Source: a virus
Reading direction: 5' to 3' (one strand)
IMG/VR virus record: IMGVR_UViG_3300030109_003755
Span: 1 to 33,183 of that record
Length of the DNA: 33,183 nt
In this document: positions 1 to 33,183 of the stretch, in pieces
Layout of the letters: every line of letters begins with the position of its first letter
Position numbering within the stretch: the stretch's first letter is position 1
The notes under the pieces: model-generated
The model's input: only the letters and a program-made list of their open reading frames with translations
Told to the model about the DNA's origin: nothing
Database searches by the model: none
Translations under genes and position numbers: made by a program

Positions 1-1647
1 TAGAACATCAACCCTACCATCAAAATCCGCTGCAAAAACTTGTTGCTGACCACCCGCTACCTCATAAGGATACGCTTGTGGTAAGTTCTCTGCAAAAATC
101 CTAGCCAGTATTCTAAACTCAGTCTTTTGGGCGTAATGTAATCTTTTGTGTATAGCAGACATAACCTTCATGCCACGCTCTAACATCGCAACTGTAGATC
201 CAACGGGCATGTCACCACTTGTCTCGCCAATCTTCTGATCCGCTATAGATACAAATCGTCTGCCCGCCTCAATCAAGGCAGCCAGTAAATTAGATAATGT
301 ACCAGATGGCTCTTTAAAGGGGAGAGGAACGATTGAATTCCTTAAATCACCACCTGGTGCATCGATGTCACGGAACTCACCAGGCGATAAAGGCTCGTCA
401 TCATTTCTGATTCTTATTCCTCTTGCTTTGAAACCTGCGGGTAGGTTCGATAAAGTTCCCGCATCAATCAATTGTCTCAATATACTTGTGGTAGCTCTAC
501 CAAGACCACCGATCATATGAATTAGGCCAAATCCATAAAACCCCAGTCCTGGTAGAAACTTATAGTGGACGAAATACTGTACTTTCTTCTTTAACGGATC
601 ATTCGCTTCATAGTTACGTGTTATAGATAATATCTCTCCTGATCCTTGGTCCAAGGTTACAATGTAAGGTAACTTGATTCCCGTTGGCTCACCATCCGCA
701 CCTAAATCCTCGAACCCCTCAATATCCAGATTTACGTGCATCTCAAGAACAGAATATATCTCATCCGAATATCCTTTACTTGCTCCTTCTAATTCGTCTT
801 TCTTTTCTTGGACGACATCTTGATCTTCGTCTGATGACGATATTTCCACATCTCTATAAATACCCGCCACCTGCATTTTCCTAATATCGTTTTCATCCAT
901 TTTAAGGACATGGGTGACTCTTGAGACTGTGTTAATGTCCGAAGCTTGATACGGAACGACAAGATCTTCAGCAGGCACGAACTTCGAAACAGCAGTACCC
1001 CTAGTCTGATCGTAGTAAATTTTCTTGAAAGTAGAACCCGCCAATGGCAAATAGAAAAGCATTTGGTCAGTATCTGTATCATAATCTTGCATGACCTCCG
1101 TAATCTGGTAGTTCATAAACTCACGAACCCTCGCAGCTTGTGCTTCTCGTTCCATGGTTCGAGTGCCCATAATATTGATCTTTACGGGACCGCCAGATGG
1201 TAATAATTCTTTGTATGATTGTGCTTGAAATTGGGTTACTGATTCGGCAATCAACGGATGCGTTACACCACTTGCCCCATCAAAAGGCTCAGTTCTTTCT
1301 TGATAATTGATACCAAGTAAATCCAAACCCTTAACGTATCCCTCTTTCCATTCGGATCTTGCCTCGAGATCCTCTTCATATTGACCACGTAATTCAGAGG
1401 ACAACTCATCTAATATCTTCTCGTCCAACACTTCTGCTAAATTAGCATTGTGATCATATTGCTCAGTCTGGACTTCAATACCCTCTCCGCCCATTAGAGC
1501 TTGAACCAATGCTCCGCCATCTGGACTTTGCAATACTTCTGCACCACCCTCAAAAGTTTCGGGTTGCGGAATATCAACATCCATACCTTGCGGTGCTTCA
1601 ATGCCAGAATCTACAAGCGAGGCCATGGGACGTGGAGGTATTGCCAT
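1..1647 (-). CDS. Portal protein (partial, runs off left edge)
   Basis: An open frame of 549 codons runs from ATG at 1647 to the window edge with no stop, so the C-terminus is missing. The sequence has the pattern of portal proteins of marine podophages: an acidic N-terminus, then FDGASGVTHPLIAES, QAQSYKELLP and a GPVKINI stretch, followed by KFVPAEDLVVPY and DINTVSRVTH. The late part (QKIGETSGDMPVGSTVAMLE) is also typical of this family. The portal forms the ring at the head vertex through which DNA is packaged and ejected. The start overlaps the stop of the preceding gene in a TAATG junction. It is the last gene of the TerL-led cluster seen here; capsid genes would be expected next, outside the window. 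The family was recognised by sequence pattern, not by a search. Confidence 0.85.
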   Translation of the reverse strand, partial: MAIPPRPMASLVDSGIEAPQGMDVDIPQPETFEGGAEVLQSPDGGALVQALMGGEGIEVQTEQYDHNANLAEVLDEKILDELSSELRGQYEEDLEARSEWKEGYVKGLDLLGINYQERTEPFDGASGVTHPLIAESVTQFQAQSYKELLPSGGPVKINIMGTRTMEREAQAARVREFMNYQITEVMQDYDTDTDQMLFYLPLAGSTFKKIYYDQTRGTAVSKFVPAEDLVVPYQASDINTVSRVTHVLKMDENDIRKMQVAGIYRDVEISSSDEDQDVVQEKKDELEGASKGYSDEIYSVLEMHVNLDIEGFEDLGADGEPTGIKLPYIVTLDQGSGEILSITRNYEANDPLKKKVQYFVHYKFLPGLGFYGFGLIHMIGGLGRATTSILRQLIDAGTLSNLPAGFKARGIRIRNDDEPLSPGEFRDIDAPGGDLRNSIVPLPFKEPSGTLSNLLAALIEAGRRFVSIADQKIGETSGDMPVGSTVAMLERGMKVMSAIHKRLHYAQKTEFRILARIFAENLPQAYPYEVAGGQQQVFAADFDGRVDVL

Positions 1648-2615
1648 TAGAATATCCCTTCAAAATATTGTTTAATTTTTCCTAAGGTACCAATTTGTTC
1701 TTTCTTTTCTGGTACATCCATTTTTCTAAGTTCTTTGTTTGCTATCTCATTAAATTTTTCAGCCACTCTTTCATTAAAAAAAGCTGGACCAAATTCTTGA
1801 TTACTTGGAACTATCTTTTTAGCAAATCTAGAAAGATCTTTATCACTGTCTGGTTGTAACATAGATATAGGCTCTAATAATTTTGCACGTTCAAAAATAT
1901 CTATTTTTGAAATTTTTGTATCGGGTCTTTCTTTTGCAATCTGATACTCAAACTCATCTATAATTCGTTCTTCATTTCTTATATCTTTACCCTTTTTTTG
2001 TATTTGATCAGGAATACCTGGTTGATTCCTACTTAACTCTCTTACAACAAATTTGCCATCTTCCAAGCTTAATTCATCGAGATTATCATATAAATACTTA
2101 AATCCTGCATGTGCAAGTTCATGATTTAAAGTATTTAACATATCTTTGGGTGGTAAAATATCACGCATAAAATTAAAAGTAGCCAAGCCACCAGATGGAA
2201 TTGGTTGTCTTTTTATACCATATTTATCAAGTTGTTCAAATCTACGTCTTTCATAATCTGAATCAATATCCTCTTCACTTGGTATAAACAATCCTCTTGA
2301 TCCCGTATATTTTGCTTTATCCTCTACTCCAGGTCGAAGTCTGTCAAAAGGTATTCCTTGAATACTTACTTTGCCTTCCTCAAATAATTTATATCCTAGT
2401 TGAGCCAGTGGAGTATTTGAAATATATGGATCTAAATCTGCTCTCATTTCTAAATCACCTAATTCACCTTGCTCTTCTACACTTGCCAATTCGGCTTTTG
2501 GTGTGAAAGGTCTTCTCATCGGTATTGGTATATCCGATATACCTTTGCTGTCACCCTTCTTTTGTTGAAGAATATTTAGTAAGTTATTAGCTAGTTGTTG
2601 GCGTTGCTCACTCAT
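1647..2615 (-). CDS. Putative zinc metallopeptidase-like phage protein (HExxH)
   Basis: 322 aa. The clearest signal is HELAH at residues 165-169 within NTLNHELAHAGFKYL, a canonical HExxH zinc site in a predicted helix. A Glu-rich helix (NEERIIDEFEYQIA, about 214-227) could supply the third, gluzincin-type ligand. The N-terminal 60 residues are polar and Pro-rich and look disordered. There is no signal peptide. The gene lies between TerL and portal and is joined to its neighbours by overlapping start and stop codons (ATGA upstream, TAATG downstream), so it is probably made with the packaging proteins. It might cleave a head protein or be packaged and act during entry; both are inference. A catalytically silent structural protein cannot be excluded. 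Confidence 0.55.
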   Translation of the reverse strand: MSEQRQQLANNLLNILQQKKGDSKGISDIPIPMRRPFTPKAELASVEEQGELGDLEMRADLDPYISNTPLAQLGYKLFEEGKVSIQGIPFDRLRPGVEDKAKYTGSRGLFIPSEEDIDSDYERRRFEQLDKYGIKRQPIPSGGLATFNFMRDILPPKDMLNTLNHELAHAGFKYLYDNLDELSLEDGKFVVRELSRNQPGIPDQIQKKGKDIRNEERIIDEFEYQIAKERPDTKISKIDIFERAKLLEPISMLQPDSDKDLSRFAKKIVPSNQEFGPAFFNERVAEKFNEIANKELRKMDVPEKKEQIGTLGKIKQYFEGIF

Positions 2616-2722
2616 AATATTCTTGTTTTACGTTTTTTCCCTGGTGCAAGGATCTTGGAAAATCTGTTTACAACCAGTTTGCCTTTAGGTTTCTTCTTCA
2701 ATGTTTCACGTGAAACATTCAT
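2612..2722 (-). CDS. 36-aa basic protein overlapping a parS-like site
   Basis: A short ORF fills the only gap between the 75-aa gene and the HExxH gene. It starts at ATG 2722, inside the TAATG junction with the upstream stop, and ends with TGA at 2614-2612, which overlaps the next ATG as ATGA. The product starts MNVSRETLKKK and is very basic (many Lys/Arg, no Asp, one Glu). Coupling at both ends is the main support for translation, with a weak AAGGG-type ribosome site upstream. Codons 2-8 coincide with the palindrome at 2700-2719. Function is unknown. It may be a small DNA-binding or virion peptide, or the frame may only keep translation coupled across the site. Confidence 0.5.
   Translation of the reverse strand: MNVSRETLKKKPKGKLVVNRFSKILAPGKKRKTRIL
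2700..2719. promoter_or_regulatory. Perfect 20-bp palindrome containing a parS-type ParB site
   Basis: The core TGTTTCACGTGAAACA (2702-2717) is a perfect palindrome, extended to 20 bp by one A/T pair plus one further pair. It matches exactly the published chromosomal parS consensus TGTTNCACGTGAAACA, bound by Spo0J/ParB in most bacteria. No ParB or ParA gene is present in the window. That this short coding region encodes it by chance is unlikely, but binding by host ParB is inference. Confidence 0.7.
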
Positions 2723-2949
2723 TAATACTGTCCCTTGAAATTGCCAATGTCTACTTTGCCACCATTGCGGAACTCAGCTCGGACTTTACCTCCGCCTTTT
2801 TTGGCTTGCACTAGTTTTCTAATTGCTTTTTGAGCATCGACTAAACTAATTTGTCCCGCTTTGGCTGCATTCACGAGATTTTTAAATTGACCTGTTTTTG
2901 CTTGTCCAGTTCTATCTTTTCTTATTCTAGTTACTTTATTTTTTGACAT
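2722..2949 (-). CDS. Small basic protein with GG-V-GN-KGQ C-terminal tail (75 aa)
   Basis: A 75-aa, Lys/Arg-rich protein. Residues 1-50 read as a basic helical segment (NLVNAAKAGQISLVDAQKA). The end, FRNGGKVDIGNFKGQY, matches the end of its upstream neighbour, YRGGGMVNLGNYKGQF, although the rest of the two proteins differs. It sits between TerL and portal, with one-base TAATG overlaps at both ends, which points to tight co-expression with packaging genes. The shared tail may be a targeting or docking signal for the virion; that is inference. No enzymatic motif is visible. Confidence 0.7.
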   Translation of the reverse strand: MSKNKVTRIRKDRTGQAKTGQFKNLVNAAKAGQISLVDAQKAIRKLVQAKKGGGKVRAEFRNGGKVDIGNFKGQY

Positions 2950-3236
2950 TAGAATTGCCCCTTATAATTACCAAGGTTCACCATTCCGCCACCACGATAT
3001 TCTGTTTTGAGATCACCGCCCATGGCTTTATTTCTTACAGCACCCTCATACTTTTTAAAAATATCTGAATTATCAATAGACTCTTTCGAACCAGGTAATT
3101 TATTTAAATCTAGTTTTTTACCAGTTTCTTTTTTAGTTTTAAGTTTTTTCTTACTAACCTTACCAGTTTCTTTTTGCTTTTTGAGTTGTTCAGCTAGTTT
3201 TTTTTGTGCAGCAATCAAATCTTCTTTTTTGGACAT
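2949..3236 (-). CDS. Small Lys-rich protein with GG-V-GN-KGQ C-terminal tail (95 aa)
   Basis: 95 aa. The first 50 residues are a strongly charged Lys/Glu coiled-coil-like segment (AAQKKLAEQLKKQKETG) with an internal repeat of KK(K)ETGK. A short linker (LNKLPGSKESIDNSDIF) follows, and the C-terminus is YRGGGMVNLGNYKGQF, shared with the next gene. Its start overlaps the TerL stop. It may be a minor virion or packaging-accessory protein. The identification rests only on the shared tail and position. Confidence 0.7.
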   Translation of the reverse strand: MSKKEDLIAAQKKLAEQLKKQKETGKVSKKKLKTKKETGKKLDLNKLPGSKESIDNSDIFKKYEGAVRNKAMGGDLKTEYRGGGMVNLGNYKGQF

Positions 3237-4696
3237 TAGTAATACTCCCTTTTAGGTCTGTAGTAATCCGTATCATCTTCTTCGCCATTTAGCGATATAA
3301 ACCCACCTTGTCTGAATCTTATCAAAGCCATAGTCATACTGTCAACATAATCGTCATGCTCACCATTCGGAAACGCCATGCATTCATCAATGACTTCCTC
3401 CGCAAAATGCTTTTCGGGTGCCCAAACCATACCCGCTTCAAATAATGGTGCAACTGTGTGCATCCTCGTCACCTTATCACGACCCTTCGATGGTGTATAG
3501 TTCATAATTGGTATACCCGTTCTTCGAAGTTCATCTGTCAACGGCAGTCCAGACGCTTTTGCCTCAACAATCATCATGTCTGGCTCCCAATAATCGTACT
3601 CCTCTAACGCTTTTTCCTTTAATTCTGGAAAATTCCACCTTCCACGCCTCGCATCCATCAAAATTATGTTATCGGCACCCGTTTCTTCACTTCTAAATAT
3701 GCCCCAAGTCGTAATTGCACTGTAATCTGCCGATTCCCTCTTGGAAAATGCAGTATCATAGCTCTGAATTATATAATCTACCTCTGGAACGTCCTCTTTT
3801 GTCCAAATCTTCCACCATTCTTTCTTTACAATCGCTCCTTCTTCCGCAGTCGGTTGTTGTTGCCACTGTGCACCCCATTTTTGTACGGGTAAGGACGCTT
3901 TTACCTTTAATAAATCGTCTTTTTTCCAAAATTCTGGCCATAATGGGTTCTCTGACGGCAAAATCGCAGGAAATTCAACAACTTCCCACTTGTCAGACAG
4001 TACATCACTGCCTTGAGACTTAATTAAACGACCCGTCAAATCTCTCAATCCCCATCTCGTCATCACAACTATGATTTTTCCACCAGGTTGCAGTCTCTGA
4101 CGAGGACCAGATGTATACCACTCATACGCCTCGTCCAATCTACCCTCGGATAAAGCATCTTGCTCAGAATGTGGATCGTCAATTATAAATAAATCCGCAC
4201 CACGACCAGTAACCGCAGCTCCAACACCCGCAGCAAAATATTCTCCGCCCGCACTCGTCTCCCAACGACCTGCCGCCTTACTATCGGCCTTCAAATCCGT
4301 GTCGGGAAATATATGTGCATACTCCTCAGAATCAATTAAATCCCTTACTTTACGTCCAAACCTTACCGCCAACTCCGTATTGTGCGTGGCTTGTATAATC
4401 TTTAATTTAGGATTGCGTCCCAAGAACCACGCAGGCATTAAATAAGATGCAAGTTCCGACTTCGAATGTCTCGGTGGCATATTAACAATCAACCGATCAA
4501 TCTCGCCACTCGCTACCTTTTCTAACTTTTCCGCTATTTCTATGTGATGACGGCCTTCAATAAAGTTCTCATAAACATGATGAACAAAAGGCATAAAATT
4601 ATTCTGTGCCTCATCACGTAAGATTAAACGTGCCTCAGCTTCCTTCAGCATTAAATATTCTTTAAGTGCCTCGTCTGGTAATGTATCTAAATTCAT
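3236..4696 (-). CDS. terL: Terminase large subunit
   Basis: 486 aa, full length for TerL. The N-terminal ATPase has a variant Walker A, MPPRHSKS (residues 73-80), and a Walker B, LFIIDDP (169-175). The arginine/coupling region includes VMTRWGLRDLTGRL. The C-terminal RNase H-like nuclease shows its acidic residues in IIQSYDTAFSKRESADYS, MIVEAKASG and GEHDDYVDSMTMAL. The enzyme pumps DNA into the prohead through the portal and cuts the concatemer. ATG at 4696 overlaps the stop of the upstream gene. Unusually, the matching small subunit is about 5 kb away at 9759-10280, although on the same strand. Confidence 0.95.
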   Translation of the reverse strand: MNLDTLPDEALKEYLMLKEAEARLILRDEAQNNFMPFVHHVYENFIEGRHHIEIAEKLEKVASGEIDRLIVNMPPRHSKSELASYLMPAWFLGRNPKLKIIQATHNTELAVRFGRKVRDLIDSEEYAHIFPDTDLKADSKAAGRWETSAGGEYFAAGVGAAVTGRGADLFIIDDPHSEQDALSEGRLDEAYEWYTSGPRQRLQPGGKIIVVMTRWGLRDLTGRLIKSQGSDVLSDKWEVVEFPAILPSENPLWPEFWKKDDLLKVKASLPVQKWGAQWQQQPTAEEGAIVKKEWWKIWTKEDVPEVDYIIQSYDTAFSKRESADYSAITTWGIFRSEETGADNIILMDARRGRWNFPELKEKALEEYDYWEPDMMIVEAKASGLPLTDELRRTGIPIMNYTPSKGRDKVTRMHTVAPLFEAGMVWAPEKHFAEEVIDECMAFPNGEHDDYVDSMTMALIRFRQGGFISLNGEEDDTDYYRPKREYY

Positions 4697-6186
4697 TAAG
4701 TTCTAAATGGATTATTGAACGTAATAGGATTTAATGCCCGTATACCACCCGTGCCCGTTGCAACTGTCGAAGGTGTGAAAGGTCCAGGTTGAAATGGTGG
4801 ATTGCGATCCGTAGGGAACCTTAAAAATCCAGTGCCCTCGCTTGGATCTTCAATAATCGTGCACTTACCATCAATTAACATATAACCCTCGGGACACGGA
4901 TCATCTGGTTTTTTTGCCGTTTTCTTTTTGGCTTGTGTTTCGTTGTCATCGGATCTTTGTTCTTGAGCGTTTGGATCTACACCCTCAACCAATCTTCCAG
5001 ACGCATCCCTTATTCCAATAACCATTCCGCTATTATCTTTAATTAATTGACTATCTGGAATTCTTGCATTTATTCTTTTATTATATTCTTCAATGGTCTC
5101 TTTGTCTTTTGCCATATTAGGTGCAGTAAAATTAAACCCTTCAACCACGCCTACGGGTCTTCCTAAAGCAATTGCAGTCGCCATTCTATCTTTCGATATT
5201 CTTTCTGGATCTAATGCACCCAAAACAGATGGTATACCCGCTCTTTCAAGTAATGTGGGTTCTTGTAACCTTTCCATTTGTTCAAGTCTTTCAACATCAA
5301 AAGGCTTCCCAACATTTGGATCGAAAGGATCTTCTACTCCAGTGGCCGTGGTTCGAGTGCCTGGCGTTCTTGCTCCAAGTGCAGTCTCAGTAATATTAGA
5401 TCTATTTCTTTCAGCTATCTCCGTAGCTTCATCAACATCAAAATCTGCACCACTTGTCCCTGGTGCACCAAGCATCATGTAATTTATCCCATCTGGAATA
5501 TTTGGATCTCGACCAACTTGTTCTTCATAATTAGATGGAATTGATGAAGTTGGGGCAGTTACACCAAAGTCAATGCCTCTTGGATCTCCCATTCCCGCAC
5601 CTTTATCTCTTGCTTGATTTAAAGTTTGTGCAAGTGCAGCTAGACCTCGTTCTTGTTGTGTTTGTGGAGCAAGTCTGTCAACAGCTACTGCAGCAGGTAA
5701 AAAAGATTGCACTGTCACTGGATTACCAAACGCATCAAAACTCGGAGTGCCTCTAGCCTCTGGAGTCGTGGGTGCCGCACCTAGTGCCTCGACCATCGTG
5801 TCTGAACGTGACTGCATGGTCATTGGATCAAAAATATCAGATACACCAACACCAGAAAATGTAGGAGAGGTTCCCGCTGCTTGAACAGATGGAACACTAA
5901 CAGCAGTCGAATCTATAAAATCTTCTGGAGTGGATGTCGTGTCATCACTACCCGCACCACCTTGTGTGGTTTGTGCAAAATTAGAAGCCGACATAAAATT
6001 AGAGGGTTCTAAACCTCTTGCCTCTAAATTGTCCGCAGTGAATTGTGCATCATAAGTACTAGAATTAACAATATTACTTCTTGATTGATTGTTATCGTCA
6101 CCAGTTGCTGCCGCAACTTCGGCATCAGATAATCCCATATTCGCATCATAGCTATCACTTGTATCTTCTGAACCACTATCGCCCAT
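4696..6186 (-). CDS. Large low-complexity phage protein with Cys-pair and GGIRAL tail
   Basis: 496 aa from ATG 6186. A TTG two codons upstream (6192) is possible, but AGGAAGG lies 7 nt before the ATG and decides the start. The protein is rich in Asp, Ser, Thr, Pro and Gly and looks largely disordered, with recurrent PDG/DPF-type segments. Near the C-terminus is DPCPEGYMLIDGKCTI, a small two-cysteine motif, and the end has GGIRALNPITFNNPFRT. The GGIR(A/T)L string also occurs in two virion-module proteins at the other end of the window. It lies directly upstream of TerL and overlaps the upstream gene by 11 bp. A scaffold, decoration or internal virion role is possible; none is proven. Confidence 0.75.
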   Translation of the reverse strand: MGDSGSEDTSDSYDANMGLSDAEVAAATGDDNNQSRSNIVNSSTYDAQFTADNLEARGLEPSNFMSASNFAQTTQGGAGSDDTTSTPEDFIDSTAVSVPSVQAAGTSPTFSGVGVSDIFDPMTMQSRSDTMVEALGAAPTTPEARGTPSFDAFGNPVTVQSFLPAAVAVDRLAPQTQQERGLAALAQTLNQARDKGAGMGDPRGIDFGVTAPTSSIPSNYEEQVGRDPNIPDGINYMMLGAPGTSGADFDVDEATEIAERNRSNITETALGARTPGTRTTATGVEDPFDPNVGKPFDVERLEQMERLQEPTLLERAGIPSVLGALDPERISKDRMATAIALGRPVGVVEGFNFTAPNMAKDKETIEEYNKRINARIPDSQLIKDNSGMVIGIRDASGRLVEGVDPNAQEQRSDDNETQAKKKTAKKPDDPCPEGYMLIDGKCTIIEDPSEGTGFLRFPTDRNPPFQPGPFTPSTVATGTGGIRALNPITFNNPFRT

Positions 6187-6598
6187 GATCAATCCTTCCT
6201 GCGTTGCTAATTTTGTTCGGTCTATTCCAGTAAGCTCGTTTATGACCAGTATATTTCATTATATTCTCTGTCAAAAATGTCCTCATGTCTCTTGCAATAT
6301 AAAGTACATTATTTTGGGAGCACATGTCAATAACCCAAACTTGCTCTCCATTATTCCTGGCAAACGCATCATGATTGAAAGTTCTATTGACCGCCTCGTC
6401 CTTAGTCAAAAATGTCCATGTCGCAAAGCCAACAAGCGTATTTTGGTTGCGGTACAGTCTTATCTTGCCATGCATGATAGATGGTAAAAATTTTCTGCGT
6501 AATTCTGCTATACGCTGATTGCTATAAAACGGGAATCTGGATGCCATCTCCATGACTTCGCCCAACAAATGAAAACCAGAATGATTTAAATCGTACAT
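6176..6598 (-). CDS. HlyC-like toxin-activating lysine-acyltransferase family protein
   Basis: 140 aa from ATG 6598, chosen because AGAGG lies 9 nt upstream; a TTG at 6658 would add 20 Pro-rich residues but has no ribosome site. The fold pattern follows HlyC/RTX acyltransferases: LGEVMEMAS, FLPSI, VGFATWTFLTKDEA, then GEQVWVIDMC and RDMRTFL, in the same order and spacing. Family members transfer a fatty acyl chain from acyl-ACP to lysines. The conserved Asp is present (D91), but the position of the catalytic His aligns with Tyr25. Small HlyC-like proteins are known near packaging genes of marine phages; their target is unknown. Here it is the first gene of the packaging cluster. Confidence 0.65.
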   Translation of the reverse strand: MYDLNHSGFHLLGEVMEMASRFPFYSNQRIAELRRKFLPSIMHGKIRLYRNQNTLVGFATWTFLTKDEAVNRTFNHDAFARNNGEQVWVIDMCSQNNVLYIARDMRTFLTENIMKYTGHKRAYWNRPNKISNAGRIDHGR

Positions 6599-6747
6599 AA
6601 ATTTTTGCCTCTGGGACTCCAACTTGGTAAAAGTATCAGAAAAAGGGGGTGGGGGCAACCCAATGAAAATACCCCCAAATGAATTTATCAGACTAGCATT
6701 TTATGTGTGTCTCTATAAAAAGGCCCGCCCGATTTCGGGGTCATGGG

Positions 6748-6776
6748 TCAAAAGATTTTTTTATAAATACTTTTGA
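6748..6776. promoter_or_regulatory. Inverted repeat upstream of packaging/late cluster
   Basis: TCAAAAG (6748-6754) and CTTTTGA (6770-6776) form a 7-bp perfect inverted repeat around an AT-only centre. It lies 150-178 nt upstream of the HlyC-like ATG, in the gap after the terminator at 6805-6827. It could be an operator or promoter element for the late - strand transcript. I found no convincing -35/-10 pair that would fix a start site in 6600-6800. Confidence 0.25.
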
Positions 6777-6804
6777 TAATCTTAAGTTACACCCGAAAAT
6801 AAAA

Positions 6805-6827
6805 AAGGCGGGAAATAATCCCGCCTT
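6805..6827 (-). terminator. Intrinsic terminator after the two small - strand genes
   Basis: A perfect 9-bp stem (AAGGCGGGA / TCCCGCCTT) with a 5-nt loop. Read on the - strand it is followed by a T-rich tract (TTTTATTTT). It ends the transcript of 6852-7416 and separates it from the packaging cluster. The + strand side also has T-richness, so it may work both ways. A 14-bp palindrome TTTACGATCGTAAA (6833-6846) sits between it and the stop codon. Confidence 0.85.
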
Positions 6828-6851
6828 AATTTTTTACGATCGTAAAGTTTA

Positions 6852-7145
6852 TTAAACTAATTCACCGCTAATGATTAAATCTTTAGGCATTTTATCCTCT
6901 TGACCATTATGATAAGTATTAAACCATTCTTTTGTAGAATGAATTAATAACCCATGTTTAAGAATATCATTCTTATACATATCTCCATAATCTCCATTAC
7001 AAAAAGTCATCCATCGATCAAAACCAGTATTTTCATTCTTAGCCATTTTATAGGTTTTTAATATGTAATGATCACCTAGACCAGATCTATAGATTGCATA
7101 TGGTTTACTAATAGTCGTCATTTTTCCAAAAATATTTTTAGCCAT
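6852..7145 (-). CDS. Hypothetical protein (97 aa)
   Basis: Not recognised. 97 aa, basic and aromatic-rich (ISKPYAIYRSGLGDHYILKTY, FDRWMTFCNGDYGDMY). It has no membrane segment and no known motif. The ribosome site is ATGGAGTAAATAAA before the ATG, and lies inside the last codons of the upstream gene, so the two are translationally coupled (1-nt gap). The clear terminator 25 nt downstream supports a real gene. A host-directed early protein is a reasonable guess from size and place. Confidence 0.65.
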   Translation of the reverse strand: MAKNIFGKMTTISKPYAIYRSGLGDHYILKTYKMAKNENTGFDRWMTFCNGDYGDMYKNDILKHGLLIHSTKEWFNTYHNGQEDKMPKDLIISGELV

Positions 7146-7146
7146 T

Positions 7147-7416
7147 TTATTTACTCCATGTAGTTTTAGTTATTTCATATTCATAAGCAGGCACCTTCCT
7201 ATATTGACCAGTACCTACCTTTTCAACAATGCCTTTATTTTCTGCATTCTTAAAATGAGATTTTTTTAAGCTGTTGAATTTATTAAAAACCTTACCTATT
7301 AAAGTATGGTTTTTTTCATTAAGTGGGATATTTTCCACGTTAATACTTTCAATTGCTTTCACTAATTGAGATAGTGATATTTTATTAGTCTTATTTTTAG
7401 TCTTTATATTATACAT
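7147..7416 (-). CDS. Hypothetical protein, Lys/Asn-rich (89 aa)
   Basis: The open frame extends to 7485, but ATG 7416 is the better start: GGAG lies 8 nt upstream, and the longer form would cover the 22-bp palindrome at 7440-7461. The 89-aa product has a helical segment ISLSQLVKAIESIN and a basic C-terminal half (FNKFNSLKKSHFKNAENKGIVEKVGTG split by turns) that could be a small winged-helix-like DNA-binding fold; this is tentative. It is the first gene of a two-gene transcript with 6852-7145. Confidence 0.6.
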   Translation of the reverse strand: MYNIKTKNKTNKISLSQLVKAIESINVENIPLNEKNHTLIGKVFNKFNSLKKSHFKNAENKGIVEKVGTGQYRKVPAYEYEITKTTWSK

Positions 7417-7434
7417 AATTTTTACTCCATGTTT

Positions 7435-7461
7435 TGTCTTATGTAGTCTTAAGACTACATA
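7435..7461 (-). promoter_or_regulatory. 22-bp perfect palindrome with ACTACATAAGACA element
   Basis: 7440-7461 is a perfect 22-bp palindrome made of inverted GACTACATA half-sites around TTAA. On the - strand the right half continues into ACTACATAAGACA (7447-7435), one of five copies of a 13-bp element found upstream of transcription units in this region. It ends 18 nt before ATG 7416. A dimeric regulator site or a phage promoter are both possible. Confidence 0.6.
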
Positions 7462-7539
7462 GGAAATAAGGCATAAATAAGGCAAGTTTAAACTTTTTTC
7501 GGGCTGGTATTTTATAGCTGGTTTTTATTTCCAGCAGCT

Positions 7540-7641
7540 CGAGTTATTAATTATATATATTAATTATATATATTATTTATATATGTTAGTTATATAGCTG
7601 CAGCTATCCAAGGTCCCGAAACCCGAAACCCGAAACCCGAA
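7540..7641 (+). repeat. AT-rich tract followed by CCCGAAA heptamer array (copy 1)
   Basis: Positions 7540-7596 are almost pure A/T with a repeated attaattatatat word. A 14-bp palindrome ATAGCTGCAGCTAT follows at 7594-7607. Then come three full CCCGAAA units and a partial one (7615-7641). The same order, AT-rich then GC heptamers, recurs at 8185-8278. This iteron-plus-unwinding-element layout is typical of replication origins, which makes this region a candidate. No gene is seen in 7486-7688. Confidence 0.6.
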
Positions 7642-7642
7642 T

Positions 7643-7670
7643 AAAAAAAATGGCGGGTAAAACCCGCCAT
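7643..7670 (-). terminator. Intrinsic terminator after 7689-8061 genes
   Basis: ATGGCGGGT / ACCCGCCAT forms a perfect 9-bp stem with a 3-nt loop (7650-7670). Read on the - strand it is followed by eight T residues. It lies 19 nt past the stop of the 68-aa gene. The stem resembles that at 6805-6827 (both contain GGCGGG), suggesting a common origin. Confidence 0.9.
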
Positions 7671-7688
7671 CCTGGAGTAACTTTTTAA

Positions 7689-7895
7689 TTACGTATGTGT
7701 ATAGCCATCGGTAGTAATACCGAATGTCATAGGTATTTCGTCAATATGTAATATTCTTAAATCATATTCATTTTTAAACCCGATAGCCTGGTTAACCCTT
7801 TTACGAAAGTTAAAATAAGATTTATTATTTAAACTGTAATAAAATCTATTATATAATTTTTTAACAGCTTGTTGTTGCTCTTTAGTTAATTTCAT
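7689..7895 (-). CDS. Hypothetical protein (68 aa)
   Basis: Not recognised. 68 aa with a Lys/Tyr/Asn-rich helical N-terminus (KLTKEQQQAVKKLYNRFYY) and a DLRILHIDEIPMTFGITTDG C-terminal part that looks like a short beta hairpin. The start at 7895 has GGGGGT five nt upstream and overlaps the end of the upstream small gene by 14 bp. A strong terminator follows the stop. Function is unknown; position between the two heptamer arrays is its most notable trait. Confidence 0.65.
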   Translation of the reverse strand: MKLTKEQQQAVKKLYNRFYYSLNNKSYFNFRKRVNQAIGFKNEYDLRILHIDEIPMTFGITTDGYTHT

Positions 7896-8061
7896 TTTTA
7901 CCCCCGTTATTAATCTCTTTTACCAGGTCCATTTCATTAATTTTATTTTTTTCTTTACTTAACTTATCGGCCGCATTTTTTAAATTTTGCTCAAAATTAG
8001 GTTTATGGATGGCCTTTAACATTTTTTCCATTTTATCTAATTGCTGTTTTGAAAATGTCAT
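7882..8061 (-). CDS. Small charged helical protein (59 aa)
   Basis: A 59-aa frame from ATG 8061 to TAA at 7882, with AGGAG 6 nt before the start. The sequence begins MTFSKQQLDKMEKMLKAIHK and is Lys/Glu/Asn-rich throughout, consistent with a helical or coiled-coil protein. A well-formed promoter (8097-8124) lies just upstream, and the gene overlaps the 68-aa gene by 14 bp. No family was recognised. Confidence 0.65.
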   Translation of the reverse strand: MTFSKQQLDKMEKMLKAIHKPNFEQNLKNAADKLSKEKNKINEMDLVKEINNGGKNEIN

Positions 8062-8083
8062 TTTTTACTCCTGTAATTGTCAT

Positions 8084-8124
8084 TGTCATATATAGTATTA
8101 TATAGATTTTTATTATTAATACAA
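8084..8124 (-). promoter_or_regulatory. Sigma70-like promoter with ACTATATATGACA element
   Basis: On the - strand TTGTAT (8124-8119) and TATAAT (8102-8097) are separated by 16 bp. The conserved element ACTATATATGACA (8096-8084) follows immediately. The gene start at 8061 is 22 nt further on. The arrangement is nearly the same as at 12070-12112 on the + strand. Confidence 0.65.
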
Positions 8125-8139
8125 ATTATTTATTTAACA

Positions 8140-8278
8140 GGCCTGGGGCCTGGTATCCTGGGCCTGGTGTAATTTGTTGGCGTTTTTTTCGGATATTATT
8201 ATATATTGTTATATATTGTTATATTAAGGCCTGGCCCCCGAATCCCGAAACCCGAAACCCGAAACCCGAAACCCGAAA
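8140..8278 (+). repeat. GGCCTGG repeats, AT-rich tract and CCCGAAA array (copy 2)
   Basis: Four GGCCTGG heptamers (8140, 8147, 8161 and 8228) flank an AT-rich tract with direct TATATTGT repeats (about 8190-8226). They are followed by CCCGAAT and then five perfect CCCGAAA units (8237-8278). The array has the same orientation as copy 1 and lies in the 302-bp gap between divergent genes. No ORF or RNA gene was seen here. It is a candidate origin or protein-binding array. Confidence 0.65.
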
Positions 8279-8331
8279 ATAATTCCAAGAATAAAAAATT
8301 AAAGTTTGCATTATATAATAATACCGATTAG

Positions 8332-8344
8332 ACTATATAGGACA
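8332..8344 (+). promoter_or_regulatory. ACTATATAGGACA element before the gp88-like gene
   Basis: A 13-bp copy of the shared element ends 19 nt before ATG 8364. Upstream is an AT-rich stretch (TTTGCATTATATAATAATACC) with possible but ambiguous -35/-10 hexamers. Confidence 0.5.
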
Positions 8345-8363
8345 ATTACATAAGGTATTTAAA

Positions 8364-9029
8364 ATGCTTACAACAACAATATATAAAAAAAATATTCATT
8401 CATTAGATGAATATAAATTTCAAATATTAAAGAATAGTACCAATATTAAATTAGGAAAAAAAGTAACTAAAGGTAAATATTCAAATTATAAATTTAAAAC
8501 TTTAACTTTAATTGAGCGGGAAACTTGCCCGCCAGATTGCTATCATTGGAATGATTGCTATGGTAATAATATGCCCTTTGCTCATCGAATGAGTAATAAA
8601 GACCAGAATTTATTACAAAAAAGAATTTATAACGAATTATTAAATTCTACTAATCAATTATTATTAATTCGATTGCACGTCCTGGGTGATTTTTTCAATG
8701 TTAAATATGTAAAATTCTGGTCTATAATGTTAAATACATTTAAGAATATTGCTATTTATGGTTATACAGCAAATAATATAAATTCAAATTTCAAAATTTC
8801 CAGGGATATAGCAAAAGAGATTATTAAATTAAATTATAGCGAAAATTCACACATAAGATTTAGTAATGATTTAACAAATAAGTTTTCTGCGAATTCGTAC
8901 GAATTACAAAAACCAAATAAAAACCAGGCTATATTATGCCCAGTACAAGAAAACAAGACCGACAATTGCGGCACGTGCGGCCTTTGTTGGAATCAAAATC
9001 AAAAACCAATAATATTTAAAACTCATTAA
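8364..9029 (+). CDS. Phage gp88-like Cys-rich protein
   Basis: 221 aa. The layout matches the phage/plasmid family named after mycobacteriophage gene product 88. It has an N-terminal cysteine cluster, TCPPDCYHWNDCYG (about residues 54-67), a central RLHVLGDFFNVKYVKFW, the short GYTA, and a C-terminal cluster CPVQENKTDNCGTCGLCW. The cysteines suggest a bound metal; the biochemical role of the family is not established. Translation starts at ATG 8364; the upstream AAGG is close to the consensus distance. Base composition is more AT-rich than that of the structural genes. It forms a two-gene + strand unit with 9044-9334, inside a region otherwise read on the - strand. Confidence 0.65.
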   Translation: MLTTTIYKKNIHSLDEYKFQILKNSTNIKLGKKVTKGKYSNYKFKTLTLIERETCPPDCYHWNDCYGNNMPFAHRMSNKDQNLLQKRIYNELLNSTNQLLLIRLHVLGDFFNVKYVKFWSIMLNTFKNIAIYGYTANNINSNFKISRDIAKEIIKLNYSENSHIRFSNDLTNKFSANSYELQKPNKNQAILCPVQENKTDNCGTCGLCWNQNQKPIIFKTH

Positions 9030-9043
9030 GGAAGGATGAAACA

Positions 9044-9334
9044 ATGTATTTTCAAGAATTATACAATGGCAAAATAAATTCAAAAGAAATTTGCCAGGTA
9101 ATTATTACTGAGATAGAGAACCAATTAGAATTATATAGAGACGATGGCTGGCAAGATACCCCAAATTACGAAGATTTAGAATTTGTCTTAAATGAATTGT
9201 TAAATATTGTTAATAAATCGGCAAAATTTCCTTATCAATTAGAATTACATACTGCCGCAAAAGATTTATATCAAAATAATATAATTGAAAATATTGAAGA
9301 TATAGCATTTAAAAATCATTTTTATGGGGCATAA
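9044..9334 (+). CDS. Small acidic hypothetical protein (96 aa)
   Basis: 96 aa, acidic and predicted helical (ICQVIITEIENQLELYRDDGW, DLEFVLNELLNIVNKSAKF). GGAAGG lies 8 nt before the ATG. It follows the gp88-like gene by 14 nt and ends inside an intrinsic terminator, so the two genes form one transcript. No family recognised. An anti-host or nucleic-acid-mimic role would fit an acidic early protein but is only a guess. Confidence 0.65.
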   Translation: MYFQELYNGKINSKEICQVIITEIENQLELYRDDGWQDTPNYEDLEFVLNELLNIVNKSAKFPYQLELHTAAKDLYQNNIIENIEDIAFKNHFYGA

Positions 9335-9347
9335 GGCCCCTTTTTTT
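9326..9347 (+). terminator. Intrinsic terminator overlapping the stop codon
   Basis: GGGGC / GCCCC stem (9326-9330 and 9336-9340) with a 5-nt loop that contains the TAA stop of the preceding gene, followed by seven T residues. Confidence 0.8.
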
Positions 9348-9358
9348 AATTCCAACAT

Positions 9359-9793
9359 TCATTGTCCGTTATCCTTATGAGCTCCTGTTATTGTTTCCAG
9401 GTGCTTGATCCCCGATTCCCGAATCGCCCCGAAAATATCCCCGATTCCCGAACCCGAAACCTTGATTATAGGCTCTGTATTTAGTCCATTAGTAGCCAAT
9501 TCCCGAGCATCATTGCCCCGAAATAAAAATAGGCTACCCTCCCCGACCCGTTGAACCAAGATGTAAGCTAATCCATTATTGAGAGAATACTTGGTATTCC
9601 AGGCGATTTGATTTGGAGAAAGTCTAATTTTATTAGCTTTTGTTAGCTTTAATTCAATCCAAAAAGCAAGACCATTCCATATTATATGAACATCAGGCAC
9701 ACCTCCATCCATACGATTTTCTATTCGTGTGGCATAACAATCATGAGGTAAATTTTTTTTAACTTTTAGCCAAAGATTTTTTTCGGTTGTCAT
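9359..9793 (-). CDS. VRR-NUC/PD-(D/E)XK family nuclease
   Basis: 144 aa. The active-site pattern is visible: E25, then GGVPDVHII (Asp34), FWIELKL (E47-x-K49) and SPNQIAW (Gln62), as in VRR-NUC and related Holliday-junction or Mrr-type nucleases. Such phage enzymes are thought to resolve branched DNA before packaging. It overlaps the terS gene by 35 bp, so the two are co-transcribed. The C-terminal third is encoded by DNA unusually rich in CCCGAA/CCCCGAT words (about 9405-9470), like the heptamer arrays upstream, which yields a Gly/Ser/Ile-rich segment (KVSGSGIGDIFGAIRESGI). Confidence 0.75.
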   Translation of the reverse strand: MTTEKNLWLKVKKNLPHDCYATRIENRMDGGVPDVHIIWNGLAFWIELKLTKANKIRLSPNQIAWNTKYSLNNGLAYILVQRVGEGSLFLFRGNDARELATNGLNTEPIIKVSGSGIGDIFGAIRESGIKHLETITGAHKDNGQ

Positions 9794-10280
9794 CTGTTAC
9801 TGTTTTATAATCGCCCTCGATAAACACCTGGGGATATTGTTTTTGTAAATCTGCAAGTCTAGCTACAATCTCGTCCCTAGACAAATTATCAAGTGTATGG
9901 ACGTTTTCTCTTCTGTCAGTAGTCAAACCACCTAAGGCACTTCGTATTTTTTCAGCATTTACAGCCGAGCTATATTGTGCTTTAGACTCTGCCCCATGAC
10001 TTAAATCGTGAAACCTTTTAAGCTGACCCATTAATGTAACACCATATTTTCTTTCTCTTAGTTGTCTTAACTCATTAATATATTCAACAACATGAGGATA
10101 TTTTTTCACATTTAACAATTTAGATGCATGTACATATGCAGAATTTTCATGATAACCGCTACGAATAGCACATTCTTTATTGGTATAAATGCCCTCTACA
10201 TAAAGCTCTGCAAAGGTTTTCTGTCTGTTGGTCAAAAGTCTATTATGATTTTTTTCGATTTTAACAATAGTTTTCTGCAT
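9759..10280 (-). CDS. terS: Terminase small subunit
   Basis: 173 aa. The N-terminus has the small-terminase helix-turn-helix pattern: LTNRQKTFAELYVEGIYTNK then AIRSGYHENSAYVHASKLL (about 16-58). A helical oligomerisation region follows (EYINELRQLRERKYGV onward), and the C-terminal tail is polar. TerS recognises the packaging site on DNA and recruits TerL. It is paired with a nuclease gene rather than with terL. ATG 10280 has no strong Shine-Dalgarno. A possible promoter with TATTAT/TTATAA lies just upstream, and a further - strand promoter-like site lies at about 10550-10529. Confidence 0.75.
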   Translation of the reverse strand: MQKTIVKIEKNHNRLLTNRQKTFAELYVEGIYTNKECAIRSGYHENSAYVHASKLLNVKKYPHVVEYINELRQLRERKYGVTLMGQLKRFHDLSHGAESKAQYSSAVNAEKIRSALGGLTTDRRENVHTLDNLSRDEIVARLADLQKQYPQVFIEGDYKTVTDDNRKKSLAKS

Positions 10281-10352
10281 GACTTTATTTATAATACAAT
10301 TTCTAAAGATAAGTAAAACAAAAAAAGAAAAAACGTCAATGCGTCAGATTAG

Positions 10353-10457
10353 AAGTGTCATAAACGTCCTAAATTATAAGAGAAGTGTCCTAAAGATATT
10401 TGAGGCTATATATACGTTATAAGGTAGTTCGTGGCGTTTAGGACACTTAGGACACTT
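10353..10457. repeat. Cluster of AAGTGTCCTAA direct and inverted repeats
   Basis: AAGTGTCATAA (10353), CGTCCTAAA (10365-10373) and AAGTGTCCTAAA (10383-10394) are followed by TTTAGGACACTT (10437-10448) and TTAGGACACTT (10447-10457), the inverted form. The 12-bp arms at 10383 and 10437 are exact. This lies between terS and the oppositely read gene at 10584. It may be an operator, a packaging (pac) site or an iteron set. No ORF was found in 10281-10583. Confidence 0.7.
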
Positions 10458-10528
10458 AATTTTAAATTTTTTTTAAAAAATAAAATCTTTCTGAGTAGTG
10501 TATTAAGTGACTAAAATATTAATGCTTG

Positions 10529-10545
10529 TGTCCTATGTAGTATTA
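10529..10545 (-). promoter_or_regulatory. ACTACATAGGACA element, - strand
   Basis: On the - strand the sequence reads TAATACTACATAGGACA with CATAAT overlapping as a possible -10. It points toward terS, 248 nt away, so any transcript would have a long leader containing the GTGTCCTAA repeats. The same stretch on the + strand is just upstream of gene 10584. Confidence 0.45.
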
Positions 10546-10583
10546 TGGTAGTCTTAATTAAATTTAACTACATGGAGAGTAAT

Positions 10584-10874
10584 ATGACAATTTACCCATC
10601 ACATAAACATATTAATGTTGATGTAAAAATTCCAGGAGATTGGTCAAACTTATCTTATCATAATGATGTTTGTCCAAGTTTCGGGGTTCATGGTTTACAG
10701 ATATTTGTTTGTGATCAAGAGACTCGTGATGCTGAGGGTTTTGGAGAAAAGTATACAATCATGATTGAGGAATATTATGGAGAAGACAGAGAGCCACTTC
10801 TTTCGACTAATGATTGGAATAAAGTTTTAGAATTTGTAAATAACCAAGGAGAAAAAAATGAAATTAGAACTTAA
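10584..10874 (+). CDS. Hypothetical protein (96 aa), first gene of + strand cluster
   Basis: The frame is open from 10545, but ATG 10584 is preferred: GGAG lies 6 nt before it in the leader ACATGGAGAGTAAT, which closely resembles leaders of the 7145 and 7416 genes. The 96-aa product (MTIYPSHKHINVDVKIPG) is acidic with beta-strand character (LQIFVCDQETRD, KYTIMIEEYYGEDREP). Two cysteines are present. No family recognised. It overlaps the next gene by 17 bp. Confidence 0.65.
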   Translation: MTIYPSHKHINVDVKIPGDWSNLSYHNDVCPSFGVHGLQIFVCDQETRDAEGFGEKYTIMIEEYYGEDREPLLSTNDWNKVLEFVNNQGEKNEIRT

Positions 10875-11343
10875 AAATATAACTTACTACAAGCAAGGAT
10901 CTGAAGAGACACCTTGTTACAATGCAGATGTTTACATTAATGGTAAAAAAGCGATCCATGTTTCTAATAATGGATGTGGTGGTAGTGATTCTCAATATAT
11001 GCATGAACCATTTACTTTTAAAGATTTAATGGAGGTTCAAGATTATTTACATAAGAAAAGTAAAATAGATCACGAACCATTAGAGTCCTGGTGCTGGGAT
11101 CAAGTTTATGATGACGTTGATAAGAAATCATTAAAGAAAGAACTTCAGAAAAAATATCTTTGTGTCGTGCAAGATGATTATAAGGATGAAAGGTTTTTAA
11201 TGTCCTGGAAAAGGAGGGGTAAGGATTTTGATGAATCTTTTCAAAAGTATTTAGTTGCTAAGGAGCCTGACCTGGTGGGTAAATGTTTAAACTTTTTACC
11301 ATTTGATAAGGCCTGGAAAATTTATGAAGAGGTAACATCATGA
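10858..11343 (+). CDS. Hypothetical protein (161 aa)
   Basis: 161 aa, charged, with a beta-rich N-terminus (ITYYKQGSEETPCYNADVYI, GKKAIHVSNNGCGGSDSQY) and a helical C-terminus (KKSLKKELQKKYL, FDKAWKIYEEV). The N-terminal half resembles phage proteins of unknown role that begin with a short nucleic-acid or ligand-binding-like strand set, but I cannot name a family. AAGGAG lies 7 nt before the ATG. It overlaps both neighbours and is part of the small-gene string. Confidence 0.65.
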   Translation: MKLELKNITYYKQGSEETPCYNADVYINGKKAIHVSNNGCGGSDSQYMHEPFTFKDLMEVQDYLHKKSKIDHEPLESWCWDQVYDDVDKKSLKKELQKKYLCVVQDDYKDERFLMSWKRRGKDFDESFQKYLVAKEPDLVGKCLNFLPFDKAWKIYEEVTS

Positions 11344-11549
11344 GAAATAATCCTGACGATATAGCTAATCAATTTATTAATTCTTTAAAAAAAGAATTAA
11401 AAAAACTAGAAAAAGAAACTGATTATGCAACCTATGATGATTACGATCATGAAGAGCATGATGATTTAAATGTTTTCTTCGATCGTGGTCGTAATGTTTT
11501 AGCTTGGAATATTTTAAATAAAATAAAGCATTATGAAAAAATGGAGTAA
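11340..11549 (+). CDS. Small acidic/coiled hypothetical protein (69 aa)
   Basis: 69 aa starting in an ATGA overlap with the previous stop. The N-terminus is a Lys-rich helix (FINSLKKELKKLEKETD), followed by a dense acidic patch (YDDYDHEEHDDLN) and a second helix. No family recognised; translation coupling supports expression. Confidence 0.6.
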   Translation: MRNNPDDIANQFINSLKKELKKLEKETDYATYDDYDHEEHDDLNVFFDRGRNVLAWNILNKIKHYEKME

Positions 11550-11553
11550 CATC

Positions 11554-11736
11554 ATGAACAGAATAGATAAATTAGTTGAGATTTATAACAAGTGGGGGAA
11601 TGCTAATGGCATTTCTCCATTACCTAGTGCCGATGATTTAAGGTTCGATGGTCTAAATGGTCGCAGAAATTTGACCAACATACAAATTCAATGGCTTGAT
11701 AGATTCTGCCGAGTATGGGATAAAAGTAATGGGTAA
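11554..11736 (+). CDS. Hypothetical protein (60 aa)
   Basis: ATG 11554 is chosen over 11533 because GGAG lies 7 nt upstream, in the tail of the previous gene. 60 aa (MNRIDKLVEIYNKWGNANG) with a helical start and a Trp-containing C-terminus (IQWLDRFCRVWDKSNG). The pattern NGRRNLTNIQIQWLDRFCRVWD suggests a small helical protein. Function unknown. Confidence 0.6.
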   Translation: MNRIDKLVEIYNKWGNANGISPLPSADDLRFDGLNGRRNLTNIQIQWLDRFCRVWDKSNG

Positions 11737-11938
11737 AGTAAAGCAAATGATGATGGATCAAGAAGTTAAATTTTGGGACATAGCTCTATCAACTTTGTTG
11801 GAATCCGAAAGACGTATTGAATTTGTGACTAAAATGATGCCGCATTTTCATTTAATGAGACCGATGTCAGACCAGGAGATTTATGGAGAATTGTCTAATG
11901 CCTGGAGTGAACATCAATCTAATTATGCTGAGGAATGA
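11729..11938 (+). CDS. Hypothetical protein (69 aa)
   Basis: A TTG at 11696 opens the frame, but ATG 11729, overlapping the previous stop by 8 bp, is the likelier start. 69 aa with Met-rich helical segments (KQMMMDQEVKFWDIALSTLL, VTKMMPHFHLMRPMSD). No family recognised. It is the last gene before a terminator at 12029-12060. Confidence 0.55.
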   Translation: MGKVKQMMMDQEVKFWDIALSTLLESERRIEFVTKMMPHFHLMRPMSDQEIYGELSNAWSEHQSNYAEE

Positions 11939-12028
11939 CTTGACCAATAATTTTTGAAAGTTTAAAAATTTACCATCTGCATACCTCCATGTAATTGTCA
12001 AATACACTATGCAGTTTGGTTAGGAAAA

Positions 12029-12060
12029 AGAGCTAGGATTAATTTTCTGGCTCTTTTTTT
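12029..12060 (+). terminator. Intrinsic terminator of the 10584-11938 string
   Basis: AGAGCTAG / CTGGCTCT makes an 8-bp stem with one G-U pair and a 10-nt AT-rich loop, extended by A-T pairs and followed by at least seven T residues. A separate 7-bp inverted repeat CTGCATA/TATGCAG lies upstream (11977-12014). Confidence 0.85.
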
Positions 12061-12069
12061 ATTTTAATG

Positions 12070-12112
12070 TTGTACTTTTTTATTTACATATTATATAATA
12101 CTACATATGACA
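12070..12112 (+). promoter_or_regulatory. Sigma70-like promoter with ACTACATATGACA element
   Basis: TTGTAC (12070-12075) and a perfect TATAAT (12094-12099) are spaced by 18 bp. The 13-bp shared element ACTACATATGACA follows at 12100-12112, 30 nt before ATG 12143. It should start the second part of the small-gene string. Confidence 0.7.
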
Positions 12113-12142
12113 AACTAACAAACCTAACCAATGGAGGTAATT

Positions 12143-12570
12143 ATGGGTTTAGATATGAACTTAATAGGTCATCACTATAATACTGCTTATAAGGATGATG
12201 TCCCGAGACCAAAATTAGACGATAAATATGATATTGAATCAATGAACGTTGATCTTGGTTATTGGAGAAAACATGCAGATTTGCATGGTTATATTGTTAA
12301 AACTTTTGCTAATGTCAGAAGATAGAATTATCTGAAAAAGATTTAGATAAGATTATCATGGCAATTCGTGAAGATAAATTAGTTAAAGATCATTCGGGTT
12401 TTTTCTTCGGCAATTCTACCGAATTTGGATATTATGGAAAAGAAGAAAAGGCTAATGCCATTTCAACTTTCGAAAGAGCAAAGACTTTTTTGCAAGAGGG
12501 CGAGAAGATGATCAAGGAATGTAATTTATTTATGCATCCTAGATATGTCTATTATCAAGCATCCTGGTAA
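12143..12570 (+). pseudogene. Frameshifted conserved phage protein (MGLDM...GYWRK...SGFFFG)
   Basis: Two frames together spell one protein. ATG 12143 (after GGAGG) gives MGLDMNLIGHHYN...DLGYWRKHADLHGYIVKTFANV and then stops at 12325. The -1 frame continues as CQKIELSEKDLDKIIMAIRED and ends HSGFFFGNSTEFGYYGKEEK...RAKTFLQEG at 12570. Small phage proteins with MGLDM, YWRK..(D/N).(H/I)H, CQ.IeLs and SGFFFG in this order form a single family of unknown function. The break lies at about 12310-12316, without an obvious slippery heptamer. A one-base deletion, assembly error or programmed shift are all possible. The second half could also be made alone from ATG 12358, but no ribosome site precedes it. 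Confidence 0.65.
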
Positions 12571-12576
12571 GCTATC

Positions 12577-12792
12577 ATGAAAGTAATATTTGAAACTGAA
12601 GATGCAAGGTTCGTGATCCCTAATGGAAAAGATCCTTACATCGAGGTTCGATGTTATGAGTGTGGGGGTCATGGTTATACTCCCACACAACATGACTTAT
12701 TGAACTGTAAAACTTGCAATGGCAATGGATCAATTTTTTATAATAACAATGGAGATAATGATGAATCAAGTTATAGAATTACAATCGTATAA
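12577..12792 (+). CDS. Small DnaJ-type zinc-finger protein (71 aa)
   Basis: 71 aa. Two CxxCxGxG-type knuckles are visible: CYECGGHGY (about 27-35) and CKTCNGNGS (44-52). They are spaced as in one zinc site of the DnaJ cysteine-rich domain. The N-terminus (MKVIFETEDARFVIPNGKDPY) reads as beta strands and the tail is acidic and Asn-rich. Such stand-alone fingers are common in phages; the partner is unknown. It begins 6 nt after the frameshifted gene and overlaps the next gene by 32 bp. Confidence 0.75.
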   Translation: MKVIFETEDARFVIPNGKDPYIEVRCYECGGHGYTPTQHDLLNCKTCNGNGSIFYNNNGDNDESSYRITIV

Positions 12793-13228
12793 TTACGTAC
12801 CAATCCAACAAACATATGACAGAAATGCAGTGCTGAACAAAATGGTCGGCACTCATTTTTTTGGATCGATTGATGGTATATCCTTAGAAGAGCTGACAGA
12901 AATATTTGGCACACCGATTTATAGTGATGACAATAAAACTAATGTGCAATGGCTAATTGAATTTGAGGATGGATTATTAGCTACCATTTACGATTATAAC
13001 CAGGACATAAAAGACATCAAAAACGAAAAAGTAATTTGGTGTGTAGGCGGCCATGACATAAGAATTATGGATCGTGTCTATAAGTTAACAAAAATAGATC
13101 ATAAGATGACTTATCATCAGGCATTAGTAACAATGGAAAAAGCAATGCTAATGATGAAAAGCCGTAATGTCCCATTCAATTACGACCGATTGGATATAGC
13201 CTGGTCTAAGATTCAGCGAGGTGTGTAA
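12761..13228 (+). CDS. Hypothetical protein (155 aa)
   Basis: The frame opens at 12719, but ATG 12761 is 6 nt after GGAG and is a more likely start (12758 is also possible). The sequence NKMVGTHFFGSIDGISLEELTEIFGTPIYSDDNKTNVQWLIEF reads as an alpha/beta fold: a Glu-containing helix, strands with WLIEFEDGLLATIYDY, and IWCVGGHDIRIMD. It resembles small phage proteins of unknown function in which a GTP/S-D-D-x-K-x-x-V-x-W-x-I-x-F string is conserved. No catalytic motif identified. Confidence 0.65.
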   Translation: MNQVIELQSYNYVPIQQTYDRNAVLNKMVGTHFFGSIDGISLEELTEIFGTPIYSDDNKTNVQWLIEFEDGLLATIYDYNQDIKDIKNEKVIWCVGGHDIRIMDRVYKLTKIDHKMTYHQALVTMEKAMLMMKSRNVPFNYDRLDIAWSKIQRGV

Positions 13229-13443
13229 TGACATTACAAAAACGAATCAATCATTTACGATGTCTATATGAGGAGCATGATAGATTAACAAATACATCCA
13301 AGGACAAAATTGCAAATGCCGAATATCGTGGTGTAATGTTAGGTCTTGATATGGTTATAGACTTAGCCGAATCAATAAAAGAATTTGAGACTGATATAAA
13401 AAAAATAAAAGGCAAAGGTTCCAGGAGCTGGTGGCATGTTTAA
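13228..13443 (+). CDS. Small helical hypothetical protein (71 aa)
   Basis: 71 aa starting in a TAATG overlap. Predicted two-helix hairpin: QKRINHLRCLYEEHDRLTN and DMVIDLAESIKEFETDIKKIKGK. The spacing IANAEYRGVMLGL fits the turn. The C-terminus is SRSWWHV. No family recognised; possibly a coiled-coil dimer. Confidence 0.6.
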   Translation: MTLQKRINHLRCLYEEHDRLTNTSKDKIANAEYRGVMLGLDMVIDLAESIKEFETDIKKIKGKGSRSWWHV

Positions 13444-13636
13444 AGCAATGGCATTGATATGCACAGTTTGGATTGTTGATGGTAAACCTAAACAAGAATG
13501 TTTAACACATATGTTTAAGTGGGAGTTTGAATCTCGGCAGCAATGTGAATTAAGGTTAATTAATTATAGGATTTACAATTTGCCTAAAAATCAAAAGATA
13601 ATTTTAGACGATTGTATTCGAGTAAAAAAATCATAA
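13436..13636 (+). CDS. Small Cys protein with hydrophobic N-terminus (66 aa)
   Basis: 66 aa. The start MFKAMALICTVWIV is short and hydrophobic, possibly a weak signal or anchor. Four cysteines follow the pattern C9, C22, C37 and C60, with a central ESRQQCELRLINYR helix. It resembles small phage proteins with an N-terminal hydrophobic segment, a C-L-T string and a Cys in a central helix, which may be exported. It overlaps the previous gene by 8 bp and ends 6 bp inside the convergent DpdA-like gene. Confidence 0.6.
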   Translation: MFKAMALICTVWIVDGKPKQECLTHMFKWEFESRQQCELRLINYRIYNLPKNQKIILDDCIRVKKS

Positions 13637-14317
13637 ATCAATTAGATTCAGTTGCTTTGTTTTTATTTCATTCCAACGAATAGGACACTGCACTGAATCT
13701 ATTTCTCTTGCCATTTTTTCGGGACATCGTTTATTACTTTTATAGTTTCGAGATACATTGACCGAATCAGCAGATGCAAAAGGATAATGTTTGCCCGACA
13801 TGTTTAATCCTCTTAACATATGTATCCAGGGTAAAGTTTTAAATTTTTTATCTAACATGTTGAAAGCCTCATTAACTCGCTCCTCCCAGAATACAGACCC
13901 GACTTGCCAATATTGTCCGCTACTCCCGAAACAAACCTTTGGATAATTTTCACACAAATATATCAGGTAATCCAGACCTAGATGCAAGTGCCAGACAGGC
14001 ACCCCGAAATATTTTGAATACGGCCAAGTGCTTAAAAATTCTTTATTTTGTTTTTCATCACCCCCGATAATATCAGGTATGACGGCCCAATGTGGATGTG
14101 CAATTTTATCTTGTAACCAATCGTAGTAAGCCTGGTGATCAAACACCTTGCCGCTCGTGTAAGTAGTAAAGGCACCATTGTCCCACATGACACTTTGTCC
14201 TATTTCCAAACATGTTTTTGCATCCCTGGAATCAGCAAAGGACACACAAAAATGTTTACCTGCCATTTTGTAAAGGTTTTCTTTTGGTGTTAAAGGTGTG
14301 CCATGGTAATGTATCAT
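13631..14317 (-). CDS. dpdA: DpdA-like TGT-superfamily transglycosylase (7-deazaguanine into DNA)
   Basis: 228 aa. The sequence has a TIM-barrel strand pattern of tRNA-guanine transglycosylase relatives: VMWDNGAFTTY (about 43-53, with the D-x-G-x-F active-site loop), WAVIPDIIGG (77-86), PVWHLHLG, VCFGSSGQY, WIHMLRGLNM (164-173) and YPFASADSVNV (178-188, second Asp). It is much shorter than bacterial Tgt (about 370 aa) and lacks the C-terminal zinc domain. Its place directly after queC, queE and queD (ATGA overlap with queC) makes DpdA, which exchanges guanine in DNA for preQ0, the best reading. A small tRNA-type Tgt paralogue is an alternative. Confidence 0.7.
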   Translation of the reverse strand: MIHYHGTPLTPKENLYKMAGKHFCVSFADSRDAKTCLEIGQSVMWDNGAFTTYTSGKVFDHQAYYDWLQDKIAHPHWAVIPDIIGGDEKQNKEFLSTWPYSKYFGVPVWHLHLGLDYLIYLCENYPKVCFGSSGQYWQVGSVFWEERVNEAFNMLDKKFKTLPWIHMLRGLNMSGKHYPFASADSVNVSRNYKSNKRCPEKMAREIDSVQCPIRWNEIKTKQLNLIDL

Positions 14318-14862
14318 GCACCTGCATCCAATCTAGTCTTACATGCTAAACATTTACCACAAGGTTGGGCAGCTCCTTCATAACAGCTATATGTTTTCGA
14401 TAAATCTATTTGATGTTTTTTAGCTAAATTTACAACTTCAGCTTTAGTCATGTGCAGTAAAGGTGTAGATATAGAAACTGGATACTCTGCTGATTCAAAA
14501 GTATTTCTTAAATGCTTGTAAAAGTCTGGTCTACAATCAGGGAATCTATCCCAATCACTCCAATTGCTACCCATATAAACAGAATTTGCCCCTATCGAGC
14601 TGGCATAACTGGCTCCTAAACAGGCAATAGTTGCATTACGGCAATTAAAAACCACATCATTACTTTTAGTTATTAAAGGTATTGATATAATTTTAAAAGG
14701 TAAACCAAAGTTATCAGCTATCTTTTCTGCATATTTTAATTCTATTTTATGTGGCTGACCATAATCTATACCTATACATGCAACAGGATTATCAGCGATG
14801 TGTAGACACACAGTACTGTCTATTCCTCCACTTAACATCACAACACTAGTTTTTTTGATCAT
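14314..14862 (-). CDS. queC: 7-cyano-7-deazaguanine (preQ0) synthase
   Basis: 182 aa, somewhat shorter than cellular QueC (about 220-230). It carries the PP-loop SGGIDST (11-17), the ACIGIDYGQPHKIE strand-helix typical of QueC, and NCRNA at 73-77. It also has the C-terminal zinc site with Cys160, 168, 171 and 174 in SCYEGAAQPCGKCLACKTR. The enzyme uses ATP and ammonia to convert CDG to preQ0. It lies 3 nt downstream of queE and overlaps dpdA by 4 nt. With QueD and QueE it gives three of the four preQ0 steps; GTP cyclohydrolase I (FolE) would come from the host. Confidence 0.9.
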   Translation of the reverse strand: MIKKTSVVMLSGGIDSTVCLHIADNPVACIGIDYGQPHKIELKYAEKIADNFGLPFKIISIPLITKSNDVVFNCRNATIACLGASYASSIGANSVYMGSNWSDWDRFPDCRPDFYKHLRNTFESAEYPVSISTPLLHMTKAEVVNLAKKHQIDLSKTYSCYEGAAQPCGKCLACKTRLDAGA

Positions 14863-14864
14863 AT

Positions 14865-15539
14865 TTACCTCATGTTAATAAATTTATGGGTTTGCAAACT
14901 TAAATTAAAATTTTCTTTCATAGCTAATTCAACACATAAATCAGTTGATTTTTTACTTTGACTTAGTGGCTGCAACCAAATTCTAATATTTTTAAAATCA
15001 TACCGATCAAGTATTTGCATCAAATTATCAATATGCTTTTGTTTACCAATTGGAAATTTAATTTCATTTGCTCTCTTATAACTTGATTCTAAGACAGTAT
15101 ATCCCCCTGCCATTCCAATTTTAGGACTTAATGTAACCCATGTCCGAGGATCACAGTTAATCTCATGAGTTCCACTCGTTTCTATTTGTGTACTAAATCT
15201 TTTAGTATCATGTAATTGTTTTGTAATTGTTGTAAGATCATAGAGACATGGTTCTCCACCCGTAAATACAATGTGATTAGCTGTGTTTTGTTGACACAAA
15301 CTTAATATCTCTTGTGTAGTTAGATTTATATAAGTAGGAGTATCTCTATTATTTTCGTTTTTAATTTCATAAATATTGTTAGTTTCATTTGTATCATCAA
15401 CATACCAGGTGTATTTAGTATCACAAAACCCACATCCTACAGGACAACCTTGCAATCTAATAAAAAAAGATGGAGTTCCAACAAAGGTTGCCTCGCCTTG
15501 TATTGTTGAAAAAAATTCATTAACAAATATTTTAGTCAT
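14865..15539 (-). CDS. queE: 7-carboxy-7-deazaguanine synthase (radical SAM)
   Basis: 224 aa. The N-terminus VNEFFSTIQGEATFVGTPSFFIRLQ is characteristic. The iron-sulfur cysteines are Cys32, 36 and 39 in GCPVGCGFCDTKYTW (CX3CX2C), as in Escherichia coli QueE. FTGGEP binds SAM; TWVTLSPK and IRIWLQPLS close the barrel. It converts 6-carboxytetrahydropterin to CDG. It overlaps the queD stop by 8 bp. No truncation or key substitution was seen. Confidence 0.9.
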   Translation of the reverse strand: MTKIFVNEFFSTIQGEATFVGTPSFFIRLQGCPVGCGFCDTKYTWYVDDTNETNNIYEIKNENNRDTPTYINLTTQEILSLCQQNTANHIVFTGGEPCLYDLTTITKQLHDTKRFSTQIETSGTHEINCDPRTWVTLSPKIGMAGGYTVLESSYKRANEIKFPIGKQKHIDNLMQILDRYDFKNIRIWLQPLSQSKKSTDLCVELAMKENFNLSLQTHKFINMR

Positions 15540-15987
15540 CTCTATGACCTATTCTCATGGCCATATTACTATCGGTCTCTCTTACCTCAACTTTGTTACA
15601 CCAGATTCTGTGCTGTTCACTGTAACTAGGTAAAAAAATTGTATTAACATAATCGTATAAAAATTCTGCTATACCCTCACATCCAGTTTTTTCTACTTCT
15701 GTTATGTTAGCTATACCTAACTCACTCATTCTTTTTAAATCTTTGTAATGTGGATCATCTAATGCAACTAATAATTTATGATCAAACCATTCTTCAAGTT
15801 TTTCTTTTAATGGTTTAAGGCCACCAAAATCCATTACCCAATCTCGTGCATCTAATGTATCTGTTTCAAATTCAAAATGAAACGACAGACAGTATCCATG
15901 AATTTTATTACAATGACTGTCTGCTTTCCATTGCCTATAAGCAACGGGTGCAATTTGATTATAAGATTTAGTAGATATATATTTCAT
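15532..15987 (-). CDS. queD: 6-carboxytetrahydropterin synthase-like protein
   Basis: 151 aa. QueD signatures are DSHCNKIHGYCLSF (23-36, catalytic Cys26), WVMDFGGLKPLK (50-61), EWFDHKLLV (66-74) and EVRETD near the C-terminus. The usual zinc motif HGH reads HGY here, so one ligand differs; His25 next to the Cys might compensate. This form resembles other phage QueD variants. The enzyme makes the pterin precursor for QueE. It follows the 49-aa ORF by 2 nt and starts the QueD-E-C-DpdA series. Confidence 0.85.
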   Translation of the reverse strand: MKYISTKSYNQIAPVAYRQWKADSHCNKIHGYCLSFHFEFETDTLDARDWVMDFGGLKPLKEKLEEWFDHKLLVALDDPHYKDLKRMSELGIANITEVEKTGCEGIAEFLYDYVNTIFLPSYSEQHRIWCNKVEVRETDSNMAMRIGHRDD

Positions 15988-15989
15988 AG

Positions 15990-16139
15990 TTATTCATCAT
16001 CTTCAAATTCAAACTCTATAAAAAATTCATCGTCATCATCTTCAAGAACAGTTGTAGTTGATTTAATATCTTTTATTTTTTGTTTAGCCTGGGTAAAATT
16101 TATAACATTGTCTTCTGTTTTGGGTTTATCTTTAGCCAT
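15990..16139 (-). CDS. Small protein with acidic tail (49 aa)
   Basis: A short frame (MAKDKPKTEDNVINFTQAKQ...) preceded by GGAGAGGAGGCAAGACA, a very strong ribosome site. The first 30 residues are basic to neutral, and the last 17 are almost all acidic and aromatic (EDDDDEFFIEFEFEDDE). It overlaps the helicase 3' end by 40 bp and ends 2 nt before the queD start, so it bridges the two. No family. The tail could mimic DNA or SSB-type docking peptides, which is a guess. Confidence 0.65.
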   Translation of the reverse strand: MAKDKPKTEDNVINFTQAKQKIKDIKSTTTVLEDDDDEFFIEFEFEDDE

Positions 16140-17581
16140 TGTCTTGCCTCCTCTCCTAATACTTTAGCACCAATATCTATCTTATCTCTTAGAGCTTTCA
16201 CAATTTTTTCATCAATTGTATTTTCTGCAATTAAATCTATATATGTCACTTTGTTAGTTTGACCAATACGATGACATCGATCTTCAGACTGCATTCTAGT
16301 TTCAAGATTAAAATCATTTGCATAATAAACGACAGTATTCGCTTGGTTCAAAGTTATGCCATATCCAGCAGTCGATGGATTACCGACAAAAAATCTCATG
16401 GGATTATCTTGATCTTCAAAAGCCTCAATGACCCGAACTCTTTCTTCCTGAGTTGTATCTCCAAAATATGTTCCAACAGAATCTTTACCATATAGAAGTT
16501 CTAATTTGTTTTTTATTGTAAGGATATCATATCTAAACCTGGAGTAGATGAGTATCTTGCCTGACACTTCATCACATATGTTAAGTAGTTCTGTTAACCT
16601 ATTGGTTTTAAAATCAATTATGGTTCCTTCATCTGTTTTTAAATGTCCTGATAATATTTGTTGCAATCGTAACATTTGAGTAATGATCATGGGTGCGGTG
16701 ACAGTTGCTGCAACGTCAAGTAACAAGACAGCCTCCCTTTGTATCTTGTCATACATTTTCTTTTGTTCATCGGTTAATTCAATAAAACGTGTAGTGTAAA
16801 TTTTATCAGGCAAATCAAGACAATTTACTTTTAACACTCTAAATATATTTGGATCAATTTTACCAAGCAGCTCATTTAATCTTTTGTAGCCAACAATTTG
16901 TTGAAAGGTATGCGATCCAAGACTCCTTTTTAAAATGTTAGCATGGCGATTAAGAAAAGAATAATAACTTTTGAAGTTCAAGATCCCTGGGTCAAGGAAC
17001 TCGAACTGAGACCATAGGTCCAAAGGCGATTTGGTTACAGGCGATCCTGTAAGTAAACGTTTATAGGCAAACTCCCGACCTATCTTTATCAAGGATTTAG
17101 TTCGTTTAGCTTTGTGATTCTTGATAGTTGTTGATTCATCTATGGCAATAAGACCCCGACCACCAAACTTTTTAGCCATCCAATTACCCGCCTTGATTCC
17201 TCGTGCACTAGAGAATGCCTCAACATTCATAACAAATATTCTAAGAGCAGTTGTAGATGTTTTAAAAAATTCATTTAATTTTTTTTCATACATTTTATTT
17301 GAATTGGACTGCCAGAATAATAGCTTATATTCTATGTCATCAGATAAATGTGTAGGTATTTCTTTCTGCACCCAATTGCGATACACACCCTTAGGAGCAA
17401 GTATCAAAGCAAAATTTATTTTTTTGTTGTGACGTAAATAGGCAATGTTATCGATTAATACTTTAGACTTACCTGTACCCATTTCCATAAAAAACCCAAA
17501 GAGTCCCATGTCTTTTGCTTTGTCCAATGCATCTATTTGATGATTATATGGTTTTGTTTTCATTATGTGGTTGACATCCAT
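16100..17581 (-). CDS. SNF2/DEAD-like superfamily 2 helicase
   Basis: 493 aa. Motif I is MGTGKS (34-39); motif Ia is LILAPKGVYRNW; motif II is AIDEST (146-151) instead of the usual DEAH; motif III is LLTGSP. The second RecA domain has GKILIYSRF, the GYGITLNQANTVVYY strand and motif VI QSEDRCHRIGQ (the typical SNF2 DR(C/A)HRIGQ). No extra DNA-binding or nuclease domain is visible. It may remodel protein-DNA complexes or aid replication or recombination. ATG 17581 has AGGAGG 6 nt upstream. It leads the - strand transcript containing the queuosine-type genes. Confidence 0.9.
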   Translation of the reverse strand: MDVNHIMKTKPYNHQIDALDKAKDMGLFGFFMEMGTGKSKVLIDNIAYLRHNKKINFALILAPKGVYRNWVQKEIPTHLSDDIEYKLLFWQSNSNKMYEKKLNEFFKTSTTALRIFVMNVEAFSSARGIKAGNWMAKKFGGRGLIAIDESTTIKNHKAKRTKSLIKIGREFAYKRLLTGSPVTKSPLDLWSQFEFLDPGILNFKSYYSFLNRHANILKRSLGSHTFQQIVGYKRLNELLGKIDPNIFRVLKVNCLDLPDKIYTTRFIELTDEQKKMYDKIQREAVLLLDVAATVTAPMIITQMLRLQQILSGHLKTDEGTIIDFKTNRLTELLNICDEVSGKILIYSRFRYDILTIKNKLELLYGKDSVGTYFGDTTQEERVRVIEAFEDQDNPMRFFVGNPSTAGYGITLNQANTVVYYANDFNLETRMQSEDRCHRIGQTNKVTYIDLIAENTIDEKIVKALRDKIDIGAKVLGEEARQWLKINPKQKTML

Positions 17582-17656
17582 GTAAATCCTCCTATATATT
17601 CCAATATATACATTAATAAAATAATTTCAACCCAAACCTGAAGAGGAGATACTTAT
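17582..17656. promoter_or_regulatory. Divergent promoter region between modification and replication modules
   Basis: A 75-bp AT-rich gap separates the outward-reading 17581 (-) and 17657 (+) genes. On the - strand TTGAAA and TATATT are 16 bp apart. The + strand candidates are weaker. Both genes have strong ribosome sites (AGGAGG; AGAGGAGAT). The 13-bp ACTAYATADGACA element is not present here. Confidence 0.4.
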
Positions 17657-18214
17657 ATGGCTGAAGAAATTTTTGAAGAGATGTTTGATGATACAACTCT
17701 AGACAAGGTGCAAGAAGGGGACATGAAAAATCTTTCTTCTCTTGTTAAAGACTTGAATCAGATTACACTCAATATTAATGAAAAGGAAGAAGAACTTAAA
17801 GCACTTAAACTTCAAAAGCATAAAATGTCTACGGAGCAAATACCATCCATGATGGATGAGATGGGTGTCCAACGATTAGATGTAGAAAATTTAAGTGTTA
17901 CATTAAAACCTTTGATTAATGCAAGTATACCACAGACAAGACGAGAAGAGGCTTATCAGTGGTTAAGAGATAATGGCCTTGATGATATTATTAAGAACGA
18001 TGTCATCATGTCATTTGGAAAGGGAGAGGATAACATGGCGGGTGACATAATGTATGAACTCGAACAACGTGGTATGCATCCCGAAAAGAAGACACACATT
18101 CACTCAATGACACTCAAAGCATTCATTAGGGAACGTGTAGAGAAGGGGTTACCAATCGATTTAGATATGTTTGGTGCCTTTGTAGCAAGAACTGCCGATA
18201 TTAAAAGGAGTTAA
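17657..18214 (+). CDS. Replication-module protein with coiled coil (185 aa)
   Basis: 185 aa. An acidic N-terminus (EEIFEEMFDD) is followed by a coiled coil (LSSLVKDLNQITLNINEKEEELKALK, about residues 26-51, split by turns). Next come a short beta segment (LDVENLSVTLKPLINASI) and a helical C-terminal half ending HSMTLKAFIRERVEKGLPID and MFGAFVARTADI. It is the first gene of the replication module and sits 2 nt before the SSB-like gene. No name can be given; a DNA-binding or primosome accessory role fits the position. Confidence 0.75.
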   Translation: MAEEIFEEMFDDTTLDKVQEGDMKNLSSLVKDLNQITLNINEKEEELKALKLQKHKMSTEQIPSMMDEMGVQRLDVENLSVTLKPLINASIPQTRREEAYQWLRDNGLDDIIKNDVIMSFGKGEDNMAGDIMYELEQRGMHPEKKTHIHSMTLKAFIRERVEKGLPIDLDMFGAFVARTADIKRS

Positions 18215-18216
18215 TA

Positions 18217-18996
18217 ATGAGCAAAGCAGTAGCAAAAAAAGAGGACAATCTTCCCTCTGCAATAGAAGATCAAATTTTTGAGACCGCTGGTGAAGGCATT
18301 GACTATGACACATCGGAATTACAAATTCCATTTATGCGACTCATACAAGCAATGTCCCCACAGTTAAAAAAGACTGACCCAAAATTTATTAATGGGTGCT
18401 CTCAAGGGGACATGTTCAATACTGTCACTAATCAGTATTGGGATGGAGAAGAAGGTGTAACAGTTATACCTTGTTACCAGGAGACCAAGTACTTGGAGTT
18501 TGTACCACGTGATTCGGGTGGTGGTTTTGTAGGTGAGATAGCTCCTACTAATCCAATCATCAAACAAGCAAAACGTGAGGGCAACAAAGAGATGCTACCA
18601 AATGGTAACGAACTTGTTAAGTCTGATCAACATTATTGCATCATACTTGATGGGGAGATACCAACATTAGCTATTATGGATATGAAAGTATCTCAGCTTA
18701 AAGTAAGCAGACGTTGGAAAACTCAGATCGCCATGCAAAAGGTCAGAGACAAAAACGGGCAACTACGTGTTCCTGCGGTATATGCAAACATGTGGAAGTT
18801 TAAATCAGTTGAAGAAAGTAACGACCAAGGTACCTTTTTTAATTGGACCTTTGAACGTGTCGGTTTTGTCCAAGACAAAGGTTTATTTGAAGAGGCTAAG
18901 AAGTTTAGAGAGTCTGTTATGAAAGGTGAGGCTAAAGCTAGAGCCGAAGACATAGTAGATCAACCTATAGCAAAAGACGATGATGCTCCATTCTAA
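18217..18996 (+). CDS. Single-stranded DNA-binding-like protein with SSB-type tip
   Basis: 259 aa. The N-terminus is charged, the central part has strands typical of an OB-like phage SSB (GVTVIPCYQETKYLEFVPRD, HYCIILDGEIPTLAIMDM, FFNWTFERVGFV), and the C-terminus is an acidic tail ending AKDDDAPF. The same tip type (acidic then P-F) binds partner proteins in bacterial SSB. The position directly before primase fits a phage SSB. The stop overlaps the primase ATG by one base. The family is recognised only by pattern and context. Confidence 0.6.
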   Translation: MSKAVAKKEDNLPSAIEDQIFETAGEGIDYDTSELQIPFMRLIQAMSPQLKKTDPKFINGCSQGDMFNTVTNQYWDGEEGVTVIPCYQETKYLEFVPRDSGGGFVGEIAPTNPIIKQAKREGNKEMLPNGNELVKSDQHYCIILDGEIPTLAIMDMKVSQLKVSRRWKTQIAMQKVRDKNGQLRVPAVYANMWKFKSVEESNDQGTFFNWTFERVGFVQDKGLFEEAKKFRESVMKGEAKARAEDIVDQPIAKDDDAPF

Positions 18997-20531
18997 TGGA
19001 TCTGAATCAAAAGTTCATGGCGGTGTTTGAGGGATCAAACACTGCACATGGACAAACCACTATTGGTAATGTTAGAAAAAATGGTAAGACCGATGCACGT
19101 AGTTTCATCGTTAAGGAGCCTTTGACTATTGATTTAGTACAAGAGCATCTTAGTGGGACAAGGGGTGTAGGCTCAATTCCTATCACACATAATAACACAT
19201 GCAAGTTTGGTGTGTTAGATATAGACACATATCCAATCGATCATGCAGAAATAGCAAAGAGATGTAAGACTATGAAACTGCCTTTTGTTGTATGCAGAAG
19301 TAAATCGGGTGGAGCACATTTATTTTTATTCTTAAAAGAACACTATCCAGCGGTCGATGTTAGAGATTATTTAGGTGAGATGGCGGCAGCACTTGGCCAT
19401 TCAAATTGTGAGATATTTCCAAAGCAAGATCAAATACTCGTGGATCGTGGTGATGTGGGCAACTTTATAAATCTACCATACTTTGATACGGATAATACTT
19501 TAAGATATGCAGTTGATGATAAGGGTAAAGAGTTGAAGCTCGAATCGTTTTTAGATTTTGTTGAGAAGAAAACTGTAACTCTAGATGATCTGGCTAAATT
19601 AAATTTAGGTAATAATAAAAAAGAATTTGACGATGCACCCTGGTGTTTACGTATATTTTTTAATCTTGGCATACCCGAGGGTCAAAGGAACAAGGTTATG
19701 TTTCATGCGGGTAAGTATGCAATCAAAAAGTTTCCAGAAAGTTGGAAACAAATGCTTGAGACATGGAATCAAAGATATTGCTCACCACCACTACCCGCAT
19801 CTGAGATAGTAACAATTCAACAACAACACGAGAAAAAAGATTACGAGTATCTGTGTAGGGATGAGCCTATGCAAAGTCATTGTGATAAGAAGGCATGTAA
19901 ACAAGCTAAGTATGGAATAGGCAATCATGATACGTTGCCCGAGATTAGCGGACTAACAATCTTGAAGTCAGAGCCAAGATTATTCTTTTTAGATGTGGAT
20001 GGTAAGAGATTAGAGTTATCCACGGAACAATTACAAATGCCTATACAGTTTCAACGTGCATGTATCGAACAGATTGATTTCATGCCTCCGTTGTTTAAAC
20101 CAGGGGATTGGCAAGTTTTGGTAAATAACTTGTTGTCCTCTGCAACGTCAATCGAAGCTTCTGAAGAGCTGACCTTAACAGGTCAATTTAAAGAACTCGT
20201 AGAAACCTACTGCACTAGCCGAATTCGGGCAAAGTCTCCCGAGGAAATGACCATGGGTAAACCATGGACAGAAGAAGACTTAACATACTTTACCATGAAA
20301 GGGTTGCAGGAGTTTTTGAAACAAAGGGGATTTACTACCTTTAATAGACCACAGATCCAACAAAGATTAAAAGATTTAAATCATGATCCTAAATGCAATG
20401 GCAAAATAAATATAAAAATGGATAATGGTACGTGGACTTCTTTAAGAGTGTGGTGGGTTCCTAAATTTGAAACTACTGAAGTGGATTTATCTGTAAAAAA
20501 GGAGACATATGATGACGAAATCCCATTTTAA
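18996..20531 (+). CDS. Archaeo-eukaryotic-type primase with SSB-like C-terminal tip
   Basis: 511 aa. The catalytic centre shows GVLDID (72-77, DxD) and VVCRSKSGGAHLFLFL (98-113, the S-x-H motif) as in AEP/TOTE-type primases. QGERN-like GIPEGQRNKVMFHAGKYA (about 227-244) marks a PriCT-type region. A Cys group (LCRDEPMQSHCDKKACKQ) may bind zinc. The C-terminus has a long helical part and ends YDDEIPF, close to the DDDIPF tip of bacterial SSB. The enzyme should make primers for the family A polymerase. The last codons overlap the next gene start. Confidence 0.8.
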   Translation: MDLNQKFMAVFEGSNTAHGQTTIGNVRKNGKTDARSFIVKEPLTIDLVQEHLSGTRGVGSIPITHNNTCKFGVLDIDTYPIDHAEIAKRCKTMKLPFVVCRSKSGGAHLFLFLKEHYPAVDVRDYLGEMAAALGHSNCEIFPKQDQILVDRGDVGNFINLPYFDTDNTLRYAVDDKGKELKLESFLDFVEKKTVTLDDLAKLNLGNNKKEFDDAPWCLRIFFNLGIPEGQRNKVMFHAGKYAIKKFPESWKQMLETWNQRYCSPPLPASEIVTIQQQHEKKDYEYLCRDEPMQSHCDKKACKQAKYGIGNHDTLPEISGLTILKSEPRLFFLDVDGKRLELSTEQLQMPIQFQRACIEQIDFMPPLFKPGDWQVLVNNLLSSATSIEASEELTLTGQFKELVETYCTSRIRAKSPEEMTMGKPWTEEDLTYFTMKGLQEFLKQRGFTTFNRPQIQQRLKDLNHDPKCNGKINIKMDNGTWTSLRVWWVPKFETTEVDLSVKKETYDDEIPF

Positions 20532-20751
20532 AGAAACACAAACGGAAAGGAGTACTACATTCCTTACGGGACCCGAAGTATGTGCATGGCTTAAAATATC
20601 TAAGTCTACGTTGTACCTATGGGTTCAAAGAGGAATATTTCCTAAACCTAAAATACTTGGTTTGCCCGAGAAGAATGGAACATCTAGATGGATAGAGAGT
20701 GAAATTCAAGAGTGGCTAGATAACAGACCAAGAGAAAAGACTGATGGGTGA
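20509..20751 (+). CDS. AlpA/excisionase-like helix-turn-helix protein
   Basis: 80 aa. FLTGPEVCAWLKISKSTLYLWVQRGIFPKPKILG (split across residues 18-51) is the MerR-like winged HTH of the AlpA/Xis class, and SRWIESEIQEWLDNRP closes it. ATG 20509 lies within the primase SSB-like tip codons; a second ATG follows at once. It may be a transcription regulator of the phage or an accessory to DNA recombination; no integrase is present in the window. It overlaps the helicase gene by 8 bp. Confidence 0.8.
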   Translation: MMTKSHFKETQTERSTTFLTGPEVCAWLKISKSTLYLWVQRGIFPKPKILGLPEKNGTSRWIESEIQEWLDNRPREKTDG

Positions 20752-22261
20752 GGAACTAATATTCGGACCACCAGGATGTGGTAAGACATATACTTTGATT
20801 GATATAGTTAAGGAAGAACTAGGCAGAGGCACACCACCCGATAGAATAGGATTTGTATCTTTTTCTAAGAAATCTATAGAAGAGGCTAAAGATCGTATAT
20901 CGGCACAAACTAAACTATCACTCAAAGATGTTCCATGGTTCAAGACCCTTCATTCAACAGGCTATAACTGGCTTGGCCTTAATGATTCTAACATGATGAC
21001 TCGTAATGATTTCAATGACTTAGGAAAAGAACTTGGAGTTATCTTTGATGGTTATACGGCCAAGTCCAACAGTGATGGTGTGCTTCTGCAATCCTTTAAT
21101 AAAGGCAATCAATATCTAGAACTAATAGGACGAGCTACCATGAGAGAAGTAAGTCTTGAAGAAGAATATAATGACAATGGAGATTATCAGCTTAACTATT
21201 CTTTTTTAAATAAGGTTGATCAAGTTTACAAAGACTATAAACGTGAGTATGACAAGCGGGACTTTACTGATATGATTTCTGACTTTGTAAATCAAGGCAC
21301 TGCTCCAAAACTAGATGTATTGATTGTCGATGAAGCACAAGATTTAACTAAGCTTCAATGGTCAATGATCGAGGTCCTCAAACAATCGGCTAAACGAATA
21401 TGGTATGCGGGGGACGATGACCAGGCAATACATGCATGGAATGGTGTAGATGTAACAAACTTTATGAATTCTTGTGAGAATATTAGGATATTAGATCAGA
21501 GTTTTAGAGTGCCAACATCTGTGCATAAACTAGCAAATAAGATTGTAAACAGAATTGATGTAAGACAACACAAAGATTGGAATCCGACAACACGTGAAGG
21601 ATCAGTAGACTATCATATGAATTGGTATGATGTAGATATAGACGAGGGGTCATGGACAATCATGGCACGGACAAACAAGATAGTTAGTAAGATAGAAACC
21701 AATCTACGTGACAATGGATATCTATATGAGAGATATGGCAAAACGTCACTTGATGGTGAGTTTATTCAGTATATGAAAATATGGGAAGACTTACAAAAAG
21801 ATAAGGCGATAGCTTTAGATTCTATCAAACAACTCTATGACTTCGTACCAAAGCAAGGTAAGAATCAAGTTGTCAAAAGGGGATCGGCAAAGTCTTTAGA
21901 GTATTTAGATCCGCAAAGCACAATGACATATGATGAACTTGTTACTAATCATGGTATGGTTGCACCCAAGGATATGAAGTCTGTGAATGTAGTCAACATG
22001 TCCAAGGACGATCAAGACTACATGGCAGCAATATTAAGACGAGGAGAAGACTTACAAAATCCACGTATTAAACTATCAACAATACATCAGATGAAAGGCG
22101 GAGAGGATGACAATGTAATACTATCATCGGAGTCGTGTTGGCCTGCGGTTAGTGCACCTAACCAAGATGATGAGCATAGGGTTTTTTACACGGGTATAAC
22201 AAGAGCAAAACATAATTTACACATAGTAGAATCATTCGGAAAGTTTAGGTATATGATATGA
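20744..22261 (+). CDS. UvrD/PcrA-like superfamily 1 helicase
   Basis: 505 aa. Motif I FGPPGCGKT (7-15); motif Ia VSFSKKSIEEA; motif II LIVDEAQDL; motif III GDDDQAIHAWNG; motif IV QSFRVP; motif V LSTIHQMKGGEDDNVIL; motif VI FYTGITRAKHNLHIV. All SF1A motifs are present, in a protein shorter than cellular UvrD because the 1B/2B insertions are reduced. It is probably the replicative or recombination helicase of the phage, since no DnaB-type helicase is seen. The start overlaps the AlpA-like stop by 8 bp. Confidence 0.9.
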   Translation: MGEELIFGPPGCGKTYTLIDIVKEELGRGTPPDRIGFVSFSKKSIEEAKDRISAQTKLSLKDVPWFKTLHSTGYNWLGLNDSNMMTRNDFNDLGKELGVIFDGYTAKSNSDGVLLQSFNKGNQYLELIGRATMREVSLEEEYNDNGDYQLNYSFLNKVDQVYKDYKREYDKRDFTDMISDFVNQGTAPKLDVLIVDEAQDLTKLQWSMIEVLKQSAKRIWYAGDDDQAIHAWNGVDVTNFMNSCENIRILDQSFRVPTSVHKLANKIVNRIDVRQHKDWNPTTREGSVDYHMNWYDVDIDEGSWTIMARTNKIVSKIETNLRDNGYLYERYGKTSLDGEFIQYMKIWEDLQKDKAIALDSIKQLYDFVPKQGKNQVVKRGSAKSLEYLDPQSTMTYDELVTNHGMVAPKDMKSVNVVNMSKDDQDYMAAILRRGEDLQNPRIKLSTIHQMKGGEDDNVILSSESCWPAVSAPNQDDEHRVFYTGITRAKHNLHIVESFGKFRYMI

Positions 22262-22530
22262 AAAGAGATGATATTTTAAAGAATGCCATGAAGTTAATAA
22301 ATGGTAAACGTTCTAAAGATTACGGGGATGCACACGAAAACCACCAAAGGATAGCAGACTTGTGGTCTGTGGTGTTTGGGTTTAAAGTATTAGTGTGGCA
22401 AGTTTACTTGTGTTTAATATTGGTCAAGGTTGCAAGATTAATTAATTCTCCCAAACATTTAGACAGTATGATAGATATACCAGGATATGCGGCATTACTT
22501 GGAGAGACAATAGAAAAAGATGATAAGTAG
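22258..22530 (+). CDS. DUF6378-like small helical phage protein (90 aa)
   Basis: 90 aa. The pattern RSKDYGDAHENHQRIADLWS (18-37), then LVWQVYLCLILVKVARLINSP and HLDSMIDIPGYAALLGE matches DUF6378-type phage proteins. They have an all-helical fold reminiscent of NTP pyrophosphohydrolases; the activity is unproven. It starts in an ATGA overlap with the helicase stop. A nucleotide-metabolism role would fit the position before the polymerase. Confidence 0.65.
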   Translation: MKRDDILKNAMKLINGKRSKDYGDAHENHQRIADLWSVVFGFKVLVWQVYLCLILVKVARLINSPKHLDSMIDIPGYAALLGETIEKDDK

Positions 22531-23353
22531 TTTATTCAAACCACATCCTAATCCAACAATGAGGGTTATAAGTTTAGGTGCAGGTGTACAATCATCCGTT
22601 ATGGCTTTGATGGCTGAACGAGGTGAGATTACACCCAAGCCAGATTGTGCCGTTTTTGCTGACACACAATCAGAACCCGAGGAGGTTTACACACATCTTG
22701 AGTGGCTATCTACACAACTATCTTATCCAATATATCAAACGACTGCAGGTGATTTACGTAAAAGTATTACTGAAGGCATTAACATCAGAGGCACAAACAA
22801 AAACTATTGTGTTGTCCCCTTTCATGTCAAAGATGGTTTTGGACGTAGACAATGCACTACACAGTTTAAGATCGAACCTATACAGAAAAAGTTTAGAGAA
22901 CTACTTGGTGTTAAGAAGAATCACAAAGTTAAACAAGGTGTTATACTTGAGCAATGGATTGGTATCAGTCAAGACGAGCTACAACGTGTTAAAGAATCTA
23001 GAGACAAGTGGTTGTATAATAGATGGCCATTATTAGAACTTGGCATGAAACGATATGATTGTCAGAATTGGTTTGCTAAATACTATCCCGAGAAGTACTT
23101 ACCACGATCTGCTTGTACATTCTGTCCGTACAAAAATAATAATGAATGGCGACACCTAAGAGATAACGATCCACAAGGTTGGGAAGATGCGGTGGCCGTG
23201 GATAAAAAAATAAGAACTACAGGTACAGATAAACAAAGAGAGCAATTTGTTCACAGATCATTAGTGCCCTTAGATCAAGCCGACCTACAAACAGCAGAAG
23301 AGAAAGGGCAACTATCATTCTTAGATGAGTGTGATGGTATGTGTGGTATGTAA
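22520..23353 (+). CDS. PAPS-reductase-like PP-loop family protein
   Basis: 277 aa. The PP-loop is SLGAGVQSSVMALM (18-31), and ADTQSEP follows (47-53). A cysteine-rich region has RRQCTTQFKIEPI and SACTFCPYKNNNEWR, and the C-terminus is LDECDGMCGM. This is the phage branch of the phosphoadenosine phosphosulfate reductase superfamily, which includes DndC-like DNA phosphorothioation proteins. Substrate and reaction are unknown here. No dnd partner genes are visible. The start overlaps the previous gene by 11 bp. An ATG at 22559 is an alternative start but has no ribosome site. Confidence 0.75.
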   Translation: MISSLFKPHPNPTMRVISLGAGVQSSVMALMAERGEITPKPDCAVFADTQSEPEEVYTHLEWLSTQLSYPIYQTTAGDLRKSITEGINIRGTNKNYCVVPFHVKDGFGRRQCTTQFKIEPIQKKFRELLGVKKNHKVKQGVILEQWIGISQDELQRVKESRDKWLYNRWPLLELGMKRYDCQNWFAKYYPEKYLPRSACTFCPYKNNNEWRHLRDNDPQGWEDAVAVDKKIRTTGTDKQREQFVHRSLVPLDQADLQTAEEKGQLSFLDECDGMCGM

Positions 23354-25242
23354 TGAAAGATAAAAAAACAATTAGTTTTATGGAACGTATGGAGATGAAT
23401 ACCTTAGAAAAGGAGTGGACAGTCCCACAATCTTTTCCAGACCTTACTAATTCAAAATACATAGCTATAGACTTGGAGACATGTGATCCAAACTTATTGG
23501 AACTTGGCCCAGGATGGACACGTAATGATGGGTTTATCGTGGGAGTAGCTATAGCAGCGGGGGATTTCGTGGGATATTATCCCTTTCGGCATCAAGGTGG
23601 TGGGAATATACCAGAAGAAAAAGTATTTTCATGGCTTAGAAAACAAATGGATACACCTCATATACCTAAGATTATGCACAATGCTATGTATGATGCAGGA
23701 TGGTTGAAGTGGGCAAACGTGGATGTAAAGGGCAAGATCATAGATACAATGATTGCTGCTCCACTTATAAATGAAAACAGATTTAGTTATGCCTTAAACT
23801 CATTAGGTCGTGATTACTTGGGCGAACGTAAAGATGAGAAAGTTTTAAAATCAGCGGCTAAAGATTTTGGATTAGATCCTAAGAAAGAATTATGGAAACT
23901 GCCCTCACAGTTTGTAGGGACCTATGCAGAACAAGATGCGGCTTTGACTTTAAGATTATGGAATCATTTTGAACCCATAATAAATAAAGAAGAACTATCA
24001 AGTATATTTGAATTAGAAACAAGTCTTATACCTTGTGTGTTTGAAATGAGAAGTAAAGGTGTACGAGTTGATTTAGATAAAGCCGAGCAAACTAAAGATA
24101 AATTGTTAGCTATGAAAAAGACAATACTTAAAGAAATCAAGGATGATACCAACATAGATGTAGAACCATGGGTAGCAACAAGTGTAGCAAAAGTATTTGA
24201 TTATCATAAAATTCATTACTCAGAAACGAGTGTAAGTAAACAAGCATCCTTTACAAAAGCTTGGTTGCAGAACTGTCCTCATCCCATAGCGGCAAAGGTC
24301 TTGAGACTTCGTGAATTAGATAAAGCACACAATACATTTATCGATAGTATACTTAAACATAGTTACAAAGGCAGAATACATTGTGAATTGCATCAACTAC
24401 GTAATGATGATGGTGGCACAGTTACAGGTAGGTTCAGCTCTTCCAATCCTAATCTGCAGCAAATACCTGCAAGAGATCCAGAGATAAAGAAAATGATTCG
24501 AGGTTTATTTATACCCGAGGATGGAGAACAATGGGGTAGCTTTGATTATAGTAGCCAAGAGCCAAGGTTATTGGTTCATTATTGTGGAGTCGTTAACAAA
24601 GAAAACCCCTTGGTTAGTAACATGATTGATCAGTATCAAAGTGACGATGTAGACTTTCATCAAATGGTTGCAGACATGGCAAGCATATCGAGAAAAGAGG
24701 CTAAGACAGTTAATCTTGGAATTATGTATGGCATGGGTAAACAAAAATTAGCTAATACATTAGATGTAAAATTAGAAGAGGCTAATGAATTATTAGATAC
24801 TTATCATCGCAAAGTCCCTTTTGTTAAACAACTTGCAGATCAAGTCATGGCACGTGCACAAAAGATGGGTAGGGTAAGGACTGTATTAGGCAGATCTTGT
24901 AGGTTTGATATGTGGGAGCCAAAGACATTTGGATATAATCAGCCATACAAACTAGAAGAGGCCGAAAAGAAATATGGCCCAGGTATCAGACGAGCTTTTA
25001 CCTATAAGGCGTTGAATAGATTGATACAAGGCAGTGCGGCAGATCAGACAAAAAAAGCCATGGTTGATTGTTACAACGAGGGTTTAGTACCACTGCTTAC
25101 AGTTCATGACGAACTTTGTTTTAGTATTGAGTCACAAAAACAAGCAGATAAGATTACAGAAATCATGGAGCAAGGACTGCAACTTAATGTGCCAAGTAAA
25201 GTTGACCAGGAGTTAGGTAAGGATTGGGGCGAAGTTGGTTAG
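23353..25242 (+). CDS. polA: Family A DNA polymerase with 3'-5' exonuclease
   Basis: 629 aa from ATG 23353, in a TAATG junction with the previous stop (ATG 23341 is also in frame). The exonuclease has IAIDLET (DxE), MHNAMYDAGWL and YAEQDAALT. The polymerase has motif A FDYSSQEPRLL, motif B RKEAKTVNLGIMYGMG and motif C TVHDEL. No 5'-3' exonuclease domain is present. In motif B the position equal to E. coli Phe762 is Leu. It is the last gene of the replication module and converges with lysozyme, overlapping it by 4 bp without a terminator. Confidence 0.95.
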   Translation: MKDKKTISFMERMEMNTLEKEWTVPQSFPDLTNSKYIAIDLETCDPNLLELGPGWTRNDGFIVGVAIAAGDFVGYYPFRHQGGGNIPEEKVFSWLRKQMDTPHIPKIMHNAMYDAGWLKWANVDVKGKIIDTMIAAPLINENRFSYALNSLGRDYLGERKDEKVLKSAAKDFGLDPKKELWKLPSQFVGTYAEQDAALTLRLWNHFEPIINKEELSSIFELETSLIPCVFEMRSKGVRVDLDKAEQTKDKLLAMKKTILKEIKDDTNIDVEPWVATSVAKVFDYHKIHYSETSVSKQASFTKAWLQNCPHPIAAKVLRLRELDKAHNTFIDSILKHSYKGRIHCELHQLRNDDGGTVTGRFSSSNPNLQQIPARDPEIKKMIRGLFIPEDGEQWGSFDYSSQEPRLLVHYCGVVNKENPLVSNMIDQYQSDDVDFHQMVADMASISRKEAKTVNLGIMYGMGKQKLANTLDVKLEEANELLDTYHRKVPFVKQLADQVMARAQKMGRVRTVLGRSCRFDMWEPKTFGYNQPYKLEEAEKKYGPGIRRAFTYKALNRLIQGSAADQTKKAMVDCYNEGLVPLLTVHDELCFSIESQKQADKITEIMEQGLQLNVPSKVDQELGKDWGEVG

Positions 25243-25685
25243 GTAGATAGGTTTTCCATACGATCTATTAACCTCTCTGCACGTTTTGTTACCTGATTGT
25301 ACCAACGGGAATCTTTCATTTGGGCGGCAGCTTCAGAGTAGTTCTTTTCATCTACCGCTTTTTTCATTTTGTGAAAACGACTTAAACGAGGCCGACCCAT
25401 GTTAAACATCATGTTCGCTAAGATATGTTGTAGTTCTTCTGGCATATCGTCAAAGTCACTATACAACAACTTACATTCATCTATTGTCACTTGTATGTCT
25501 TTGGCAAACAATTCATTAACACGATCTTCTGATACTTTTGTCCCAACGGGTTTACCATACTCTTCATCCCACTCTGTAACCAAATGGCCAATCCCTGTCG
25601 TGGGTAAATTTAAGTGATCGAGGTACACGGAATACACACAACCCTCATCTCTTTTTATTTCATCTCTGAGCTGTTCTATGTTCAT
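25239..25685 (-). CDS. T4-type lysozyme / GH24 endolysin
   Basis: 148 aa. The catalytic triad pattern E-8aa-D-5aa-T is visible: E14 (KRDEGCVY), D23 (YLDHLNLP) and T29/T30 in PTTGIGHLV. MFNMGRPRLSRFHKMKKA and WYNQVTKRAERLIDRM are typical downstream helices. No signal peptide or membrane anchor is present, so release would need a holin or spanin, none of which is recognised here. It is the last gene of the - strand virion module; the stop of the preceding gene and its ATG overlap (ATGA). It may lyse the cell or be packaged. Confidence 0.85.
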   Translation of the reverse strand: MNIEQLRDEIKRDEGCVYSVYLDHLNLPTTGIGHLVTEWDEEYGKPVGTKVSEDRVNELFAKDIQVTIDECKLLYSDFDDMPEELQHILANMMFNMGRPRLSRFHKMKKAVDEKNYSEAAAQMKDSRWYNQVTKRAERLIDRMENLST

Positions 25686-28600
25686 TGACTTCCTACTGTT
25701 GCTCTAGTTACGGGGTTCGGAACTAATATTGGATTAACACCACCCGTAGATCCTACACTAGCGGGTGGGTTGACATTAGGTATGTTAATATTTTGCACAT
25801 TAGTAATTGCTCTATTGACTTGTGGTTCTAATTTTTGTCTTTGTAAATTTAACATTGGTCTTGCTTCTTCTTCTGCTTGTTGAGCACTCATTTGTGTACT
25901 TCTTACAGTTGCTGCAGACGTTAATGTTAACATCGTTTGAAAACCTTGAGCTATAGGATCATTAGCTTTAAATTTACCAGATAAAAATTCTTTGACAGAA
26001 TTAGATTTTCTACTCGCCATCATCATTTTTAGAACTGTTGGATTACGTAATGCTTTTGACATTATAGCATAACCCGCAGCAGTTGATGCGGTCGCTATTG
26101 GATTCATAATAAAAGCAATAGATGACAAAGCCAAAGCGATTTGTGGTGCAGCAAGTCCACCTTTACCAGTTATACTTGCGTTAGATACTTTAATCATCTG
26201 TTCAGCTAAAGCGTTTAGTCCGTCACTAGCACCTCTACCAAACATTTCATTTATAGTGTCTGGTCCATAACTTCTTAAAACATTTTGAAATTTAGTACCA
26301 AGTCTACCAGATTTAAATGCGTCAACAAAATCATCAGTCATTACAACTGCACCACGATCATCTACAGTAGCACCTATTTGTTTAAGTATTCTACCCATTG
26401 CAGCGTCTTGTACATTCTGAAAGGTACTTGGGTTAAGTATTCTTTTTGCTTTCTTAATACTAGCAACGTCATTGAATACATTTGCTGCTAACACATCTGG
26501 ATTATTGGTGTTTTGTAATATCTGCGTAAATTGATTATTCTTTCGTTGAGCCAAAGCTTGTTGTGTTTGTCTGAGTTTAAGCAATCCTTGCCCCAAAGGT
26601 AGATTTCTTAATGACTCTACAACTTCGGGTGCTAAGTTTGCTTTTCCCCTATCTAATACGTTAAGCACTTGTCTTAACTCGTCTAACTCGCCTCTAAACA
26701 ATTTATCTACAGTCGTGCCTTTTTCTTTTATACGTGCAGATAACTTAATAGGATCAATTACTTTCAATCCAGTGCTAAGATCTGTTTCTAAAGACTCTCG
26801 CATTGCAATGTCCAAGTATTTTTTTGCTAAACTCTGTCTAACTTCTTCAGCTATCTCTGCACCAGTGCCACGTATCGTAGCTATTTCTTCAGATATTCTT
26901 TCTTTCTTTTGTGCATCTCTTAATATTGCTTTTCTTGCACTATTTTCTGGGGGTAAAGATTGTGCGATCCTAATGGCTTCAGCAGTTGGTCTACCTCCAA
27001 TTGTTCTTGACTTTAATGTTTTTACACCTTCGTCTAAGTCAGCAATACCAGTAAGATCACCAGTGTCTATTTTTAAGGTTCTTATACCAGTTGGTGCACC
27101 CCTAATTGCTTTCATTAATTGATCAAAAGCCTCTGGTTCATCTTTAAGAACTATATTTTGAAAAACATCATTAAGACTTAATCTTTTTTGTTGTGCGTTT
27201 TTAATGATATTTTGAACAGTAATATTATCAAATCTTCTAACAGATGCAGCATAAAATTTATTAGTACGAGACAATAGCCCAAGTGCATCTCTCGCTTGTT
27301 CTAAGGGCACATTAATTCCTGGTGTAGTAACTTTTATGCTAGGGTCACCTGCAGATTTAACCAAAGCTTTACCTGATACGGGTGTTGTGACATCAGCTAA
27401 ATCTAGCGTGGCTTTTTCAAAAGCATCATCAACAGATTGTTTTAGTGTTTGTAAAGCACCAACATTTACGTCATTTAACAAAGCAGGATTTTTTGTTGCA
27501 TCTAGTAAACCAGTTCTAATTTTTGACATTTCTTTAGCAGTGGTAAATGGTTTTCTTGACATTTGTCTAACTTTAGTTGCGAATTTAGTAGCACCTATGT
27601 CAGCGATAGTATTTCTTTCTAACGATTCCAAAGCAGAAAGGACACCTTTTGTTGGTATGATTGCTTGTCCGTTAAGTACACTATCAACCTTAGTGTATAA
27701 TTTATCAACATCCTCATCAAAAACTCTTTTTCTAATACGAATCATATCAGCTAAATCTTTTGGTATTTCTTTACCCGTTCGTATATTACCAATTAATTTT
27801 TCAATTTCTTTTGTTGTTTGTTCATTAAACTCTTTTTGAACATTTGCTAATACTTGATCTCCACTAGCGTATAAATCTTTAATATCTTTACGTACAATCT
27901 CTCCAAGATTTTTTATAGCAGCATTATCTGAAATACCAAAACCTTGTAAATCTCGTAAAACTAAATTTAAATTTACTTGTGCAGCTTTTTCATTAGGAAA
28001 TATTCCTTCATAAACGGCTTGAAGTCTATTGAGTATTGGTCTAAAAGATTCACTCGTTGCACCCGCCACTGTTGGTCTTGCACCACTTTCAATAATCTGC
28101 CGAGCTTGTGCTCTCAATGCTTCATTGGCCTCTAATCCTTCTTTAGTGACTCCACCAGGACCTTTAATTATTCTACCAAAAAGAGTAGATAAACCTCGTC
28201 CAATGCCCTCACCCGCAAGACCAAAAACTCCTTCCATTGCTGAATCTCTTGCAACATCTGCGAAGCTTTGTTTTTGTAAACCCTCAGCATATTCAATACC
28301 TTCATCAAGTAGTTTACCACCCGCAGTTGCCGCACCTACAATCAACATTCCTGGTACAAATCCTACGCCAGAAGCCGCTATCGATGCACCTATGCCAGAT
28401 ATTATGGGAAGTGCAGTTGCACCCGCAAACTCTTTTACATCATTAAAAGTAAAACCCTCTTCATCTATGGCTAGTTCTTTACCTTCGCCTAAACCAAGTT
28501 TGTTACGTCCATCTTTTGTAAGAATAAATCGCCCAAGCGGATCTTGTCTAAAACCATCATCACCTACTACAGTTTGTAAGTAACCCGCTTTTTCATCATC

Positions 28601-28924
28601 TCTATCCATACGTCCAAATTGAAATCTAGAAAAACCACCTATAGAATCTAAACCTGTTGTGTAATCGACATCTTTTTCACGATAAGTATCAATAAATTCT
28701 TCTTCGGTTATTTTATCACCAGTTTTAGGATCAATACCCATCATTCTTTGTTGACGTGCGTATTCTCTTATTTCATCTAGGGAGGCAGTTGCTAAATTTA
28801 CATCCGATTGTTTTGGTGTAAATTGATTCATTATTGCTGATTGTTCATTGTCCGTTGGAGAATCACCTGCAATCTCAACTACAATTTCTTCACCATCTGG
28901 TTTTTGTACAATTATTTGTCCCAT
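25682..28924 (-). CDS. Large internal virion / ejection-like protein (1080 aa)
   Basis: 1080 aa. The N-terminus starts with a short beta segment (MGQIIVQKPDGEEIVVEIAG). A hydrophobic Gly/Ala stretch (ATALPIISGIGASIAASGVG and following, about residues 170-205) could span a membrane. The long middle is helical with Lys/Glu/Ala repeats. Near the C-terminus is a second hydrophobic part (ALALSSIAFIMNPIATASTA), and the end is Pro/Asn-rich. Length, composition and place after the tail genes fit T7 gp15/gp16-like or P22-like ejection proteins. No lytic transglycosylase motif was recognised. Identity beyond that is inference. Confidence 0.65.
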   Translation of the reverse strand: MGQIIVQKPDGEEIVVEIAGDSPTDNEQSAIMNQFTPKQSDVNLATASLDEIREYARQQRMMGIDPKTGDKITEEEFIDTYREKDVDYTTGLDSIGGFSRFQFGRMDRDDEKAGYLQTVVGDDGFRQDPLGRFILTKDGRNKLGLGEGKELAIDEEGFTFNDVKEFAGATALPIISGIGASIAASGVGFVPGMLIVGAATAGGKLLDEGIEYAEGLQKQSFADVARDSAMEGVFGLAGEGIGRGLSTLFGRIIKGPGGVTKEGLEANEALRAQARQIIESGARPTVAGATSESFRPILNRLQAVYEGIFPNEKAAQVNLNLVLRDLQGFGISDNAAIKNLGEIVRKDIKDLYASGDQVLANVQKEFNEQTTKEIEKLIGNIRTGKEIPKDLADMIRIRKRVFDEDVDKLYTKVDSVLNGQAIIPTKGVLSALESLERNTIADIGATKFATKVRQMSRKPFTTAKEMSKIRTGLLDATKNPALLNDVNVGALQTLKQSVDDAFEKATLDLADVTTPVSGKALVKSAGDPSIKVTTPGINVPLEQARDALGLLSRTNKFYAASVRRFDNITVQNIIKNAQQKRLSLNDVFQNIVLKDEPEAFDQLMKAIRGAPTGIRTLKIDTGDLTGIADLDEGVKTLKSRTIGGRPTAEAIRIAQSLPPENSARKAILRDAQKKERISEEIATIRGTGAEIAEEVRQSLAKKYLDIAMRESLETDLSTGLKVIDPIKLSARIKEKGTTVDKLFRGELDELRQVLNVLDRGKANLAPEVVESLRNLPLGQGLLKLRQTQQALAQRKNNQFTQILQNTNNPDVLAANVFNDVASIKKAKRILNPSTFQNVQDAAMGRILKQIGATVDDRGAVVMTDDFVDAFKSGRLGTKFQNVLRSYGPDTINEMFGRGASDGLNALAEQMIKVSNASITGKGGLAAPQIALALSSIAFIMNPIATASTAAGYAIMSKALRNPTVLKMMMASRKSNSVKEFLSGKFKANDPIAQGFQTMLTLTSAATVRSTQMSAQQAEEEARPMLNLQRQKLEPQVNRAITNVQNINIPNVNPPASVGSTGGVNPILVPNPVTRATVGSQ

Positions 28925-28926
28925 AA

Positions 28927-30906
28927 TTATCCAATCTTAAATATCATTCTACCTTTATCGTCTTTTTCGCCAGTAGATTGTAAACCAAATGTTGTCTTTG
29001 CTTGTTGACCAGGTGCAACACCTAACTCTTTTGCCCTTGCTTTTTGAGAAGCAAGAAAACCTCCAGCAGTTTTTGTTCCTTGTGTTCCTGGTGCAAAAGC
29101 ATTTCCTAATAAAAGTTCTGCATCACTCATCGTTGCAAAATTACCTCTTTGAGCATTTCTCATTTCAGTCATTGCTGATTGTATTCGTTTTGCCATTATA
29201 TCTGGATCTTGTGTTGCAAAAGACAATGCTCCACCTTCTAATGCACCAGGACCAAAGAAAGCAGTAATTAAGAAGTCTACATCACGATTAGATATTGAAT
29301 TAGCAGATTGTGTGTTTGCTAATGTAGTTGGAATAAGTTTTTGAAGCATAATTTGAAAATCACTTCTTAAATCTTCTGGCTTATCATAACCTTTTAAATT
29401 CATACCTAGAGCGTTAGCTCCTTTGTTTATCAAAGTATTAAATGATCCGCTTAATCCTAAAATTTCTGATCCATCTTCTGCAACTTTAACCAAAGCACTT
29501 TCTGCTATACCTAGACCTACTTCTGCTTTTGCAGCACTATCAACTGCTTTTGCATACTTTTCTTGATTCGCTCTGATTTCTGTTAATGTAGCTGTTCCAG
29601 ATTTAATAGCTTGTTTGGATAAATCATTATAAGATTTTGCTTTTGCTGCAAGTGCTTTTACAGTAGAGTCAGACATTAAATTTGTTGGAACCTTGTTATC
29701 ATAAATGTCTGCCATTCTCACTGGGACATCTGTGCCTTCAACATAAGTTTTACCTCTATAAGTAACACCACCTTTACCCGCCACATAATTTTGTATTGCT
29801 CGTCTTTCTTTGTCAATTTGTCTTGTTACTAATCTTTGTTCAGCAGCTAATTTAGTTTTTTCTCCTAATCCGTATTGCAAGGCTGATAATTTAACTTGTC
29901 TATTAAATTCGTCTTTTTGTGCTTTGTCTTTAATAAACATATCAGCACCTTGTTCTAAACCAGAGGCTATATTTGTTAAAGCATCTGGACTCTTACCTGC
30001 CGCAATAGCAAAACCTATCTTAGCTATGGCAAGACTCTTATCAAGGCCTTCATACTTTGGTGCATTTTGTGTAAATTCTTGCATCAACTGTTTAAGATCC
30101 GCTTGTTGATCTTCTTTAGTACCTTTGTTTATAACATCTGCAACCTCTTTAGGAGATTTTGGCAAGATTGTTCCAAGCTGACCTTGTTGCATTCGTTTTT
30201 GATCATCTAATATTTTTTGTTGTTCTTTAGTTATTGTTGGCTTTACTGGGTCTGGTTTAATTATTTTTTTCTTATCTGGATCTTCACCCGCAATTAAGTT
30301 TTCTTCTTCAGCAATTTCAGCAGCTTCAACATTTTTTTTCTGTTGCTCTAGTATAGTAGGACTAAGCTGACCTTGTTGCATTCTTTCTTGATCTTCTAAA
30401 ATATTAATTTGTTCTATGTTTTTTTGAATCTCGGGACTCGTGCTCATTATGCCGACATCAAGAGCTTCTTGTGCTCTTCTTTTTCTTGCACTTTCAGTTG
30501 GTTGTTTTAAAAAATCTCCTATAATATTACCAGATGGATTGGTAAAAGCAGAGGCAACACCTGTAGCTGTTCTAAGATTCTCTAATCCACTAAGACCTAT
30601 GTTTGCTAATTGTCTTCCATATTTACCTAATCTAGTATCTGCTGCATCAACATCAAGCTGACCAATAGGTGTTAAAAATTTATTGGCTAAAGGTCCTTGT
30701 CCTCTTATACCTTTCATATATTGATCAGATATTTGTCCAAAAGATAAAGATGGAGTAACAAGTTGATTAACAAGATTCGGATTAAATTTTGTTAAAGGAT
30801 TTGTGCCCATGGTTGGACCACCATTTGCCAATGTTCGTATACCACCCATAGTGTTAAGCTTGTTACGGGCGTTGCGATTAAACATTTTACGATTCATAAA
30901 ACTCAT
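28927..30906 (-). CDS. Large virion-module protein with repeated QQGQL motif (659 aa)
   Basis: 659 aa. The N-terminus is basic with an NTMGGIRTLANGGP string, shared as GGIR(A/T)L with two other proteins of this phage. The middle is charged and helical, with two copies of a DQ(E/K)RMQQGQL motif about 63 residues apart. The C-terminal half is Ala-rich helical with GSFNTLINKGANALGMNL and PTTLANTQSANSISNRDVDFLIT. The gene overlaps the next upstream by 4 bp. Likely an internal virion or tail-associated protein; no domain can be named. Confidence 0.65.
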   Translation of the reverse strand: MSFMNRKMFNRNARNKLNTMGGIRTLANGGPTMGTNPLTKFNPNLVNQLVTPSLSFGQISDQYMKGIRGQGPLANKFLTPIGQLDVDAADTRLGKYGRQLANIGLSGLENLRTATGVASAFTNPSGNIIGDFLKQPTESARKRRAQEALDVGIMSTSPEIQKNIEQINILEDQERMQQGQLSPTILEQQKKNVEAAEIAEEENLIAGEDPDKKKIIKPDPVKPTITKEQQKILDDQKRMQQGQLGTILPKSPKEVADVINKGTKEDQQADLKQLMQEFTQNAPKYEGLDKSLAIAKIGFAIAAGKSPDALTNIASGLEQGADMFIKDKAQKDEFNRQVKLSALQYGLGEKTKLAAEQRLVTRQIDKERRAIQNYVAGKGGVTYRGKTYVEGTDVPVRMADIYDNKVPTNLMSDSTVKALAAKAKSYNDLSKQAIKSGTATLTEIRANQEKYAKAVDSAAKAEVGLGIAESALVKVAEDGSEILGLSGSFNTLINKGANALGMNLKGYDKPEDLRSDFQIMLQKLIPTTLANTQSANSISNRDVDFLITAFFGPGALEGGALSFATQDPDIMAKRIQSAMTEMRNAQRGNFATMSDAELLLGNAFAPGTQGTKTAGGFLASQKARAKELGVAPGQQAKTTFGLQSTGEKDDKGRMIFKIG

Positions 30907-31781
30907 TTAAATAAACCACCTAGAATACTACCAAGGCCTCCACCGCCTCCACCACCAAAGGCACCAAGAAGACTAGCAATTCCGCCACCAATACCTGCTA
31001 TTTGTGAGAACCTACTTGGATCGGGGGTCGTGGTTGAAGATAATGTAGTCGCAGTTGATGGCACACCTCTAAATATATCTGACATAAACGATAGTCTTTG
31101 ATAAGGTTCAAACTGCCTTTGTGTAGATGTAGCTCTCAACGCATCTAATTCACTTTGTTGTTGTTGCTGCTCTTGACCGCCCAACGATGATAGTAACTGA
31201 ACATCTCTCATTTGTGCCCCTTGTTGTGCTTCACCAAGACCCGCAGTTGCTATACCCGCTTTTGTAAATAGCTCAGATGCTTTCTGTGCTCTGTCTTGTG
31301 CTGACTCAAAAGCTTGTGCTCTCAATCCAGCAGATTGTCTTGCAAATGTATCGGCAAGATTTCTTTGTAATTCTTGTTCTGCAATAGCTTGTCTTGACCC
31401 ACCAAATGCACCTTGTTGCACGGCTCTACTACCAATCTGTTGTCTTGCAATATCACCTTGTCTAGTTATATCTGCTAAATTTTGATCTATTACATCTTGA
31501 ACAAATTGATTTTGAAATCTATCTGCTCCACCAGGTTGCAAAGCAGTAATGCCTGCACCCACAGTATCTGCACCAGTTTGTAATAAATCTTGAAATCCAC
31601 CAATGCCTTCTGCACCACGTTGTATAGCTTGTTGTTGTAGTGGTGTTAAACCTGCAACTTGTATCTCTGGAAACTCAACGGGTTGTGTTGCCGTATCTCT
31701 TACATCCGTAAGTAATTTTTCAAGAAAATCCCTTTGATAGTCTGGTAATATGGTTTTTTGTTCTACTGTTGACGTTGCCAT
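30903..31781 (-). CDS. Gln/Ala-rich virion protein with Gly-rich hydrophobic C-terminus
   Basis: 292 aa. The middle is a Gln/Ala/Arg helical region (LTPLQQQAIQRGAEGIGGFQD, RQQIGSRAVQQGAFGGSRQA, RSAGLRAQAFESAQDRAQK-type heptads). A run of five to six glutamines follows (QEQQQQQSE), and the C-terminus is GIASLLGAFGGGGGGGLG then SILGGLFK, a Gly-rich hydrophobic end that could insert in membranes. This layout is common in small internal virion proteins of marine podophages. Function is inferred from layout and place. Confidence 0.65.
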   Translation of the reverse strand: MATSTVEQKTILPDYQRDFLEKLLTDVRDTATQPVEFPEIQVAGLTPLQQQAIQRGAEGIGGFQDLLQTGADTVGAGITALQPGGADRFQNQFVQDVIDQNLADITRQGDIARQQIGSRAVQQGAFGGSRQAIAEQELQRNLADTFARQSAGLRAQAFESAQDRAQKASELFTKAGIATAGLGEAQQGAQMRDVQLLSSLGGQEQQQQQSELDALRATSTQRQFEPYQRLSFMSDIFRGVPSTATTLSSTTTPDPSRFSQIAGIGGGIASLLGAFGGGGGGGLGSILGGLFK

Positions 31782-32161
31782 TATGCCATTCCTTCAAACT
31801 TGTCCATTAAATCATACATGGTTGCTATACCTTTGTCTATGTTTCCATTACCCGCACCTTTTACGGCTCTTTCTGTAAAAACAAATTCATTGTTTGACAA
31901 CGCTGCACGTTGCACTGGTTTACCATCTTGAAAGATCATCCCTGGTATACTGTCCGAGGTCCCAGTTCCAGGACCCTTTAGTACACCGCCAAACTCTGGA
32001 GATCCACCTGCCATCAACGCTCGAATACCACCACTATTTGTTGGTGGATTTTTCTTAGCCATAATTGCATCTTCAAGTTCTTCTATTGAACCATAACCCA
32101 TACCCGTATTGGGATCGTTAAAATTTAATAAACTACTTATACCAGATTGCATCATGTCCAA
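31781..32161 (-). CDS. Conserved virion-module protein with GGIRALMAGG and PGTGTSDSIP
   Basis: 126 aa. Two strings stand out: SGGIRALMAGG (43-53) and GPGTGTSDSIPGMI (about 63-76), followed by NNEFVFTERAVKGAG. The second pattern (GTSDSIP...LSNNEFVfT..AVkGaG) is conserved across many phage structural-module proteins of unknown role. One-base overlap with the next gene. It may be an adaptor or docking protein; a direct function is not known. Confidence 0.65.
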   Translation of the reverse strand: MDMMQSGISSLLNFNDPNTGMGYGSIEELEDAIMAKKNPPTNSGGIRALMAGGSPEFGGVLKGPGTGTSDSIPGMIFQDGKPVQRAALSNNEFVFTERAVKGAGNGNIDKGIATMYDLMDKFEGMA

Positions 32162-32192
32162 ATACTAACAAAAATTTATTTACTCGTCTATA

Positions 32193-32480
32193 TTAGGATG
32201 TTGAAACAGTAACATTACCTAAACTTGTCGTTGCTACAAAAGTTCCAGAAAAAATATCACCCGTTGTAACAATTTTTAAAAATCCTGCATCACCAACAAA
32301 AATATCACCCTCTTGTAATGCATTACTACTTCCTTGTCCACCTACGCCTTGGAAGTTAATGTTAGCAGATCTTACTTCATCTATTAATCTATCTAAGGCA
32401 CGTGCTAATTGATTTACATAAACTGGATCGTAAGTTGATGGTGCTATTGGTAAAACTGTTCTTACAATTTTTTTCGTCAT
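32193..32480 (-). CDS. Small structural-module protein (95 aa)
   Basis: 95 aa. N-terminal helix (YVNQLARALDRLIDEVRSAN) followed by a beta-rich C-terminus (EGDIFVGDAGFLKIVTTGD, SGTFVATTSLGNVTVS). Small proteins with this layout sit next to tail genes in marine podophages and may be tail or fibre parts. It overlaps the gp10-like gene by 4 bp and is separated by 31 bp from the following gene. Confidence 0.65.
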   Translation of the reverse strand: MTKKIVRTVLPIAPSTYDPVYVNQLARALDRLIDEVRSANINFQGVGGQGSSNALQEGDIFVGDAGFLKIVTTGDIFSGTFVATTSLGNVTVSTS

Positions 32481-33183
32481 CGTCTACCATCGGCTCTTGC
32501 ATCTAGTCTTGGTGCACCTAATCTCCACTTAACGCCCGTGGCTTCGTTTTCTATACGTAAAGACATCTGTCTGCCTCTAGCTCTTAGAAATATATTGTCG
32601 TCATAGACTTCTGGAGGTCCAGATGCAGTTCTTGTTATTGTGCCACTAGGAGATTCTGTGAAATCATCACTAGGAAAATCACGACTTCTCATTGTTAACT
32701 TGGCAGCGGGATTTGTTGCAGTCGATCCATTAAAGCTTAAATCTGGTATTATTCTGTTGATCAACATAAATTGATGTCCATCGCCAATATCAAAGTCACT
32801 AGACTCAACAAAAGCATTTATGGCTACCGCACTACCAGTTGCAAAATCATCAAGACCAAATTCATGATCAAATAGATATTGGTCTGTGCCCGTAGCTTGT
32901 GGAAAACTTCTTAGACCAGAGGCTCTATCATTCCATGTGGTTCTGACTAAATTACCAAAGTACCAAACCTTTTCATTGTAGTTCCATATGACATACCTAT
33001 CTATTTCAGTGCTACTTGAACTACAATAAAACCACCATATTTCGGTTTGGCTACCTATACTACCCGCATGAAACTTAAATGATTGTTGATTATTCATATC
33101 GTTAAATACATAATCACGAACACTACATGGTATGGCTTGTATTCGGCCATCATAGACATAAAAGTTTTCTTGACCCATCCAGT
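32477..33183 (-). CDS. P22 gp10-like packaged DNA stabilisation/tail protein (partial)
   Basis: The visible 235 codons are the C-terminal part; the frame is open to the right edge, and an internal Met at 33178 is within a typical WMGQENFYVYDG string rather than a start. Hallmarks of the P22 gp10 family follow: VRDYVFNDMN, EIWWFYCSSSSTEIDRYVI, WYFGNLVRTTW, ESSDFDIGDGHQFMLINRII, and a final RARGRQMSLRIE with WRLG. The family forms part of the tail hub that closes the portal after packaging. It leads the - strand virion module. Confidence 0.8.
   Translation of the reverse strand, partial: WMGQENFYVYDGRIQAIPCSVRDYVFNDMNNQQSFKFHAGSIGSQTEIWWFYCSSSSTEIDRYVIWNYNEKVWYFGNLVRTTWNDRASGLRSFPQATGTDQYLFDHEFGLDDFATGSAVAINAFVESSDFDIGDGHQFMLINRIIPDLSFNGSTATNPAAKLTMRSRDFPSDDFTESPSGTITRTASGPPEVYDDNIFLRARGRQMSLRIENEATGVKWRLGAPRLDARADGRR

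Follow-up and report, generated by a model that had tools for sequence, protein, structure and literature searches.

How does a phage with a short DpdA-type transglycosylase obtain the 7-deazaguanine base that this enzyme would insert into DNA, and can the source of the base change between close relatives? These questions are raised by a locus of an uncultured phage in a 33,183-bp virus record fragment from IMG/VR (IMGVR_UViG_3300030109_003755, positions 1 to 33,183), the whole of which is referred to as the window in this study. A first-pass annotation had placed a DpdA-QueC-QueE-QueD cluster at 13631-15987, and all four open reading frames are present there on the minus strand with strong family matches (Table 1). 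The genes are as compactly joined as had been described: DpdA and QueC overlap by 4 nt, QueE and QueD overlap by 8 nt, and QueC and QueE sit 2 nt apart, while the 3' end of DpdA reaches 6 nt into a convergent small ORF (13436-13636, plus strand). This tight, co-directional four-gene operon is real and beyond chance.

Table 1. Positions of the operon genes, the exchanged segment and the conserved flank in the window. L003 and L007 are related IMG/VR phages.
Feature	Position	Strand	Prediction or remark
DpdA, 228 aa	13631..14317	-	short TGT-like DNA guanine transglycosylase (predicted)
QueC, 182 aa, minimal form	14314..14862	-	preQ0 synthase (predicted)
QueE, 224 aa	14865..15539	-	radical-SAM 7-carboxy-7-deazaguanine synthase (predicted)
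QueD-like, 151 aa	15532..15987	-	6-carboxytetrahydropterin synthase, phage variant (predicted)
Swapped segment, 1672 bp	14318..15989	none	DNA alignment breakpoints
49-aa acidic ORF, directly upstream of QueD	15990..16139	-	flanking homology to L003/L007 stops at its stop codon
SNF2-family helicase, conserved flank	16100..17581	-	91% protein identity in L003/L007

The proteins of the window resemble those of Pelagibacter phages and also of a gammaproteobacterial phage. For the named isolates nearest by polymerase and terminase (HTVC023P, 023Pt_psg01 and DSL-LC04), the annotation of the regions read includes neither DpdA nor Que genes. Elsewhere in the window, a HlyC-type acyltransferase domain (PF02794, 1e-11; 6176-6658, minus strand) adjoins the large terminase region, and a PAPS-reductase-like PP-loop protein (phrog_424) is encoded at 22520-23353 on the plus strand. 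Rhizobium phage RHph_N3_2 has a gene similar to the latter not far from its dpdA, and in Mae-JY30 a PP-loop gene precedes dpdA.

The route from FolE through QueD, QueE and QueC to preQ0 is established pathway biochemistry; neither FolE nor an amidotransferase was seen within the 33-kb fragment. QueE matches the TIGR04322 equivalog with 269 bits against a cut-off of 200 (1.9e-80) and carries the CxxxCxxC motif as CPVGCGFC. QueC matches PF06508 above the cut-off (1.7e-44) and reaches 142 bits with TIGR00364, slightly below the cut-off of 150. Although unusually short, it retains SGGIDS, YGQPHKIE, FNCRN, FPDC and C(x)7CxxCxxC. When set against the published signature SGGxDS, YxQxHxxE, VPxRN, YPDC and C(x)8CxxCxxC (PMC13329287), the first two elements are exact and the other three are variants. 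The zinc cysteines and the essential Tyr that follows the first of them are retained; a Y131F change in E. coli QueC leaves partial activity (PMC13329287).

The QueD protein matches PF01242 (3e-18) and phrog_2389 (8e-39), and its score with TIGR03367 is below the cut-off. The catalytic residues C26, D69-H70 and E137 are conserved in 48 variant sequences, but two of the three canonical zinc histidines are tyrosines throughout this phage variant (AYR/HGY instead of AAH/HGH). Because of these replacements and the sub-threshold TIGR03367 score, we class the protein as a QueD-like variant rather than as canonical QueD. Many of the 48 sequences are located in FolE/QueE/QueC clusters, relatives with the QueD annotation occur in ACP17, Iggy and other phages, and the window protein is 82% identical to QueD of FolE-QueD-QueE clusters. 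Within the variant motif RQW.ADSHC...HGY (window 15532-15987; L291-L370), the conserved H25 and H37 are possible substitute ligands.

DpdA matches phrog_887 (queuine tRNA-ribosyltransferase) at 1.6e-42 and has no match in Pfam or NCBIfam, PF01702 (TGT) included. Relatives of 226-276 aa in phage records (among them Pam5, RHph_X2_30, RHph_N3_2, Mae-JY30, DMCA, SEN1, MED16, Epa33 and Athena1) are 30-46% identical to it, and 244 short DpdA ORFs were found in total, mostly of 220-250 aa. The DNGAF and SADS loops pointed out in the first-pass annotation are real motifs, as D46 (DNGAF), D82, H110, H166, R169, D184-S185 (SADS) and N191 hardly vary, if at all, across 202 short DpdA proteins. Several of them (D46, H110, H166, D184 and S185), together with G48 and P179, are among the residues that also stay invariant when the DpdA proteins of phages 9g and CAjan are aligned. 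H166 aligns with His196 of 9g, the residue that distinguishes DpdA from DpdA2 (PMC6884629); the protein thus differs from the nt-1 type DpdA2, in which a histidine is absent at this position. The C.C..C zinc motif is missing from all 202 proteins, that of the window included, as well as from those of 9g and CAjan. The latter two phages, whose DNA modification has been tested, have longer enzymes (317 and 306 aa, respectively); the window protein is 17-18% identical to these and about 80-90 aa shorter. Further subfamilies, DpdA3 and DpdA4, have reportedly been defined by Cui et al. 2023.

A structural model points in the same direction. The AF2 model built from 95 sequences (pLDDT 93.3, pTM 0.89) has eight strands, with D46, H110, G131, H166 and D184 at or near the predicted strand ends of the barrel; it superseded a first model from 25 sequences that was too poor (pLDDT 64.5) for a meaningful fold search. 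Foldseek alone returned nothing below 1e-3 with the DpdA model. After structural re-alignment (VIA-align), the best rows were Cap10 (9ntn_B, Z 14.1), archaeosine TGT (13.4) and Zymomonas TGT (13.0), and the first two rows as well as most of those listed belong to the TGT family (Z 12.5-14.1 over ~200 residues). As PdxJ, a barrel of PLP synthesis, scores nearly as high (Z 13.4), the fold is best called TGT-like, and the family assignment rests also on motifs and sequence clustering. At the sequence level, the short DpdA profile aligned directly to a shallow TGT alignment did not rise above shuffled controls, and HMM searches of PDB sequences with the DpdA profiles A1 and A3 retrieved no TGT. 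Taken as modelled, the protein is a TGT-type (beta/alpha)8 barrel, and it is a genuine member of the phage DpdA/TGT lineage.

In a maximum-likelihood tree, the short DpdA proteins are separate from 9g/CAjan with a support of 100/100, which agrees with the earlier suggestion that the very short, zinc-free form represents a distinct branch. However, the branch is not new. It had been reported with Salmonella SEN1/SW9, Pantoea MED16, Pseudomonas Epa33 and Vibrio phages as a "singleton" clade (PMC8306585), and the zinc motif is missing from 9g and CAjan as well. The short zinc-free enzymes thus form a distinct yet known clade, and the DNA of one member, MED16, carries dADG (0.13% of G; PMC8306585). 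In the phages named, whose DpdA proteins are 241-276 aa long and 30-40% identical to that of the window, preQ0 synthesis genes were not seen next to dpdA, and the genomes of MED16, SEN1 and SW9 are without them (PMC8306585), whereas the window has its own QueD-QueE-QueC. With the 9g/CAjan group (DpdA1; PMC6884629) the window shares the combination of DpdA with QueC, QueE and QueD, the D, H and D positions and the missing zinc motif; it differs in the clade of its DpdA, in that no FolE was seen, and in the compact four-gene order. CAjan likewise lacks an amidotransferase, its DNA carries dPreQ0, and its dpdA is essential for the modification (PMC6884629).

The barrel is also that of tRNA-guanine transglycosylases, so the module might instead serve RNA, with QueD, QueE and QueC enlarging the preQ0/preQ1 pool for queuosine in host tRNA and the TGT-like protein acting on tRNA or another RNA. 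Such boosting of tRNA modification was proposed by Hutinet et al., albeit for phages in which pathway genes occur and DpdA does not (PMC6884629). Here DpdA is present and nearer to phage DpdA than to TGT, given its phrog_887 match and the lack of one to PF01702. Moreover, it is without the CxCxxC motif seen in several retrieved bacterial TGTs, the window has no tRNA genes, and MED16 of the same clade bears the modified base in its DNA. We therefore regard an RNA target as quite improbable. The co-occurrence of preQ0 synthesis genes with a DpdA-type transglycosylase supports, as far as sequences can, the first-pass reading of a phage module for 7-deazaguanine modification of DNA.

A minimal QueC next to a protein of TGT fold is also reminiscent of Cap9 and Cap10 of type IV CBASS (PMC11996544), in which case the minimal QueC would attach CDG to the N-terminus of a protein, and the conjugate would be bound by the barrel. 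The top structural row is Cap10, on a par with archaeosine TGT, and QueC is of Cap9 size (182 versus ~185 aa) and aligns with Cap9 from end to end. This counterpart nevertheless appears very improbable, since: QueC scores 79 bits against canonical QueC and 51 bits against Cap9; its YxQxHxxE motif and essential Tyr are intact; a search of the window fragment and of the four L043-L047 loci revealed no ORF starting with MGGS or MGTS; short QueC occurs, apart from the window, at only 4 of the 199 loci with DpdA; and L374 pairs a related short QueC with QueE. The C(x)7C zinc spacing, considered as a mark of Cap9, was rejected as it is common to long phage QueC. The window also differs from type IV CBASS in that no CD-NTase was seen, in the presence of QueD and QueE, and in the conserved Asp residues of DpdA.

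The history of the operon emerges from two close relatives, L003 and L007, which belong to the same phage group and have ~86% DNA identity to the window. Collinearity extends from 15990 to beyond 20479 at about 86%, and across 13637-14317 and on to the right at 88%, a total of about 11 kb of flanks. It breaks exactly at the stop codon of the 49-aa ORF (15990) and at the A of the dpdA ATG (14317). Between these breakpoints, the window has 1672 bp encoding QueD-QueE-QueC, while L003 has 725 bp encoding a YhhQ-type importer and a 78-aa ORF. This slot, which the first-pass annotation had overlooked, is held by the same two kinds of gene in L004-L006, and DpdA of this YhhQ-mini-DpdA group is 80-93% identical to that of the window. 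In the tree, the window DpdA is nested within the group (support of 99/90 for its pairing with the L003 contig and of 100/100 for its grouping with four members), which indicates that synthesis replaced import. GC3 is 0.17-0.20 in the Que genes, compared with 0.34 in dpdA and 0.28 in the SNF2 gene. In L003 (5896-6372) and L007 (6677-7153), an XF1762-family/Mom-like DNA-modification gene lies directly after dpdA; it is absent from the window.

Since the full gene order QueD-QueE-QueC-DpdA occurs on a single contig, and neither the QueE-QueC junction nor the junction upstream of QueD was found elsewhere, the exchange could be a chimera of assembly, each gene being real and the actual phage carrying YhhQ. 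Most likely it is not, and we consider such a chimera very improbable: its joints would have to coincide exactly with the stop codon before the segment and with the first codon of DpdA, and the genes overlap in the manner normal for phages; QueC-DpdA (L043-L047) and QueD-QueE (L053-type), the two remaining adjacencies inside the operon, are also present in independent contigs; and collinearity of the flanks runs over about 11 kb. The comparison suggests that: the window phage appears to have swapped base import for de novo synthesis; the Que cassette looks as if built from mobile parts, QueC being 81-87% identical to that of L043-L047 and the L043 DpdA only 55% identical; and the final base probably changed along with the swap.

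Supply genes beside short dpdA were surveyed at 199 distinct loci, a sample drawn by similarity and hence biased, and the majority of these loci have one. A YhhQ-type importer is present at 93 of them (65 upstream and 28 downstream of dpdA), an assignment that rests on TIGR00697 (3e-7, below the cut-off) and on 43-45% identity to the putative preQ0 transporter of CAjan; among 50,697 phage records, only 96 have a YhhQ relative. QueC, QueD or QueE is found at about 12 of the 199 loci, and the QueD-QueE-QueC set in the window only. Other orders are YhhQ-QueC-DpdA (L043-L047), DpdA-QueD (L130, L145, L316, L318), DpdA-QueE-QueD (L135) and QueE-DpdA (L172, L175). Among the genomic data, no other finding argues as strongly as these recurring pairings for the use of a 7-deazaguanine by the short clade. 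In L043-L047 (e.g., L047:4487-6232), where the importer adjoins a preQ0 synthase gene, the arrangement suggests either import of a substrate for QueC, CDG for example, or a QueC that does no more than enlarge the pool. In L053 (3882-4508) and L374 (1182-1769), a protein of 195-208 aa with DNGCF and APD motifs adjoins QueC/QueE/QueD/FolE genes and is possibly an even smaller transglycosylase family.

The second gene of the slot in the relatives is an ORF of ~80 aa (78-111 aa) that shares 4 nt with dpdA in L003 and adjoins it at 92 of the 199 loci (L003:4987-5223, L061:4714-5004, L134:1501-1746 and about 90 other short-DpdA loci). It corresponds to phrog_37496, annotated as of unknown function, and has invariant Y, C, P, Y, E, Q, E, G and H residues. 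In an HMM search of the PDB, its profile matched the archaeosine synthase QueF-Like best (5jyx, E 9e-4), with the CP cysteine and the HE/QE Glu lining up; alignment to bacterial QueF failed to match. The protein is therefore a candidate mini QueF-L, although its activity is uncertain as the Asp of the QueF-L CP....D motif falls at a different column. If it finishes preQ0 in the relatives, then the window phage has lost this step, and its base is predicted to be preQ0 or ADG. It is quite possible, though somewhat less likely than not, that the slot before short dpdA is a swappable supply-and-finish module, with YhhQ import and a hitherto unrecognised mini QueF-L giving archaeosine-like DNA in the relatives and QueD-QueE-QueC giving preQ0 or ADG in the window phage. 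In that event, near-identical phages would diverge in where their DNA base comes from and also in its chemistry.

Overall, we think it likely that the operon modifies phage DNA and that its synthesis cassette replaced import. FolE, from the host or from an unseen phage copy, would supply dihydroneopterin triphosphate, which phage QueD, QueE and QueC would convert into preQ0. Once the phage DNA has been replicated, short DpdA would replace selected guanines in it with preQ0 by the Asp-nucleophile mechanism of the TGT type, and part of the base may be finished as the amide ADG. Modified guanines would most likely protect the DNA against host restriction or another DNA-targeting defence; by analogy with MED16, their level could be trivial. 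We infer that the ancestral supply in this lineage was YhhQ import together with the tiny QueF-L-like protein, both of which would have been replaced by the de novo cassette with the slot before dpdA unchanged.

What is new here is the cassette swap, the short zinc-free DpdA clade being known. That clade, described so far mainly as one of singleton DpdA proteins whose modification status is uncertain (PMC6884629), is now strongly linked genetically to 7-deazaguanine supply, and a very small family of QueF-L-like proteins is indicated. The window phage and its relatives provide a natural pair with a local difference, the base being made in the one and imported in the other, which makes it testable how phages choose and change their DNA base.
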